The notes under the pieces were generated by a model, which searched no databases, was not told the origin of the DNA, and was given only the letters and a program-made list of their open reading frames with translations. DNA of 64,000 nt from Zoogloea oleivorans (GTDB lineage: Bacteria > Pseudomonadota > Gammaproteobacteria > Burkholderiales > Rhodocyclaceae), in assembly GCA_030157785.1 (NCBI GenBank), contig JAOAUC010000080.1, forward strand, positions 1 to 64,000. The letters run 5' to 3'. Position numbers and translations under genes: made by a program. This document shows positions 1-64,000 of this stretch, one piece after another. Positions within the stretch are counted from its first letter, which is position 1; every line of letters starts with the position of its first letter.

Positions 1-1118
<1,118 letters not shown>

Positions 1119-1154
1119 GGAAGCTCCTTATTAGTAGGTAGTTGGAATTCTGTT

Positions 1155-1182
1155 ATCGTCGCAAGAGGGTTTTGACGACGAT
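1155..1182. promoter_or_regulatory. Inverted repeat in the pntA/corA divergent promoter region
   Basis: ATCGTCG at 1155-1161 and CGACGAT at 1176-1182 are perfect 7-base inverted copies, with centres 21 bases apart (two helical turns). They lie between two divergent genes, and a TTGACG -35-like hexamer overlaps the right arm. This geometry fits a dimeric repressor or activator site; no regulator is identified. Chance occurrence is possible. Confidence 0.35.
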
Positions 1183-1275
1183 ACAAGCCTGGCTGCAGTC
1201 ACCCGGAGCTATCCCCGGGTTCCCGTAAAATCCTGCACAAAATTCGGCAATTTCATCCGAATATCGCGATATAAG

Positions 1276-2358
1276 ATGCGAAAGTCTAGCAAGAAACGAA
1301 CCCGCCCAACCCGAAAACTAGGGTTACCCCCAGGGTCACTGGTGCATATCGGCGAGATCAAGACCGAAAAGCCGAGCATCACGCTCATCGAATTCGATGC
1401 ACATGGTGTCACCGAGACGCGCTTCGACTCGCTCGAAGCCTCCCGGCTGCATCAACCCACCCGGGAAAAAAGGTGGCTCAACGTATACGGGCTGCACGAT
1501 CCGGCGGTGATGGCCGAAATCGGCCGGCGCTTCAAGCTCCACCCGCTGGTTCAGGAGGACATCCTGAACACCCAGCAAAGGCCGAAGAGCGACGAGTATG
1601 CCGACTATCTGTACATCGTCGCCCGTTACTTCGATTTTGATGCAGACAACCGCACGCTCAACTCGGACCAGGTCAGCATCGTCCTGGGCCGCAACTTCGT
1701 GCTGACTTTCCAGGAGCAGGCCACCGGCAACTTTGAAGCCGTCCGCGAGCGCCTGCGGGCCGAGCACGGGGCGATGCGCGTCCACGGCACCGACTATCTG
1801 GCCTACGCCCTCCTCGACACGCTGGTGGACCGCTACTTCGTGATGCTCGACAACCTGGGTGACATGGCAGAGGAGCTCGAAGACCTTGCCCTGACCAAAC
1901 CCAGTCCGTCACTGCTTGCCGAGATCAACCGCGTGAAGCATGAGGCGCTGATGCTGCGTCGGGCCGTCTGGCCCTTGCGGGAGGTGCTCAACACCCTCGC
2001 CCGCGCCGACAGCAACTTCTTCACCGCCGACACCCGCCTCTATCTGCGGGACATCTACGATCACACGGTGCACGTCATCGAATCCCTCGAATCGGTACGC
2101 GACACCCTGGCCGACCTGCTCGACATTTACCTGTCCAGCGTCAGCAACCGGCTCAACACCGAGGTGCGCATTCTTACGGTGCTGACCACGCTGTTCATGC
2201 CGGCAACGCTGATTGCAGGTATTTTCGGGATGAATTTTCGCACCATGCCTCTTCTTGAGGATCACGGCGGTTTCGGCGTTGCAATGGGAATGATGGCCGG
2301 TGCGGCAACCCTGATGGCTGCCGCCTTCTGGCGCAGAAACTGGCTGAAAACCCGTTAG
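1276..2358 (+). CDS. corA: CorA family magnesium/cobalt channel
   Basis: Divalent-cation channel of the inner membrane, homopentameric in studied members, passing Mg2+ (and Co2+/Ni2+). The 360-residue protein has the long cytoplasmic N-terminal domain, a long helical stalk, and two C-terminal membrane segments. The diagnostic GMN motif is at residues 318-320 at the end of the first membrane helix. The length and the N-terminal sequence resemble the Thermotoga-type CorA. The ATG at 1276 has no clear ribosome site, so a slightly later start is possible. The last four bases overlap the stop of the convergent phosphatase gene. Confidence 0.95.
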   Translation: MRKSSKKRTRPTRKLGLPPGSLVHIGEIKTEKPSITLIEFDAHGVTETRFDSLEASRLHQPTREKRWLNVYGLHDPAVMAEIGRRFKLHPLVQEDILNTQQRPKSDEYADYLYIVARYFDFDADNRTLNSDQVSIVLGRNFVLTFQEQATGNFEAVRERLRAEHGAMRVHGTDYLAYALLDTLVDRYFVMLDNLGDMAEELEDLALTKPSPSLLAEINRVKHEALMLRRAVWPLREVLNTLARADSNFFTADTRLYLRDIYDHTVHVIESLESVRDTLADLLDIYLSSVSNRLNTEVRILTVLTTLFMPATLIAGIFGMNFRTMPLLEDHGGFGVAMGMMAGAATLMAAAFWRRNWLKTR

Positions 2359-3194
2359 AAACCGAGAGCAGGGAAACCGCCGGCGTTCTTGGAAGGCATT
2401 TCCACCAGTTTCACGACGGCCAGGGAGATGTTGTCGCCGCCGCCCCGGGCGCGCTGGCGCGCCAGCTCAATCAGGGTGGACGCCGCATCGCGGGGCGACT
2501 GGGTGGCAAGGATCTGCCCCATTTCGGCTTCATTGATGTAGGCCCACAAACCGTCCGAGCACAACAGGAAGGCATCACCCCCAACCAGCGGCGAAGCATG
2601 GCCCACATCCACCCGCGGCTCCCGTTCGGAACCCAGGCAGGACAGGAGCACGTTGCGATTGGGGTGACGCAGAGCCCCTTCGGCATCCAGGCGCCCCTTG
2701 CGCACAAGCTCTTCGACGAGGGAGTGATCGACACTGCGGCTAACCAGTGCGCCGGCACGGAAGTGATAGAACCGTGAATCGCCGCAATGCGCCCAATCGG
2801 CCCGATCCGGCTGCATCATGAAAACCACGGCTGTGCTGTGCGGGTCCTGCTCGCTGGTAAAGCGGGTCAGCTTGATGACGATATGGGCTTCATCGACGAT
2901 GCTGCGCAGCAGATCGGGGGCGCTTTCGGAAGCCGGGGCATAGGCTTCGAAATTCTGCCGGGCCTTGAGAATAACCTGCTCGGCGGCCATCGCCCCGCCG
3001 GAATGCCCACCCATGCCATCGGCGAGGACGGCCATCAGGGTTCCCTTGCGAGTGGGGTGGGCAAAAACCGAAGCCCTGTCCTGCTGCTCCGTGCGGTCGC
3101 CCGTATGCTTGGCGACACAAGCCTCTGCCTGGTAACGCTTTTTGGCGGTTACCGAGTCAGGCGCAGACAAGGACGAAAAAGTCGGATTCAACAT
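2355..3194 (-). CDS. PP2C-family serine/threonine protein phosphatase
   Basis: Metal-dependent (Mn/Mg) phosphatase of the PPM/PP2C family, of the Stp1/PrpC bacterial type, acting on phospho-Ser/Thr proteins in the cytoplasm. Conserved family motifs appear in order: GDRTEQQDR near residue 32, LADGMGGHSGG (first metal Asp at about 59), CGDSRFYHF, LCSDGLW, and GGDNIS near the C-terminus. I chose the ATG at 3194 (279 aa); an upstream TTG at 3236 would add 14 Arg-rich residues, and neither start has a good ribosome site. No partner kinase is adjacent, so the target is unknown. It converges on corA with a 4-base overlap. Confidence 0.9.
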   Translation of the reverse strand: MLNPTFSSLSAPDSVTAKKRYQAEACVAKHTGDRTEQQDRASVFAHPTRKGTLMAVLADGMGGHSGGAMAAEQVILKARQNFEAYAPASESAPDLLRSIVDEAHIVIKLTRFTSEQDPHSTAVVFMMQPDRADWAHCGDSRFYHFRAGALVSRSVDHSLVEELVRKGRLDAEGALRHPNRNVLLSCLGSEREPRVDVGHASPLVGGDAFLLCSDGLWAYINEAEMGQILATQSPRDAASTLIELARQRARGGGDNISLAVVKLVEMPSKNAGGFPALGF

Positions 3195-3400
3195 GAAGCG
3201 CCGAAAGCCCGAAGAAAAGCCGCGCCGGGCTGGCAAGGACAGCTCGCAGCCTGAGTCCTCCCGTGCAAGCCCGTGTCGACATGACGGACTGACGACCGGA
3301 GTTTGACATTCAGGTAGGAGATGACGCCACGCTTGTTCACACAGTTACTCCGGGTCACAGCAAAACTTCAGGATTCACGAAGTTTAACTGTTTATGTCCT

Positions 3401-3432
3401 GCAAGAAGAAGGCCCTGTCTGGCTTTCAGGCC
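3401..3432 (-). terminator. Possible terminator after glcF
   Basis: On the minus strand, GGCCTG (3432-3427) pairs with CAGGGCC (3417-3411) with one bulge, and TTCTTCTT follows. It overlaps the glcF stop codon. The stem is imperfect and the T tract interrupted, so this is a weak call. Confidence 0.35.
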
Positions 3433-4673
3433 GATTCCGTGATTTTTTCATCAATCAGCTCAATCCAATGTTGAACGGGTAGTGATGCGGCAGAGCATAA
3501 ATGCTCAATGCAACCTATGTTAGCTGAAGCGATCCGCTCTCCGCGCCCCTCTTCAAGGACAAGCAGTTTGTTGTCGCGCAATTGGCGTGACAGCTCGGGC
3601 TGCAGCAGCGAGTAGGTCCCGGCCGACCCGCAGCACAGGTGACCATCCCGCACCGGCACAAGTTCAAAACCGGCGGCAGTCAACAAGCCTTCGACCACGC
3701 CCCGAATCTTCAGGCCGTGCTGAAGACTGCACGGTGCGTGAAAGGCAATCCTGCGCGGCGGCCCACCGGCCAGCTTTCGTGCCAGGATCGCCTGCAATGC
3801 GCTTGCCTCGGCCAGCACCACCTCCGACACATCACGGCTGATGGCTGCCACCTTTGCAGCCTTTGCGGCATAAAACGGGTCGGCCTTGAGCAGATGGCCA
3901 TACTCCTTGACCTGCACGCCACAGCCGGATGCGGTGACGACAATCGCCTCAACTTCGCCAGCCGCGATGCCAGGCCACCAGGCGTCGATATTACGGCGGG
4001 CATCATCCCTGCCGCCCTCCTGATCGTGAAGGTGAAACTTGAGCGCGCCACAACAGCCGGCAGCCGGCTTTTCGAGCAGCGAAATACCCAGCAGGTCCAG
4101 CACTCGGGCCGTGGCCGCATTGATGGACGGGCGCATGGCGGGTTGCACGCAACCGGCCAGCACAATCATCTTTCGAGTGTGGCGCGGTGCCGGCCAGCGA
4201 CCGGCCTTTGCGCTGTGCGGCACCTGTTCGGCAAGCACGCGGGGCAGCAGCGGCTTGAACAGGCGCCCGACACCCAGCGCCGCACCGAACAGGCCGGTAC
4301 GCGGCACAAACTCCCGCAGGGCCGCGCGCTTCAAGCGGTCGGCACCCGTGCGCGGCACCTGCTGCTCAACCACGTGACGGCCGATGTCGGCCAGGCGCCC
4401 GTACTCGACCCCTGATGGGCAGGTAGTTTCGCAGGATCGGCAGGTCAGGCAGCGGTCCAGGTGCAGACGGGTCTTTTCCGTGGCGGGCTGACCTTCCAGC
4501 ACCTGCTTGATCAGGTAGATACGCCCCCGCGGTCCGTCCAGCTCATCGCCAAGCAACTGATAGGTCGGACAGGTGGCCGTGCAGAAGCCGCAATGTACGC
4601 ACTTGCGCAGAATGGCCTCTGCCTCGTGCCCTTCGGGTGTGTCCTTGATGAAATCGGCGAGATTCGTCTGCAT
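3426..4673 (-). CDS. glcF: Glycolate oxidase iron-sulfur subunit GlcF
   Basis: Electron-transfer subunit of the three-part glycolate dehydrogenase GlcDEF, which oxidises glycolate to glyoxylate and passes electrons to the respiratory chain. The protein is 415 aa, as usual for GlcF. Two 4Fe-4S clusters are signalled by CVHCGFCTATCP (near residue 25) and CLTCRSCETTCP (near residue 75). Two CCG-type cysteine-rich motifs follow: AGCCGAL mid-protein and HLCCGSAG near residue 350. It is the last gene of glcD-glcE-glcF, starting 3 bases after the glcE stop. Confidence 0.96.
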   Translation of the reverse strand: MQTNLADFIKDTPEGHEAEAILRKCVHCGFCTATCPTYQLLGDELDGPRGRIYLIKQVLEGQPATEKTRLHLDRCLTCRSCETTCPSGVEYGRLADIGRHVVEQQVPRTGADRLKRAALREFVPRTGLFGAALGVGRLFKPLLPRVLAEQVPHSAKAGRWPAPRHTRKMIVLAGCVQPAMRPSINAATARVLDLLGISLLEKPAAGCCGALKFHLHDQEGGRDDARRNIDAWWPGIAAGEVEAIVVTASGCGVQVKEYGHLLKADPFYAAKAAKVAAISRDVSEVVLAEASALQAILARKLAGGPPRRIAFHAPCSLQHGLKIRGVVEGLLTAAGFELVPVRDGHLCCGSAGTYSLLQPELSRQLRDNKLLVLEEGRGERIASANIGCIEHLCSAASLPVQHWIELIDEKITESA

Positions 4674-4676
4674 GGC

Positions 4677-5753
4677 TTACAAACCTTCGTACATGCGGCC
4701 GGGGTTGAGGATGCCCGCCGGATCGAATGCGCGCTTCAGATTGCGCTGCAAGGCCATCAATGCGGCCGGCAGCGGGTGAAAGACGGCGCCACTCCGCTCG
4801 CCATGGCGGAACAGGGTCGCGTGGCCGCCGAGGGCTTCGGTGCGCGCACGGACCTCCTTCGCCGGCGCCACCGAGCACAGCCAGCGCTGGGCGCCGCCCC
4901 ATTCCACGAGCTGCTCGCCCGGCAGGCTGGCGGCCAGCGCATCACCGGGCACGGACAACCGCCACATGGGCGCATCCACCTGAAAGAAGGAATCGGTGTG
5001 ATCGCGCAGGCCGCGCCAGAAGTTGTCCGCAGCCTCGGGCGGAATCTGCTCGCCCCCCAGGCGCGCGCTTGCCGCATCGACAGCAGCCGCGGCCCCGGAC
5101 AGGCGCAGCGTGAGCACACCGCCATGCCAAGCGCTGGCCGACACCGGCAAAGGCTGGCCGCCCCACACGTTGAGTTGATGCAGCGCCGCGGCCTCATCCA
5201 TGGCGAAGCGCAGCGTCACCTCGGCCACCGGGCGCGGCAGCACCTTCAAGGACACCTCGACGATCAGGCCCAGCGTGCCGAGGCTGCCCGCCAGCACCCG
5301 CGAGACGTCGTAGCCGGCCACGTTCTTCATCACCTCACCGCCAAAATGGAGCAGCTCGCCGCGGCCGTCGATCATCCGGGCGCCAAGGACAAAATCCCGC
5401 ACACCACCAACCGCTGCCCGCCGGGGGCCGGCCAGCCCTGCGGCAACACAGCCACCCACGGTGCTGCCGAGCGCAAAGTGCGGTGGCTCGAAAGCGAGCA
5501 TCTGGCCCCGCGCCGCCAGCGTCGCCTCAAGCTCGGCCAGCGGCGTACCGGCGCGTGCCGTCACCACCAGCTCGCTCGGCTCATAGTTGACGATGCCGCT
5601 GCACATGCGGGTATCGAGCAGATCGCCGACAGCCGGCCGACCGTAGAAATCCTTGCTGCCGCCGCCACGGATGTGGAGGCTCCGGCCGTCTGCCGAAGCG
5701 GCACGAATGCGCTCGCTCCAGGCGTGAATCAGATCGTTCACTCTCGTCTCCAT
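4677..5753 (-). CDS. glcE: Glycolate oxidase FAD-binding subunit GlcE
   Basis: Second FAD-type subunit of glycolate dehydrogenase. About 358 aa, matching E. coli GlcE. An N-terminal FAD-binding (PCMH-type) domain carries RGGGSKDFYG near residue 28, and GSTVGGCVAAG, RDFVLG and MKNVAGYDVSR follow in the usual order. The ATG at 5753 is preferred; a TTG at 5759 directly after the glcD stop would add two residues. It sits between glcD and glcF with almost no spacing, so translation is probably coupled. Confidence 0.95.
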   Translation of the reverse strand: METRVNDLIHAWSERIRAASADGRSLHIRGGGSKDFYGRPAVGDLLDTRMCSGIVNYEPSELVVTARAGTPLAELEATLAARGQMLAFEPPHFALGSTVGGCVAAGLAGPRRAAVGGVRDFVLGARMIDGRGELLHFGGEVMKNVAGYDVSRVLAGSLGTLGLIVEVSLKVLPRPVAEVTLRFAMDEAAALHQLNVWGGQPLPVSASAWHGGVLTLRLSGAAAAVDAASARLGGEQIPPEAADNFWRGLRDHTDSFFQVDAPMWRLSVPGDALAASLPGEQLVEWGGAQRWLCSVAPAKEVRARTEALGGHATLFRHGERSGAVFHPLPAALMALQRNLKRAFDPAGILNPGRMYEGL

Positions 5754-5759
5754 CGGCAA

Positions 5760-7274
5760 TCAGAAACGCGGCAAGTCCGGATGGGCCTGGGGCTGCGTAT
5801 GGCCCATGCGCTCGCGGCCGTATTCGGCACAGCGGTTGAGGGTTGGAATGGCCTTGCCGGGGTTGAGCAGCCCCTCCGGGTCGAAGGCCGCCTTGACCCG
5901 GTGAAAGGCCACGATTTCCGGCGTGGAAAACTGGCTGCACATCTGGTTGATCTTCTCGATGCCGACCCCGTGTTCGCCGGTGATGGTTCCACCGAGCGCC
6001 ACTGACAGCTCCAGGATTTCGGCGCCGAAGGCCTCGGCGGTATCCTGATCGCCAGGCTTGTTGGCGTCGAAGAGAATCAGCGGATGCAGGTTGCCGTCGC
6101 CGGCATGAAAGACGTTGATGCAGCGCATGGCGTACTTTTTCTCCATGGCCTGGATGGCCTGCAGCATCTCGCCGAGGCGCTTCCTCGGAATGGTGCCATC
6201 CATGCAGTAATAATCCGGCGAGATCCGCCCCGCCGCCGGAAAGGCCGCCTTGCGCCCGGCCCAGAAACGCAGACGCTCGGCCTCGTCGCCAGACACGCGG
6301 ATCTCGATGGCGCCGCTGTCCTCCAGCAACGCACGCACGCGCCCGATCTCCTCGGCGACTTCCTCCGGCGTACCGTCCGACTCACACAGCAGAATGGCCT
6401 GGGCGTCCAGCGGGTAACCGGCGTGGACGAACGCCTCGACCGCCACCGTGGCTGCCTGGTCCATCATCTCCAGCCCGGCCGGAATGATGCCGGCAGCGAT
6501 GATCCGCGCCACCGCATCGCCGGCCTTCACCACGTCGTCGAAGGCCGCCAGCACGCACCGGGCGAGCTGAGGCTTCGGCGTCAGCCTGACGGTGACTTCC
6601 GTAACCACTGCCAACATGCCCTCCGAGCCGGTAATCAGCGGCAGCAGGTCGTAGCCCGGCGCATCCAGCGCCAGACTACCGAACTCGACGATCTCGCCGG
6701 CGATGGTCACCCCGCGCACCTTGAGCAGGTTGTGGATGGTCAGTCCGTACTTGAGGCAATGCACGCCGCCGGAATTCTCGGCCACGTTACCGCCGATCGT
6801 GCACGCAATCTGCGACGACGGATCCGGCGCGTAATAAAGACCGTAAGGCGCCGCCGCCTCCGAGATGGCCAGATTGCGCACGCCCGGTTGCACCACGGCC
6901 CGGCGTGCATGGGCATCGATCTTGAGGATTTTCTTCAGGCGGGCCAGGGACAGCACAACACCAAACCGGTGCGGCATCGCCCCGCCCGACAGGCCGGTGC
7001 CCGCCCCCCGCGCTACCACCGGCACTTTCTGCGCCGCGCAGATTTTCAGGATGGCGACAACCTGCACTTCGGTTTCCGGCAACACAACCACCAGCGGCAC
7101 CTGGCGCAAGGTGGACATGCCGTCACACTCGTAGGGCGGCAGATCTTCGGCCTCGTGGAGCAGGCTCGTGGCGGGAAGCACGCGGGACAGGGCCGCGACG
7201 AGGCGGCGCTTGTCCACCTGCGAAAAGTCCCGCTCGGCGGTGGTGAAGCCGGGCGTTTCAGGGGTGTTGCCCAT
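5760..7274 (-). CDS. glcD: Glycolate oxidase subunit GlcD
   Basis: Catalytic FAD subunit of glycolate dehydrogenase (FAD-linked oxidase family with C-terminal FAD-oxidase domain), 504 aa. Visible family marks are RGAGTGLSGGAMP in the FAD domain, the GGNVAENSGGVHCLKYG segment, and the C-terminal signatures HAGDGNLHPLI and GEHGVGIEK. The ATG at 7274 has AAGGAG with good spacing and fits the usual length; an in-frame upstream start at 7331 has no such support. First gene of glcDEF. A Fur-box-like site 61 bases upstream sits between it and the divergent iron-uptake genes, so iron may influence this operon too, though that is inference. Confidence 0.96.
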   Translation of the reverse strand: MGNTPETPGFTTAERDFSQVDKRRLVAALSRVLPATSLLHEAEDLPPYECDGMSTLRQVPLVVVLPETEVQVVAILKICAAQKVPVVARGAGTGLSGGAMPHRFGVVLSLARLKKILKIDAHARRAVVQPGVRNLAISEAAAPYGLYYAPDPSSQIACTIGGNVAENSGGVHCLKYGLTIHNLLKVRGVTIAGEIVEFGSLALDAPGYDLLPLITGSEGMLAVVTEVTVRLTPKPQLARCVLAAFDDVVKAGDAVARIIAAGIIPAGLEMMDQAATVAVEAFVHAGYPLDAQAILLCESDGTPEEVAEEIGRVRALLEDSGAIEIRVSGDEAERLRFWAGRKAAFPAAGRISPDYYCMDGTIPRKRLGEMLQAIQAMEKKYAMRCINVFHAGDGNLHPLILFDANKPGDQDTAEAFGAEILELSVALGGTITGEHGVGIEKINQMCSQFSTPEIVAFHRVKAAFDPEGLLNPGKAIPTLNRCAEYGRERMGHTQPQAHPDLPRF

Positions 7275-7334
7275 TGGTGCATCTCCTTGTGCCTTTGCAC
7301 GGCCGCGTCGGAAAGGCTTATTTTGAATCAATTT

Positions 7335-7353
7335 AATGAGATTGATTCTTGTT
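7335..7353 (+). promoter_or_regulatory. Candidate Fur box
   Basis: AATGAGATTGATTCTTGTT is an imperfect 9-1-9 dyad centred at 7344 (six of nine pairs match). By my reading it resembles the AATGAGAATGATTCTCATT form of the Fur operator at about 16 of 19 positions. It lies in the divergent region between glcD (start 7274) and the iron-uptake gene ftrA (start 7490), where iron-responsive repression is expected for an Ftr system. Confidence 0.65.
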
Positions 7354-7489
7354 TACATTCTTTTCCGACGAAAGCCGGAACAGCTCTGCCACGGTACATC
7401 CACGCGCAGCAGGCTCACTCCACTTCCCGACGCAGAGTATGCCAACAATCGTTCGGGCCAAGCAGCCCGGCCCCTCAGGAATCCAAGTC

Positions 7490-8035
7490 ATGTCGCGCAA
7501 CCGCACCCTCATCGCTGCGTTAAGCCTTTCCACCCTGCTCACCGGCGCGGCCCATGCGCTCGAATACCCCATCGGCGTCCCGCAGCAGCGCGCCGGCATG
7601 GAAATCGCCGCCGTTTATCTGCAGCCGGTCGAAATGGAGCCGGAAGGCCACATGCGCAAGACCGTGGATTCCGACATCCACCTCGAAGCCGACATCCACG
7701 CCCTTGCCAACAACCCGAACGGCTTCGAGGAAGGCGCCTGGATTCCCTACCTGCTCATCAAGTTCGAGGTGTCGAAGATAGGCAGCGACTACAGGATCGC
7801 CGGCGACTTCATGCCGATGGTTGCCAACGACGGCCCGCACTACGGCAACAACATCAAGCTGGCCGGGCCCGGCAAGTACAAGGTGAAGTACATCGTACTG
7901 CCGCCGTCCGCCAATCCGCAGACCCACTTCGGCCGCCACACCGATCGCGCCACCGGCGTTCGCCCGTGGTTCAAGCCCGTCGAGGTCGAATACGAATTCA
8001 CCTATGTGGGCATCGGCAAGAAGGGCGGCTACTGA
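7490..8035 (+). CDS. ftrA: Periplasmic P19-type iron-binding protein (FtrA-like)
   Basis: Small periplasmic protein of the P19/FetP/Tp34 family, which binds copper and ferrous iron and feeds an FTR1-type permease. It has 181 aa with an N-terminal signal peptide ending near AHA (about residue 23). The mature part begins EYPIG and contains GMEIAAVYLQPVEMEP, a His-containing DIHLEADIHA segment, and MPMVANDGPHYG, which supply the Glu, Met and His ligands seen in this family. The ATG at 7490 is preceded by AGGAAT; the open frame continues upstream to 7349 but without a better start. First gene of an iron-uptake cluster. Confidence 0.92.
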   Translation: MSRNRTLIAALSLSTLLTGAAHALEYPIGVPQQRAGMEIAAVYLQPVEMEPEGHMRKTVDSDIHLEADIHALANNPNGFEEGAWIPYLLIKFEVSKIGSDYRIAGDFMPMVANDGPHYGNNIKLAGPGKYKVKYIVLPPSANPQTHFGRHTDRATGVRPWFKPVEVEYEFTYVGIGKKGGY

Positions 8036-8037
8036 GC

Positions 8038-9519
8038 ATGCACTGCGTTCAACTGAGCGCTGCGCTCGTCGCAGCAGGGCTGACCCTGCCCGCCCTCGCC
8101 CTCGCCGGACCGACCGAAGCCGCCCTGCTGGAGAAGCTGACTGCCCGCCTGGAAAGGCTGGAAGCCCGCAATACCGAACTCGAAAAGGAAGTGAAGGCAC
8201 TGAAGGGCGAAAGCGCCGACATCGCCCGCAGCCTGGACAGCCCGCGCCTGTCCGAAAACGAGCCGGAACTGACCGTACGCCTCAAGGCCGTAGAGAAGGA
8301 CGCGCTGGAGATGAAAAAGGCTGCCCGCATCGCCGGATCACTGGACGGCATCAAGGTCAGTGCCGCGCTGGCCACCGTCGGCCAGCACGCCACCGGCCTC
8401 CCGCGGGACATGGAGGGCAGCAGCAGCCAGTTGAACTATCGCGCCGATGTGTCGGTGGAACTGCCCTTGGCGCCCCTCGGCGATATCGAGCACAAGCTCT
8501 TCGCGCACCTGCGCATGGGCCAGGGTCTTGGCTTGAACGCAGCTCTTTCGAACCTCGGCCATTTCGCCAACACGCCCAACTCACTGGCCTTCCGCGCTTC
8601 TGGCGCCAACCCGGACGACTCCGTGGCCATCCTTGGCCAGGCCTGGTACCAGGCAGCCATTCCGCTGCCCTTACTGGGCTTCAAGCCTTACTCCCGCGAA
8701 ACGCTGGAACTGAGCTTCGGCAAGATGGACATCTTCGGCTTCTTCGACCAGAACGCCGCCGCCGGTGACGAAGCGAAGCAGTTTCTCAATTCGGTCTTCG
8801 TGCATAACCCGCTGCTTGATGCAGGACGCGAAGTGGGTGTGGACGCCAACGGCTTCCAGCCGGGCTTCGTGGCGTCTTACCTGAACCATTTTGACAAGGC
8901 CCGGCCGTGGCGATTGTCGGCCGGCGTTTTCGGCGCAGGCGAACGGGGGGCCAACTACCAGCGCAGCCTGTCCTCGCCGCTGTTGATGGTGCAGGCCGAG
9001 AAACAGCTGAAACTCTTCGGCGGCCTGAGCGGCAATTACCGGCTCTACGGCTGGAACCGTAGCCAGGGCCTCGACTACGACGGCACGCTGACCCGGCATA
9101 CCGGCGTCGGCGCCTCGGTGGACCAGCGCGTCGGCGACGGCGTCCGGGTCTTTGGCCGCTACGGCAAGCTGGTGAATGGCGAGTTGCCGTTCAACCAGGC
9201 CGCCACGCTCGGTGCCGAGTTTTCAGGAAGCTACTGGAATCGGGGTGCCGACGCCTTCGGCATTGCCAGCGCCTGGCTGCAGTCGGGCAAGGCCTATCGC
9301 CGCGCACCGGCAACGGCCTGGCTCGACGACAACCAGACCCTCGCCGCCTACAGCTTCGTCCCGCAAGGCGCCGAGAAGCTCACGGAAATCTACTACCGCT
9401 ACCGCCTGTCACCGCAGTTCGAGCTGACGCCCGACTTCCAGTACGTCACCAACGGTGGCGGCAACACGGACGCGAAGGCCGTCAAGGTCTTCGCCCTGCG
9501 CGCCAATATTGCCTATTGA
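8038..9519 (+). CDS. Outer-membrane porin-like beta-barrel protein with coiled-coil N-terminus
   Basis: A 493-residue exported protein. The signal peptide (about 23 residues, ending ALA) is followed by a heptad-like coiled coil rich in Leu, Glu and Lys (about residues 28-60), a linker, then a long region of alternating polar/hydrophobic strands ending in Tyr (ANIAY), as in outer-membrane barrels. It resembles OprB-like carbohydrate-selective porins; the C-terminal half contains GANPDDSVAILGQAWYQ and FGKMDIFGFFDQN. It starts 3 bases after the ftrA stop, so it is probably an iron-regulated outer-membrane entry route, but its substrate is inferred only from the neighbours. Confidence 0.8.
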   Translation: MHCVQLSAALVAAGLTLPALALAGPTEAALLEKLTARLERLEARNTELEKEVKALKGESADIARSLDSPRLSENEPELTVRLKAVEKDALEMKKAARIAGSLDGIKVSAALATVGQHATGLPRDMEGSSSQLNYRADVSVELPLAPLGDIEHKLFAHLRMGQGLGLNAALSNLGHFANTPNSLAFRASGANPDDSVAILGQAWYQAAIPLPLLGFKPYSRETLELSFGKMDIFGFFDQNAAAGDEAKQFLNSVFVHNPLLDAGREVGVDANGFQPGFVASYLNHFDKARPWRLSAGVFGAGERGANYQRSLSSPLLMVQAEKQLKLFGGLSGNYRLYGWNRSQGLDYDGTLTRHTGVGASVDQRVGDGVRVFGRYGKLVNGELPFNQAATLGAEFSGSYWNRGADAFGIASAWLQSGKAYRRAPATAWLDDNQTLAAYSFVPQGAEKLTEIYYRYRLSPQFELTPDFQYVTNGGGNTDAKAVKVFALRANIAY

Positions 9520-9530
9520 CCGGCCTGCCC

Positions 9531-9872
9531 ATGAACCCCATCAGACCCACGCTCCTTTCCGTACTCGCCGGCCTATTTCTGGCATCGGGCGGCGCCGGCG
9601 CCGCCGACATGCCGACCTTCAGGCTGCTGATGAAGGACGGCCACTTCTTCCCTGAAACGCTGGAAGTCCCTGCCAACACGCGCTTTCGCCTGGAGGTAAA
9701 AAACGAGGGGCCGGGCGCCACGGAATTCGAGAGCCTTGAACTGAAAAAGGAACTCGTCCTCGCCCCCGGCGTCACGCGCAGCCTGGTTTTCTTTCCGATG
9801 AAGGCGGGCTGCTACACGTTCTTCGACGATTTCCATCCGGCAACCGGCCAGGGCCGGATCGTCGCCAGGTAA
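9531..9872 (+). CDS. ftrB: Periplasmic cupredoxin-domain protein (FtrB-like)
   Basis: A 113-residue secreted protein: signal peptide ending near GAA (about residue 26), then a cupredoxin-type fold. The FRLLMKDGHFFPETLEVPA segment and the C-terminal FPMKAGCYTFFDDFH segment have a cysteine and nearby His/Met where type-1 copper proteins hold their ligands. In FtrABCD systems this component is thought to oxidise ferrous iron before permeation. The ATG at 9531 is preferred; a TTG overlapping the previous stop (9516) gives a five-residue longer form. Confidence 0.85.
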   Translation: MNPIRPTLLSVLAGLFLASGGAGAADMPTFRLLMKDGHFFPETLEVPANTRFRLEVKNEGPGATEFESLELKKELVLAPGVTRSLVFFPMKAGCYTFFDDFHPATGQGRIVAR

Positions 9873-9887
9873 GCAGCGGAGCGGTCC

Positions 9888-10172
9888 ATGGGCAATGCAT
9901 TTTTCGTGGTCTGGCGGGAAAGCCTCGAAGCCTTCCAGACCGGCACCCTGCTGGTCGCCGCCATCGACCGGCTGATCGGTGCCGGCTGGCTGCCACCGTT
10001 GCTCGACCCGGTGTGGGACAGTTCGTGGCTCCTCGACGACACGCGCACCGGTGGCAAGCTGACTGCCGACTTCACCGGTTATCGGGCGCGGCCGGCCCTC
10101 GCCACGCTAATGGCCTGGGCGAGCTATTGGGGCGTAGTGATCGTCGCCCAGCGGAAAGCCCGCCATGGCTGA
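9888..10172 (+). pseudogene. ftrC: Internally truncated FTR1-type iron permease (FtrC-like)
   Basis: Position between ftrB and ftrD is that of the FTR1 permease, normally about 270-280 aa with seven membrane helices and two REXXE motifs. This frame has 94 codons. Residues 1-15 match the start of the permease, including one RESLE motif (residues 10-14). From about residue 16 on (QTGTLLVAAIDRLIGAGW, then DPVWDSSWLLDD and FTGYRARPALATL), it reads like the C-terminal end of the family. The frame is intact, has GGAG upstream of the ATG, and overlaps ftrD by 8 bases. The simplest reading is an in-frame internal deletion that removed the central helices; a sequencing or assembly gap, or a functional mini-protein, are alternatives. 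Called as a broken gene with moderate confidence. Confidence 0.6.
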
Positions 10173-11556
10173 ACAGTTGCTGCACTTTCACCGGCCGGCG
10201 CGCGCCGGAAAACTGGAACGAACCGGCCTTTTCCTGCGCCGCCACCGCACGCCGATCATCGCCGTGCAATGGCTGATCGTGCTGGCCTATACCGGGCTAC
10301 TGCTCATCCCGGCCTTTCTGCCACTGCCACCGGAAGACGCGCACATCTGGGACAACCTGCGGCTGGGCGCCCAGTTCTGCTTCTGGGGCTTGTGGTGGCC
10401 GGGGGTGATGATCGCCACGGTAGGCCTCGGCCGGGTGTGGTGCGGGCTGTTCTGCCCGGAAGGCTTCCTGTCCGAACGGGTCAGCCGCTACGGCCGCGGC
10501 AAGGCGCTGCCCGCCTGGCTCAAGTGGCCGGGCTGGCCCTTCGTCGCCTTCATCGGCACCACGGTGTATGGCCAACTGGTGAGCGTTTACGAATACCCGC
10601 AGGCAGCGCTGCTGGTGCTCGGCGGCTCGAGCGTCGTGGCGGTCGTCATCGGCCTGCTCTACGGCCGTGAAAAGCGCATCTGGTGCCGCTACCTGTGTCC
10701 GGCCTCGGGCGTCTTCGCCGTGCTGGCAAAGATCGCACCGCTGCACTACAAGGTGGATCGCACCGCCTGGGATCACCACAAGGGGGAGTTCGAGCCGGTC
10801 AATTGCGCGCCGCTGGTGGACATCCGCCGCATGAGCAGCGCGTCCGACTGCCACGCCTGCGGCCGCTGCGCCGGCCAGCGCAACGCGGTGGCGCTGTCGC
10901 GGCGCTCGCCCTTCGCCGAGGTGCTCGACCTGAGCACTCCGGCCCGTACCCTGGAAGCCCTGACCCTGCTCTACGGCGTGCTCGGGGTCGCCACGGCGGC
11001 CTTTCAGTGGACGCTCAGCCCGTGGTTCCTGCACGCCAAGCTGGCCATCGCCGAATGGCTGGTCGAGCACGAACATTTCACTCTGCTCGACAACGACGTG
11101 CCCTGGTGGCTACTGACTCATTACCCCGAGGCCAGCGACCTGTTCACCTGGCTCGATGGCGCGCTGATCAGCACCTACCTGGTTGGTGGTGGCTTCCTGC
11201 TCGGCAGCCTGCTGCTGCTCGGCCCGGCCATCGCCAGCCGCCTGACTGCAGACAAAGCACTAAGCTGGCAGCGCTTCACACTGGCCCTCACCCCACTGGC
11301 CGCCGCCAGTGTCATCCTCGGCCTGTCGATGCTCACCGTCAGCCACCTGAAGGCCGAGCATGTCTGGCTGGGCTGGCTGCCGGCCTTCCGCATCACGCTC
11401 CTGGGCGCCGGCTGCCTGGGCAGTCTGTGGTTGGTCACGAAGCTGCTTGGCCATTCCACTGCTGACCGCATCGCCCGAAGCCTGGCCGCAGCCGCCATGC
11501 TTCTCCCAATCAGTGCCATGGCCACACTATGGACGCTGGTCTTCTTTGTCTGGTAG
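10165..11556 (+). CDS. ftrD: Membrane polyferredoxin (FtrD-like 4Fe-4S protein)
   Basis: A 463-residue inner-membrane protein of the NosR/NapH/CcoG-like polyferredoxin group, proposed in Ftr systems to remove electrons released by iron oxidation during import. Several hydrophobic helices occur (about 32-52, 68-90, 125-165, and four more after residue 260). Cysteine motifs are CGLFCPEG (Cys93, Cys97), CRYLCPASG (Cys174, Cys178), Cys213, and CHACGRC (Cys229, 232, 235), followed by GQRN. Last gene of the cluster; its 5' end overlaps the truncated permease. Ends 10 bases before the convergent hyi. Confidence 0.87.
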   Translation: MAEQLLHFHRPARAGKLERTGLFLRRHRTPIIAVQWLIVLAYTGLLLIPAFLPLPPEDAHIWDNLRLGAQFCFWGLWWPGVMIATVGLGRVWCGLFCPEGFLSERVSRYGRGKALPAWLKWPGWPFVAFIGTTVYGQLVSVYEYPQAALLVLGGSSVVAVVIGLLYGREKRIWCRYLCPASGVFAVLAKIAPLHYKVDRTAWDHHKGEFEPVNCAPLVDIRRMSSASDCHACGRCAGQRNAVALSRRSPFAEVLDLSTPARTLEALTLLYGVLGVATAAFQWTLSPWFLHAKLAIAEWLVEHEHFTLLDNDVPWWLLTHYPEASDLFTWLDGALISTYLVGGGFLLGSLLLLGPAIASRLTADKALSWQRFTLALTPLAAASVILGLSMLTVSHLKAEHVWLGWLPAFRITLLGAGCLGSLWLVTKLLGHSTADRIARSLAAAAMLLPISAMATLWTLVFFVW

Positions 11557-11566
11557 CGGATCCTGA

Positions 11567-12331
11567 TCACATCCATCCAAAGGAATCCACGGTGGGCCCG
11601 GTCGGCACGTATTCGCAACCGATCCAGCCCGGGTAACCCAGCCTGCGCAGGTGGCTGAACAGGAATGGAAAGTTTATTTCGCCGGTGCCGGGCTGATGAC
11701 GTCCGGGATTATCGGCCAGCTGGATGTGGCCGATGCGCGGCAAGTGCGTCTCCAGCGTACGAGCCAGGTCGCCTTCCATCACCTGGGCGTGATAGATGTC
11801 GTACTGGAGGAACAGGTTTTCCCGCTCCGCCGCATCTAGCAAGGCGAGCGCCGGAGCCGTGCGGTCCACCAGGAAGCCCGGCGTATCGCGGCTGTTGAGA
11901 GGCTCGATGAGCACCTGGCCTCCGGTCGGGGCGAGCACATCCGCCGCGTGACGCAGGTTGTCCACCAGCGTCTGCGTCAGCAATCCTTCATCGACACCAG
12001 CCGGACGCAGCCCGGCCAGACAATTGACCCGCGTACAGCCCAGCCCTTCCGCGTAGCGCGCCGCCTCGGCAACCCCGTCGCGAAATTCACCGACCCGCTC
12101 CGGCAGACAGGCGATGCCCCGCTCACCCGCAGCCCAGTCGCCGGCCGGAAAATTGAACAGCACGACCTCGACACTGGCGCGCCTGGCCGCGTCGGCCACC
12201 TCGTCAAGCGGAAAAGCGTAGGGGAAATGGAATTCGACTCCCTTGAAGCCGCAAGCCGCCGCCGCGGCGAAACGTTCAAGAAAAGGCCGCTCCAGAAACA
12301 GGAAAGACAGGTTGGCAGAGAAGCGCAGCAT
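11567..12331 (-). CDS. hyi: Hydroxypyruvate isomerase family protein
   Basis: TIM-barrel sugar isomerase of the AP-endonuclease-2/xylose isomerase superfamily, 254 aa. Start MLRFSANLSFLF, the FKGVEFHFPY strand, NCLAGLRP, LIEPLNSRDTPGF (metal-binding Glu) and GHIQLADNPGRHQPGTGEI are the usual Hyi/OtnI marks. Hyi interconverts hydroxypyruvate and tartronate semialdehyde in glyoxylate use, which fits glcDEF about 4 kb away. No glyoxylate carboligase or tartronate semialdehyde reductase is in the window. Convergent with ftrD; the assignment between Hyi and related ketotetrose isomerases rests on similarity only. Confidence 0.9.
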   Translation of the reverse strand: MLRFSANLSFLFLERPFLERFAAAAACGFKGVEFHFPYAFPLDEVADAARRASVEVVLFNFPAGDWAAGERGIACLPERVGEFRDGVAEAARYAEGLGCTRVNCLAGLRPAGVDEGLLTQTLVDNLRHAADVLAPTGGQVLIEPLNSRDTPGFLVDRTAPALALLDAAERENLFLQYDIYHAQVMEGDLARTLETHLPRIGHIQLADNPGRHQPGTGEINFPFLFSHLRRLGYPGWIGCEYVPTGPTVDSFGWM

Positions 12332-12387
12332 GGGGAAAACTCCCGAAACAGGTCCGAATCACGCTCCTGCTTCGTGCAGGAACGCCC

Positions 12388-12423
12388 GGAACGGCAGTCT
12401 CAAGCGTCAAACCCTGCCGTTCC
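12388..12423. promoter_or_regulatory. 10-bp perfect inverted repeat upstream of pcnB
   Basis: GGAACGGCAG (12388-12397) and CTGCCGTTCC (12414-12423) are perfect inverted copies with a 16-base spacer, in the divergent region between hyi and pcnB. A TATCAT -10-like hexamer follows at 12430. No T tract follows, so it is not a typical terminator. It may be an operator for either gene or an mRNA hairpin. Confidence 0.4.
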
Positions 12424-12469
12424 ATGGGTTATCATGCGCGACTTGAACAAAATAATCCAAGCCCCGCCA

Positions 12470-13810
12470 ATGATCCGCAAACTGCTGCGCCGCGTGTTTC
12501 GCCGCGCCGCACCCGCCAATGCCCTTCCCGAAGCCGCCGTGATTCCGGTGGCCCGCCACGGCGTCCGCCGGGAACATATTTCACCCGCAGCCAACAAAGT
12601 CTGCTCGGTCCTCCAGGAAGGCGGCCACAAGGCCTACGTGGTCGGTGGTGCGGTTCGCGACATCATCGTCGGCCATACCCCCAAGGATTTCGACGTCGCC
12701 ACCAGCGCCACGCCGGAGCAGGTCCGCGCCCTCTTCCGCCGCTCCCGCATCATCGGGCGCCGCTTCAAGATCGTGCATGTGATGAGCGGCTCGGAGACTA
12801 TCGAAGTCTCCACCTTCCGCGCCATGCAGGACGCCGAATCCACCGAAACCGACGAACACGGCCGGGTGCTGCGCGACAACGTGTTCGGTTCCATGGCCGA
12901 AGACGCCACCCGCCGCGACTTCACCGTCAACGCCCTGTACTACGACCCGAGCGACGAAACCATCGTCGATTACCACCACGGCGTGGCCGACTTGCAGCAG
13001 AAAACCCTGCGCATGATCGGCGACCCGCGCGTGCGCTATCGTGAAGATCCGGTGCGCATGCTGCGCGCCGCGCGCCTCGGGGCAAAACTGGGCCTGTCCA
13101 TCGACCCGGCCGCCCGCGCGCCGATCCGCGAAATGGCCGAACTCCTCGAAAACGTGCCGCCGGCGCGCCTCTTCGACGAGATGCTCAAGCTGCTGATGTC
13201 TGGCCACGCCGTCAAATGCCTCAAGCAACTGCGTGAAGAAGGCCTGCACCATGGCCTCCTGCCCCTCCTCGACGTGATCCTCGAACAACCCATGGGCGAA
13301 CGCTTCGTGTGGCTGTCCCTCGAAAACACCGACGATCGCGTGCGCCAGGGCAAGCCCGTGTCTCCCGGCTTCCTCTTTGCCACGCTGCTGTGGCACGAGG
13401 TGCTGGCCGACTGGGAGGCGCGCAAGGCCAAGGGTGAATACTCCCAGCCGGCGCTGTTCGAAGCCATGGATGCGGTGCTCGAACGCCAGTCCGGCAAGCT
13501 CGCCATCACCCGCCGCATCGCTGGCGACATAAAAGACATCTGGTCCCTGCAGCCGCGCTTCGACAAGCGCGCCGGCAAAACGCCCCATCGTTTGCTCGAA
13601 CAGCCGCGCTATCGCGCCGGCTGGGACTTCCTGCGTCTGCGCGCCCAGTCCGGCGAGCTCCCGATGGAACTGCCCGACTGGTGGGAAGCCTTTGCTGACG
13701 CCCATCCGGAAGCCCGCGAGAACATGCTGGTGCCCGACAAGGCCGGCGTCGCCAAAAAGCGTCGGCGTCGCAAAAAACCTGCCGCTGCTGCAGCTCCGGG
13801 CAACGAATGA
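12470..13810 (+). CDS. pcnB: Polynucleotide adenylyltransferase PcnB (poly(A) polymerase I)
   Basis: Adds 3' poly(A) tails to RNAs, promoting their decay. The 446-residue class II nucleotidyltransferase has the head-domain signature GGAVRDIIVGHTPKDFDVATSA (catalytic Asp pair in DFD), then RRDFTVNALYYD, and RYREDPVRMLRAARLGAKL, which is typical of PcnB. It ends in a basic tail (KKRRRRKK). The arginine-rich N-terminus from ATG 12470 is normal for PcnB; the frame is open much further upstream, but that part overlaps hyi antisense. It overlaps folK by four bases (ATGA), the standard pcnB-folK pair. Confidence 0.96.
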   Translation: MIRKLLRRVFRRAAPANALPEAAVIPVARHGVRREHISPAANKVCSVLQEGGHKAYVVGGAVRDIIVGHTPKDFDVATSATPEQVRALFRRSRIIGRRFKIVHVMSGSETIEVSTFRAMQDAESTETDEHGRVLRDNVFGSMAEDATRRDFTVNALYYDPSDETIVDYHHGVADLQQKTLRMIGDPRVRYREDPVRMLRAARLGAKLGLSIDPAARAPIREMAELLENVPPARLFDEMLKLLMSGHAVKCLKQLREEGLHHGLLPLLDVILEQPMGERFVWLSLENTDDRVRQGKPVSPGFLFATLLWHEVLADWEARKAKGEYSQPALFEAMDAVLERQSGKLAITRRIAGDIKDIWSLQPRFDKRAGKTPHRLLEQPRYRAGWDFLRLRAQSGELPMELPDWWEAFADAHPEARENMLVPDKAGVAKKRRRRKKPAAAAAPGNE

Positions 13811-14313
13811 GTTCGACCCAGCCTGTGCGCGTCCGCGCCTTCGTGGCGCTGGGCGCCAACATCGGCGAGCCCGTCAAGCACCTGCGGGCTGCCGTCGAAG
13901 ACCTGTCCACGCTGCCCGACACCCGTGTCGCAGCCCGCTCATCCCTTTACCGCAGTGCGCCGGTGGGCCTGCTCAACCAGCCGGACTTCATCAATGCGGT
14001 AGTGGCCGTCGATACGGGCTTGTCGCCCCTTGAACTGCTCCGCGCACTCCTTGCCATCGAAGCCCGTCACGGCCGGGTACGCAGCGTTCCCAACGCCCCG
14101 CGCACTCTCGACCTCGACCTGCTGCTGCACGGTGACAGCCGCCTGGACAGCACCGAACTGACCCTCCCCCACCCGCGCATGCATCAGCGTGCCTTCGTGC
14201 TGCTACCGCTGCTCGAAATCGCGCCGGACCTGCACCTGCCCGGCCTCGGCGCAGCCCGCGATTACCTCTCCTCCGTCACCGACCAGGCCATCACGCGCAG
14301 CGAGCCCCTGTAA
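13807..14313 (+). CDS. folK: 2-amino-4-hydroxy-6-hydroxymethyldihydropteridine pyrophosphokinase
   Basis: HPPK of folate synthesis: transfers pyrophosphate from ATP to the hydroxymethyl dihydropterin. 168 aa. The N-terminal FVALGANIGEP, the SLYRSAPVG segment, DFINAVVAVDTGL, and the signature RTLDLDLLLHG followed by LPHPRMHQRAFVL match the family. Coupled by overlap to pcnB upstream and by TAATG to the DUF486 gene downstream. Confidence 0.97.
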   Translation: MSSTQPVRVRAFVALGANIGEPVKHLRAAVEDLSTLPDTRVAARSSLYRSAPVGLLNQPDFINAVVAVDTGLSPLELLRALLAIEARHGRVRSVPNAPRTLDLDLLLHGDSRLDSTELTLPHPRMHQRAFVLLPLLEIAPDLHLPGLGAARDYLSSVTDQAITRSEPL

Positions 14314-14654
14314 TGCCGATCTGGGTCCAGACCGCCCTCTTGCTGGCGGCCTCCAACGTCTTCATGACCTTCGCCTGGTACGGGCACCTCAAGAACCTGT
14401 CCACCTCGCCCTGGTACATCGCCGCCTTCATAAGCTGGGGCATCGCGCTCTTCGAGTACCTGTTGCAGGTTCCGGCCAACCGCATCGGCGCGCAGGAACT
14501 CAACATCGCCCAACTGAAGATCATGCAGGAGGTGATCACCCTCACGGTGTTCGTGCCCTTTGCATTTTTCTACATGCAGGAGCCCCTCAAGCTTGACTAT
14601 CTGTGGGCGGCCCTGTGTATCCTAGGCGCCGTTTACTTCATCTTCCGCGCCTGA
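14313..14654 (+). CDS. DUF486 family small membrane protein
   Basis: A 113-residue protein with four hydrophobic segments (about residues 5-23, 34-54, 68-88, 94-111), matching the DUF486 / DMT-like family of small inner-membrane proteins. Recognisable segments are FMTFAWYGHL, SWGIALFEY and PANRIG. Function is unknown. The start codon overlaps the folK stop (TAATG). Confidence 0.85.
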   Translation: MPIWVQTALLLAASNVFMTFAWYGHLKNLSTSPWYIAAFISWGIALFEYLLQVPANRIGAQELNIAQLKIMQEVITLTVFVPFAFFYMQEPLKLDYLWAALCILGAVYFIFRA

Positions 14655-14671
14655 AAGGCGAAGTCATCCCC

Positions 14672-15310
14672 ATGCTCGAAAAAGCGCGCTACATCGTCGT
14701 GGAAGGCCCCATCGGCGCCGGCAAGACCACGCTCGCCCGGCGCCTGGCCGATCGCCTCAATGCCGAGATGCTGATGGAGAATCCGGCCGCCAACGCCTTC
14801 CTCGGACGCTTCTACCAGAACATGGAACGCTGGGGCCTGCCGACCCAGATCGCCTTCCTGTTCCAGCGCAGCGAACAGCTGGCCCGCTTCGCCCAGAGCC
14901 ACGACCCGCACAAGCGCGTGGTGTCCGACTTCCTGATCGACAAGGACCCGCTCTTTGCCGAACTGACCCTTGCCGAAGACGAACTGCAGCTTTACCGCCA
15001 GCTTTACGAGCGCCTCAAGCCCACCGTGCGCAAGCCTGATCTGGTCATCTACCTGCAGGCCCAGCCGGACATCCTGATCGACCGGGTGCGCAAACGCGGG
15101 GTCGAATCCGAGCGCAAGATCAGCGAGTCCTACCTGCAGCGGGTTGCCGAGCGCTACGCCACCTTCTTCCATCATTACGATGCCGCGCCGCTGTTCATCG
15201 TCAATGCCGAGTCCCTCAACCCGGTGGACAAGGACGAGGACTTCGAGCTGCTTTATTCCCGCCTGCTCGCCATGCGCAGCTACCGGGAATTCTTCGGCTA
15301 CTCCGCCTGA
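14672..15310 (+). CDS. Deoxynucleoside kinase family protein
   Basis: P-loop kinase of the deoxyadenosine/deoxyguanosine kinase family, 212 aa, phosphorylating deoxynucleosides with ATP for salvage. The Walker A motif GPIGAGKTT lies at residues 11-19, followed by MENPAANAFLGRFYQN, a DFLIDKDPLFA segment, and the lid-type RVRKRGVESERKI. The ATG at 14672 puts the P-loop at the usual place. It sits between folK and panB, a frequent arrangement in betaproteobacteria. Substrate preference cannot be read from the sequence. Confidence 0.88.
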   Translation: MLEKARYIVVEGPIGAGKTTLARRLADRLNAEMLMENPAANAFLGRFYQNMERWGLPTQIAFLFQRSEQLARFAQSHDPHKRVVSDFLIDKDPLFAELTLAEDELQLYRQLYERLKPTVRKPDLVIYLQAQPDILIDRVRKRGVESERKISESYLQRVAERYATFFHHYDAAPLFIVNAESLNPVDKDEDFELLYSRLLAMRSYREFFGYSA

Positions 15311-15402
15311 CCCCATCGTCATTTCCGGCCCTTCGCAGCCGGCATTGGCACTTGTGCCATGCACAAGATTGGGGTTAACTGCCGCCGCGAGGAGGAACAG
15401 CA

Positions 15403-16221
15403 ATGAGCTACCTGCAAGAAAACAATAAACCCGTCACCCTTTTCGAGCTCGGCAAGATGCGCGCCGAGGGCCGCAAGATCGTCATGCTCACCGGCTACGA
15501 CGCCAGCTTTGCGGCGCTGCTCGAGCGCTGTGGCGTCGACGTCATCCTGGTTGGCGACTCCCTCGGCAACGTGCTGCAGGGGCAGAAGACGACCCTGCCG
15601 GTGACCATGGAACACATGGTCTATCACACCGAGTGCGTGGCCCGCGGCTGTACGCGCCCGCTGATCGTCTCCGACATGCCCTTCGGCAGCTATGCCGAAA
15701 GCCCGGCCCAGGCCATGCGCAACGCCGCTCGCCTGATGGCCGCCGGCGCACAGATGGTCAAGCTGGAAGGCGGTGCCTTCATGGCCGAAACCGTGCGCTT
15801 CCTGGTCGAGCGCGGCGTGCCCGTGTGCGCCCACATCGGCCTCACACCGCAGTCGGTGCACCAACTGGGCGGTTATCGCGTGCAGGGGCGCAGCGAAGAA
15901 AGCGCCGCCATCCTGAAGGCCGACGCCCAAGCCCTCGAACAGGCAGGTGCGGCGCTGATCGTCATGGAAATGGTGCCCGCGACACTGGCCGCCGATGTCA
16001 CCACCAGCCTCACCTCGATGGCCACCATCGGCATCGGTGCCGGTGCAGACTGTCATGGTCAGGTACTGGTACTGCACGATCTGATCGGCGTCTTCCACGG
16101 CAAGCGCCCGCGCTTCGCCAAGAACTTCATGGAAGGTGCGTCGAGCATCGACGAGGCGGTCACACGCTACGTCACCGACGTCAAGGACAGCCGTTTCCCC
16201 GGCCCCGAACACAGCTACTGA
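15403..16221 (+). CDS. panB: 3-methyl-2-oxobutanoate hydroxymethyltransferase
   Basis: First committed step of pantothenate synthesis: adds a hydroxymethyl group from methylene-tetrahydrofolate to ketoisovalerate, giving ketopantoate. 272 aa, the normal size. Metal-binding and active-site signatures are [35 protein letters not shown], and [21 protein letters not shown] precedes the ATG at 15403. Followed by panC after 8 bases. Confidence 0.97.
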
Positions 16222-16229
16222 GATCCGTC

Positions 16230-17054
16230 ATGCAGATCCATCACACCATCGCCAGCCTGCGCGCCGCCCTGGCCGACGCCGATCGCATCGCCTTCGTACC
16301 GACTATGGGCAACCTCCACGATGGCCACATCGATCTGATGCGCCAGGCCCGCGAGCGGGCCGGCACGGTGGTCGCCAGCATCTTCGTGAATCGCCTGCAG
16401 TTCGGCCCGAAGGAAGATTTCGACAAGTACCCGCGGACCTTCGAGAACGACTGCGCGCGGCTTGCTGCCGCCGGCGTCGATCACCTCTTTGCGCCGGACG
16501 AGAAGGAAATGTATCCGGCCCCCCAGCGCTACCACGTCGAGCCCGACCCGGCCCACGTGAATATCCTGGAAGGTGCGGTGCGTGCCGGGCACTTCGGCGG
16601 CGTCGCCACCGTGGTGCTCAAACTCTTCAACATCGTGCAGCCGGATGTCGCCCTGTTCGGCAAGAAGGACTACCAGCAGTTGATGGTCCTCTCGAACATG
16701 GTGCGAGAGCTCGCCCTGCCCATCGAGATTGTGGCCGGTGAAACCATCCGCGCCGACGACGGCCTGGCCCTGTCTTCACGCAATGGCTACCTGAGCACGG
16801 CAGAACGCGCCGAGGCACCGCGCCTCAACCGGCAACTGGTGTGGATTCGCGAAAAGCTGGCCGCCGGCGAGACGAACTTGCTGCGCCTCGAGACCGAGGC
16901 AATGGCGGAACTTGCCGCCCATGGCTGGCACCCGGACTACATCGCCATTCGCCGCCGCAGCGACCTGCAAGCCCCGCAAGGTGGTGAAACACTGGTGGTG
17001 CTGGCCGCCGCCAAGCTGGGCAACACCCGGCTGATCGACAACCTGGAAATCTGA
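16230..17054 (+). CDS. panC: Pantothenate synthetase
   Basis: ATP-dependent ligation of pantoate and beta-alanine. 274 aa. Nucleotidyltransferase fold with [10 protein letters not shown] (HIGH-like), [27 protein letters not shown] (KMSKS-equivalent region nearby) and LALSSRN. In the standard motif FVNPxQFGPxED the Pro is Arg here (FVNRLQFG), which is seen in some beta family members. Second gene of panBC; ends 1 base before the convergent gene at 17056. Confidence 0.97.
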
Positions 17055-17055
17055 C

Positions 17056-17535
17056 TCAGGTGGTGGGGTGAAAACTGGCGATGACCAGCGAGTCCCCCGC
17101 CTGCTCCCGCCGACGGATCTGCCCGAAATACTCGGCAATCTCCATGCATTGGCGGATGTCTTCGAGCAAATACTGGCGCATGCCCACGCACAGGGCCATT
17201 TCACTTACGGCCGGTTCGGCAGCGCAAGCCGTGCGTATCGCCCGCACCACCTCGGTGTAAACGGGATCCCGCGCCAGCAGCACGGCCAGGCGCACACGTA
17301 CATGTGGCGCAACCCGCGACTTTACGGGGTAGCGCTCCAGCCGCTGACAGGCCTGCAAAACACTCTCGCGCACCTGCCGATGCCGCCCGCGCGTCTGTTC
17401 ATTGCTCATGCGGACCAGCGATGCCTCCCAGTCCGGGGGAATCCGCAGCTTGTCGTGCGCGCGCTCGCGCCACGCCTGCCAGCCGATGATCGCCAGGGCC
17501 AACAGCCCCAGGCAGGTAACAATGAGGGTATGCAT
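17056..17535 (-). CDS. Uncharacterised membrane-anchored protein
   Basis: A 159-residue protein with one N-terminal membrane segment (about residues 4-20, LIVTCLGLLALAIIGWQAW) and a soluble cytoplasmic-type remainder rich in Arg, Glu and helices. No domain is recognised. It follows two orphan response regulators on the same strand, and palindromes occupy its upstream region, so it may be one of their targets; that is inference. Confidence 0.6.
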   Translation of the reverse strand: MHTLIVTCLGLLALAIIGWQAWRERAHDKLRIPPDWEASLVRMSNEQTRGRHRQVRESVLQACQRLERYPVKSRVAPHVRVRLAVLLARDPVYTEVVRAIRTACAAEPAVSEMALCVGMRQYLLEDIRQCMEIAEYFGQIRRREQAGDSLVIASFHPTT

Positions 17536-17552
17536 GATCCGGCTCCGTCCAA

Positions 17553-17593
17553 CGAGTACTGATACTCGGAGCTTAGGTGCCGGAGATCTCCGG
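17553..17593. promoter_or_regulatory. Two palindromes upstream of the membrane-anchored gene
   Basis: CGAGTA-CTGA-TACTCG (17553-17568) and the perfect 14-base palindrome CCGGAGATCTCCGG (17580-17593) lie 18-58 bases upstream of the ATG at 17535. The first contains TACTGA, the core of the tandem repeat found upstream of the neighbouring regulator at 18518-18536. Probably protein-binding sites; unproven. Confidence 0.4.
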
Positions 17594-17681
17594 TGCGGCC
17601 GAATACATCACACTGGCCTGCGAATGCACCACGCCGGGGCGGTGAGCGAGAACTCGGTCACACTGCTCGCCGCCGGGCGAC

Positions 17682-18440
17682 TCAGGCCGCAACACCCGTC
17701 TCGTCTTCCAGCATGTGGCTCTCCGGGCTTGGCAACGAAACATCCCAATCCGCCCCGACCCGATCCAGACGGTAGCCGTTGCCGTAGGCCGCACTCAGCC
17801 GGAAGCCAGCCTCCGGCCGCAGGCCGAGCTTGCGGCGGATCCGGCTGACATGCGTATCGACCGTGCGGGACGTGGTGGAAAGACTGCTACCCCACACAGA
17901 TTCCAGCAAATGCGCCCGGGACATGACCCGCCCCTGGTTCCTGAACAGGAACAGGCTCAACTCGAACTCCTTGTCGGTCATCGTCACCGGGACACCATCG
18001 ACATGAACCCGCTTGGCAACGATATCGAAACGGTAGGGGTCGGTATTGGAGAGGGTCGCGCGACTAAAATGGGCCGGCAACCGGCGCCGAAGCACGGCGC
18101 CAACCCGCGCCACGAGCTCCCTGCAGCGGACCGAGCTGCCAATAAAATCGTCCGCACCTGACGACAGGGCCTCAACGAGTTCCTCCTCGCTATCACTGCA
18201 ATTGATGAAGATCACCGATGACTTTCCACCGGGCATGGAACGCAACCTCATCAACAGCTGGGTTCCCTTTCCTCCCATCGTGTTCCACTCGATCAGGAAT
18301 AGGTCGAAGCTCTCGCGGGAGGCATCGCGGAGAAGATCCCGGTGGTCCTCAAAGAAATGGACGCGATGTCCCGCATTCTCAAGCGCGCACCTTAGCGGCT
18401 CCGCCTGCCCGGAATCTGCTTGGAGCAGGGCCAAACGCAT
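17682..18440 (-). CDS. OmpR-type response regulator with degenerate receiver
   Basis: 252 aa: receiver-like domain (about 1-115), then a winged-helix DNA-binding domain (about 135-232) with TDKEFELSLFLFRN, SRTVDTHVSRIRRKLGL and YGNGYRL, typical of OmpR/PhoB. The receiver lacks key residues: the phospho-acceptor Asp is Glu51 (FLIEWNTMG), the conserved Lys is Gly101 (DFIGSS), and the acidic pocket reads QAD. It probably acts without phosphorylation or is locked by the Glu. No histidine kinase is next to it. It follows a second, related regulator on the same strand. Confidence 0.85.
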   Translation of the reverse strand: MRLALLQADSGQAEPLRCALENAGHRVHFFEDHRDLLRDASRESFDLFLIEWNTMGGKGTQLLMRLRSMPGGKSSVIFINCSDSEEELVEALSSGADDFIGSSVRCRELVARVGAVLRRRLPAHFSRATLSNTDPYRFDIVAKRVHVDGVPVTMTDKEFELSLFLFRNQGRVMSRAHLLESVWGSSLSTTSRTVDTHVSRIRRKLGLRPEAGFRLSAAYGNGYRLDRVGADWDVSLPSPESHMLEDETGVAA

Positions 18441-18517
18441 GAAAGATCTCCCTAATCAGCCACAGCCACAAAGGACTATGTGCCCGATTATGCTAAACAA
18501 GCATGATCGCCAAGGGA

Positions 18518-18536
18518 AATACTGACCAATACTGAC
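18518..18536. promoter_or_regulatory. Tandem 10-bp direct repeat upstream of the degenerate regulator
   Basis: AATACTGAC occurs at 18518-18526 and again at 18528-18536, ten bases apart, about one helical turn. OmpR/PhoB regulators bind such head-to-tail half-sites. It lies 78 bases upstream of the start at 18440, suggesting autoregulation or control by the second regulator. Confidence 0.45.
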
Positions 18537-18554
18537 GAGCACCGGGAGCGCTGG

Positions 18555-19283
18555 CTACAGCGTGCGCACATGTCCGTCAAAGCGATAGCCCCGCCCGTAG
18601 CTGGACACCAGCGGGAGCCTCATCGCGCACTTCCCGACCGCTTTCGCCCTCAGCCGGCTGACCAGGGCCTCCAGTCTCGGCATCGAGTAGCCCGGCGCCT
18701 CGCCGGCAAGGAGCGCAACCAGATCATCCCGGCTGGCCATTCGCTCGGGGTGCCCGAACAGTGTTTGCAGGAGCAGCGTTTCCAGGGCATTGAGGCAGGC
18801 GCTCGCCCCGTTCGGGGCGGTCAGCAGACGCCGCTCGCGATCAAGCAGCCAGGGATTGGGAAGTGGCTGGACAAGCAGCGGCGACGGCGGTGAGCGCAGA
18901 CGCCGATGGACGCTGATCAGCGTGGCTTCCAGCTCCTCGGCATCCACCGGCCGAACCAGGCAGGCATCCGCCCCCTCCCGCAGACCGGCAATGCGTAACT
19001 CCCGTTCTGAATGCCCCAGGCACAGGATGACACCGCACGACATGTAGCTGCGCACCCGGCGGCAGAAGGCAAGGCCATCTCCGTCAGGCAGCTCGAGATC
19101 CACCACCAGCATGTCCACCGGATCGGACAGCAGGGTTTCGGCCTGCGCAATGCTTGCGGCACGCCTGATGACAAAACCGGACTTGGCGAGAAACATCGCC
19201 ATGCTCCGGCTCTGATCCTCTTCCACAAGCAGCACGGAAAAGCTCACGAGCTCAAACCGCTGCCGATGACACACCGAACACAC
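18555..19283 (-). CDS. OmpR-type response regulator, divergent
   Basis: 242 aa with a receiver domain (about 15-128) and a diverged winged-helix domain ending in SSYGRGYRF. The phospho-acceptor Asp is present (VVDLELPDGDG), and the acidic pair is EED, but the conserved Lys is replaced by Arg (CLVRPV) and the Thr position by Gly/His (CLGHS). The first 12 residues may not be translated, since a GTG at 19247 sits closer to the receiver start. No partner kinase nearby. Lies 114 bases upstream of the second regulator, so the two may be co-transcribed. Confidence 0.8.
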   Translation of the reverse strand: MCSVCHRQRFELVSFSVLLVEEDQSRSMAMFLAKSGFVIRRAASIAQAETLLSDPVDMLVVDLELPDGDGLAFCRRVRSYMSCGVILCLGHSERELRIAGLREGADACLVRPVDAEELEATLISVHRRLRSPPSPLLVQPLPNPWLLDRERRLLTAPNGASACLNALETLLLQTLFGHPERMASRDDLVALLAGEAPGYSMPRLEALVSRLRAKAVGKCAMRLPLVSSYGRGYRFDGHVRTL

Positions 19284-19581
19284 CCACCCACACCCACTGC
19301 CTTCCCCCTCGTTTATCGACCTGCCGCTCCCGCCGGGCTGACCCTGCGGGCAAATGGTAGGCGGAAGGCGGCCGGCCGGGCACAGAGCTCACAATTCATT
19401 GCAAACCTGAGCGCCTGGCCTGCCGGAGACAAGCGCCCCGGAAAGCGACCGCAGGGAAGGTCCGGACTGGCGTGCTTTCTATTGCGCACTTGCCATCCGG
19501 CCACCAAGCTATACACTCTGATTAGCCTGCAGCGCGGCGCTGACAGGCCTGTGGAGACAAACAAAGAGGAGGGTTCAAACA

Positions 19582-20025
19582 ATGGCTGCAACAGTCCAGC
19601 AGATTCTTCAGAACAAGGGCAACGCGAACTACTCCGTGACGCCGGACACCACCGTCCTCGAAGCTCTTGTACTCATGGCCGAGCGCAATGTGAGCGCTGT
19701 TCTGGTCATGGAAGGCGAACGTCTGGCGGGGATTTTCACCGAGCGGGATTACGCGCGCAAAGTTGTGCTTAAAGGTCTCGCGTCAAAAGACACCAAGGTC
19801 GGCACCCTCATGACGCCGAACGTCCTGACCGTGTCCCCGAGCCACACCATCGACGACTGTATGTGCATCATCACCAACAACCATGTGCGTCACCTGCCGG
19901 TGGTCGATCACGGCAAGGTCGTCGGCATCATCAGCATCGGCGACGCGGTAAAATCGGTCATGGAGCAGCAACAGGCCACCATCGACCAGCTGTCCGGCTA
20001 TATCGCCGGCGGCATGAGCACCTGA
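19582..20025 (+). CDS. Two-CBS-domain protein
   Basis: 147 aa made of two CBS motifs (about residues 12-65 and 78-130) and no other domain. Such stand-alone CBS-pair proteins bind adenine nucleotides and act as energy or ligand sensors. Marks include ALVLMAERNVSAVLVMEGERLAGIFTERD (read in parts) and VRHLPVVDHGKVVGIISIGD. Strong GAGGAGGG ribosome site before the ATG. The upstream 298 bases (19284-19581) hold no gene; a TTGCCA/TACACT pair at 19490-19517 could be its promoter. Its stop abuts the stop of the kinase gene on the other strand. Confidence 0.88.
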   Translation: MAATVQQILQNKGNANYSVTPDTTVLEALVLMAERNVSAVLVMEGERLAGIFTERDYARKVVLKGLASKDTKVGTLMTPNVLTVSPSHTIDDCMCIITNNHVRHLPVVDHGKVVGIISIGDAVKSVMEQQQATIDQLSGYIAGGMST

Positions 20026-21405
20026 TTACCTGAGCGGCGGTGCCGCAGCCGGCGGGAAATGGATGTTGACCGCCAGGCCGGCCCCCCCGTCCGGGCGGGC
20101 CAAACCGGTCTCAAACGCCAGCCTTGCCCCAAGAATGCTGACGATTCGCGCCACGATGGACAAACCCAGCCCGCAACCGTCGGCTTCTACATCGGCACCG
20201 CGGGCAAAGCGGGTCAGCAGCAGATCCCGCTGGGCCGGCGGAATCCCGGGGCCGTCGTCCACCACCCGCAGACAGCGGCTCGCCGCATCCAGCGACACCA
20301 CCACCCGGCCACCGGCCGGCGTGTAGCGCAAGGCGTTATCCACCAGATTGCGCAGCAACACCTCCAGCCACCAGCGATTGCCCTGCACCACCAGCCCGTC
20401 CCCCTCCAGCGCCAGGTTCTGCTCAGCGCGGCGGGCCTGGGGCTCAAGGACTGCACAGATGCTTTCAGCCAGCGCCTCCAGATCGACTTCCGGCTCAAGG
20501 TTTACTGCCGCATCCGGATCGAGCCGGGCCAGGGTCAATAGTTGTTCGACCAGGTGAGTCATGCGTTCGACACCGGACAGCACCTGATCGAGGGCATGCC
20601 CGCGAATCGCATCGTCAGTGGCCCGCCGCGCAACCTGGGCGTGGATTTTCAGCGCGGCGAGCGGGGTACGCAGTTCATGCGACGCGTCAGCGGTAAAGCG
20701 ACGCTCGTTGTCCATGGCCTCCGCCACCCGTCCGACCAGCGCATCCAGCGACGCCACCAGCGGGGCGATTTCAGCCGGCAAGGGGCCGGGCACCTGCACC
20801 GGTGCCAGATGCCGCGCATCCAGCCCACTCACCGCAGCGGCCACCGCATTGACTGGCTTCAGCGCCCGGCCGACTACCGCCCAGATACCCAGGGCAATCA
20901 ATGGCAGGCCGAACAGGATGGGCAGCAGCAGATGCAGCGCGATCTCACCCGCCAGATGGTAGCGAGCCCCGTGATGCTGGCCGACGATCACCCGATATTC
21001 GCTGTGCGAATGATCGACGGCAAAGAAACGCCACAACTCTCCGTTCAGGTCGTGCTCGTCAAAACCGGTCGTTTCCATCAGCGGCGCGTCGGGCATTTCC
21101 GACGAGCGGACCAGCAGAGTCCATTTGTCGTCCTTGCGCTGCCAGGCCTGGAAGGCCACCGGCAACTGGTAGGCATGCTGGTGCTCGGCCATTTCGTCGG
21201 CCACATGGGGCGACTGCCCGGCGGCAACGATGGCCAGCAGGGTTTCGGCCACCTGCACGAGCTGGGCATCGAACAGCTCGTCCGCCTCGGCGTGGGCGGT
21301 GCGGAAGGCCACCACCGCCGACACGCTCCACATCAAGGCCACCACACCGATCAGCAGGCCGACCAGACGCCGGCGCAGGGAATAGGTCTGCAGCACGGCG
21401 CTCAT
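20026..21405 (-). CDS. QseC-type sensor histidine kinase
   Basis: 459-residue membrane kinase. Two membrane helices (about 13-33 and 158-180) enclose a periplasmic sensor of about 125 residues. HAMP-like linker, then HisKA with SHELRTPLAALK (phospho-acceptor His243), N-box NLVDNALRYTP, G1 DDGPGIP and G2 GCGLGLS. Subfamily resembles QseC/PmrB. Overlaps the upstream regulator gene by four bases; third gene of the operon cytochrome b - regulator - kinase. The sensor is rich in His (HQHAYQ, DHSHSE, QHHGARYH), which could bind metal and fits the divergent metal-efflux operon. Confidence 0.92.
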   Translation of the reverse strand: MSAVLQTYSLRRRLVGLLIGVVALMWSVSAVVAFRTAHAEADELFDAQLVQVAETLLAIVAAGQSPHVADEMAEHQHAYQLPVAFQAWQRKDDKWTLLVRSSEMPDAPLMETTGFDEHDLNGELWRFFAVDHSHSEYRVIVGQHHGARYHLAGEIALHLLLPILFGLPLIALGIWAVVGRALKPVNAVAAAVSGLDARHLAPVQVPGPLPAEIAPLVASLDALVGRVAEAMDNERRFTADASHELRTPLAALKIHAQVARRATDDAIRGHALDQVLSGVERMTHLVEQLLTLARLDPDAAVNLEPEVDLEALAESICAVLEPQARRAEQNLALEGDGLVVQGNRWWLEVLLRNLVDNALRYTPAGGRVVVSLDAASRCLRVVDDGPGIPPAQRDLLLTRFARGADVEADGCGLGLSIVARIVSILGARLAFETGLARPDGGAGLAVNIHFPPAAAPPLR

Positions 21406-22067
21406 CGGGGCGCCTCGTCCACCAGGTAACCCACCCCGCGCACGGTGCGGATCAACTCGCCGCCCAGCTTGCGACGCAGGTGGTGGATATGCACCTCCAG
21501 CGCATTGCTCTCGACGGCCTCGCCCCAGGCGTAGAGCTGCTCTTCGAGCACCCGGCGGGTCAGCACGCGGCCGGCGGCATCGAGCAGCATGCGCAACAGA
21601 TCGAACTCCTTTCCGGTCAGGGTCACCGGCTCACCCTTCAGTTTCACCGTGCGACCGGCGGGGTCGAGCACCACGTCACCGTGGCGCAGGCTCGCATCGG
21701 CGCGCCCCTGGGAGCGCCGCACCAGCGCCCGCAGACGGGCCGCCAGCTCGTCCAGGTCGAAGGGTTTGATCACGTAATCGTCGGCCCCCAGGTCGAGCCC
21801 GCGGATCTTGTCCGCCACCTGGTCGCGAGCCGTCAGCACCAGTACCGGCACCGGATTTCCGGCACTGCGCAGGCTGGCCAGAACCGACAGACCATCACGC
21901 TTCGGCAAACCAAGGTCAAGCAGCACCGCAGCAAAGCTCTCGGCAGACAGGGCCGCCAGGGCCGCGTCACCATCGCGCACCCAGTCCACCGTGAAGCCCG
22001 AGCCGGTCAAACCGGCCTGCACTCCGTCGCCCAGCAGGCGATCATCCTCGACCAGCAGAATCCGCAT
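21402..22067 (-). CDS. QseB/PmrA-type response regulator
   Basis: 221 aa: canonical receiver with VEDD pocket, phospho-acceptor Asp51 (LLDLGLPKRDG), Thr (LTAR) and Lys (VIKPF), then a winged-helix domain with TGKEFDLLRMLL, SNALEVHIHHLRRKLG and RGVGYLV, the signature of QseB/PmrA/TctD regulators. Paired with the kinase downstream. Members of this group bind repeats of the CTTAA type, and four phased copies occur in the promoter upstream of the operon (22802-22840), so autoregulation and control of the efflux genes are likely. Confidence 0.93.
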   Translation of the reverse strand: MRILLVEDDRLLGDGVQAGLTGSGFTVDWVRDGDAALAALSAESFAAVLLDLGLPKRDGLSVLASLRSAGNPVPVLVLTARDQVADKIRGLDLGADDYVIKPFDLDELAARLRALVRRSQGRADASLRHGDVVLDPAGRTVKLKGEPVTLTGKEFDLLRMLLDAAGRVLTRRVLEEQLYAWGEAVESNALEVHIHHLRRKLGGELIRTVRGVGYLVDEAPR

Positions 22068-22101
22068 TCGTCAGCCCACTCCAGACACGTTCAAGAAAAG
22101 A

Positions 22102-22755
22102 TCAAGGGTGCTCATCATCGGCATCCGGCTGGCGCTCTGCAAGCTCCCGGTACTGATAGCCGCTGACCATGCTCTGGGCAACCGGCACACCGCGCTTCTC
22201 GTGGAAGATCAGCGCGGCGATATGCACCACGATGAAAGCGAGAATCAGGTAGAAGCCCACCTCATGCGGCTCCTTGATGGTGTGGCGCAAGTCATGGAGC
22301 GGCTTCTCCCAACCGGCCAGCGGCCCGGCACCGAACTCTGCAGCGGCCAGCCCCAGCCCGGTGACCACCATCAGCGCCATCAAAACGAAGGCCCCGAGGT
22401 AGGCCGCACTGGCCAGCGGATCGTGGCCGAAGTCGTTGCGATGGGTCAGGCGCCGGGTGACCAGCGCCTCGCGCCACGCGGCGGGATGCCACAAGTCCGA
22501 CCAGCGGGCGCTCACCGGGCCCAACAGGCCCCACACCAGCCGCAGCACAAGGCCCAGCGCCAACACATAGCCAAACACCACGTGCACCTGCCAGCCGGCA
22601 TCGCCATGCGGACCGTCCTCCATCCACTCGGCAATCTGGCTGCTCGCCGCCAGCATCACAATCGCCAGGGCATTCCACCAGTGCAGCACGCGCAAGAAAG
22701 GGTCATAGACCCGACGGCGCTCGAGCCTCAGGGTTTGATGATCAGTCGTATTCAT
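22102..22755 (-). CDS. Cytochrome b561-type (CybH-like) membrane protein
   Basis: 217 aa di-heme cytochrome b of the Ni/Fe-hydrogenase/b561 family. Four membrane helices with candidate heme His residues in FLRVLHWWNAL (His about 25), WQVHVVFGY, HDLRHTIKEPHE and FIVVHIAALIFH. It would carry electrons between quinone and a periplasmic partner. First gene of the operon with the QseB/QseC pair (34-base gap), an unusual companion; no cytochrome c partner is adjacent. Divergent from the efflux operon. Confidence 0.88.
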   Translation of the reverse strand: MNTTDHQTLRLERRRVYDPFLRVLHWWNALAIVMLAASSQIAEWMEDGPHGDAGWQVHVVFGYVLALGLVLRLVWGLLGPVSARWSDLWHPAAWREALVTRRLTHRNDFGHDPLASAAYLGAFVLMALMVVTGLGLAAAEFGAGPLAGWEKPLHDLRHTIKEPHEVGFYLILAFIVVHIAALIFHEKRGVPVAQSMVSGYQYRELAERQPDADDEHP

Positions 22756-22801
22756 TGGAGGACTCCGGCAAACTGTGAGCGCATCAGTATTCCCTCCTAA
22801 A

Positions 22802-22840
22802 CTTATGCAAGCCTTAAGCCAGTCTTAAGCAGGCCTTAAG
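22802..22840. promoter_or_regulatory. Array of four 11-bp-phased CTTAAG-like repeats
   Basis: CTTATG at 22802-22807 and CTTAAG at 22813-22818, 22824-22829 and 22835-22840, each start exactly 11 bases from the last. PmrA/QseB-type regulators recognise YTTAA half-sites spaced this way. The array lies between the cytochrome b-regulator-kinase operon (start 22755, leftward) and the efflux operon (start 22888, rightward), so the encoded regulator probably controls both. Confidence 0.75.
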
Positions 22841-22887
22841 CTGTGCGGCTTAGCATCCTGTCACCAACCTGCCTCGCTGCGTCCCCC

Positions 22888-23979
22888 ATGCCTGCCGCTC
22901 ACCGAACTGCCCTGCAATTCACGCTTGCCGCCGCTGCGCTGGCACTTGCCTTCAGTGCTGGCGCTGCCAGCCCCGACTTCATCCCGGTATCCACCCCCCA
23001 GAGCCTGGCGCTGGGCATCGTCACCCAGCGAGTCGCTGCCGCAGGCACCGCTGCCGCCAGCGGCCTGCCCGCCACGGTCAGCATTCCCAACAGCCAGGTG
23101 CGCGTCATCGCCGCGCCGCTGGCAGGCGTGGTGGAAAGCCTCGAAACCGCCCCCGGCCTGACGGTCAAGAAGGGGCAGCTACTGGCCCGCATCGCCAGCC
23201 CCCAGGCACTTGAGCTTCAGCGCGACCGCCTGCAGGCCGACGCCCAGGCCAGCCTTGCCCGCCAGACCCTGAGCCGCGACGAACAGCTCTTCCGAGAAGG
23301 CCTGATCGCAGAATCCCGCGTCCAGGCCAGCCGTTCCAACGCCACCCAGAACGCAGCCCAGGCCACCGAACGCCGCCAGGCCCTGGCCCTCGCCCAGTAC
23401 AGCGGCGGCCAGACCCTTAGTCTGGTCGCCCCCATTGCCGGCAGCGTGCTCGAACAAAACGTCAGCGTCGGTCAGCGGGTCGAACAGGCTGCGCCGCTCT
23501 ACCGGATTGCCAAGCTCGATCCCCTCTCGGTGGAAATCCAGGCACCGCTGGCCATCGCCAACCAGGCGAAGGTCGGCACGCCCCTGCGCATTCCTGCGGC
23601 CGGCGCCAGCGGCGAAGTGATCGCCGTCGGCCGCGCCGTTGATCCCGCCAGCCAGAGCGTGTTGTTGCGTGGCCTGATCACCAAGGGCGCCCAGAACCTG
23701 CGCCCCGGCCAAGCCACCACGGTCGATCTGGAGGTAAGCGCAAGCGGCACCGGCACGGTACAGGTACCCGGCGGTGCAGTGCTCCATCAACAGGGCAAGC
23801 AGTGGGTTTTCGTCACGGCGCAGGACGGCAAGAGCACCGGCTACCGGGCGATGCCGGTCAGCATCGCCGGCAAGCTCGGCGACGCAGTGCTGGTTTCGGG
23901 CCTGCCCGCCGATGCACAGGTGGTCACTGCCGGCGTCGCCGCCCTCAAGGCCAGCTGGCTCGGCATCGGCAAGGAATAA
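22888..23979 (+). CDS. Efflux RND periplasmic adaptor subunit (CzcB/CusB-like)
   Basis: Membrane-fusion protein of 363 aa linking the inner-membrane RND pump to the outer-membrane channel. Signal peptide ending near AGA (about residue 27 from the ATG at 22888; a GTG start at 22843 is possible), lipoyl half-motifs PLAGVVESLETAPGLTVKKGQLLARI and VAPIAGSVLEQNVSVGQRV (read in parts) around a helical hairpin, then beta-barrel domains. No metal-binding His-rich N-terminus is seen. First gene of the efflux operon. Confidence 0.92.
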   Translation: MPAAHRTALQFTLAAAALALAFSAGAASPDFIPVSTPQSLALGIVTQRVAAAGTAAASGLPATVSIPNSQVRVIAAPLAGVVESLETAPGLTVKKGQLLARIASPQALELQRDRLQADAQASLARQTLSRDEQLFREGLIAESRVQASRSNATQNAAQATERRQALALAQYSGGQTLSLVAPIAGSVLEQNVSVGQRVEQAAPLYRIAKLDPLSVEIQAPLAIANQAKVGTPLRIPAAGASGEVIAVGRAVDPASQSVLLRGLITKGAQNLRPGQATTVDLEVSASGTGTVQVPGGAVLHQQGKQWVFVTAQDGKSTGYRAMPVSIAGKLGDAVLVSGLPADAQVVTAGVAALKASWLGIGKE

Positions 23980-23985
23980 ATCCCG

Positions 23986-26900
23986 ATGCTCTCCCGCCTG
24001 ATCGAGTTCTCCCTTACCCAGCGCCTGCTGATCCTCGTCGCCACCCTGCTTCTGATCGGTGGCGGCGTGTTCGCCTGGAACGGCCTGCCCATCGACGCCT
24101 TCCCCGACGTTTCCACCACCCAGGTCAAACTGATCATCAAGGCCCCGGGGATGACCCCCGAAGAGGTGGAAGCGCGCATCACCGTGCCCATAGAGCAGGA
24201 AATGCTCGGCATCCCGAAGCAGCGCATCCTGCGCTCCACGTCCAAGTACGCCCTGGCCGACGTCACCCTCGATTTCGAGGATGGCACCGACATTTACTGG
24301 GCCCGCCAGCAGGTCGGCGAACGCCTTGCCGGCGTGATGGGCAACCTGCCCGCCGGCGCCACCGGCGGTCTGGCGCCCATTACCACGCCGCTGGGCGAGA
24401 TGTTCATGTTCACCATCGAGGGGCCGGTCTCCCTCGAAGACAAGCGCACCCTCCTCGACTGGACGATCCGCCCGGCCCTGCGCACCGTCGCCGGCGTGGC
24501 CGACGTGAACAGCCTTGGCGGTCAAGTACGCAGCTTCGAGATCGCCCCCGATCCGGCGGCCCTGGCCGCCCGCGGCCTGACCCTGGGCCAGTTGCAGGCC
24601 GCCCTCGAAGCCAACAACCGCAACGACGGCGCCGGACGCCTCAGCGAAGGCGAAGAAACCCTGCTGGTGCGGGCCGAAGGCGCCATCCGCAACCTCGACG
24701 ACGTGCGCGCCATCGTCTTGCGCAGCCACAACGGCAGCGTGGTGCGTATCGGCGACGTGGCCGACGTGCGCATCGGCGCCCTCACCCGCTATGGGGCGGT
24801 CACCCGCAGCGGCGAGGGCGAGGCTGTCGAAGGCCTGGTCCTCGGCCTGCGTGGCGCCAATGCGGGCAAGGTGGTCGCTGCGGTGAAGGAACGCCTCGCC
24901 GAACTCGCTCCCCATTACCCGCCCGGCGTCAGCGTCGTCCCCTTCTACGACCGCAGCGAACTGGTCGGCCGGGCCGTGCACACCGTTTCCAAGGCCCTTG
25001 TCGAAGCCATCGTGCTGGTGCTGGTGCTGCTGCTGGCCTTCCTTGGCAACCTGCGCGCCGCCGTGGTGGTGGCCCTGATGCTGCCACTGGCGGCGCTGGC
25101 CACTTTCATCGCCATGCGCATGGTCGGCCTGTCGGCCAACCTGATGAGCCTCGGTGGCCTCGCCATCGCCATTGGCATGCTGGTGGATGCGGCAGTGGTG
25201 GTGGTTGAAAACGTCGAAACCCAGCTTTCAGAAGGCGGCGCGACAGCCCGCCAGCCCCTGCTCCACCTGGTTTTCCGGGCTACTCGCGAAGTCGCCTCAC
25301 CGGTGGCGTCCGGCATCCTGATCATCGTCATCGTCTTCCTGCCCCTGCTCACCCTCGAAGGGCTGGAAGGCAAACTGTTCAGCCCGGTGGCGCTGACCAT
25401 CGTGTTTGCCCTGTCGGCCTCCCTGCTGCTGTCCCTCACCGTGGTACCGGTGCTGGCCTCCTTCCTGCTCAAGCGCGGCGAAGCCCACGAACCCTGGCTG
25501 ATCAGGAAGCTGCAGGCCGGCTATGCACCGCTGCTCAATTTCGCCCTGGCCCGCGGCAAGCTGATGGTGGCTCTTGCCGCCGGCTCGCTGCTCGCTGCAG
25601 GGGTGGCCTACATGAGCCTCGGCAAGGCCTTCATGCCCACCATGGACGAAGGCGACATCATCATGCAGCTCGAAAAGCTGCCCTCGATCAGCCTCGCCCA
25701 GACCATCGATACCGACTTGCGCGTGCAGCGGGCTGTCATGAAGGCCGTGCCCGAAGTGAAGGCCATCGTGGCCCGCTCCGGCTCTGACGAACTCGGCCTC
25801 GACCCGATGGGCCTCAACCAGACCGACACCTTCCTGGTCCTCAAGCCGCGCGACGAATGGCGCAAGGCCGACAAGGACTGGCTTACCGACCAGCTGCGCC
25901 AGGTGATGACCGACTTCCCCGGCATCGCCCTGACCTTCACCCAGCCCATCGACATGCGCGTTTCCGAGATGCTCACCGGCGTGCGCGGCGACTTGGCGAT
26001 CAAGCTCTACGGGCCGGATCTGGACACCCTCAATCACCTCGCCACACAGATCGAAAGCGTCGTCAAAGCCGTGCCCGGCGCCGAGGACACCGTCACCATC
26101 CGCAACGAGGGCGTGCAGTACATGAAGATCCAGGTAGATCGCCTCGCGGCCGGCCGCTTCGGGCTCAACGTGGAAGACGTGCAGAACGCACTGCGCAGCC
26201 TGCTCGAAGGCCGTATCGCCGGCACGGTGATCGAAAGCACCCGCCGGGTTCCCCTGCTGATTCGCGGCCCGGCCGAGCTGCAGAACAATCCGGACGCCTT
26301 TGCCGCCTTGCGCATCACCGCCCCGGACGGCCAGAGCCTGCCCCTGTCTGCCGTCGCCAAAATCACGCGCATCGATGGCCCGGTAAAGGTGGACCGGGAA
26401 AACGCCCAGCGCTACTCGGTAATCCAGTCCAATGTGCGCGACCGCGACCTGGTCGGCTTCGTCGAGGAAGCCCGCGCCGCCGTCACCCGCCAGGTTCCAC
26501 TGCCCGCCGGCTATCGCCTGGCCTGGGGCGGTCAGTTCGAAAACCAGCAGCGTGCCGCCGCCCGCCTCGGCGTGGTGGTCCCCATCGCCCTCGGGCTGAT
26601 CTTCGTGCTGCTGTTCTCCACATTCGGCTCGGTACGCCAGGCTTTGCTGGTGCTGGCGATGGTGCCCTTCGCAATGGTCGGCGGTGTATTTGCGCTGGCC
26701 GTGTCGGGGGAATACCTGTCGGTGCCGGCCTCCGTCGGCTTCATCGCGCTGCTCGGCATCGCGGTGCTCAACGGGGTTGTCATGGTCAGCTACTTCAACC
26801 AGCTCCTGGCCCGCGGCATGCCCCTCGGCGAAGTGGTCGTAGAAGGCGCCAAACGCCGCCTGCGCCCGGTACTGATGACCGCCAGCATCGCCGCCTTTGG

Positions 26901-27072
26901 CCTGGTGCCGCTGCTCTTCGCCACCGGCCCCGGTTCCGAAGTGCAACGCCCGCTGGCCGTCGTGGTGATTGGCGGGCTGCTGAGCGCCACCACCCTCACC
27001 TTGCTGCTGCTGCCGCTTCTCTATCGTCGTTTCGGCGTCGCTCCTGCCGCCTCCGAGGTCACCGCCCCATGA
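23986..27072 (+). CDS. Heavy-metal efflux RND transporter (CzcA/CusA family)
   Basis: Proton-driven inner-membrane pump of the HME-RND family, 1028 aa, twelve membrane helices. The N-terminus (LTQRLLILV) and FPDVSTTQVKL, EVEARITVPIEQEM and LDFEDGTDIYWARQQV are standard. In helix 4 the proton-path motif reads AIG(395-397), DAA(401-403), EN(408-409), closer to the AIGxxxDAAxxxIEN pattern of monovalent-cation (CusA-type) pumps than to the DFGxxxDGAxxxVEN of CzcA. A CusA methionine relay is not obvious, so the substrate stays open. Overlaps the DUF3240 gene by four bases. Confidence 0.93.
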   Translation: MLSRLIEFSLTQRLLILVATLLLIGGGVFAWNGLPIDAFPDVSTTQVKLIIKAPGMTPEEVEARITVPIEQEMLGIPKQRILRSTSKYALADVTLDFEDGTDIYWARQQVGERLAGVMGNLPAGATGGLAPITTPLGEMFMFTIEGPVSLEDKRTLLDWTIRPALRTVAGVADVNSLGGQVRSFEIAPDPAALAARGLTLGQLQAALEANNRNDGAGRLSEGEETLLVRAEGAIRNLDDVRAIVLRSHNGSVVRIGDVADVRIGALTRYGAVTRSGEGEAVEGLVLGLRGANAGKVVAAVKERLAELAPHYPPGVSVVPFYDRSELVGRAVHTVSKALVEAIVLVLVLLLAFLGNLRAAVVVALMLPLAALATFIAMRMVGLSANLMSLGGLAIAIGMLVDAAVVVVENVETQLSEGGATARQPLLHLVFRATREVASPVASGILIIVIVFLPLLTLEGLEGKLFSPVALTIVFALSASLLLSLTVVPVLASFLLKRGEAHEPWLIRKLQAGYAPLLNFALARGKLMVALAAGSLLAAGVAYMSLGKAFMPTMDEGDIIMQLEKLPSISLAQTIDTDLRVQRAVMKAVPEVKAIVARSGSDELGLDPMGLNQTDTFLVLKPRDEWRKADKDWLTDQLRQVMTDFPGIALTFTQPIDMRVSEMLTGVRGDLAIKLYGPDLDTLNHLATQIESVVKAVPGAEDTVTIRNEGVQYMKIQVDRLAAGRFGLNVEDVQNALRSLLEGRIAGTVIESTRRVPLLIRGPAELQNNPDAFAALRITAPDGQSLPLSAVAKITRIDGPVKVDRENAQRYSVIQSNVRDRDLVGFVEEARAAVTRQVPLPAGYRLAWGGQFENQQRAAARLGVVVPIALGLIFVLLFSTFGSVRQALLVLAMVPFAMVGGVFALAVSGEYLSVPASVGFIALLGIAVLNGVVMVSYFNQLLARGMPLGEVVVEGAKRRLRPVLMTASIAAFGLVPLLFATGPGSEVQRPLAVVVIGGLLSATTLTLLLLPLLYRRFGVAPAASEVTAP

Positions 27073-27389
27073 ATCCCGATAACCAGCCCGGCGTCGTCCT
27101 GACCCTGGTGATGCCCGTCGAAGTCGAAGACGCGCTGCTCGAAACCCTGCTCGACCACCCCGAGCTGGCCCCCGGTTTCACGACCAACCGGGTCGAAGGC
27201 CAGGGCCAGCGCATCACCTTCATCGGCACCGCCGAACACGTGCGCGGCCGCGCCTCATACTGCCGGGTACAACTGGTGATTCCGCAAGCCGACGCCGAAA
27301 CCCTGCTCGCCATCCTGCGCGAACAGTTCGCCACCGGGCGGGTGTTTTTCTGGATGGTCCCGGCCCTGGCTAGCGGGAGGCTCGCATGA
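27069..27389 (+). CDS. DUF3240 family protein
   Basis: A 106-residue soluble protein resembling the DUF3240 family, which occurs in metal-efflux operons and has a PII-like or ferredoxin-like alpha/beta fold. No signal peptide or membrane segment. Segments seen are LTLVMPVEVEDALLETLLDH and VQLVIPQADAETLLAILREQF (read in parts). Translation is coupled to the pump (ATGA overlap) and to the outer-membrane gene (overlap of four). A regulatory or chaperone role in metal efflux is inferred from context. Confidence 0.8.
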   Translation: MNPDNQPGVVLTLVMPVEVEDALLETLLDHPELAPGFTTNRVEGQGQRITFIGTAEHVRGRASYCRVQLVIPQADAETLLAILREQFATGRVFFWMVPALASGRLA

Positions 27390-28660
27390 GGCGCCGCCTG
27401 CTTGCCCTCGTCCTCGCCGCCCTGCCGCTGATTGCACTGGCCGCCGACGACCCGGCCGACGCCCCCGATCTGCCGCCCCGCGCCCAGGTCATCGAAGCCT
27501 TGGGCAGCAGCCCGATGGTGCAAGCCGCCGGCTCGGTGATCGAGGCCGAAGAAGCCCGCAGCCGTCGCCTGGCCGCCGGCAACCACGAATGGACCGTGCG
27601 CCTGACCGACCAGCAGCGCCGCGTACGGGCCACGCCTGACCAGCGCTTCAACGAGTGGAATGTGGGTGTCGAACGCGCCCTGCGCCTGCCCGGCAAGGGG
27701 GATCTCGACCGTCAGCTCGGTGCAGCTGGCGTCGCCAGCGCCCGCATCAGCCGCGGCGACGCGCTGCATGAAGCCAGCCGCATGCTGCTGTCCGGCTGGT
27801 TCGACTGGCTGCGCGAACGGGCCGCCGCCGAACAATGGAACCGCCAGCGGGAAATCCTCGCCCGCCAGGCCCAGGTGGTCGGACGACGGGTCGAACTGGG
27901 TGATGCCCCCCGCCTGGAACGCCTGCAGGCCGATGCCGCGCTCGCCCAGGCCGACGCCCAGCTTGCTCAAACCTTTGGCCGCGCCGAAGTGGCCGCCGAA
28001 CAACTACGCCGCCTCTACCCGGCCCTGCGCCTGCCAACGCAACTTGCCGACGTGGCACCAACACCTGTCGACGCCGATGCCGCCAGCTGGATCAGAGCCA
28101 TCCTCGAACACAACCACGAGCTGGGCGTCGCCCGCTCCGAAAGCGCCCGCGCCCGCATCCAGGCCACCCGCACCGACGCCGAGCGCCGCCCCGACCCCAG
28201 CGTGGGCGTGCACATGGCCAACGACCGGGGCGGAGAAGAACGTATCGTTGGCCTCACGCTGAGCATTCCGCTGCCCGGCGAAGGGCGCCGTGCCGACGCC
28301 GACATGGCCATCGCCAATGCCCAGGCCAGTGCCTACCGGGAAGCCGGCGTGCTGCGCAAGGTGGAGGCCGAAGCCGCCACCCTTTACCGCCGGGCTACCG
28401 CCGCGCACAGCGGCTGGCAAAGCCAGAAGCTTGCCGCCGAAGCCCTCGGGCGCAGTGCCGACCTGACCGAGCGGGCCTGGCAACTGGGTGAAGGCAGCCT
28501 CAGCGAAACCCTCGCTGCCCGTCGCCTGGCCCACGAAGCACGCCTCGCCGCCCGCCTTGCCCAGCTGGACGCCAGCGAAAGTCGCTACCGCCTGCTGCTG
28601 GACGCCCACCGCCTGTGGCCGCTGGACAAGGATGACGACGACGATCACGACCATCCCTGA
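27386..28660 (+). CDS. TolC-family outer-membrane efflux protein (CzcC-like)
   Basis: Outer-membrane channel of the tripartite efflux system, 424 aa. Signal peptide ending ALA (about residue 20), then two OEP repeats with long helices rich in Ala, Arg and Glu. The C-terminus ends in an Asp/His cluster (DKDDDDDHDHP), which could bind metal. Last gene of the operon adaptor - pump - DUF3240 - channel, which is a different order from czcCBA. Confidence 0.9.
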   Translation: MRRRLLALVLAALPLIALAADDPADAPDLPPRAQVIEALGSSPMVQAAGSVIEAEEARSRRLAAGNHEWTVRLTDQQRRVRATPDQRFNEWNVGVERALRLPGKGDLDRQLGAAGVASARISRGDALHEASRMLLSGWFDWLRERAAAEQWNRQREILARQAQVVGRRVELGDAPRLERLQADAALAQADAQLAQTFGRAEVAAEQLRRLYPALRLPTQLADVAPTPVDADAASWIRAILEHNHELGVARSESARARIQATRTDAERRPDPSVGVHMANDRGGEERIVGLTLSIPLPGEGRRADADMAIANAQASAYREAGVLRKVEAEAATLYRRATAAHSGWQSQKLAAEALGRSADLTERAWQLGEGSLSETLAARRLAHEARLAARLAQLDASESRYRLLLDAHRLWPLDKDDDDDHDHP

Positions 28661-28687
28661 TGCGCTTGTCGTCGCTGCACTGCAATA

Positions 28688-28710
28688 CGAATGCGCTAAA
28701 ATGACATTCG
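28688..28710. promoter_or_regulatory. Inverted repeat spanning a -10-like hexamer before the exonuclease gene
   Basis: CGAATG (28688-28693) and CATTCG (28705-28710) are inverted copies around TAAAAT (28697-28702), a good -10 hexamer, 22-28 bases before the GTG start at 28731. This layout suits a repressor site covering the promoter. No clear -35 is seen. Confidence 0.35.
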
Positions 28711-28730
28711 TTTTTTGATGCCTCTTTTCC

Positions 28731-29252
28731 GTGTCAGCTCTTCTGCCGCCAACAATCATCGACGTCGAAGCCTCCGGCTTTGGCTCTGCCAGTTACCCCA
28801 TTGAAGTCGGATTCGTTCTCCCGGATGGAGCGAGCTACTGTGCGCTGATCCACCCGGCCGCGGGCTGGACCCACTGGGACGAGTCCGCGGAGCGGGTCCA
28901 TCTGGTCAGCAGGGGCACGCTCCGGAAGCACGGCCACCCGGCCGCGGAGGTCGCCCGGAAGCTGAACGACCAGCTACAGGGCCAGACCGTCTATTGCGAC
29001 GCCTGGTATCACGACTTCACCTGGCTGAGTCGCCTGTTTGACGCGGCCGACAGTGCCCAGGCGTTCCGGCTGGAAGACATCCGGACCCTGCTCAATGAAG
29101 CGCAGGCGGAACACTGGCACCTTACAAAACTGCAGATCCAGGCCGAACTCCGGCTCCCGCGCCACCGGGCCAGCAACGACGCGAAGATTCTTCAGGCCAC
29201 GCTGGCCCGGGTGCGAAACCTCTACGGCGCGCCCGCCCGGGCCGGCGCCTGA
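28731..29252 (+). CDS. DEDDh-family 3'-5' exonuclease-like protein
   Basis: 173 aa RNase H-fold protein. IDVEASGFG near residue 10 supplies the DxE of exonuclease motif I; YHDFTWL is compatible with motif II and RLPRHRASNDAKI with motif III (H...D). This resembles stand-alone DnaQ-like exonuclease domains. The start is GTG at 28731, as no ATG lies near the conserved N-terminus. Role (RNA or DNA) is not readable from the sequence. Confidence 0.75.
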   Translation: MSALLPPTIIDVEASGFGSASYPIEVGFVLPDGASYCALIHPAAGWTHWDESAERVHLVSRGTLRKHGHPAAEVARKLNDQLQGQTVYCDAWYHDFTWLSRLFDAADSAQAFRLEDIRTLLNEAQAEHWHLTKLQIQAELRLPRHRASNDAKILQATLARVRNLYGAPARAGA

Positions 29253-29256
29253 ATCC

Positions 29257-29598
29257 TTAAAACGCCTGGCGGTAGCTCACGCCCGTCGGGCCCAGCAGCC
29301 AGTTGCCGGTGCGCACGCCCAAGTAGGCGCCGGCGGCATTCCAGCCCATGTCCTTCCACGAGAAACGGTTGCAGTCCTGCTGCGAATCGTAGACTTCCTT
29401 GGCGACACCAGGAATCAGGGCCAGGCCAAAGGCGGTCCAGGTATCGGTGGTCAGCCGGGATGCACCGACGCCCACTGCAAAGGACACGCCAAAGTGGGCG
29501 GCCTTGTCGCTGCCGGTCCAGTCGTCCTGGTAGCGGCCGCAGGCCTGCACGTTGCCGGCAAGGCCGGCCAGAAGAATCAGGGTTGCCAGGGTTTTCAA
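29257..29598 (-). CDS. YfiM/DUF2279-like small periplasmic protein
   Basis: 113 aa with a signal peptide ending near QAC (about residue 20); the Cys in VQAC could make it a lipoprotein. Family-like pattern: DKAAHFGVSFAVG, PGVAKEVYD and SWKDMGWNAAGAYLG (read in parts). Function is unknown. Converges on the exonuclease gene with a four-base gap. Confidence 0.65.
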   Translation of the reverse strand: MKTLATLILLAGLAGNVQACGRYQDDWTGSDKAAHFGVSFAVGVGASRLTTDTWTAFGLALIPGVAKEVYDSQQDCNRFSWKDMGWNAAGAYLGVRTGNWLLGPTGVSYRQAF

Positions 29599-29696
29599 GA
29601 ATCACCTCGATAATCGGTTGAGTACGGCCAGGATGATACGGAAGAGCCTGTCGTCATGGCAGAATCCAGGCGTCTTTCGCCAACCGGAGCACTCAA

Positions 29697-30383
29697 ATGC
29701 ATAAGATCCGTGTCTGGGATCTCCCCTTGCGACTCTTTCACTGGCTGCTCGCGGCTGCGGTCATCGCCAGCCTGGCAAGCGGCCAGCTGGGCGGCAACCT
29801 GATGGTGTGGCATGGCCGGCTGGGGATTTTGATTGCCGGTTTGCTCGGTTTCCGGCTCGCCTGGGGCCTGACCGGATCGACCTACGCCCGCTTCGCCAGC
29901 TTTGTGCGCGGCCCGGCAGTCATCCGGGCCTATCTGCGCGGCGAGTGGCGCGGGCTCGGCCACAATCCCCTCGGCGCCCTGTCGGTGCTGGGCATGCTGA
30001 CGATACTTGGCCTGCAGACAGCCGGCGGCCTGTTCGCCAATGACGACATCGCCTTTCAGGGGCCGTTCTACAGGCTGATTTCGAAGGACACCAGCGACTG
30101 GATCGCCGGCCTGCACCGCAAGGGATTCTGGCTGGTGCTGCTGCTCGTCGGCCTGCACCTGATGGCCATTGCCTACTACCTGAAAGTGAAGAAGGACAAT
30201 CTGGTCCGGCCGATGCTCACCGGCGACAAGGAAATGGCCGACAGCAGCTATAAACCGGCCAGCGGTGGCGGGCCGCTGGCGCTGCTCTTTGCCCTGACGG
30301 TCGGCATTGCCAGCGCCTGGGGCGCGAGTGGCGAATGGCTGCCGCCACCTCCTCCTGCCCCGGTGGAAGCACCCGCCTGGTAG
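29697..30383 (+). CDS. Cytochrome b561 family membrane protein
   Basis: 228 aa, with four heme-domain helices plus one C-terminal helix. Start KIRVWDLPLRLFHWLLA is the family signature with the first heme His; other candidate ligands are MVWHGRLG, AGLHRKGF and GLHLMAIAYY. The C-terminus is a Pro-rich tail. Likely moves electrons from quinol to a periplasmic c-type cytochrome; a cytochrome c' gene converges on it with a 9-base gap, a pair often seen together. Confidence 0.88.
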   Translation: MHKIRVWDLPLRLFHWLLAAAVIASLASGQLGGNLMVWHGRLGILIAGLLGFRLAWGLTGSTYARFASFVRGPAVIRAYLRGEWRGLGHNPLGALSVLGMLTILGLQTAGGLFANDDIAFQGPFYRLISKDTSDWIAGLHRKGFWLVLLLVGLHLMAIAYYLKVKKDNLVRPMLTGDKEMADSSYKPASGGGPLALLFALTVGIASAWGASGEWLPPPPPAPVEAPAW

Positions 30384-30392
30384 AGCGGACGC

Positions 30393-30860
30393 TCAGTCGT
30401 CCTTGCGGAACTTGTCGTGACAGGCCTTGCAGGATTCGCCGGTCTTGCCGAACTGCACCTTGATGGCCGCCGCATCGCCCGTGGCCGCCACCTTCTGCAG
30501 ATCGTTGGCCTCCTTGATGAAGGCCCCTGCAAGTTTTTTCACTTCGTCCGGCTGCTGGAAGAACTCTGCCTTCACGCGGGTTTTCTGGCTGCCCGCATCC
30601 TTGTCGGTACCCGGACCGAACAAAGCACCCATGCCGGAATTGGCCGTCGCGGCGATCAGATTGGCGGCGGCCGCCACCTGGTCCTTGTTGAAGCTTGCCG
30701 GGTTGTCAATGAGTTGCCCCTTCAGCTTGCCCATGTTCCAGGACATGAATGAGTACCCGGCCTTGCGGAACTTGATCTGATCCTCAGGCTTCATCTGGGC
30801 ACTGGCCCCTGTAGCGAGGCCCAGGGCAACAGCAGCAAAAAGCAGGTTCGTAATTTTCAT
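30393..30860 (-). CDS. Cytochrome c'
   Basis: Periplasmic four-helix-bundle cytochrome c', a high-spin heme protein that binds nitric oxide. 155 aa with a signal peptide ending ASA (about residue 21). The single heme motif CKACH is at Cys144-His148 at the very C-terminus, the class II arrangement. The ATG at 30860 has AGGGAG upstream; an open stretch further upstream (to 30950) is not needed. The convergent b561 may be its electron partner. Confidence 0.94.
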   Translation of the reverse strand: MKITNLLFAAVALGLATGASAQMKPEDQIKFRKAGYSFMSWNMGKLKGQLIDNPASFNKDQVAAAANLIAATANSGMGALFGPGTDKDAGSQKTRVKAEFFQQPDEVKKLAGAFIKEANDLQKVAATGDAAAIKVQFGKTGESCKACHDKFRKDD

Positions 30861-30997
30861 TTGGCGACTCCCTTGCACGTTGGATTTGACTGCCGAATGA
30901 TTATTCCACAAGAGTGAAAAACCTGTAGCAAGACAGATACCGGGGAACATTCACGCCGTTCTGCGCTCCCATTCGGGCAAGCCAACCCGGAGACGTC

Positions 30998-31786
30998 ATG
31001 AACCACACCCCCGCACTCACCACCCTGGCATTTCTCGCCATGCTCGTCACCACCCCCACCCGCGCCGAGGAGCGCATCGACCGTCAGACTGAAACCGCCA
31101 TTCCCAAGGTCGGCAATCTCTACGGTCTGGGCGTCGGCGTCCTGCCGCAGACATCCGGCTCGAAGAATCTGCGAACCATGGTCCTGCCCATCATCCAGGC
31201 CAGTTACGCCGACCGTTTCTACATCAACGCTCTCAAGGCTGGCGTGTGGCTGGTTGATTCCGACGACCGGCGCCTGCGCTTCGGGCTGGCCGCCGATGCC
31301 CGCTTCGGCTGGGAAGCCGACGAAGGCGAACGCACCAAGGGCATGCAAGACCGGGACTTCTCGGTGGACGTAGGGCCAAGCCTGCGCTGGCAGACTGATT
31401 ACGGGACCCTCAACGCCCAGTGGGCCTTCGACGCCGGATCCGCCAGCAAAGGGCAAAGCGCCCAGGTGCAGTTTGTGCGAGCCCTGATACGAGGCCCGCA
31501 CCTGCGCCTCAACGGCCTTGTCGGCCTGACCTGGAACGACCGCAAGATGAACAACTATTACTACGGCGTATCACCCGCCGAATCCACCGCCAGCCGGCCA
31601 GCCTACAGCGCGGGCTCCGGCACCCAGTGGCAGGCCGGCGTAAACGGTGCCTATCCGGTCGGCGAAAGGGGTTCTCTGCTTTTCGGCCTGATGGCGACAC
31701 GCCTGGGCGATGCCCAAGCCAGCAGCCCGATCACCGAAACACGCTTCCAGCCGCTGGCCTACCTGGGCTACGGCTGGACCTTCTAA
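30998..31786 (+). CDS. MipA/OmpV family outer-membrane protein
   Basis: 262 aa: signal peptide ending TRA (about residue 23) and a beta-barrel with the MipA/OmpV marks LYGLGVGVLPQTSGSKN (start of barrel), SYADRFYIN and the terminal YLGYGWTF with a C-terminal Phe. Family roles range from murein-interaction scaffold to metal or osmolarity response. No obvious partner in the neighbourhood. Confidence 0.88.
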   Translation: MNHTPALTTLAFLAMLVTTPTRAEERIDRQTETAIPKVGNLYGLGVGVLPQTSGSKNLRTMVLPIIQASYADRFYINALKAGVWLVDSDDRRLRFGLAADARFGWEADEGERTKGMQDRDFSVDVGPSLRWQTDYGTLNAQWAFDAGSASKGQSAQVQFVRALIRGPHLRLNGLVGLTWNDRKMNNYYYGVSPAESTASRPAYSAGSGTQWQAGVNGAYPVGERGSLLFGLMATRLGDAQASSPITETRFQPLAYLGYGWTF

Positions 31787-31794
31787 AGCAGGTT

Positions 31795-32361
31795 TCAGAG
31801 GGGGCGCTTGACCGTCAGCGCACCGCGGATCTGCCCCTTCTCGTAGCCAAAGGCCTGATCGTGGGGGTAGCTAACCGCCAGCTGACTCTTCAGGCTGGCA
31901 TCCACCTTGTCCACCGGACCATGGCACTTCAGGCACACGTCACCGACCGGAATGGCGCGAATGTAACGGTAGTACGACTTGCCGTTCTCGCTCACCACTT
32001 CGCCGGTCTCGAGGCTTTCAACCTTTTCGCCGTTGCCCGCACGGATGTTGAAATCAGCCAGCTGGCGGGCTTCCCACACGTCGGGCGTGCCGCGCTCAGC
32101 GTTGCGGGTCTTGAGGCTAACCCGGCGCATCTGCCAACCCGTCTTGTCAGCCTGCTCCTTGAGCAGCAGGGGTGCCTGCACCTTGCACACCGGGATGGCC
32201 TCGATCACGCCCTTGGTAGCAACGGTGTCCTGCATCATGGCGACCACCTTGGGCAGTACCGGCAAGGCATTCTTGCGGGTATCGAGCCTGAGGGCGTCAA
32301 GGTCCTGGGCATGAACAACGCCAGCGAGAAGCGCGGCAGCAACAACGGCAATGCGAAACAT
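31795..32361 (-). CDS. DUF3365 (Tll0287-like) c-type heme protein
   Basis: 188 aa periplasmic protein: signal peptide ending VHA (about residue 18), a PAS-like DUF3365 domain, and a c-type heme motif CLKCH at Cys143-His147. Related domains sense redox state or bind heme when fused to signalling modules; here it stands alone. AAGGAAG precedes the ATG at 32361. Follows the FMN reductase gene on the same strand by 86 bases. Confidence 0.85.
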   Translation of the reverse strand: MFRIAVVAAALLAGVVHAQDLDALRLDTRKNALPVLPKVVAMMQDTVATKGVIEAIPVCKVQAPLLLKEQADKTGWQMRRVSLKTRNAERGTPDVWEARQLADFNIRAGNGEKVESLETGEVVSENGKSYYRYIRAIPVGDVCLKCHGPVDKVDASLKSQLAVSYPHDQAFGYEKGQIRGALTVKRPL

Positions 32362-32376
32362 GATTCTTCCTTTAAA

Positions 32377-32395
32377 ATTAGAGTTAACTAATATA
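32377..32395 (-). promoter_or_regulatory. AT-rich palindrome and -10-like hexamer before the DUF3365 gene
   Basis: On the minus strand, TATATT (32395-32390) is a good -10 candidate, and ATTAG / CTAAT (32392-32377) form an inverted repeat separated by six bases, directly upstream of the ribosome site of the DUF3365 gene. AT-rich sequence in a GC-rich region supports a regulatory role; the regulator is unknown. Confidence 0.35.
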
Positions 32396-32447
32396 CAGGA
32401 TGTCGTGTTGCCGCGGCCAGCGCCCTCGCCGGCCTCCCCCCAAGCCC

Positions 32448-33014
32448 TCAGGAAACCCGGCGAATGAACTCCGCGAAAGACTTCAGTTGCCCGGCGACGA
32501 ACTTGCGCGTATCCGCATCGGTGAGTTCCCCCGATTGGGCATCGACCTTGTTTTGCACCACGCCGATCATCACCTCCGGCTTGTTGAGTACCTGGCAATC
32601 CAGGAAGACGAGCACCTGGCGCAGGTGATACTGGCAACGGGCACCGCCGATCACGCCCATCGAAGCCGTCTGAATCGCCACCGGCTTGCCGGCCAGCGGC
32701 TGCTCCGGCACGCGGGACAGCCAGTCGATGGCATTTTTAAGCGCCCCCGGCACCGAGTAGTTGTATTCCGGCGTCACGATCACCACCCCATCGGCGCTGC
32801 GGATCTGATCCGCCAGGGCAATCACCGCCGGTGGAAAGCCCTCCGCCTGCACATCGGCGTCGTAGAGGGGAAGCTCACCGATCGAAGGCAGGGCGATGAC
32901 TTCCACGCCTTCCGGTGCCAGCGCAGGCAGGGCCCGGGCGACAGCGGCGTTGTAGGAAGCCTTGCGCAGGCTGCCAAGGAGGGTAACAAGCTTGAGGGGG
33001 CGAGCAGCGGTCAT
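32448..33014 (-). CDS. NADPH-dependent FMN reductase family protein
   Basis: 188 aa flavodoxin-fold protein (SsuE/ChrR/AzoR-like). The FMN phosphate loop is LLGSLRKASYN near residue 10, and VTPEYNYSVPGALKNAIDWLSR (read in parts) is the second FMN contact; ending with conserved QTASMGVIGGARCQYHLR. Enzymes of this group reduce FMN, quinones or chromate with NADPH. The ATG at 33014 has AAGGAA upstream. Possibly co-transcribed with the DUF3365 gene. Confidence 0.9.
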   Translation of the reverse strand: MTAARPLKLVTLLGSLRKASYNAAVARALPALAPEGVEVIALPSIGELPLYDADVQAEGFPPAVIALADQIRSADGVVIVTPEYNYSVPGALKNAIDWLSRVPEQPLAGKPVAIQTASMGVIGGARCQYHLRQVLVFLDCQVLNKPEVMIGVVQNKVDAQSGELTDADTRKFVAGQLKSFAEFIRRVS

Positions 33015-33196
33015 GGTGGATTCCTTCATGGACGGAAAAGTGAAGATACGGGGTACGCCAATCGAATTGAGTCTCCTGGCGCACACTCGGTTCCCAAGCA
33101 CCCGATTGCCGGAAACTAAAAACCCCATGACGATGACCAACAAAGGCAATCAATCCGCTTTCCCGCCCTGCTCACCCGTCGCATCAGGAGAAGACC

Positions 33197-33436
33197 ATGG
33201 AATCCCACACCCACAGCATCGCCAACCTGTTCGCCCAGCTCGGCCTGCCCAATGACGAGGAAGCCATCAGTGCGTTCATCGGCACCCACGCCCCCCTGCC
33301 CCACGATGTGCAACTGACCAACGCAAGCTTCTGGACACCGACTCAGGCCGCTTTTCTGAAGACGGAGATTGCCGAAGACGCCGACTGGAGTGCCGTGATC
33401 GACACCCTCGACGTGCAGCTTCGCGCAAAGAGCTGA
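33197..33436 (+). CDS. DUF2789 family protein
   Basis: 79 aa acidic soluble protein matching DUF2789 (start MESHTHSIANLFAQLGLPN; FIGTHAPLP and FWTPTQAAFLKTEI follow). Function unknown. AGGAG lies before the ATG. The 182 bases upstream, between it and the divergent FMN reductase, show no other gene. Confidence 0.82.
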   Translation: MESHTHSIANLFAQLGLPNDEEAISAFIGTHAPLPHDVQLTNASFWTPTQAAFLKTEIAEDADWSAVIDTLDVQLRAKS

Positions 33437-33440
33437 ACGC

Positions 33441-34667
33441 TCAGGCGTCCACCAGCAGAAAGCGCTGGGGATCGACACCCCACTTGTCGGGCACTTCTGC
33501 CGACACGATGCGGTCGCCCCCACCGCTGCCCAGCTTGCGCCCCAGGTCCACAACTTCCGGCTTGATGTAGCCGTTTGACTTGGTACTGAAGAAGACCCGC
33601 AGGCGCGGGGTGAGCAGGCTGTTGTCGTTCTGCTCGATCACCACGCCCAGGCGACCGGATTCAAGCCTCACGAGGCTGCCCACCGGATAGATACCCACAC
33701 AGCGCATGAAGGCCTGGAGCAGCTTCTGGTCGAAGTGGTTGGTGCTCCACTCCCACATCTTGCGCAGGGCCTCGGCCGCCGGCAGACCCTTGTGATAGCA
33801 GCGGTCAGCGGTAATGGCGTCGTAAACATCGACGATCGCTGCCATGCGGGCCATGCTCGAAATGGCATCGCCGGCCAGTTTGTCCGGATAGCCGGAGCCA
33901 TCAAGACGCTCGTGGTGATGTCGCGTGATATCGAGCGGCACCGGGCCGATTCCATCTGTTTCCAGCAGCACCGAATGACCATCGCCCGGATGCTGCTTGA
34001 TCAGATCGAACTCGGCGTCGGTCAGCCGCCCGGGTTTGTTGAGCACCTCGTCCGGCACCTTCATCTTGCCGATATCGTGAAGCAGGCCGCCGATGCCTCC
34101 CTGCCGCAACTCATCTCCCGTCAGGCCTAGAGAGCGCCCGAAGGCGATCATCAGCGTGCACACGCTGACCGAATGCAGGAAAGTTTAGTCGTCCTTGTTC
34201 TTGATGCCGATGAGCCCCATCAGCGCGCCGCTGTTACGCAGCACCGAGCCGGTGATCGCCTCGACTACCGGCTCCGCATCCTCCAGCGACACCGCCTTGC
34301 CCAGACGCACATCGCTCATCATCGTGCGCACGACCTTGTGGGCTTGCTCGTGCACCTTGCGGGCACGGGCCATTTCCTCACGCACGGAAACCCGCAAGAT
34401 CTGGTCCGGCGGCGCACTCAAGGCAGCAATGATCTCTTCTTCCACCGCCACCTTCACCTTCTCGGCAGCCACGGCTTCCACATCATCCAGCCCACGGCTG
34501 GTATCGATATAAACGTGCTGGATGCCGGCGTCGACGATACGGCGCAGATCGCCATCCGCCTTCAGGGCAAACTGTGCACGCCAGAAGGGATGGGACATCC
34601 AGTCGCCACACATTTCATGGATGAACATGCCGGGCCTGAGCCGGCCCACGGGAATTTTCTTGAGCAT
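33441..34667 (-). pseudogene. HD-GYP domain protein interrupted by an in-frame TAA
   Basis: Cyclic-di-GMP phosphodiesterase-type protein: an N-terminal DUF3391 domain (from MLKKIPVGRLRPGMF at 34667) and a C-terminal HD-GYP domain with GGLLHDIGKM (HD), HHHERLDGSGYPDKL (GYP) and YDAITADRCYH. The reading frame is continuous except for a single TAA at 34187-34185 after KNKDD; the codons on both sides encode GIKNKDD and TFLHSVSVCTLM, so a Tyr codon (TAC) at this place is the likely original. Restart at GTG 34163 would omit FLH, part of the HD fold. One base change would restore a 408-residue protein of normal length. Confidence 0.85.
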
Positions 34668-34798
34668 TGGGGAAAAGTCGGGAAATGCTGGGCTTGTCTG
34701 TCTCGGGGATTAACGGTCTGCCCACCCCACACCTTGAGTCGTGACGTGTGACAGATTGCAAAGCAATGTGTGCAACAAGGCACAAGATATACACCCGC

Positions 34799-34804
34799 TA
34801 TAAT
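34799..34804 (+). promoter_or_regulatory. -10 element upstream of uppP
   Basis: A perfect TATAAT lies 35-40 bases before the uppP ATG at 34839, giving an expected transcript start near 34811. The -35 is unclear. This is the only convincing promoter element in the 171-base gap between the HD-GYP gene and uppP. Confidence 0.6.
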
Positions 34805-34838
34805 GCGGGCTCTTTTTGCACCGCACACTCAATCGTTC

Positions 34839-35663
34839 ATGGACATCATCCTGCTCCTCAAGGCGCTGATCCTCGGCGTAGTCGAAGGTCTGACCGAATT
34901 CCTGCCGATCTCCAGCACCGGCCACCTGATCCTCGCCGGCGACCTGCTCGGCTTCAACGATGACAGGGGCAAGCTCTTCGAGATCGTCATCCAGTCGGGC
35001 GCCATCCTCGCCGTGGTGTGGGAGTTCCGTGAGCGCATCGCCCGCACCTTCTCCGGCCTCGGTCGCGACCGGGAAGCCAACCGCCTGGTCCTTAACCTCT
35101 GCATCGCCTTCCTGCCCCTCGCCGTGCTCGGCCTGGCTTTCGGCAAGGCTATCAAAGCCCACCTGTTCGCCCCGCTGCCGGTAGCTGCCGCGTTCATCGT
35201 CGGTGCCTTTGTAATCCTGTGGGCAGAGCGCAAGAGCCACCGGGTGCGTGTCGAAACCGTCGATGAAATGACGCCGCTGGACGCCCTCAAGATGGGCCTC
35301 GCCCAGGCCTGCGCGCTGATCCCCGGCACCTCCCGCTCTGGCGCCACCATCATCGGCGGCATGCTCTTCGGCCTGTCCCGCAAGGCGGCCACCGAGTTCT
35401 CCTTCTTCCTGGCGATCCCGACCCTCGGCGTGGCCACGGTTTACGAACTCTACAAGGAGCGTGCTCTCCTCAACGCCGACGACATCAGCATGTGGATCGT
35501 CGGCTTCGTCGCCGCCTTCGCCTCCGCCTTCCTGTGCGTACGCTGGCTGCTGCGCTACATTTCCAGTCACGATTTCGTGCCCTTCGCCTGGTACCGCATT
35601 GTCTTCGGCATTGTCGTGCTGGCTACCTGGCACTTCGGCCTGGTGGAATGGACGGCCCACTAA
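34839..35663 (+). CDS. uppP: Undecaprenyl-diphosphatase UppP (BacA)
   Basis: Inner-membrane enzyme dephosphorylating undecaprenyl pyrophosphate to recycle the cell-wall lipid carrier; its loss raises bacitracin sensitivity. 274 aa. Signature segments are [20 protein letters not shown] near the N-terminus, and [11 protein letters not shown] with the catalytic Arg/Ser region, plus about eight hydrophobic helices. The ATG at 34839 fits the family; a longer in-frame start at 34770 would lie upstream of the promoter. Its end overlaps the next gene by 16 bases. Confidence 0.96.
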
Positions 35664-36604
35664 GCCCTCCCGCCACGGCGCCCGACCCGGGCGCCGCCGG
35701 CCCTTGCGGGGTGAGCACCCGTCTCACCCTGCTGCACGACACCCGTCGTGCGCGCAGCCTGCCCCTCAAGCTTTACCTGCCCGACCTGCCCCGGCCGCAA
35801 GGATTGATCCTGTTCTCCCACGGTCTTGGCGGCACCCGCGAAGGCGGCGCCGACTGGCTGGGCCACTGGGCCTCCCACGGCTTTGCCGCCATCGCCGTGC
35901 AACACCCGGGCAGCGATGCCAGCCTGCTGCACAACAACTCGCCCCTCGCCCTGCGTCGCGCTTTCAAGGCCGCGATGAACCCGGAAGAACTGGCCCGCCG
36001 CGTCGACGACATGCGCTTCGTGATCAGGTACATCGGCCACGGCAACAGCCTGCCGGACGCCATCAACAGCGCCCCGGCCATCGGCATCGCCGGCCATTCC
36101 TTCGGTGCCGTCACGGTGCAGATCCTCGCCGGCGAACGCCGGCCGGACCAGCACCCGGAGCCCCTCGACCAACGGGTCCGCGCAGCACTGGCGCTCAGCC
36201 CGTCAGCCCGTTTCGCACACGTCGGCCCCGGGCTGGAGCACCGCTTCGGGCACATTCAGCTCCCCTTCTTCAGCCTCACCGGCAGCCGCGACGACGGCAT
36301 GGGCCTGTCCGACATCACCGCTGCCAATCGCGAACTTCCCTATCGGCACATGCCGGCCGACCACAGCAAATACCTGCTGGTTTTCGCCAACGGCAACCAC
36401 CTGGACTTCGCCGGCCAGGCCAGTGAGGCAGAAGGTGTGGTGTTCCACATCCGCCGCCGCCCGCCGATATTCCGCGACAATCTCCTCGCCGCCAGCACAG
36501 CCTACTGGCTGGCGCACCTGGCAAGTGATACAGGAGCCCGACACTGGCTCCTTTCCGACCTTCCCGGCCGACTCCGGCCCGACGACCACTTCGAACACAA
36601 ATGA
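35648..36604 (+). CDS. Alpha/beta hydrolase, dienelactone hydrolase/PAF-acetylhydrolase-like
   Basis: 318 aa. The oxyanion-hole strand is [13 protein letters not shown], the nucleophile elbow is [10 protein letters not shown], and a Gly-Asn-His segment (FANGNHLDF) near residue 260 supplies the His. No signal peptide is evident. The ATG at 35648 overlaps the uppP end by 16 bases, so it is coupled to uppP. Substrate unknown. Confidence 0.8.
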
Positions 36605-37170
36605 TCATCTACCTCCACGGCTTTCGCTCCGGTCCCGAATCCTGGAAAGCCCGCAGCCTGCGCGCCCGCATGGCCGAACTCGGACTCGCCGACGCTTTCT
36701 GGTGCGAACAGCTTCCCGTCTCCGCCAAGGCCGCCATGGCCCTCGCCGAGGCCCAAATCGCCCGCTGCGACAGCCCGCCGACAGTGGTCGGCAGCTCGCT
36801 GGGTGGCTATTACGCCACCCATCTGGCCGAAAAGCATGGCCTCAAAGCCGTGCTGATCAATCCGGCCGTGCTGGCACCACTCTCCCTGTCGGCCTACATC
36901 GGCACCCAGACCCACATGTACACCGGTGAGCCCTTCGAGTTCACCGCAGCGCACATCGACGAACTGCGCGCCATCGAAGCCCCGGCCATCACCCACCCGG
37001 AACGCTACTGGCTGCTTGTGGAAACCGGCGACGCAGTGCTCGACTACCGCCACGCAGTGGCCCGCTACGCCGGCTGCCGGCAAACCGTGCTGGAAGGCGG
37101 CGATCACAGCTTTACCAAATGGGACGACTACCTGGACGAGATCATCCGTTTCGCCGGACTGCTGCCATGA
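36601..37170 (+). CDS. YqiA-type esterase/hydrolase
   Basis: 189 aa alpha/beta hydrolase of the YqiA/YcfP (UPF0227) group: starts [20 protein letters not shown], nucleophile elbow GSSLGGYYATHLAEKHG, INPAV, and C-terminal GGDHSF with the catalytic His. It starts inside the end of the previous hydrolase gene (ATGA overlap) and overlaps the methyltransferase gene by four bases. Role in the cell is not established. Confidence 0.87.
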   Translation: MIIYLHGFRSGPESWKARSLRARMAELGLADAFWCEQLPVSAKAAMALAEAQIARCDSPPTVVGSSLGGYYATHLAEKHGLKAVLINPAVLAPLSLSAYIGTQTHMYTGEPFEFTAAHIDELRAIEAPAITHPERYWLLVETGDAVLDYRHAVARYAGCRQTVLEGGDHSFTKWDDYLDEIIRFAGLLP

Positions 37171-38009
37171 CGGACGCCCCCGGCTTCGACGCCCGCCGTT
37201 TCAAGGCCCTGGAGCGCACGGGCTTCAACCGCATCGCCACCCGCTACGCTGACGGCGCCCCGCTGCGTGCCAGCCTGCAGGCGGCCCTGCTCGACGCCGC
37301 CCGGCTGAGCCCCGGCGAACACGTCCTCGACCTGGCCGCCGGCCCCGGCCTGCTGGCCCGCGACGCCGCCCGCCAGGTGTTGCCCGGCGGCTGGGTGCTG
37401 GCCAGCGACATCGCCGAATCCATGCTCGCCGAAGGCCAGCGCCGGGCCACCGACGAAGGCCTGCCCGGTCTCCTCGCCGCAGCCTGCGATGCCGAACACC
37501 TGAGCTTTGCCGATGCCCGCTTTGACGTGGCCCTGATCGGCCTCGGCCTGTTCATTTTTCCGCAGCCCGAAAAAGCCCTCGCCGAACTCCATCGCGTACT
37601 GCGGCCGGGCGGACGCATCGCCCTGTCCGTGTGGGGCCCGCGGGAAGCCGTGCCGCTCATTGCCCGCGCCCAGGACTGCATCGCCCGCCTGCTGCCGGCC
37701 CCCAAGGTACCGCGCCCGTCGGTGTTCCGCCTCGGCGAGGCCGATGCGCTCGAAGCGCTGCTCGGTCAGGCCGGGTTTGGCGAAGTGAACATCGCGCCGC
37801 ACACTTTCACCTGCAGCTTCAGCAGCGCCGAAGACTACTGGCAGGCCTTCCTCGATCTGGCCGGTGGCGCGGCCGAATCCCTGTCGCGCCTGCCGGAAGC
37901 CATGCAGGCCAGGCTGCGCTCGGAAGTCGCAAGCGAAATCGCCAGCCACCGGGAGGCGGACGGCTTTGCCATTGAAAGCATGGTGCTGATCGCAAGCGCC
38001 CGTCGCTGA
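37167..38009 (+). CDS. Class I SAM-dependent methyltransferase
   Basis: 280 aa Rossmann-fold methyltransferase of the UbiE/Methyltransf_11 type. SAM-binding motif I is VLDLAAGPGLLARDAA near residue 50, acidic loop SDIAESML, and post-motif LRPGGRIALSVWG. Last gene of a four-gene coupled string uppP - hydrolase - YqiA - methyltransferase. The ATG at 37167 overlaps the previous stop (ATGA). Substrate unknown. Confidence 0.87.
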   Translation: MTDAPGFDARRFKALERTGFNRIATRYADGAPLRASLQAALLDAARLSPGEHVLDLAAGPGLLARDAARQVLPGGWVLASDIAESMLAEGQRRATDEGLPGLLAAACDAEHLSFADARFDVALIGLGLFIFPQPEKALAELHRVLRPGGRIALSVWGPREAVPLIARAQDCIARLLPAPKVPRPSVFRLGEADALEALLGQAGFGEVNIAPHTFTCSFSSAEDYWQAFLDLAGGAAESLSRLPEAMQARLRSEVASEIASHREADGFAIESMVLIASARR

Positions 38010-38028
38010 TACTGACTGTGAGGCGACT

Positions 38029-38117
38029 TGTAGGGGCGACTTCAGTCGCCCGCCCACCCCGTCGATTACCCAAAAACGCCTTATCCAGGCTCTAGGGCGA
38101 CTGAAGTCGCCCCTACA
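38029..38117. repeat. REP-like element: paired inverted hairpins
   Basis: Two perfect 23-base arms, 38029-38051 and 38095-38117, in inverted orientation with a 43-base spacer. Each arm is itself palindromic (GGGCGACT-TC-AGTCGCCC). This is the form of REP/BIME elements found in many proteobacteria. It fills the gap between the convergent methyltransferase and photolyase genes, where it can also act as a bidirectional terminator. No RAYT transposase gene lies nearby. Confidence 0.8.
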
Positions 38118-38125
38118 GTCGCTCC

Positions 38126-39550
38126 TTACAAACCGCCCTTCACCACGCCGAAACGTGCCAGCGTGCGCTCCCGGGCCTTGGCGTGATCGACAACCGGCGC
38201 CGGGTAATCGGTGCCGATCACGCAGCCCGCCAGTTTCTGGTCAATCGGTGGCAGCGTCCATGGGGCGTGGATGTACTTGTCCGGTACTTTCGCCAGCTCG
38301 GGCAAATATCGACGGATAAACGTGCCATCCGGATCGAAACGCTCGGACTGAGTCACCGGGTTGAAGATGCGGAAATACGGCTGCGCATCGCAACCGGTGG
38401 AGGCCGCCCACTGCCAGCCACCGTTGTTGGCAGACAGATCGAAGTCGTTCAGCTGATCGGCAAAGTAGCGCTCGCCCAGGCGCCAGTCGATACCCAGATC
38501 CTTGGTCAGGAAGGACGCGACGATCATGCGCAGACGGTTGTGCATGAAACCGCTGTGATTGATCTGGCGCATCGCCGCATCGACGATGGGGTAGCCGGTA
38601 CGCCCCTCACACCAGGCGGCAAAAAGGTCCGGCGCCACGTCCCACACCACCTTGTCGTATTCAGGGCGAAAGCTCGCCCCCACAACGCGGGGGTGATGCC
38701 ACAGTATCTGGAAGTAGAAATCCCGCCACACGAGTTCCGACAACCACGTTTCGGCGCCTTCACCGCCCATCGCATGGGCGGCCCGCGCCAGTTCGCGGAT
38801 CGACACAGTGCCGAAGCGCAGATGCACGGACAGGTAGGAAACCCCCTTCACAGCCGGAAAATCGCGTTTAGCCTTGTAGCGCCCGATGCGCTTGAGGAAA
38901 TCGTCGAACAGCTTTCGCCCGCCGGCCATGCCGGGAGCGATGCCCAGCTCGCCCAGGTTGGTCGGCGCGAAGCCCAGCTCGGCGAGCGTGGGGATCACCT
39001 CCTCCGCATCCGGTGCCGCCAGATGGCCGGCGTACTTATCGACCGGGTAGGCCTTTAGGTGGAAGTCGGTCAGCGTCTTCAGCCAGGCGCGCTTGTAGGG
39101 CGTAAACACCGAGAACGGCGAATTGCCCTGGGTCAGCACTTCGCTCTTCTCGAAGATCACCTGGTCCTTGAAATCGGCAAAGCTGACACCCAGCAGGCGC
39201 AGGCGCTCGGCCACATCCGCATCCCGCCGGAGGGCTTGCGGCTCGTAGTCGCGGTTGGCCAGCACCGCCGCCACGCCCAGCGACGCGGCCAAAGCCGGAA
39301 CCATGTCCTCCGCCGGGCCATGCCGCACGATCAGCCCGCCGCCCTTCGCCCGTAGCGCCGCATCCAGCTCGAGCACGCTGCCATGGATGAATTCGACCCG
39401 CCGGTCGGCCCGGGTCGGCAAGGCGTCGAGAATCGTGCTATCAAAGATAAAGACGCAAAATACCCGCTGGTGATTTTTGAGGGCGTGAAAAAGCGCGGCA
39501 TGATCGAAGTCGCGCAGATCGCGACGAAACCAGACGAGAGCAGAGGACAT
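38126..39550 (-). CDS. phrB: Deoxyribodipyrimidine photolyase
   Basis: Light-dependent DNA repair enzyme splitting cyclobutane pyrimidine dimers, with FAD and an antenna cofactor. 474 aa: N-terminal photolyase domain (VWFRRDLRDFDHAALFHA), then the FAD-binding domain with LHFGTVS (region of FAD contact), SELVWRDFYFQILWHHPRV, and INHSGFMHNRLRMIVASFLTKDLGIDWR read in parts. The ATG at 39550 is preferred over the one 14 codons upstream, as MSSALVWFRRDLR matches family N-termini. Confidence 0.95.
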   Translation of the reverse strand: MSSALVWFRRDLRDFDHAALFHALKNHQRVFCVFIFDSTILDALPTRADRRVEFIHGSVLELDAALRAKGGGLIVRHGPAEDMVPALAASLGVAAVLANRDYEPQALRRDADVAERLRLLGVSFADFKDQVIFEKSEVLTQGNSPFSVFTPYKRAWLKTLTDFHLKAYPVDKYAGHLAAPDAEEVIPTLAELGFAPTNLGELGIAPGMAGGRKLFDDFLKRIGRYKAKRDFPAVKGVSYLSVHLRFGTVSIRELARAAHAMGGEGAETWLSELVWRDFYFQILWHHPRVVGASFRPEYDKVVWDVAPDLFAAWCEGRTGYPIVDAAMRQINHSGFMHNRLRMIVASFLTKDLGIDWRLGERYFADQLNDFDLSANNGGWQWAASTGCDAQPYFRIFNPVTQSERFDPDGTFIRRYLPELAKVPDKYIHAPWTLPPIDQKLAGCVIGTDYPAPVVDHAKARERTLARFGVVKGGL

Positions 39551-39642
39551 GAATGCTGAACGAAAACGCAGGAAGCAGATGGACGCAAGCATGCCCCAAA
39601 AGTTGCCGCTACAATTCCTGACCCTGGCTTAAAATACCGTCC

Positions 39643-40209
39643 GTGACTACGACAACCATTGATCTCACCGACCATTTCCTGATCGCCATGCCCGCCATGG
39701 CCGATCCGAACTTTGCACGCACACTCACTTACATCGCCGAGCACAACGAAAACGGCGCCATGGGGGTGATCGTGAACCGGCCGACGGACATGCGTCTTTC
39801 CACGCTGTTCGAGCGCATCGACATCCCCTTCCAGCAGCCCGCCTTCGAGAACCTGCCGGTGTACTTCGGCGGGCCGGTGCAGTCGGACCGGGGCTTTGTG
39901 CTGCATCGCCCGGCAGGAAAATGGCACTCCACGCTCAGCGTCGGCGACAGCATCGGCCTGACCAGCTCCCGCGACGTGCTGCAGGCCCTGGCCACCGACG
40001 GGGAACCCGCCGAAGTGCTGGTCGCCCTCGGCTACGCCGGCTGGTCGGCCGGCCAGCTCGAACACGAAATCGCACAGAACGCCTGGCTCACCGTGCCGGC
40101 CGATCTCACCATCGTCTTCGACCTGCCGCCCGAAGAGCGCCTCGCCGCCGCCATGCAACTGCTGGGAATCGACTTCGCCATGCTCTCCGACGTCGCCGGT
40201 CACGCGTGA
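39643..40209 (+). CDS. YqgE/AlgH family protein
   Basis: 188 aa soluble protein matching UPF0301/Yqg[25 protein letters not shown] (read in parts), [22 protein letters not shown], and [11 protein letters not shown]. Function unknown; linked to ruvX in most proteobacteria. The start is a GTG at 39643 without a ribosome site. A TAAAAT hexamer at 39630-39635 would put the transcript start close to the GTG, so the mRNA may be leaderless. Overlaps ruvX by four bases. Confidence 0.9.
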
Positions 40210-40634
40210 GTACGGTCATCTGCTTCGACTTCGGTCTGGCACGCATCGGCGTTGCGGTCGGCGAAACGGAAACGGGCCATGCCCACCCGCTGACCGCCAT
40301 CGCCGAAGAAGCCAACACCGCCCGCTTTGCGGCCATCGAAAAAATTTTCGCCGAATGGAAGCCGGCCTCGCTGGTGGTCGGCCTGCCAACCCACATGGAT
40401 GGCTCCGAGCACGCCATGACCATTCGCTGCCGCCGCTTTGCCAACCAGCTCCATGGCCGCTACGGCCTGCCGGTGACGCTGGTGGATGAACGTCTTTCCT
40501 CCGCGGAGGCCGAAGACCGCCTCAACGACGCCGGCCTCCAGGGCTGGCGCAAGCAAAAGCCCCGGCTGGATTCCGCAGCCGCCCAGATTCTCCTGCTCCA
40601 GTACCTCGAAAGTGCCAAAAATGCAGCTTCCTGA
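40206..40634 (+). CDS. ruvX: Putative pre-16S rRNA nuclease / Holliday junction resolvase YqgF
   Basis: 142 aa RNase H-fold protein. Motifs [14 protein letters not shown] (catalytic Asp), [24 protein letters not shown] and [15 protein letters not shown] match the YqgF family, which matures the 5' end of 16S rRNA and may resolve recombination junctions. Start GTG at 40206 overlaps the yqgE stop. Overlaps pyrR by 14 bases. Confidence 0.93.
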
Positions 40635-41121
40635 CGCCGAACAGCTCATCGCCACGCTAGCCGAATCGATGCGCCCGAAGGTCAGCGCCGACACCTGCCT
40701 GGTCGGCATCCACACCGGTGGCGTTTGGCTGGCCCAGCGCCTCCATGCCCTGCTCGGTCTGTCCCAGCCGCTGGGCACCATCGACGTGAGCTTCTACCGG
40801 GACGACTACTCGGCCAAGGGCCTGCACCCCCAGCCCCAGGGCTCGAAGATCCCCTTCGACGTGGAAGGCGCCCATATCGTCATTGTGGACGACGTCCTCT
40901 ACACCGGCCGCACCACCCGTGCAGCTCTCAACGAACTGTTCGATTACGGCCGCCCTGCCCGGGTAGACTTGGCCGTTCTCATCGACCGCGGCGGGCGCGA
41001 GCTGCCCATCGGGGCCAGCTTCTGCGCCCTCACCCTGCCCGAAGCCCTGCCCGCCGGGCAGAACCTCCAACTTGAGCGCGACGACTCCGGCGCCCTCACC
41101 ATGAGGCTGATCCATGCGTAA
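40621..41121 (+). CDS. pyrR: PyrR bifunctional protein (uracil phosphoribosyltransferase/regulator)
   Basis: 166 aa type-I phosphoribosyltransferase. PRPP-binding signature [20 protein letters not shown] is present near residue 95 (read in parts), and [10 protein letters not shown] and VSFYRDDYS match PyrR. In Bacillus it is an RNA-binding attenuator; in proteobacteria it may act as a PRTase or regulator. Translationally coupled to ruvX and overlaps pyrB by 8 bases. Confidence 0.92.
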
Positions 41122-42073
41122 TCCCCAACTCAACAAACACGGCGAGCTACAGCACCTGCTCACCATCGACGGTCTGCCGAAGGGCATCATCACGCAAATC
41201 CTCGACATCGCCGCGCCCTTCACCGAAGTGGCCGAGCGCGAGGTCAAGAAGCTGCCCCTCCTGCGTGGCAAGAGCGTCTTCAACCTGTTCTTCGAGAACA
41301 GCACGCGCACCCGCACCACCTTCGAGATCGCCGCCAAGCGCCTGTCGGCCGACGTCATCAACCTCAACGTCGCCACCTCGTCCACCAAGAAGGGCGAAAC
41401 CCTGCTCGACACCGTGGACAACCTGTGTGCGATGCAGGCCGACATGTTCGTGGTGCGCCACGAATCCAGCGGCGCCCCGCATCTGATCGCCCAGCACCTC
41501 GAGAACACCGGCCGCGACCACATCCACGTGGTCAATGCGGGCGATGGTCGCCATGCCCACCCCACCCAGGGGTTGCTGGACATGTACACCATCCGGCATT
41601 ACAAAAAGGAATTCCACAACCTCACCGTGGCCATCGTCGGCGACGTGTTGCACTCCCGTGTGGCCCGCTCGCAGATCGCCGCGCTGACCACCCTCGGCGT
41701 GCCAGAAGTGCGCGTCATCGGCCCCAAGACCCTGCTGCCCACCGACGTGGAAAAAATGGGCGTGCGCTACTTCGCCAGCATGGAAGAAGGCCTCAAGGGC
41801 GTCGACGTGGTGATGATGCTGCGCCTGCAGAACGAACGCATGAACGGCGCGCTGCTGCCCAGCCCGCAGGAATTTTTCAAGGTGTGGGGCCTCACCGCCG
41901 AAAAGCTGGCCCTGGCCAAGCCGGACGCCATCGTGATGCACCCGGGCCCGATGAACCGCGGCGTCGAGATCGACTCCGCCGTGGCCGACGGCAACCAGGC
42001 CGTGATCCTGCCCCAGGTCACCTTCGGCATCGCGGTCCGCATGGCCGTGATGAGCATGCTCGGCAGCCATTGA
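41114..42073 (+). CDS. pyrB: Aspartate carbamoyltransferase catalytic subunit
   Basis: Joins carbamoyl phosphate and aspartate, the first pyrimidine-specific step. 319 aa. The carbamoyl-phosphate motif [12 protein letters not shown] is at about residue 57-68; [24 protein letters not shown], and [12 protein letters not shown] complete the family signatures. The pyrB product in pseudomonads forms a complex with an inactive dihydroorotase-like partner, which follows here after 10 bases. Confidence 0.97.
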
Positions 42074-42083
42074 GACTCGAACG

Positions 42084-43379
42084 ATGAATATCCACATCCA
42101 GAACGGCCGCCTGATCGACCCGGCCAACCGCATCGACGCCCAGCACGACCTCTTCATCGCCGACGGCAAGATCGTCGGTGTCGGCGCAGCTCCCGACGGT
42201 TTCACCGCCACGCGCACCCTTGACGCCAGCGGCCTCGTCGTCGCCCCCGGCCTCATCGACCTGGCAGCGCGCCTGCGCGAGCCCGGCTTCGAATACAAGG
42301 CCACCCTCGAATCCGAGATGGACGCGGCCATGGCCGGCGGCGTCACCAGCCTGGCCATTCCGCCCGACACCGATCCGGTGCTCGACGAACCCGGCCTCGT
42401 CGAAATGCTGTGCTACCGGGCCAAGAAGCTCAACCGGGCGCACGTATACCCGATCGGCGCGCTGACCATCGGCCTCAAGGGCGAACACCTGTCCGAGATG
42501 GCCGAGCTCGTCGAAGCCGGCTGTGTCGCCTTCAGCCAGGCCAACACGCCCATCCTCGACACCCGCGTGCTCGGCCGCGCCATGCAGTACGCCAGCACCT
42601 TCGGCTTTCGCGTGTGGCTGCAGCCCCTCGACCCGTACCTGGCCAAGGGTGGCGTCGCCCACGACGGTGAAGTCGCCTCACGCCTCGGCCTGCCGGGTAT
42701 TCCGGCCAGTGCCGAGATTGTCGCCCTGTTCACCTACCTGCGCCTGGCTCGCCAGACCGGCGCCAAGCTGCACATCACCCGCCTGTCCAGCGGCGAGAGC
42801 CTCGACCTGATCGAACAGGCCCGCAAGGACGGTGTCGATGTGACCTGCGACGTGGCCGCCCACCACCTGCACCTGTGCGACATGGACATCGGCTACTTCA
42901 ACCCGCACTGCCACGTGGTGCCGCCCCTGCGCAGCCAGCGTGACCGCGCGGCCCTGTCGAAGGCACTGGCCGATGGCCGCATCAACGCCATCTGCTCCGA
43001 CCACACCCCGGTGGATGACGACGCCAAACAGGCGCCCTTCAGCGAATCCGAACCCGGCACCACCGGCCTTGAACTGCTCCTGCCCCTGACCCTCAAATGG
43101 GCCCAGGAGCACAAACTGCCGCTGCTCGACGCACTAGCCCGCATCACCTCCGAAGCGGCCAAGATCGCCGGCATCGCCAAGGGCGGCCACCTGTCGGTCG
43201 GCGCCCGTGCCGACGTCTGCATCTTCGACCCGGACGCCTATCAATTGATCACCCGCAGCATGCTCAAAAGCCAGGGCAAGAACACGCCCTTCCTGGGCCT
43301 TGAGCTACCGGGCAGTGTGCGTTATACGTTGGTCGAAGGCTCCTTGATGTACGAAGCGGGACAGTACGCAAAGACTTGA
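42084..43379 (+). CDS. pyrX: Dihydroorotase-like protein lacking the HxH motif (PyrX/PyrC')
   Basis: 431 aa amidohydrolase of the type-I dihydroorotase group. Active enzymes have LIDMHVHLREPG; here the matching segment is LIDLAARLREPG, so both zinc-binding His are lost (Ala61, Arg63). CSDHTPVDDDAK and AHHLHLCDMD are kept. In Pseudomonas the homologue is a non-catalytic structural partner of aspartate carbamoyltransferase, and the same role is likely here. An active pyrC would be elsewhere. Last gene of the operon; a strong terminator follows. Confidence 0.92.
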   Translation: MNIHIQNGRLIDPANRIDAQHDLFIADGKIVGVGAAPDGFTATRTLDASGLVVAPGLIDLAARLREPGFEYKATLESEMDAAMAGGVTSLAIPPDTDPVLDEPGLVEMLCYRAKKLNRAHVYPIGALTIGLKGEHLSEMAELVEAGCVAFSQANTPILDTRVLGRAMQYASTFGFRVWLQPLDPYLAKGGVAHDGEVASRLGLPGIPASAEIVALFTYLRLARQTGAKLHITRLSSGESLDLIEQARKDGVDVTCDVAAHHLHLCDMDIGYFNPHCHVVPPLRSQRDRAALSKALADGRINAICSDHTPVDDDAKQAPFSESEPGTTGLELLLPLTLKWAQEHKLPLLDALARITSEAAKIAGIAKGGHLSVGARADVCIFDPDAYQLITRSMLKSQGKNTPFLGLELPGSVRYTLVEGSLMYEAGQYAKT

Positions 43380-43404
43380 TTCCTTTAATTTTCCGCATCA
43401 AAAA

Positions 43405-43432
43405 CGGCGCCTTTCGGCGCCGATTTCATTTC
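43405..43432 (+). terminator. Rho-independent terminator after pyrX
   Basis: CGGCGCC (43405-43411), loop TTTC, GGCGCCG (43416-43422), then ATTTCATTTC. A seven-pair GC stem and T-rich tail 25 bases after the pyrX stop. Confidence 0.8.
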
Positions 43433-43593
43433 TGTCGCCCGCCCAATCCATCCGAGAAACAATCTTTGACGAACTTTCTCCTATCCCTGCCGATATGACA
43501 TGAACTGGTGCATCGCACAACCGGTTCAGGGAAAACAAACAATCCATCCATCGTCAGGGCCTGGCGCATACAGGCCCCCTCGGGAGAAGAAGA

Positions 43594-44625
43594 GTGATCA
43601 GTGGTTCAGTCGAACAGGCAGCCGAATGTCTTCGCAGGGCCGTCCCCATCATGGTTAAACACGGCATCCCGGTAACCCCCCTCAACTACGCCCTGTGGTA
43701 CACCTATGTGGCCAACGAGGACCCGGACCTCAATCAACGCATCGACGACATCGTCGCAGCCTACGGCACAATCCCCCTGACCCGTGCCGAAGGCCTGTTC
43801 CGGGATCACATTTCCCCCACCGGCGACCATGAGGTCACCCTGGCGCGCATGAAGAACGACCTGGAGCAGATGGTGCAGGGCATGGGTAAGGACCTCCACG
43901 CTACCATCGCCGGCACCCAGTCATTCAATTCCCTGCTGGATGAATGCAGCCGTGACCTGCGCACCCCCGCCGCCAGCAGCACCAACATCGACGACGTGTT
44001 CGGCACCGTCGAAAAGCTGCTGCACGGCTCCACTGCGATGCAGGAGAACACCTCCCGTTTCGAGAATCGCCTCGGTTCTGCCAACCAGGAGATCCGTCGC
44101 CTGCGCACCGAGCTCGAATCCCTGCGCCAGAACGCGATGCACGATGGACTGACCGGTGTTTACAACCGCCGCGCCTTCGACACCGAACTGGCCCAGTTCA
44201 TCGGTAACGGCAAGCAGGGCCCGACCATCCATCTGGGCATGCTGGATATCGACCACTTCAAGCAGTTCAATGACAATTTCGGCCATCCGGTGGGCGATCG
44301 GGTGCTCCGCCTGGTGGGCAACCAGCTCAATGCAGTCGCCCGGGTCGGCGTATCAGCCTATCGCTATGGCGGCGAGGAGTTCGCGCTGATCTTCTGCGGT
44401 GGCACCGCCGAGCAGGCCGCAGAACTGACCGAAACCCTGCGCCTGTCGATCGAGCGCCTGGTACTGAAGGACAGCCGCAATGGAGAGCGTCTGGCCAGCA
44501 TCACGGCCTCCATCGGCATCGCCAGCCGCCAGCCGGGTGAAACGGCCGCCAATCTGCTCAGTCGCACCGACCAGGCTCTGTACCGGGCAAAGAACAGTGG
44601 CCGGAATCAGGTCTGTCTGGCCTGA
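43594..44625 (+). CDS. GGDEF diguanylate cyclase
   Basis: 343 aa cytoplasmic protein making cyclic-di-GMP. The catalytic motif is GGEEF (residues 259-263), with DGLTGVYNRRAFD at the domain start and DIDHFKQFNDNFGH for metal binding. An N-terminal helical region (about 1-170) includes VKHGIPVTPLNYALWYTYV, a pattern often seen before GGDEF. An RxxD inhibitory site is not obvious. GTG start at 43594 with GGAGAAG upstream. The broken HD-GYP gene 9 kb upstream could have been an opposing activity; this is speculative. Confidence 0.92.
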   Translation: MISGSVEQAAECLRRAVPIMVKHGIPVTPLNYALWYTYVANEDPDLNQRIDDIVAAYGTIPLTRAEGLFRDHISPTGDHEVTLARMKNDLEQMVQGMGKDLHATIAGTQSFNSLLDECSRDLRTPAASSTNIDDVFGTVEKLLHGSTAMQENTSRFENRLGSANQEIRRLRTELESLRQNAMHDGLTGVYNRRAFDTELAQFIGNGKQGPTIHLGMLDIDHFKQFNDNFGHPVGDRVLRLVGNQLNAVARVGVSAYRYGGEEFALIFCGGTAEQAAELTETLRLSIERLVLKDSRNGERLASITASIGIASRQPGETAANLLSRTDQALYRAKNSGRNQVCLA

Positions 44626-44629
44626 AGGA

Positions 44630-45664
44630 TCACCCGCCACGCAGGCGCTGAATACGCTCGACGCTCAGGGGATGGCTGGAGAAATAATCCATCGGTGAGC
44701 TCTCCGACGCGCCATCATCCGGGGCTTTCCGTTCACGACCCGCCTCCATGCGCTCCAGAATATCGGCCAGCCGTGCCGGGGAAATGCCATTGACCCTGAG
44801 CATGCGCGCCGCGAAATCGTCCGCCTCCCGTTCAAAGGCGCGGGAATAACGAGCTCGAGACAAGGCCGCGGGCAAGCCGGCAAGAACGGTACTCACGTCT
44901 CCGACATACCAGGCCGTTACCAGGCCCACGATCGACCCCTCCATCATCAGGCGCAGGCCGTGCTTGGCCTGCAAATGGCCGAACTCGTGGGCCAGCACAC
45001 CAAGTATCTCCTCCTCGTCGCCGGCCAGCGCAATCAATTCATCAGTGACCAGGATGATCCCGGAAGGCAGGGCAAAGGCGTTGGCGCCGAGGGCCCCCGC
45101 CGAGCGGAACTCAAGCCGGATGGCAACCGGCCTCGCATCCGGCGACTGCAGCGCAGAAAAACGACGGGCCAGCGCCTCTTGCCGTGGTGCCGGCAGCCGG
45201 CTTGGCTTCAGAACGGCCTCATCGAACGCTTTCAGGGTGTCATTGCTCAGCCTCTCAACCAGCGCCCGGGGCGTCTGCTCCGCCGCCTGACGCGCCATCC
45301 ACGGCACAAGCCATTCATGCCCTGCCAGGATCAGCAACACCAAGGCGAGCAGGGACAGCAATATCGCCTGCATCGAGAACTGCCAACGCACCACGCAAGA
45401 CTCCCCGTGGCCACTCGCCTCCAGCAACAGCCCGAGCCCGGCCAGATCGCTCACCTCGCAGTGGGCACCGTCGGCAAAGGTGATCACCCGTGGTGCGCTG
45501 CCCAGGCGCTCGGAGACCCGCAAGGTTTCAAGCGCGCCCTCCCTTTCCACCCCTTCCCCGTGCACACGGAAGCGCCCGGCTGCCGCGCTCAGACGTACGG
45601 CACGACAACGGGAGGAACTACCGTCGTAGTAGGCCGCGGGAACTTCACGGAGGATCTCAGACAT
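44630..45664 (-). CDS. M48-family zinc metalloprotease
   Basis: 344 aa membrane protease. Zinc site HEFGH at residues 226-230 (catalytic Glu227), with a downstream FEREADDFAARML supplying the third ligand. One membrane segment (about 98-116). The N-terminal 80 residues form a small beta-rich domain. Only 3 bases separate it from the DUF898 gene upstream, a pair often found together. Confidence 0.9.
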   Translation of the reverse strand: MSEILREVPAAYYDGSSSRCRAVRLSAAAGRFRVHGEGVEREGALETLRVSERLGSAPRVITFADGAHCEVSDLAGLGLLLEASGHGESCVVRWQFSMQAILLSLLALVLLILAGHEWLVPWMARQAAEQTPRALVERLSNDTLKAFDEAVLKPSRLPAPRQEALARRFSALQSPDARPVAIRLEFRSAGALGANAFALPSGIILVTDELIALAGDEEEILGVLAHEFGHLQAKHGLRLMMEGSIVGLVTAWYVGDVSTVLAGLPAALSRARYSRAFEREADDFAARMLRVNGISPARLADILERMEAGRERKAPDDGASESSPMDYFSSHPLSVERIQRLRGG

Positions 45665-45667
45665 TGC

Positions 45668-46711
45668 TTAAAGCCCGATATCGAAGTCGAACATTTCCGC
45701 CGACTCCTCACCGACAGCACTCAGGTCGCCACCACTGTCGGCAAGGAAACTGTCGAGATCCCCCGCGGGAATCATCGATATGCACGCAAGGCGGTATTTC
45801 ATCAGACGGACCTCGGCAAAGGGCCGGTACAGCCCGAGAGTGAAAATGACCCCGACCAGATTGGTGATGGCGATGAAGGCCGGACGACGACCCGACACGC
45901 GGCATTCGAAGCGATGCGGCCCCAGCCTGAGGTCGTTCCAGACCACATTTTGCACATGTGCGGCAACAAAGGGCCCAACCCCCAGCAACGCGACGAGAAA
46001 GCCAAACAACAGCAGCAGGCCAGCACCGGCCATCGCCTCCCGGCTGACGCGGCTCTGCAGGGAAATGCCATTGAGCGCTTCCTGCCCCAGCAGCAGGCCT
46101 CCGACAAGCAGCATGGCGACAAGTGCCAGCGCAGCGCCCAGGTAGATCCGGTAAAAGGCGCCCACCGGGGCATCGCATTCGAAATCACTGCGGCCAAAGG
46201 CACTGCCCCCGTACTGATAAACCTTGAACTGTCGCATCCACAGCGGAAACAGCAGCCCCAGCGAGACCGCAGCGGCCAGCGGCAGCGCCAGGAAGACCAC
46301 GTAGGCCTCGCCGAGGGAGCCACGAAATGCAAAACGCAGCCCCCGATGACTGCTGTTGTGGAGCCGGAAACGCAGGGAGCGGTGCATGAGCCAGGGAAAA
46401 ATCGCCATCAGCAGCAGCAGGCTCACCACACCCAGCATCGGCGAAATGCCACCGGAAAACTGGTAGACCATCAACAACAGGAAGGCAATCGTGCGCCCCT
46501 TGAGAATGGAGAACGGCTCGCCGTGGTAATCAAAACCTGCGCCTGCGAGCGACGTATGACGGTAGAAAAAATGCATGCGCCGCACTTTGGCCCAGGCTGA
46601 ATAGATACCGAAAGTGACAATGGTGAGCAGGAGATTGACGATCCAGATTCCAAAATAATCCTTGCCGCTTCCTGTAAAGGAAACGGGGATTGCAATGCGG
46701 CGGTCTTCCAT
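45668..46711 (-). CDS. DUF898 (YjgN-like) membrane protein
   Basis: 347 aa with about six hydrophobic helices. Family segments are FTGSGKDYFGIWIVNLLL near the N-terminus, YSAWAKVRRMHFFYRHT, and LGLYRPFAEVRLMKYR in the second half (each read in parts). Function unknown. The start ATG at 46711 is preferred to one upstream in the terminator region. Operon with the M48 protease. Confidence 0.87.
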   Translation of the reverse strand: MEDRRIAIPVSFTGSGKDYFGIWIVNLLLTIVTFGIYSAWAKVRRMHFFYRHTSLAGAGFDYHGEPFSILKGRTIAFLLLMVYQFSGGISPMLGVVSLLLLMAIFPWLMHRSLRFRLHNSSHRGLRFAFRGSLGEAYVVFLALPLAAAVSLGLLFPLWMRQFKVYQYGGSAFGRSDFECDAPVGAFYRIYLGAALALVAMLLVGGLLLGQEALNGISLQSRVSREAMAGAGLLLLFGFLVALLGVGPFVAAHVQNVVWNDLRLGPHRFECRVSGRRPAFIAITNLVGVIFTLGLYRPFAEVRLMKYRLACISMIPAGDLDSFLADSGGDLSAVGEESAEMFDFDIGL

Positions 46712-46781
46712 GGTCTTGATTACCAGATGCAGATTGATGGCATATTGTATTTGGGTAATCCGGTTCCGGCTCAACCACAAG

Positions 46782-46812
46782 AAAAAAGCCCGAAGTTTTC
46801 ACTCCGGGCTTT
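46782..46812 (-). terminator. Rho-independent terminator of the TRAP operon
   Basis: On the minus strand, AAAGCCCG (46812-46805) pairs with CGGGCTTT (46792-46785), loop of 12, followed by TTTTTT. It lies between the dctM stop (46837) and the DUF898 start (46711). Confidence 0.8.
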
Positions 46813-46836
46813 CCAGTCAGGCAGTCGGCCTATGTA

Positions 46837-48309
46837 TTACTTTTTATCGCCCTGCAGGGCTTTTTCAAGGGCCTTGGCCGTATCGTCGTTCGCCGGAGCG
46901 TCAAACTGGAGCGGCGTGTCGTCCGGCGCTTCACCGTCGGGGACAACAATCTCGACCTTGTCGGTATCGACATCGATCTGCTTGTCGAGGCCCATCGTCA
47001 CCAGTTGCGGGAAGAAGATAAGGATCCCGACCATGATGATCTGGATGATCACGAAGGGCACAGCCCCCCAGTAAATCTGGGTCGTCTTTATGGACGGCGG
47101 GGCCACCGAGCGCAAGTAGAACAGGGCGAAACCAAAAGGCGGGTGCATGAAGGAAGTCTGCATGTTCACCCCCAGCAGCACACCGAACCAGATCAGGTCG
47201 ATACCCAGCTTCTCGGCCACGGGAGCCAGCAACGGCACCACGATGAAGGCCAGCTCGAAGAAGTCGAGGAAGAAGGCCAGCAGGAAGATCAGGATGTTCA
47301 CCACAATCAGGAAGCCAAGCTGGCCGCCTGGCAGGCCTGCCAGCAGATGCTCGACCCACAGGTGACCTTCCACGCCATAAAAAGTCAGCGAGAACACCCG
47401 CGCACCCACCAGGATGAAGACTACAAAGGTAGTCAGCTTGGCGGTGGTTTCCATCGCTTGCTTCAGCAGGGAAACACTCAGGCGCTTGCGCAGAACAGCC
47501 ATGGCCAAGGCGCCCGCGGCTCCCATCGCTCCGCCTTCAGTTGGCGTGGCGATACCCAGGAAGATGGTGCCGAGGACCAGGAAGATCAGCAGCAGCGGTG
47601 GCACCAGGCTTGTCAGCACACGCAGGAAGAGCTTGGCGCCGCGCAGGGTCCGCGCTTCGGGCGGCAGAGCCGGCGCCATGGCGGGCTTGAAGACTGCCAC
47701 CAGGCCCACATAGCCGACATACAGAGCCGTCAGCACCAGGCCGGGGATCAGCGCGCCCTGGTACATGTCACCCACCGAACGACCAAGCTGGTCGGCCATG
47801 ATGATGAGCACGAGGGACGGCGGAATGATCTGCGCAAGGGTGCCGGAAGCCGCGATCACGCCGGTGGCAAGGCGCTGATCGTAGCCGTAGCGCATCATGA
47901 TCGGCAGCGAAATGAGGCCCATGGAGATCACCGACGCGGCGACCACACCCGTCGTTGCCGCGAGGATCGCCCCAACGAAAATCACCGCAAAGGCCAGACC
48001 GCCCCGTACCGGGCCGAAGAGCTGGCCAATGGTATCGAGGAGATCCTCGGCCATGCCTGATCGTTCGAGAATCAGGCCCATGAAGGTAAAGAAGGGAATG
48101 GCCAGCAGGGTGTCGTTGGACATCACTCCGAAAATCCGGTCAGGCAGCGCCTGGAACAGGGCCGGGGTAAGAAGGCCCAACTCGATCCCGATAAGGCCGA
48201 AGACAACGCCGTTGGCTGCCAGGGCAAAGGCCACCGGATAGCCGAAGAGCAGGAAAATGACCAGCGACCCGAACATCAGGGGCGCCATGTTGGCAGCAAT
48301 GAACTCCAT
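46837..48309 (-). CDS. dctM: TRAP transporter large permease subunit (DctM)
   Basis: 490 aa, about twelve membrane helices, the ion-coupled translocation subunit of a tripartite ATP-independent periplasmic transporter, probably for organic acids. Segments include GYPVAFALAANG, IPFFTFMGLILERSGMAEDLLDTI and ATPTEGGAMGAAGAL (read in parts). The C-terminus has an extra acidic tail of about 50 residues (from DKQIDVDT to the end) not typical of DctM. It starts directly after the dctQ stop. No DctP binding-protein gene is adjacent. Confidence 0.93.
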   Translation of the reverse strand: MEFIAANMAPLMFGSLVIFLLFGYPVAFALAANGVVFGLIGIELGLLTPALFQALPDRIFGVMSNDTLLAIPFFTFMGLILERSGMAEDLLDTIGQLFGPVRGGLAFAVIFVGAILAATTGVVAASVISMGLISLPIMMRYGYDQRLATGVIAASGTLAQIIPPSLVLIIMADQLGRSVGDMYQGALIPGLVLTALYVGYVGLVAVFKPAMAPALPPEARTLRGAKLFLRVLTSLVPPLLLIFLVLGTIFLGIATPTEGGAMGAAGALAMAVLRKRLSVSLLKQAMETTAKLTTFVVFILVGARVFSLTFYGVEGHLWVEHLLAGLPGGQLGFLIVVNILIFLLAFFLDFFELAFIVVPLLAPVAEKLGIDLIWFGVLLGVNMQTSFMHPPFGFALFYLRSVAPPSIKTTQIYWGAVPFVIIQIIMVGILIFFPQLVTMGLDKQIDVDTDKVEIVVPDGEAPDDTPLQFDAPANDDTAKALEKALQGDKK

Positions 48310-48900
48310 TTAGACAGTCTCCCCGCGCTGTTGCTTGATGGCCCTGGCCAGTTCTTCCTCGGGAGTCGGAACGTGCTGCTTGGCGTTGGGATCGCCGATC
48401 AGGCCCTGCAGGAAGGCAATACGCTTGATCAGTTCGGAGAAGCCCTGGAGGATCAGCAGGGAAAAACCCACCGGAACGAGCCCGCGCACCGGCCAGATGA
48501 TCAGGCCACCGGCGTTGGACGAGTACTCGTTGTTAAGGAAGGAGTTAACAAAGATCGGCCACGACAGGTAGAGCACCGCCGACGCCATCGGGGCAAGAAA
48601 GAAGAGCGTGCCGATGATGTCGATCCAGGCGTGGACCCGGGGTGAAAAGTGACTCGACACCACATCGATGCGTACGTGTTCGTTGCGCAGAAGCGTGTAG
48701 CCGGCGCACAGGAGAAAGATCGCCGAGAAGAGGTACCACTGGATCTCCAGCAAGCCGTTGGAACTGTAATTGACGGCGTAACGCACAAAGGCATTGACTG
48801 CGCTGATCAGGGTGACGATCAGGACCAGCCAGATCGTTGCCTTGCCGACGCGTACGGTGAGCGCATCGATAGCGCGCGATATCTTGAGCAGGGCTTGCAC
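48310..48900 (-). CDS. dctQ: TRAP transporter small permease subunit (DctQ)
   Basis: 196 aa, four membrane helices (about 20-40, 52-72, 93-113, 137-157). Segments IQWYLFSAIFLLCAGYTLL and NEHVRIDVV are typical DctQ. I chose the GTG at 48900 because AAGGAGGTG, an almost perfect ribosome site, lies 8 bases before it; a TTG at 48942 would add 14 residues and place that site inside the gene. Operon dctQ-dctM ending at a terminator. Confidence 0.88.
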   Translation of the reverse strand: MQALLKISRAIDALTVRVGKATIWLVLIVTLISAVNAFVRYAVNYSSNGLLEIQWYLFSAIFLLCAGYTLLRNEHVRIDVVSSHFSPRVHAWIDIIGTLFFLAPMASAVLYLSWPIFVNSFLNNEYSSNAGGLIIWPVRGLVPVGFSLLILQGFSELIKRIAFLQGLIGDPNAKQHVPTPEEELARAIKQQRGETV

Positions 48901-49123
48901 GTCCCGCACCTCCTTTGGTTTTAAGAATCTCTCGACTGCCAAGTGACACAGCCGTGCTTTATGGGCCGGGATTATCGGCGAGATTGGGCAGGCAACAATC
49001 AGGGATTACGCCTACCGTAACGTCACATGCCTGCAAACCCGCCTGCAGCCTGGTTTTCGACCGCTCGCCAGCGCCCGCTCGTGCGATACTTTGTGCCCTT
49101 CAATCCCACACCGCACCGCAGCA

Positions 49124-49762
49124 ATGTCTACCCGCATCTGCCTGGTTCGCCATGGCGAAACTGCCTGGAATGCCGACCGCCGCCTCCAGGGCCACACCGA
49201 CATCCCCCTCAACGACACCGGCCTCGCCCAGGCCCGCGCCACCGCGGCCAGCCTTGCCGACGAACGCTTTGATGCCGCCTACAGCTCGGACCTCACCCGT
49301 GCCCGCCAGACCGCCGAAGCCATTGCCGCCCGCTGCGGCCTCACGCCAGGCTTCGATGCCGGCCTGCGGGAACGTCACTACGGCGGCTTCCAGGCACTCA
49401 CCTACGACGAGGCCCGGGCCCGTTTTCCCGCCGATTATCAACGCTTCGAAAGTCGCGACCCGGATTTCGTTTTTCCCGAAGGCGGCGAGAGCCTGCGCGA
49501 ATTCGCCAGCCGCATTCACATGGCACTCGAACACATTGCCCGTACCCACCGGGGAGGCACGGTGCTGGTGGTCACCCATGGCGGCGTACTCGACATTGCC
49601 CATCGTCTCGCCACCGGAAAGCCGCTGGAGGCGGCACGGGACTTCACCATTCCCAACGCTGCACTGAACTGGATCGGACACGACGGAGATGCGTGGTCAC
49701 TGATTGCCTGGGCCGAGCAGCGCCACCTCACCAACGCCCTCGACGAACTGCCCAACGCGTGA
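49124..49762 (+). CDS. Histidine phosphatase family protein
   Basis: 212 aa, phosphoglycerate-mutase-like fold. LVRHGETAWNADRRLQGH holds the catalytic RHG (His about 9), SSDLTRARQTAEAI supplies a phosphate-binding Arg, LRERHYGGFQ and VTHGGVLDIAH the second His. Resembles GpmB/CobC; too short and generic to name the substrate. The ATG at 49124 fits the family start. Confidence 0.88.
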   Translation: MSTRICLVRHGETAWNADRRLQGHTDIPLNDTGLAQARATAASLADERFDAAYSSDLTRARQTAEAIAARCGLTPGFDAGLRERHYGGFQALTYDEARARFPADYQRFESRDPDFVFPEGGESLREFASRIHMALEHIARTHRGGTVLVVTHGGVLDIAHRLATGKPLEAARDFTIPNAALNWIGHDGDAWSLIAWAEQRHLTNALDELPNA

Positions 49763-49861
49763 CCTGCGCGGTGAATATCACCTTTCGCTAAAGTTTCCGG
49801 GGCACCGGCCGTTTTCCGGTCTGCAACTTGCCTTGATGGCAACACAGGTCGGAGCCCCGCA

Positions 49862-51901
49862 ATGCTGAATCTCAATCGTTTCTCCCTCGTTCACCAGATC
49901 GCCCTGGCCGCAACCATCGTCAGTCTGGCGATTTTCAGCGCGCTGATCGGTTTCACCACCTACTTTGCCGAACGTGCAGCGTTGGTCAAGACTGAAGAGG
50001 AGCTCAACCACCAGATCCAGGGTGTCGTGCGCATGCTTGAACTCAGCCATGACAACGCCGTTGCCCATGCCGGAAAAGGGATGACTCGTCTGAAGGACAG
50101 TGTCGGCAAACTGCGTGTCGGCCCCGACACGGCCTCCTCGGGCAGCTATCAGGTTCCTGTCGTACGCAGCGGCGAACGAGTCCTGAACGGCAACATTGCG
50201 TTGCTGGAAGCATTGCGCCTGCAAATCGACGCGGACCCGGCTCTGCTTCTGCGGGTCGGCGACGAGTTCGTCCGCGCAGCCACGCTCCTGAAAGGCAAGG
50301 ACGGCAAGAGCGCGGAAGGAACCCCGATCCCCCAGAACAGCAACGAGGTGCGAGCCCTTCTTGCCGGCAAAAGCTACGCTGGCGTGGTCAAACGAGCCGG
50401 CAAATATTACATCTCCGCCCTTGATCCCATTACCGACGACAAGGGCAAGGTAATCGGCGCCCTCGCCGCACGGGTAGACATCCAGAGCGACATGGAGCGC
50501 CTCTTCAAAGCTGTCGCCGACATCAAGTCGGGCAGCACAGGCTACGCCTATGTGCTGGCGCCGAACGAGGATCTGGCCAAAACCGAGCTGATCTACCACC
50601 CGACTCTCGGGGGAAAACTGCTGGGCGATATCAACAACCCCGGCCTGACCCGTATCGTCGAAGAGCAGGTCCGGCGCAAGCAGGGCATGATGAACTACAA
50701 GTGGAGTCACGCCCCCGGCGGGCCGGAAACCGACTCCAAGATGATCGTCTTCGAGAGCGCACCTTCGTGGGGCTGGATCGTCGCGACCGGCAGCTTCATC
50801 GACGAATTCACTCTCGAGGCGCGCAGCCTGCGCAATACCCTGATCGCCCTGTGCATCGGCGGCGCGACCCTGCTGACACTGGTCCTGTACGTCATCACCC
50901 GCAATCGCCTGTCGCCCATCCGAGGCCTGCTCGACGCCACCCAGCGTATCGGGCAGGGAGACCTGACCGTACGCTTTGCCGAGACGCCGGCCCATAGCGG
51001 CAACGAACTCCATCTTATTACCCGCTCGCTGGACACCACCACCCGCCAGATCGGTGCCCTGATCGGGGATGTCATCCGGACATCCCATGCCGTCAAGGCC
51101 GCAGCCCGGGAAGTCCGCCTCGGCTCCGACGAGGTGGTGAGCGCCACATCGACCCAGAGTGAAGCCGCCTCGGGCCTTGCCTCCGCGATCGAAGAGTTGT
51201 CGGTGAGCATCACCCATGTATCCGACAGCGCTGCCATCGCCCGCGACATCACACAGCAGGCGCAGTCCCAAGCCGACGACGGTGGCGCCAAAGTGCGCGA
51301 CATGATTGGCGGCATGGACCGCATCGCGAGCGAGATTGACAAAGCCGGCGAAGCGGTGAATCTGCTTTCGGAACGCTCCGCGCGCATCTCCAACATCGGC
51401 AAAATCATCAACGAGATCGCCGACCAGACCAACCTGCTGGCCCTGAATGCAGCCATCGAGGCGGCCCGGGCCGGCGAAAGTGGCCGTGGCTTCGCAGTAG
51501 TCGCCGACGAAGTTCGCAAACTGGCGGAACGCACGGCCAGTTCAACCCGCGAAATTTCGGTCACGGTGGCAGAGGTGCAAAGCGAAGCCAACCGGGTCGT
51601 CGCCATGATTCACGGCGTGACCGGCGGCGTGCGCAGCGGCGTTCAGCTGGCCACCGACTCCGGCTCGGTGCTTGAGAATATCCGCAGCGAAAGTGCCCGC
51701 ACCACTAGTGCAGTCAACGACATCGCCAACGCCACCCGCGAACAGAGCGCCGCCAGCCAGGAGGTGGCCCGCGGCGTCGAGCACATCGCCCAGATGGCCG
51801 AGCAAAACAACCAGGTCACCCGCCACACCCATGAACAAACGGCCCTGCTCGAACAGATGGCCGCCGAACTGGAGGCGAAGGTCAGCCACTTCCGCGTCTG
51901 A
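49862..51901 (+). CDS. Methyl-accepting chemotaxis protein with Cache sensor
   Basis: 679 aa membrane chemoreceptor. First membrane helix about 12-32, a periplasmic region of about 290 residues with Cache-type marks ([23 protein letters not shown] and [13 protein letters not shown]), second membrane helix about 325-345, HAMP ([20 protein letters not shown]), and a cytoplasmic signalling domain with the hairpin tip [22 protein letters not shown] (read in parts). No CheR-binding pentapeptide at the end. Stands alone, with no che genes nearby. Confidence 0.93.
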
Positions 51902-52019
51902 ACCTGCCGTAAAGCACGGCCCGCCGCCCTTTCCCCGGGCCTGCGGGCCATTGTCGCTTTCGGCAAGCCTTAAGTGCCGTGTTAAACTCTCTTTTTGACT
52001 CAAGCCCACCTGGATCGCC

Positions 52020-53270
52020 ATGTTTTCCAAGCAAAATACCCTCGCCAAAGTTGACCCCGAACTGTGGCAGGCCATTGAGGCCGAAAACCGCCGTCAGGAA
52101 GATCACATCGAACTGATCGCCTCCGAAAACTACGTCAGTGCAGCTGTCATGGAAGCCCAGGGCTCCCAGCTCACCAACAAGTACGCGGAAGGTTATCCGG
52201 GCAAACGCTATTACGGCGGCTGTGAATTCGTCGACCTCGCCGAGCAACTCGCGATCGACCGCCTCAAGACCCTGTTCGGCGCCGAAGCGGCCAACGTCCA
52301 GCCCAACTCTGGCTCGCAGGCCAACCAGGCCGTGCTGATGGCCTTCGCCAAACCGGGCGACACCATCCTTGGCATGAATCTCGCCGAAGGCGGCCACCTT
52401 ACCCACGGCATGGCCCTGAACATGTCCGGCAAGTGGTTCAAGGCCGTGGCCTACGGTCTGAACGAAAAGGAAGAAATCGACTACGACAAGATGGAAGCGC
52501 TGGCCCGCGAACACAAGCCGCGCATCATCGTCGCCGGCGCGTCCGCCTACGCCCTGCGCATCGACTGGGAACGCTTCGCCAAGATCGCCAAGGAAGTCGG
52601 AGCGATCTTCTGGGTCGACATGGCCCACTACGCCGGCCTTATCGCGGCAGGCTACTACCCCAACCCGGTCCCCCACGCCGACGTGGTCACCTCCACCACC
52701 CACAAGACCCTGCGCGGCCCCCGTGGCGGCGTGATCCTGATGAAGGCCGAGCACGAAAAGGCCCTCAACTCCGCGATCTTCCCGGGTCTGCAGGGCGGTC
52801 CGCTGATGCACGTCATCGCCGCCAAGGCCATCGCCTTCAAGGAAGCCGCCGAGCCCGAATTCAAGCGCTACCAGGAACAGGTCATCGCCAACGCCCGCGT
52901 CATGGCGCGTGTCCTTGGTGAAGAACGTGGCCTGCGAATCGTCTCCGGCCGCACCGAAAGCCACGTTTTCCTGGTCGATCTCCAGTCCAAGAACATCACC
53001 GGCAAGGAAGCCGAAGCCGCCCTCGGCCGCGCCCACATCACCGTCAACAAAAACTCGATCCCGAACGATCCGCAAAAGCCGTTCGTCACGTCCGGCATCC
53101 GCATCGGCTCGCCGGCCATGACCACCCGCGGTTTCACCGAGATCGAAGCCGAGCGCATCGCACACCTCATCGCCGACGTGCTCGACAACCCCAACGACGA
53201 AGCCACCACCGAGAACGTGCGCGCCAAGGTTGCAGAGCTGTGCCGCAAGTTCCCGGTGTACGGCGCGTAA
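52020..53270 (+). CDS. glyA: Serine hydroxymethyltransferase
   Basis: PLP enzyme converting serine and tetrahydrofolate to glycine and methylene-tetrahydrofolate. 416 aa. Signatures are [41 protein letters not shown], and the PLP-lysine motif [16 protein letters not shown] (Lys about 229). First of glyA-nrdR-ribD, a common proteobacterial order. Its product feeds the one-carbon pool used by panB and folate enzymes in this window. Confidence 0.98.
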
Positions 53271-53302
53271 CAGCCGTCACCGGCAGACACGCGCACTAGC
53301 CC

Positions 53303-53782
53303 ATGCATTGCCCCTTCTGCGGCGCCGACAACACGCAGGTCACCGACACCCGTGAAAACGAGGACGGTGACATCGTGCGGCGCCGCCGTCGCTGCCTGTC
53401 CTGCGACAAGCGCTTCACCACCTACGAGCGCATCGACCTCAAGATGCCCCAGGTGGTCAAGAAAAACGGCAGTCGTGCCGACTACAGCCGCGACAAGCTC
53501 CTCGGCAGCCTGAGCCTGGCGCTACGCAAACGCCCGGTCACCGCCGAAAGCGTCGAAGCAGCCGTCGATCGCATCGAAGCCAAGCTCCTCTCCATGGGCG
53601 AACGCGAAATCGCCTCCGAACGCATCGGCGAACTCGTCATGCGCGAGCTCAAGAAGCTCGACAAGGTTGCTTACATCCGCTTTGCCTCTGTCTATCGCGC
53701 CTTCGAGGACGTGGACGAATTCTCCGAAGTCATCCGCGAGGTCACCACCAAGCCCCGCGGTCGTCCTCCCAAGGCCTCCTGA
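53303..53782 (+). CDS. nrdR: Transcriptional repressor NrdR
   Basis: 159 aa repressor of ribonucleotide reductase genes. Zinc ribbon CPFCG...CLSCDKRF (Cys3, 6, 31, 34), followed by an ATP-cone domain with [16 protein letters not shown] and [19 protein letters not shown]. Full length and highly conserved. Between glyA and ribD. Confidence 0.97.
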
Positions 53783-53793
53783 AGGTCCCAGCC

Positions 53794-54882
53794 ATGAGCG
53801 CCACCGCCGACGACTACCGGTGGATGGCCCGCGCCCTCGAACTTGCCGAGCGCGGGCTGTACACCACCACGCCCAATCCCCGTGTCGGCTGCGTCATTGT
53901 CCGTAACGGCCAAATGGTCGGCGAAGGCTGGCACATCCGCGCCGGCGAACCCCACGCGGAAGTCCACGCACTTGCGATGGCGGGTGAACTGGCCCGTGGA
54001 GCCACCGCCTACGTTACCCTCGAACCCTGCTCCCACCACGGCCGCACCCCGCCCTGCGCCGAGGCACTGGTGAAGGCCGGCATTGGCCGGCTTGTCGTGG
54101 CCATGGAAGATCCCAATCCGCTGGTTGCCGGCAAAGGCCTCGCCCGCTTGCGGGAAAGTGGCATCGAAGTGCTGTTCGGCGTCCAGGAAACCGAAGCCCG
54201 CGAACTCAACATTGGCTTTGTCTCGCGCATGACCCACGGCCGCCCTTGGCTGCGCCTCAAGGCCGCTGCCACCCTGGACGGCAAGACGGCCCTCAACAAC
54301 GGCATATCCCAGTGGATCACCGGCGATGACGCCCGACGCGACGCCCATCGCTGGCGCGCCCGTTCCTGTGCAGTGCTTACCGGCATCGGCACCGTGCGTG
54401 ACGACGACCCGCAGCTCACCGTCCGTGCCATTGCCACCGAACGGCAGCCCCTGCGCATCGTGGTGGATGCCCGCCTCGAAACCCCCCTCAACGCCAAAAT
54501 CCTCGACGGTGGCCCGGTGCTGATCGCTGGCGCAGTGGACGATGCAGAGCGCATCGCTGCCCTCAAGCGACGCGGCGCCGATGTACTCATTCTTCCCAAT
54601 ACAGGCGGCAAGGTAGACCTGCCCGCCCTGATGACCGAACTCGGTCGCCGCGGCATCAACGAGTTGATGGCTGAAAGCGGCTTCAAACTCAACGGCTCGC
54701 TACTGCGGGAAGGCTGCGTGGATGAGTTCATCCTCTACCTCGCCCCGGCCCTGGTTGGTGACGACGCGAGTGGCCTTTTCAATCTCCCTGCCCTGACCAG
54801 CCTTGCCGACAAGCGCCAACTCGTTTTCCGCGACGTACGCCTGATCGGCCGCGACCTGCGCATCCTCGCCCGCCCCGCCTGA
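53794..54882 (+). CDS. ribD: Riboflavin biosynthesis deaminase/reductase RibD
   Basis: Bifunctional enzyme of riboflavin synthesis. N-terminal deaminase domain with HAEVHAL (zinc His) and PCSHHGRTPPCAEAL (Cys ligands); C-terminal reductase domain from about residue 150 (RPWLRLKAAATLDGKTAL, GIGTVRDDDPQLTVR). 362 aa, the usual size. Read 11 bases after nrdR. The other rib genes are not in the window. Confidence 0.96.
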   Translation: MSATADDYRWMARALELAERGLYTTTPNPRVGCVIVRNGQMVGEGWHIRAGEPHAEVHALAMAGELARGATAYVTLEPCSHHGRTPPCAEALVKAGIGRLVVAMEDPNPLVAGKGLARLRESGIEVLFGVQETEARELNIGFVSRMTHGRPWLRLKAAATLDGKTALNNGISQWITGDDARRDAHRWRARSCAVLTGIGTVRDDDPQLTVRAIATERQPLRIVVDARLETPLNAKILDGGPVLIAGAVDDAERIAALKRRGADVLILPNTGGKVDLPALMTELGRRGINELMAESGFKLNGSLLREGCVDEFILYLAPALVGDDASGLFNLPALTSLADKRQLVFRDVRLIGRDLRILARPA

Positions 54883-54912
54883 GGCGGCCTGCCGCCTGAA
54901 ATTTGCAAACCT

Positions 54913-54926
54913 TTGACATAAGTCAG
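54913..54926. promoter_or_regulatory. FNR/ANR-like site before the beta-propeller gene
   Basis: TTGACATAAGTCAG is a TTGAC-N4-GTCAG dyad, four of five right-half bases matching the TTGAT/C-N4-A/GTCAA consensus of FNR-family regulators. It lies 67 bases before the ATG at 54993, a distance suited to activation. Suggests control by oxygen or NO; unproven. Confidence 0.4.
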
Positions 54927-54992
54927 TTTTGGGGGTCAACGCGGCCCCCACCGGGCCGTTAACGCCTACTTGTCCGCCACATTGCCCAGTCC

Positions 54993-55952
54993 ATGAAGCT
55001 CCCGCACCTGATCGGCCTACTGGCCTCCGCTTTCCTGTCGATGTCCGCCCATGCGGAAACCGCCATCGTTCTCAACTCGGTCGACGAGAACATCAGTTTT
55101 GTCGACACCAAGACCTACAAGGAAACCGGCAAGGCACCAGCCTGCAAGGAGCCCCATCACCTGATGGCCACACCGGACGACAGCTCGGTGATCGTCGCCT
55201 GCGCCATCTCCAATGAACTGGTGTTCTTCGACCCGAAGACCGGCAAAGAACAAAAGCGCATCAAGAACATCTCCGACCCCTACCAGCTCGGCTTCTCGCC
55301 TGACAACAAATGGTTCGTGGCCAACTCCCTGCGCCTTGACCGGGTCGATCTCTACAAGGCCGCCGACTTTAGCCTCGTCGCCCGTGTGCCCGCCGCAAAG
55401 ACGCCGTCCCACATGGCCTTCGACAAGGCCAGCCAGTTCGTCTTCATCACGCTGCAGGACTCCAACGAAATCCTCGCCATCGATCTCAAGACCCAGCAGC
55501 CCCTGTGGAAGCTGCCGGTTGGCCCGACCCCTGCCGGTATCCACATGACGCCGGACGACAAGTACCTCCTGGTCGGCATCATGGGTGCGGATTACGTGGA
55601 AGTGATCGACTGGCGGGCCCGCAAGACCGTCAAGAAAATCGTTACCGCAAAAGCCGCTCACAACTTTCTGGCTCGGGGTGACGGCCGGCATGTCTTCGTT
55701 TCCAACCGCACCGTGAATGGCAGCATCTCCCTGGTGGACATGCAGACGCTGACCGAAGTGGAAAAATACGATGTCCCTGGCGGCCCCGACGACATGGAAA
55801 TCCGTGCCGACGGCAAGGAACTGTGGGCCACTGCCCGCTTCGGTCGCAAGGTGCAGGTGATCGACCTGGAGCAAAAGAAGGTGTCCCGCTCCATTCCGGT
55901 AGGCCGCTCGCCTCACGGTGTTTCCTTCATCAATCACGCAGCGAGACAGTAA
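54993..55952 (+). CDS. YVTN-type beta-propeller protein, periplasmic
   Basis: 319 aa with a signal peptide ending AHA (about residue 22) and repeated blades with the YVTN-like pattern (VDTKTYKETG, FFDPKTGKEQ, DWRARKTVKKI, DMQTLTEVEKY, DLEQKKVSRSIPVG). Such propellers resemble the d1-heme NirN/NirS fold but lack a heme motif. First gene of a coupled cluster with the deacetylase and the sterol-desaturase-like gene. Ligand unknown. Confidence 0.85.
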   Translation: MKLPHLIGLLASAFLSMSAHAETAIVLNSVDENISFVDTKTYKETGKAPACKEPHHLMATPDDSSVIVACAISNELVFFDPKTGKEQKRIKNISDPYQLGFSPDNKWFVANSLRLDRVDLYKAADFSLVARVPAAKTPSHMAFDKASQFVFITLQDSNEILAIDLKTQQPLWKLPVGPTPAGIHMTPDDKYLLVGIMGADYVEVIDWRARKTVKKIVTAKAAHNFLARGDGRHVFVSNRTVNGSISLVDMQTLTEVEKYDVPGGPDDMEIRADGKELWATARFGRKVQVIDLEQKKVSRSIPVGRSPHGVSFINHAARQ

Positions 55953-56692
55953 TGGCCGGGGCCATTCGCGGTGTACTCGCCGCCACCCTGCTCGCCTTCG
56001 CAAGCCTCACCCACGCGGCAGAGCCTGACTGCAAGGGCACGCTGTACCTGACCCTCGACACCGGCAACATGCGTCATGCCGAGGCCATCGCCGAGATCCT
56101 AAAAAAGCATCAGATCAAGGCCACCTTTTTTGTGGCCCAGGAAAAAACCCTGCGCGGCGACATGGCCCTCGACCCATCCTGGGGCGAGTTCTGGAAGGCC
56201 CGCGTCGCCGAAGGGCACGCCTTTGGCAGCCACACCTGGCGCCACGGCTCCTTCCGCAAGGATGAAGCCGGCGGCAGGGTCAGCTACCGCCTGATGGATG
56301 GCAGCCACACCCAGCTCGACGCCGAACAAATCTGTACCGAGCTCAAGAAGCCGGATAACCGCTTTGCCGAACTCACCAGCCGCAAGCTCGCCCCCCTGTG
56401 GCGCGCCCCGGGCGGCCGCACCACACCGCGTACACTGAAGGCCGCCGAAGCCTGTGGCTACCGGCATGTGGCCTGGGCACCAGCCGGTTTCCTCGGTGAC
56501 GAACTGCCCTCTGAAACCTATCCCAACGAGCACCTGCTGAAACGCGCGCTTGCCAGCGTGAAGGACGGAGACATCCTGATGGCTCATCTGGGCATCTGGT
56601 CACGCAAGGATCCCTTTGCCCCCATGCTGGATCCGCTTATCGGTGGCCTAAAAAGCAAGGGCTTCTGTTTCGCCACAATCCCGACGCGATGA
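55952..56692 (+). CDS. Polysaccharide deacetylase (NodB-like) family protein
   Basis: 246 aa exported protein, signal peptide ending AHA (about residue 22). NodB-fold marks: LYLTLDTGNMRHAEAIAEIL in place of the usual TFDDG (second Asp is Thr), GSHTWRHGSF (zinc His pair), PLWRAPGGRT, and an IMAHLG-like C-terminal His (ILMAHLGIW). The missing Asp weakens the metal site, so activity is uncertain. The ATG overlaps the propeller stop (TAATG), and it overlaps the next gene by four. Confidence 0.83.
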   Translation: MAGAIRGVLAATLLAFASLTHAAEPDCKGTLYLTLDTGNMRHAEAIAEILKKHQIKATFFVAQEKTLRGDMALDPSWGEFWKARVAEGHAFGSHTWRHGSFRKDEAGGRVSYRLMDGSHTQLDAEQICTELKKPDNRFAELTSRKLAPLWRAPGGRTTPRTLKAAEACGYRHVAWAPAGFLGDELPSETYPNEHLLKRALASVKDGDILMAHLGIWSRKDPFAPMLDPLIGGLKSKGFCFATIPTR

Positions 56693-57669
56693 TGCAGCTT
56701 CTGACTGATTATTTCGTCGCCCTGCAGGGCTGGCTGTTCGACACGCTTGTCCAGCCGCTGCTGTTCGCCTTCGGCCTGGCCAGCTATGTGGAAATGGGCT
56801 TCGACGGTGTCGAGTTCGTCCTGCTGGGAAGCATTGAGCTGGCCATTGCCTACGCCCTGATGCGCCCGCTCGAAGCCCTGTGGCCCGCCGAGCAATGGAA
56901 GCAACGCCAGGCCGTACGGGTGGATGTCCTGTATACGCTGCTCAATCGTCTGGGCCTGGTGCCGCTGACGGTTTTTGCCCTGCTCGCCCCCATTTTCATG
57001 GAGCTGGAAAGCTGGCTGCGCTTCAACAACATCATTCCCCGCCAACTGGAAGACTGGCTCCCCGGCCTGGACTATCACCCGCTCGTCAGCTTTCTGATCT
57101 ACCTGGTAATCCTCGACTTTGCCGAGTACTGGCGGCACCGGCTGTCACACACCTTTGGCTGGTGGTGGGCTCTCCACGGCATTCACCATTCACAACGCCA
57201 GATGTCCTTCTGGACCGACTCCCGCAACCACCTTGTAGATGATCTGATCGCGGGCCTGTGGTTCGCCTGTCTGTCGCTTTTCATCGGCGTTCCTCCGGGT
57301 CATTTCATCGGCCTGCTGATCGCCCTGCGACTGGTCGAGAACCTGTCCCACACCAACACACGGCTCACCTTCGGCGGGATCGGCGATTACCTCCTCGTCG
57401 GGCCACGCTACCATCGCTGGCACCACGCGCTTGAGTTACCTGCAGATCCGCGATTTCGTTACGGCTGCAATTTCGCCATCCTCTTTCCTGTGTGGGACAT
57501 CCTTTTCGATACGCTCTATCTCAAGGAATACCTGCCACCCACAGGCATCCACGAGGGCAGTGCGGAAGAAGTCGCGGCCCGGGACAACTTCTGGGCCCAA
57601 CAAAAACTCGGACTGGTCCTGCTCTGGAAAGCCTTGAGCAGCAGAAAAAAACAGTCGCCTTCAGGCTGA
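56689..57669 (+). CDS. Sterol desaturase/fatty acid hydroxylase family protein
   Basis: 326 aa integral membrane di-iron protein. Histidine clusters are HRLSH (about residue 149), HGIHHS (about 165), and HRWHH (about 244), with helices before and between. Substrate in bacteria is usually unknown lipids. It follows the deacetylase by overlap, and its last nine bases overlap moeB on the other strand. Confidence 0.9.
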   Translation: MMQLLTDYFVALQGWLFDTLVQPLLFAFGLASYVEMGFDGVEFVLLGSIELAIAYALMRPLEALWPAEQWKQRQAVRVDVLYTLLNRLGLVPLTVFALLAPIFMELESWLRFNNIIPRQLEDWLPGLDYHPLVSFLIYLVILDFAEYWRHRLSHTFGWWWALHGIHHSQRQMSFWTDSRNHLVDDLIAGLWFACLSLFIGVPPGHFIGLLIALRLVENLSHTNTRLTFGGIGDYLLVGPRYHRWHHALELPADPRFRYGCNFAILFPVWDILFDTLYLKEYLPPTGIHEGSAEEVAARDNFWAQQKLGLVLLWKALSSRKKQSPSG

Positions 57670-58410
57670 CGCACACACCGCACATGCCGGGTCGCGCCCC
57701 AGACGAATTGTTCGCCAATCCATCGCCAGCGCATCCAGCAGGAGCAGGCGCCCGGTCAGCGTTTCACCGCAGCCCGCCAGCAATTTGAGGGCTTCGGCGG
57801 CCTGCACCGCGCCGACAATACCGGTGATCGGCGCGAAGACCCCCATCACCGCACAGCGCACCTCCTCCACATCCTCGCCTTCCGGAAAGAGGCAGTGGTA
57901 ACAGGGGCTGCTCGCCTGGCGCAAATCAAAAACTGACACCTGCCCGTCAAAGCGCACGGCGGCACCCGACACCAGCGGTTTGCGATGCGCCACACAGGCC
58001 CGGTTGATGGCGTGACGCGTGGCAAAATTGTCCGAACAGTCGAGCACCACATCGGCCGCCGCCACTTCCGCATCCAGTTCGGCACCTTCGAGTCGGCGAC
58101 CCAGCGGAATAACCCGGGTTCCCGGGTTGAGGCGGGCCAGCGTATCGCGCCCAGACTCCACCTTGAGCCGCCCAACGGCCTCCTGGCTGTGCAGGATCTG
58201 ACGTTGGAGATTGGTCAGATCGACGGTGTCACCATCGGCCAGTACCAGTGTTCCTACCCCTGCCGCGGCCAGGTACATCGCAGCAGGCGAGCCCAGACCG
58301 CCAGCACCAACCATCAATACACGGCCCTCCAGAATGCCGGCCTGCCCCTCAATTCCAATCTGGGGCAAAAGGATGTGGCGCGAATAGCGCAGGAGCTGAT
58401 CGTCGTTCAT
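57661..58410 (-). CDS. moeB: MoeB/ThiF-type adenylyltransferase
   Basis: 249 aa E1-like enzyme activating the C-terminal Gly of a sulfur-carrier protein (MoaD or ThiS). Rossmann motif GAGGLGSPAAMYLAAAG, the ADGDTVDLTNLQRQILH segment with the catalytic Arg, DCSDNFATRHAIN, and two CxxC zinc pairs (CYHC near residue 168, CAVC near the end). Choice between MoeB, ThiF and HesA is open; no partner gene is nearby. Converges on the desaturase gene with a nine-base overlap. Confidence 0.9.
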   Translation of the reverse strand: MNDDQLLRYSRHILLPQIGIEGQAGILEGRVLMVGAGGLGSPAAMYLAAAGVGTLVLADGDTVDLTNLQRQILHSQEAVGRLKVESGRDTLARLNPGTRVIPLGRRLEGAELDAEVAAADVVLDCSDNFATRHAINRACVAHRKPLVSGAAVRFDGQVSVFDLRQASSPCYHCLFPEGEDVEEVRCAVMGVFAPITGIVGAVQAAEALKLLAGCGETLTGRLLLLDALAMDWRTIRLGRDPACAVCASA

Positions 58411-58421
58411 GGCAAGCGGGG

Positions 58422-58451
58422 GAAAAGAAAACGGCCGCGAGGATGCGGCCG
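58422..58451 (-). terminator. Rho-independent terminator after the ctpA downstream gene
   Basis: On the minus strand, CGGCCGC (58451-58445), loop ATCCTC, GCGGCCG (58438-58432), then TTTTCTTTTCC. It lies between the stop of the 151-residue gene (58462) and the start of moeB (58410), so it separates the two transcripts. Confidence 0.85.
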
Positions 58452-58461
58452 GAGTGACAGC

Positions 58462-58917
58462 CTACTTGTACTCGCGCAGGTCTGGAGGCGTATCGTCGTG
58501 ATCGCCATGGGGATGGGCCGCGTAGGCCTTGATGTAGACTTCGTGGGACTGTTTGATGAGCCGCTCTGGCGATCGAAGATTGTGCACCTGCGTGTCTTCA
58601 ACGTAATAGATAAGCGCCCTGTGCAGTCGAACAAGCAGCGCCCGGTCAAGCTGAAAGCCCGCACTGACCAGACAGCTTTCCAGGAGCTCAAGGGTGAAAT
58701 CGAGAACGTTGTAATGCACGATCAGGGATCGGTCGTCGCGCCCGGGCTCCACTTGCACGCCCCGCAGGGCCGCTAATGAGCGCCGGGCCTGAGCGACCTG
58801 CCCGGGCGGAACCGCCTTGAAGCGAATCTCGCGGGTCTTCGCAATGCCGCTAGCCGCGTGATGCGAGCCGCTTCCGTGCTTGCGTCCGGCCAGCTTGTAA
58901 GCAGTCTCGCGTCGCAT
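58462..58917 (-). CDS. Uncharacterised protein with possible ferredoxin-like fold
   Basis: 151 aa, no signal peptide or membrane segment. The middle (about residues 30-90: IRFKAVPPGQVAQARRSL, VHYNVLDFTLELLESCLVSAGFQLD) looks like a beta-alpha-beta unit similar in shape to heavy-metal-associated domains, but without a CxxC metal site. The rest is basic with a His-rich N-terminus. Follows ctpA on the same strand by 24 bases; role unknown. Confidence 0.65.
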   Translation of the reverse strand: MRRETAYKLAGRKHGSGSHHAASGIAKTREIRFKAVPPGQVAQARRSLAALRGVQVEPGRDDRSLIVHYNVLDFTLELLESCLVSAGFQLDRALLVRLHRALIYYVEDTQVHNLRSPERLIKQSHEVYIKAYAAHPHGDHDDTPPDLREYK

Positions 58918-58941
58918 GATCCATGTCCTCCGGCGTATTGG

Positions 58942-60351
58942 CTACTTGCCGCTATTCTGGAGAATTTGCAGGCCCTTGAGCAAGTTCACCGCCTGGGACA
59001 ACTGGTAGTCGTCCTTGCCTGCAATTTCAAAGGCCGGCTTCATCTCGTCGGCATCGTCCTTCGCCTTGTCCTTGCCCTTCGCGGCACCGTCCTTCTTGGG
59101 CGCAGCAGGCAGAAGGTCGGGCTTTGGCGCCTCCGGCTCCTTGCCATTCCCGAGGTGACGATCCAGGTCGGCCTCGCGCAGACGTTCGCGGGACGAACCG
59201 CCCGGCGTTTCCTCCACCAGGATATCGGGCACGATGCCCTTGGCCTGGATGGAACGACCACTTGGCGTAAAGTAGCGCGCCGTCGTCAGCTTGATGGCGG
59301 CGTTGCTGTTCAGCGGAAGAATGGTCTGCACCGAGCCCTTGCCGAAACTCTGGGTGCCCATCACCACCGCACGCTTGTGATCCTGCAAGGCACCGGCAAC
59401 GATTTCGGAGGCAGACGCAGAGCCGCCATTCACCAGCACCACCATCGGAACGGTCTTGATGGAGGCCGGCACAGCCTTGATGTAGTCGTCGCGGGAGCCG
59501 CGCAGGTAATCTTCCGGAACAGCCAGATACTTGCGCTTCGCGTCATCGGCACGACCGTCGGTGGACACCACCAGCGCCTTGGGCGGCAGGAACGCTGCCG
59601 ATACACCGACCGCACCGTTCAGCAGGCCACCCGGGTCATTGCGCAGATCAAGCACCAGTCCCTTCAGATCGCCCTGCTTGACCAGCTTGTCCAGATGCTG
59701 CACAAGGGAGGCGGCCGTCTGCTCCTGGAACTGCACCACCCGTACGTAGCCAAAGCCCGGCTCGACAAGCTTGGACTTGACGCTCTGCACCTTGATGACT
59801 TCCCGCACCAGCGTCACGACGATCGGCTTGGCCTCGCCCTTGCGAGCAAGCGTCAGAACGATATTGGTCTTGGGCTTGCCGCGCATGCGCTTGACGGCGT
59901 CGTTGAGGGACATGCCCTTCACGGGAGTATCGTCGAGCTTGATGATAAGGTCGCCGGCCTTGATGCCGGCACGAAACGCCGGCGTGTCCTCAATCGGAGA
60001 GATCACCTTGACATAGCCGTCTTCCGAGCCGACCTCGATACCGAGACCGCCGAACTCGCCCTGCGTACCGACCTGCAACTCCTTGAAAGCCTCTGCATCC
60101 AGATAGGACGAATGGGGATCCAGATTGGACAGCATGCCGCTGATCGCGTGAGTGATCAGCTTCTTGTCATCCACGGGCTCGACATAACCCTGCTTGATGG
60201 CATTGAAGACGTCAGCCAGATTGCGCAACTCTTCCACGGGCAAGGGAGCCAGGCTCGATTTGTCCGCGTTGGCCGAGAAATTGAGACTGATAAGAACCCC
60301 GGCACAAAGCCCGGTGAACACCAGGCCGGCTTGTTGCAGTTTGCTGCGCAT
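58942..60351 (-). CDS. ctpA: S41-family C-terminal processing protease
   Basis: 469 aa periplasmic serine protease cutting C-terminal tails. Signal peptide/anchor (about residues 8-26), a PDZ domain (about 90-165, GGLGIEVGSEDGYVKVISP), and the S41 catalytic domain with LVLDLRNDPGGLL, GGSASASEIVAGAL (catalytic Ser), and MGTQSFGKGSVQT (catalytic Lys). Asp/Lys-rich linker near 400-430. The ATG at 60351 has GGAGAATTT just before; a longer in-frame start (60498) would lie in the promoter region of the divergent arsR gene. Confidence 0.94.
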   Translation of the reverse strand: MRSKLQQAGLVFTGLCAGVLISLNFSANADKSSLAPLPVEELRNLADVFNAIKQGYVEPVDDKKLITHAISGMLSNLDPHSSYLDAEAFKELQVGTQGEFGGLGIEVGSEDGYVKVISPIEDTPAFRAGIKAGDLIIKLDDTPVKGMSLNDAVKRMRGKPKTNIVLTLARKGEAKPIVVTLVREVIKVQSVKSKLVEPGFGYVRVVQFQEQTAASLVQHLDKLVKQGDLKGLVLDLRNDPGGLLNGAVGVSAAFLPPKALVVSTDGRADDAKRKYLAVPEDYLRGSRDDYIKAVPASIKTVPMVVLVNGGSASASEIVAGALQDHKRAVVMGTQSFGKGSVQTILPLNSNAAIKLTTARYFTPSGRSIQAKGIVPDILVEETPGGSSRERLREADLDRHLGNGKEPEAPKPDLLPAAPKKDGAAKGKDKAKDDADEMKPAFEIAGKDDYQLSQAVNLLKGLQILQNSGK

Positions 60352-60520
60352 AAATTCTCCGTCTGGGCGCCCGGGGCCTCCAGGGCCCTGCCGACGCCAT
60401 AGCACGCCCGGAATCGGGCTCGTCCTGAATAGCAAGAGAAGTATAAACCGGAAAGGTTCCCGGCCCACTCCTTGAGCCACCCACCGGACCGTCAGCACGG
60501 CAGCGCGAAAAATGGTACTT

Positions 60521-60526
60521 TATAAT
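60521..60526 (+). promoter_or_regulatory. -10 element upstream of the arsR-like gene
   Basis: TATAAT at 60521-60526 inside an AT-rich patch (TATAATATTAATG) gives an expected start near 60533. This makes the ATG at 60512 unusable and supports the GTG at 60557 as the start of the ArsR-type protein. A ten-codon frame (ATG 60531 to TGA 60560) overlaps that GTG. Confidence 0.55.
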
Positions 60527-60556
60527 ATTAATGCGCCCCGAAACCCCGCTCATTTC

Positions 60557-60877
60557 GTGAAAACAGCCTCAGTCAATCTCATCGCCAAGCAGGAACACAT
60601 TGAGACCGCCGCGCGGGCCCTCAAAGCGATCTCCCACCCACTTCGCCTGAAGATCCTTTGCGTAATCGGTGACGAGGAAGTCTGCGTGCAGGAAATCGTG
60701 GAGGCCGTAGGGACTTCACAAAGCAACATTTCCCAGCACCTCGCCATCCTCCGCGACAAGGGTGTCCTGCTCACCCGCAAGGACGCCAACCGCGTGTATT
60801 ACCGGGTTGGTGATCCCCGCACCCTGCAACTCATTGCGATGATGCGCGAAGTCTTCTGCGCAGAAGACGCAGAGTAA
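60557..60877 (+). CDS. ArsR/SmtB-family transcriptional regulator
   Basis: 106 aa winged-helix repressor: ALKAISHPLRLKIL, then the recognition-helix region SQSNISQHLAILRDKGVL and the wing KDANRVYYRV. The standard metal site (ELCVC) is not present; cysteines are Cys35, Cys43 and Cys101, a spacing like the redox pairs of BigR/SqrR persulfide sensors. With a rhodanese and glutaredoxin downstream, a reactive-sulfur or thiol signal is plausible. Start GTG at 60557 is chosen on promoter grounds. Confidence 0.85.
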   Translation: MKTASVNLIAKQEHIETAARALKAISHPLRLKILCVIGDEEVCVQEIVEAVGTSQSNISQHLAILRDKGVLLTRKDANRVYYRVGDPRTLQLIAMMREVFCAEDAE

Positions 60878-60919
60878 TTCTTCGGCAAATTTTCCCTTCC
60901 CCGATCTGGAGTACTTTTA

Positions 60920-61336
60920 GTGGAATTCATCCAGCAAAACTGGAACTGGGCCTGGGCTGCACTGGCCCTCGTCAGCGGCTCCCTGCTCATCGTTTCATCC
61001 CTGCGCCGCGGCGGCCCCGGTGTTTCACCGGCCCAGGCGACAATGCTCATCAACCGGGAAGATGCGACAGTCATCGACGTTCGCGAGGCCGGCGAGTTTG
61101 CCTCCGGTCACCTTCTGAATGCACGTCACATCCCCCTGGGCGAGCTGGACAAGCGCCTCGGCGAGCTTGAAAAATTCAAGGACAAGCCTGTTATCCTCAG
61201 CTGTCAGAGCGGCGGACGTTCGTCCTCTGCCTGCGAGGTACTGCGCAAGGCCGGCTTTACCAATGTGCATAACCTGGAAGGTGGCGTCGCAGCCTGGGAA
61301 CAGGCCGGCATGCCGATCAGCCGCAAGAAGAAATAA
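60920..61336 (+). CDS. Membrane-anchored rhodanese-domain protein
   Basis: 138 aa: one N-terminal membrane segment (about 8-28) then a single rhodanese domain with VIDVREAGEFASGHLLNARHIPL (read in parts) and active-site Cys95 in SCQSGGRSS. Such proteins carry sulfane sulfur as Cys-persulfide. GTG start at 60920, with GGAG 11 bases before. Follows the ArsR gene by 42 bases. Confidence 0.9.
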   Translation: MEFIQQNWNWAWAALALVSGSLLIVSSLRRGGPGVSPAQATMLINREDATVIDVREAGEFASGHLLNARHIPLGELDKRLGELEKFKDKPVILSCQSGGRSSSACEVLRKAGFTNVHNLEGGVAAWEQAGMPISRKKK

Positions 61337-61338
61337 TC

Positions 61339-61608
61339 ATGCAGCCCAAAATCCTGATGTACTCCACTGCCGTCTGCCCCTACTGCGTTCGTGCAGAAGG
61401 GCTGCTGCGTCGCAAAGGCGTCACCGAGATCGAAAAGGTGCGTATCGACCTCGAACCGGCCCGCCGGGACGAGATGATGGCCCGCACAGGCCTGCGCACG
61501 GTGCCGCAGATTTACATTGGCGACTACCACGTGGGCGGCTGCGACGACCTGTTCGCCCTTGATCACGAAGGCAAGCTCGACCCGCTGCTGCGCGGCGAAG
61601 CGGCCTGA
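61339..61608 (+). CDS. grxC: Glutaredoxin 3
   Basis: 89 aa dithiol glutaredoxin with the active site CPYC (Cys13, Cys16), the TVPQIYIGDYHVGG segment (cis-Pro and glutathione contacts) and GCDDLFALD. Cytoplasmic thiol-disulfide exchange with glutathione. Starts 2 bases after the rhodanese stop; followed by secB as in many betaproteobacteria and in E. coli. Confidence 0.96.
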   Translation: MQPKILMYSTAVCPYCVRAEGLLRRKGVTEIEKVRIDLEPARRDEMMARTGLRTVPQIYIGDYHVGGCDDLFALDHEGKLDPLLRGEAA

Positions 61609-61649
61609 AAACCCTAAACTTGCCCCTTTCTCAACCGGAAAAACCCATC

Positions 61650-62117
61650 ATGTCCGAAACCGCACAACAACCCGTCTTCTCCATCGAAAAGCTCTACGTC
61701 AAGGATCTGTCCCTGGAAGTGCCCAACGCACCGCAGGTTTACCTCGAGCGCGAGACGCCCCAGATCAATGTCCAGCTGCGCACCGAAGGCAATGCGGTCG
61801 ACGAAGGCATCTATGAAGTGAACCTGACCGTCACGGTCACCGCCAAGCTGCCCGAAGAAAAGACCGTGTTTCTGGTCGAAGTTGCCCAGGCCGGCATCTT
61901 CCAGATCCGCAACGTACCGCAGGAAGACCTGGAGCCGATCATGATGATCGGTTGCGCCAACATCCTCTTCCCGTACGCCCGCGAAGCCGTGTCTGACGCG
62001 GTGTCCCGCGCCGGTTTCCAGCCGGTCGTGCTTGCCCCGGTCAACTTCGAGGCCCTGTTCCAGCAAAACCGCCAGCAGGCCGAAGCCCAGGCCGGCACCG
62101 ACGTGCCCATCCAGTAA
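61650..62117 (+). CDS. secB: Protein-export chaperone SecB
   Basis: 155 aa tetrameric chaperone keeping precursor proteins unfolded for SecA. Segments [40 protein letters not shown] and [22 protein letters not shown] (read in parts) match the family. The ATG at 61650 is preferred over a TTG at 61620. It ends with TAATG, coupling to the SH3 gene. Confidence 0.97.
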
Positions 62118-62569
62118 TGAAAATGCGCCGCCTTACCGCCGCGGCGCTGCTCGGCCTGCCGCTCGCCTTCGCGGCAGCGCAGGCCGACGCCTCGGACTTC
62201 CGCTCCCTTGCCGAGCCGGCCATTCTTTACGATGCGCCGTCGAAGCAGGGCAAGCCGCTTTTCGTGATCCAGCGTTACACGCCCGTCGAAATGGTCGTGA
62301 ACATCGATCGCTGGGTAAAAGTGCGCGAGCCGGCCGGCAGCCTCCTGTGGCTGGAGCGCCGTCAGCTTTCCGAGAAACGCACCGCGATCATTACCGCCGC
62401 CCGAGCCGACATCCGGCAAAAACCCGACACAGGCGCACCGCTGGCCTTCGAGGCCGTCAAGGATGTGGTCCTGGAAATCACCGACAAACCCGCCGACGGC
62501 TGGGTCAAGGTGAAGCACCGGGATGGCACCAGCGGCTTCATTCGCATCAACCAGATCTGGGGGCTGTAA
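62117..62569 (+). CDS. SH3-domain protein, exported
   Basis: 150 aa: signal peptide ending ADA (about residue 24), then two SH3-like repeats (about 28-85, [22 protein letters not shown], and 92-150, [19 protein letters not shown]) with WVKVREPAG and WVKVKHRDG as matching strands. Likely a periplasmic cell-wall-related protein. Start overlaps the secB stop; gpsA follows after 5 bases. Confidence 0.85.
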
Positions 62570-62574
62570 GCAGC

Positions 62575-63555
62575 ATGCGCATTGCCGTTTTCGGCGCCGG
62601 AGCCTGGGGCACCGCCCTCGCCCTCGCCTTCAGCCGTGGTCACGAAGTCGTCCTGTGGAGCCGCGAAAGTGCCGAAATCGCCGCCCTGCGCAGCGACGGT
62701 GAGAATCGCCGCTACCTGCCCGGCATTCCGCTGCCGGCAAACCTCCAGCTGACCGACGACCTGCAGGAGGCCGCACGCGCCGACCTGCACCTGGTCGTCA
62801 CGCCCCTGGCCGGCCTGCGCAGCACGGCGCGCGCCCTCCAGACGGCAGCCCCCGACACGCCGCTGCTGTGGGCCTGCAAGGGCCTTGAAGCCGGCACCGC
62901 CAAGCTGCCTCACCAAATCATTACCGAAGAGCTCGGCCCTGATGCCGCCTGCGGCGTGCTGACCGGCCCCAGTTTCGCCGCCGAAGTCGCCCAGGGCCTC
63001 CCCGCCGCGGTCACCATCGCCGCCAGTGACATCGAATTCGCCCGTTACTGGGTGACGGCGCTGCACAACAGCCGCCTGCGCCTCTACGCCAACGACGACC
63101 TCATCGGTGCCGAAGTGGGTGGTGCGGTCAAGAACGTGATGGCAATCGCCGCTGGCGTCGCCGATGGCATGGGCTTCGGCCTCAACGCCCGGGCCGCACT
63201 CATCACCCGCGGTCTGGCCGAAATCACCCGTCTCGGCATCGCTCTCGGCGGCCGCCGCGACACCTTCATGGGCCTCGCCGGGCTGGGCGATCTGGTGCTG
63301 ACGTGTACTGGTGATCTGTCGCGCAACCGCCGCGTCGGCCTGTTACTGGCGGAAGGAAAAACCCTGCCGGACATTCTCGAGACCCTCGGCCACGTGGCCG
63401 AAGGGGTCAGCACAACCCGCGAAGTCGCTGCCCTGTCGGCCAAACTGGGAGTGGACATGCCCATCACCAACGCAGTGGATGGCGTCCTGAACGGCACCCT
63501 GTCAGCCCGCGAGGCCGTAGAGCAACTCCTCGCCCGCGACCCCAAGCAGGAATAA
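62575..63555 (+). CDS. gpsA: Glycerol-3-phosphate dehydrogenase (NAD(P)+)
   Basis: 326 aa enzyme reducing dihydroxyacetone phosphate to glycerol-3-phosphate for phospholipid synthesis. N-terminal Rossmann [10 protein letters not shown] (residues 7-16), [15 protein letters not shown], the catalytic Lys in [14 protein letters not shown], and [23 protein letters not shown]. Last of the rightward operon. Nine bases separate its stop from the convergent trmL. Confidence 0.97.
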
Positions 63556-63564
63556 GCAGCGCCG

Positions 63565-64000
63565 TCAGGCCCCGCCTGCAAACCCGCTCTGCCGCCAAGC
63601 TTCGTAAACCACCACCGCAGCCGCATTTGACAGGTTGAGGCTGCGGTTGTCCGGGCGCATCGGAATGCGCAGACGCCGCTCGTCGCCAAACTCCGCGTGG
63701 AGCTCGGGTGGCAAACCACGGGATTCCGAGCCAAACACGAAGACATCTCCCGGCTGAAAGGCCACGTCACCATAACTGCGCCCGCCGTGGGACGTCAGCG
63801 CGAAGATCCGCTGACCCGCAAAGCCGACGCGACAGCTAGGCCAGTCTTCATGCACGGTCACCACCGCCATGTCCCGGTAATCCAGGCCCGCACGTACCAG
63901 CTGTTTCTCTTCCAGCGTGAAGCCAAGGGGTTTGACGAGGTGCAGACGCGCGCCGCTATTGGCGCACATACGCATGATGTTGCCGGTATTCGGGGGGATT
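63565..64000 (-). CDS. trmL: tRNA (cytidine(34)-2'-O)-methyltransferase (partial)
   Basis: SpoU-family knotted methyltransferase modifying the wobble base of tRNA-Leu. The visible part reads IPPNTGNIMRMCANSG at the right edge, a short core (136 residues from the first Met in view), FGSESRGLPPE (SAM/knot motif 2), and RIPMRPDNRSLNLSNAAAVVVYEAWRQ (motif 3, read in parts), all typical of TrmL. The 5' end is outside the window; about 10 residues are expected to be missing. No upstream context seen. Confidence 0.93.
   Translation of the reverse strand, partial: IPPNTGNIMRMCANSGARLHLVKPLGFTLEEKQLVRAGLDYRDMAVVTVHEDWPSCRVGFAGQRIFALTSHGGRSYGDVAFQPGDVFVFGSESRGLPPELHAEFGDERRLRIPMRPDNRSLNLSNAAAVVVYEAWRQSGFAGGA

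Follow-up and report, generated by a model that had tools for sequence, protein, structure and literature searches.

A probable recent nonsense mutation in a conserved DUF3391 and HD-GYP gene of one Zoogloea lineage

PA4108 of Pseudomonas aeruginosa is an HD-GYP phosphodiesterase that degrades c-di-GMP in vitro via a pGpG intermediate, and its N-terminal domain is described as uncharacterised (PMC3774798). VC2497 of Vibrio cholerae, which carries DUF3391 and HD-GYP domains, was inactive in all assays of the paper that describes it (PMC4212101). As PA4108 is active and VC2497 was inactive in those assays, activity should not be assumed for every DUF3391 member. We take the N-terminal domain of PA4108 to be DUF3391, which gives a DUF3391 plus HD-GYP layout of about 400 residues. 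The gene studied here lies in a 64,000-nucleotide stretch of Zoogloea DNA (the window); by domain description it has the same layout as PA4108, but it is cut by a stop. VC2497, likened on the same basis, has the same named domains but is intact. Pseudomonas loci among the relatives of the window gene showed 48–57% identity over the HD-GYP half.

The best known structure by sequence profile was PmGH (4mcw, 4mdz, 4me4; E 3.8e-51), and the best by fold was Bd1817 (3tm8; E 3.1e-11), with PmGH next (E 2.8e-10); both have the HD-GYP fold. None of the seven solved structures matched by profile carried the DUF3391 label. PmGH shares the His of the first ligand column as well as the HD, HHE, and GYP motifs, but has Glu at the column of codon 161, which is an invariant Tyr in the aligned orthologues (59/59). 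This Glu is presumably part of the trinuclear metal site of PmGH, and the comparison suggests that DUF3391-type enzymes may bind metals differently from PmGH. V. cholerae cGAMP phosphodiesterase 3 has Tyr at this column, like the aligned DUF3391-type HD-GYP proteins.

Direct reading of the window revealed an in-frame TAA on the minus strand at 34187–34185, codon 161 of a frame running from 34667 to 33441 that consists of 160 codons, the TAA, 247 codons, and a normal stop. The features of the locus are as follows:

34188..34667, minus strand: 5′ part, 160 codons, DUF3391 (PF11871) and linker
34185..34187, minus strand: in-frame TAA, codon 161; a Tyr codon in the relatives read
34173..34175, minus strand: codon 165, His, presumed to be the first metal ligand in the HD-GYP active site, downstream of the stop; invariant in 59/59 aligned orthologues
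34161..34163, minus strand: GTG codon 169, an earlier proposed restart; past His165, so that its product lacks this residue
33444..34184, minus strand: 3′ part, 247 codons, HD-GYP (PF13487, PF01966) and C-terminal beta part, severed from the gene start

A domain profile search assigned the 5′ part to DUF3391 (PF11871; E 4.4e-37, 128.1 bits against a cut-off of 27.8) and the 3′ part to HD-GYP (PF13487 HD_5; E 1.7e-29, 103.2 bits), with a further match to PF01966 HD. The HD, HHE, and GYP motifs all lie in the 3′ part (LLHDIGK, HHHERLDGSGYP). The N-terminal DUF3391 domain and the HD-GYP domain with its motifs are thus both present, while the TAA at codon 161 prevents them from being read in a single open frame. 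These results bear out a first-pass annotation of the window, which held that one stop splits an otherwise intact gene whose halves share a frame and that the first product loses the HD domain: the TAA precedes the whole HD-GYP part. Judged by its sequence, the window gene is a broken copy of a DUF3391 plus HD-GYP member rather than a functional one in its present state. The neighboring genes are ordinary (cytochrome c′, MipA, Tll0287-like, FMN reductase, DUF2789, BacA/UppP, and UPF0227). A 192-aa antisense open frame lies opposite the HD-GYP gene (34173–34751, plus strand) and a 316-aa one opposite uppP (34710–35660, minus strand); both were taken as putative GC-rich shadow frames.

The host genome belongs to Zoogloea and is a draft of 4.69 Mb in 87 contigs, 87% complete. 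The best named relatives of the gene were Zoogloea records, among them Z. ramigera NBRC 15342, in a set of 80 loci kept out of 547 confirmed. The orthologue was found in a single open frame in 21 of the 22 other Zoogloea genomes (at least 404 codons, stop-free, 87–96% identity over the 3′ part); the remaining genome (G133, 80% complete) held only distant paralogues. At the codon level, the same annotation had expected a Tyr codon at the break and suggested comparing close relatives there; when this check was run on 20 of the 21 genus orthologues (G132 was left out), all 20 had Tyr (19 TAC and one TAT). Both Tyr at the stop column and the His four residues past it were present in 79 of the 80 named loci, the one other locus not spanning this region, and the Tyr161 and His165 columns were both invariant in a 59-row alignment drawn from these loci. 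In a family-wide search of 395 genomes, 298 of which gave a match, 149 of the 150 matches listed, counted by hand, were free of internal stops, and the sole exception, with one TAA, was the window gene. The orthologues are therefore intact in relatives and the lesion is private to one lineage, as in a nonsense pseudogene. Another HD-GYP match in the genus (G036:C10:63619-64143, plus strand) showed one internal TGA interrupting what is otherwise a long frame (1105 codons).

The effect of the cut on the protein was evaluated on a structure predicted for the unbroken orthologue from Z. ramigera (mean pLDDT 90.2, pTM 0.86). In this model, codon 161 falls near the start of helix 158–179, the HD-GYP domain's first helix, and His165 lies on the same helix. 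By sequence profile, His165 aligns with the PmGH His at the first ligand column, a residue that we take to be a metal ligand in the PmGH structure. As the stop lies ahead of this first metal-binding His, the whole active site would be missing from the first product. A restart at the GTG at 34163 had been proposed as a rescue of the enzyme; it was rejected, since the invariant His at codon 165 precedes codon 169. The ATG at codon 173 also comes after His165, and among nearby start-like codons only the CTG at codon 164 keeps it. We infer that the allele is null for the enzyme.

The age of the lesion was assessed against the closest relative, G122, which is 95.6% and 96.4% identical over the 5′ and 3′ halves and shares 88% DNA identity with the window across 59,282 aligned columns. 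The dN/dS between the two was 0.037 for the 5′ part and 0.045 for the 3′ part. With changes polarized by 19 outgroups and six silent sites of unclear polarity dropped, the window branch carried 11 amino-acid and 57 silent private changes and the G122 sister branch 5 and 43 (Fisher p 0.43); any relaxed selection after the lesion, if the lesion is real, would be too recent to see. None of the 11 amino-acid changes fell at a column invariant in the 59-row alignment, as compared by eye. The neutral fraction of the window branch was estimated at ~3%, with an upper bound of 8–10% when the sister branch served as the yardstick of constrained rate and of 11–15% when no constrained changes were allowed for. 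On these substitution counts, both halves look to have been under purifying selection up to very recently, and the low dN/dS and small neutral fraction indicate that the lesion is either recent or an error. The earlier view that the event is recent and the gene otherwise undamaged agrees with these values, and no other damage was seen in either half.

We consider it probable that one Zoogloea lineage has very recently acquired a nonsense substitution that turned this conserved DUF3391 plus HD-GYP gene into a pseudogene. Judged from its domains, the intact gene probably encodes a c-di-GMP phosphodiesterase of PA4108 type. One substitution would have changed the Tyr codon 161 into TAA, and the product would be a free DUF3391 fragment without catalysis. 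The break could be tolerated if the cell's remaining HD-GYP enzymes make up for much of what is lost, and might even be favored in floc-forming life, where more c-di-GMP would give more matrix. The window genome contains 15 HD-GYP matches and three DUF3391 matches, the window gene counted in both, and the other two DUF3391 genes are open. In V. cholerae, it is reported that single HD-GYP mutants were unchanged in motility and biofilm, and that allelic-exchange inactivation of VC2497 failed and plasmid disruption was needed (PMC4212101). The resistance of VC2497 to allelic exchange, together with retention of the orthologue in 21 of 22 relatives, argues against easy dispensability, and the inactivity of VC2497 in assays argues against the loss of an active enzyme here. 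A wrong consensus base would, moreover, look identical to a real mutation in the assembled sequence.

The alternative that a consensus error in sequencing or assembly hides an intact gene in the cell is accordingly to be weighed, and we regard it as unlikely but far from negligible. The stop is a singleton, as the other 149 listed family matches and the 21 genus orthologues all lack it; the gene shows no decay; the assembly is a draft in 87 contigs; and it differs from most relatives by a transversion, a change that oxidised-guanine library damage can also cause. However, when the predicted genes of four relatives were surveyed against the window, inspection showed no further credible internal stop and no credible frameshift among the 57–61 matched window genes, so that the local error rate looks low. 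The matched genes numbered 60/81 for G122, 57/80 for G137, 61/85 for G134, and 57/78 for G125, covering 18,322, 17,208, 17,658, and 16,744 codons, respectively, and the compared stretch of each relative was longer than the window. In the same order, 4, 4, 7, and 7 rows had an internal stop and 1, 1, 0, and 0 rows spanned several frames, against a background of 4–11 stop rows for each comparison of the relatives with one another or of window genes with G122. Only 34187 recurred in all four relatives with conserved sequence on both sides. A row at 28716, seen by three relatives, sits at a gene-model start, just upstream of start 28731, and the remaining stop and multi-frame rows were attributed, on inspection by eye, to over-extended starts or to non-coding or wrong-frame ORFs.

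With the window otherwise clean by inspection, a random substitution error becomes less likely. One broken gene in ~60 is roughly the normal load of a bacterial genome, which also counts against an error. The statement that the window is clean is based on the four-relative survey and inspection of its rows by eye, not on an automatic count. Two automatic approaches had been set aside. A codon-statistics detector returned 87 candidates for 400 kb of contig C55 and 20 for the window, most of them antisense shadows or the normal ends of genes, and missed the known case. A homology survey that covered 104 kb of contig C80 and filtered by third-position differences let antisense frames pass, gave at least 36 stop rows from G122, and was discarded as a count; 34187 was among its stop rows, and the other G122 rows inside the window lay, by eye, opposite or upstream of gene models.

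Another reading is that the stop is tolerated because the gene has come to function as a pair of polypeptides, with DUF3391 made as a free protein and the HD-GYP enzyme initiated on its own right after the stop, for instance at the CTG of codon 164 (AAGGA 13 bases before) or the GTG of codon 169; a single mutation would then have separated a putative sensor from its enzyme. The stop does separate the DUF3391 part from the HD-GYP domain, low dN/dS is kept in both halves, and a start at CTG 164 would retain His165. However, AAGGA and CTG are plain coding sequence in nearly all intact relatives (G138 has CTT), so that no ribosome-binding role is needed to explain them, and CTG start codons are rare. 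Starts at GTG 169 or ATG 173 lose His165, the cut falls inside a predicted helix rather than a loop, and a recent event explains the low dN/dS equally well. Nor is the position of the stop at the domain border special, as 6 of the 95 nonsense codons that one base change could create in the G122 gene lie no more than 10 codons away, which is not significant. We therefore hold a functional split to be very unlikely.

That a suppressor tRNA or recoding lets the TAA be read through is more doubtful still. The frame is intact on either side, but TAA serves as an ordinary stop in the host, for example at the end of uppP (35661–35663), and no suppressor tRNA was found among 30 scanned tRNA loci (of 31 matches in an incomplete genome), which included one tRNA-Tyr with anticodon GTA and no TTA anticodon. 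The window genome gave only these 31 tRNA matches, and the 30 scanned loci lacked tRNAs for Asn, Asp, Cys, Glu, Ile, and Lys; the missing species fit an incomplete draft or a MAG. The host genome may be a MAG, and the stop base may thus be a mixed allele. A phase-variable on/off switch, put forward solely in the first-pass annotation, can practically be dismissed: neither a repeat nor an invertible element marks the switch point, with no tandem repeats in 33300–34900 and no reported direct or inverted repeat arm covering 34185–34187, and codon 161 was in the sense state in 20 of the 20 relatives read.

Returning to the nonsense mutation as the preferred explanation, the overall interpretation in that annotation stands as to a single base-level lesion, an expected Tyr, a recent event, and a lost HD domain, and falls as to the phase-type switch and the GTG restart. 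The locus adds one more ordinary case of a gene interrupted by a nonsense codon; the intact gene belongs to an already known family, and no new mechanism is involved. Its importance is modest, mainly as a warning to annotators that codon 161 needs read support before a pseudogene is called. Zoogloea form flocs in activated sludge. Reasoning from general c-di-GMP biology, more matrix could be produced in this lineage if it alone has lost a probable c-di-GMP phosphodiesterase.
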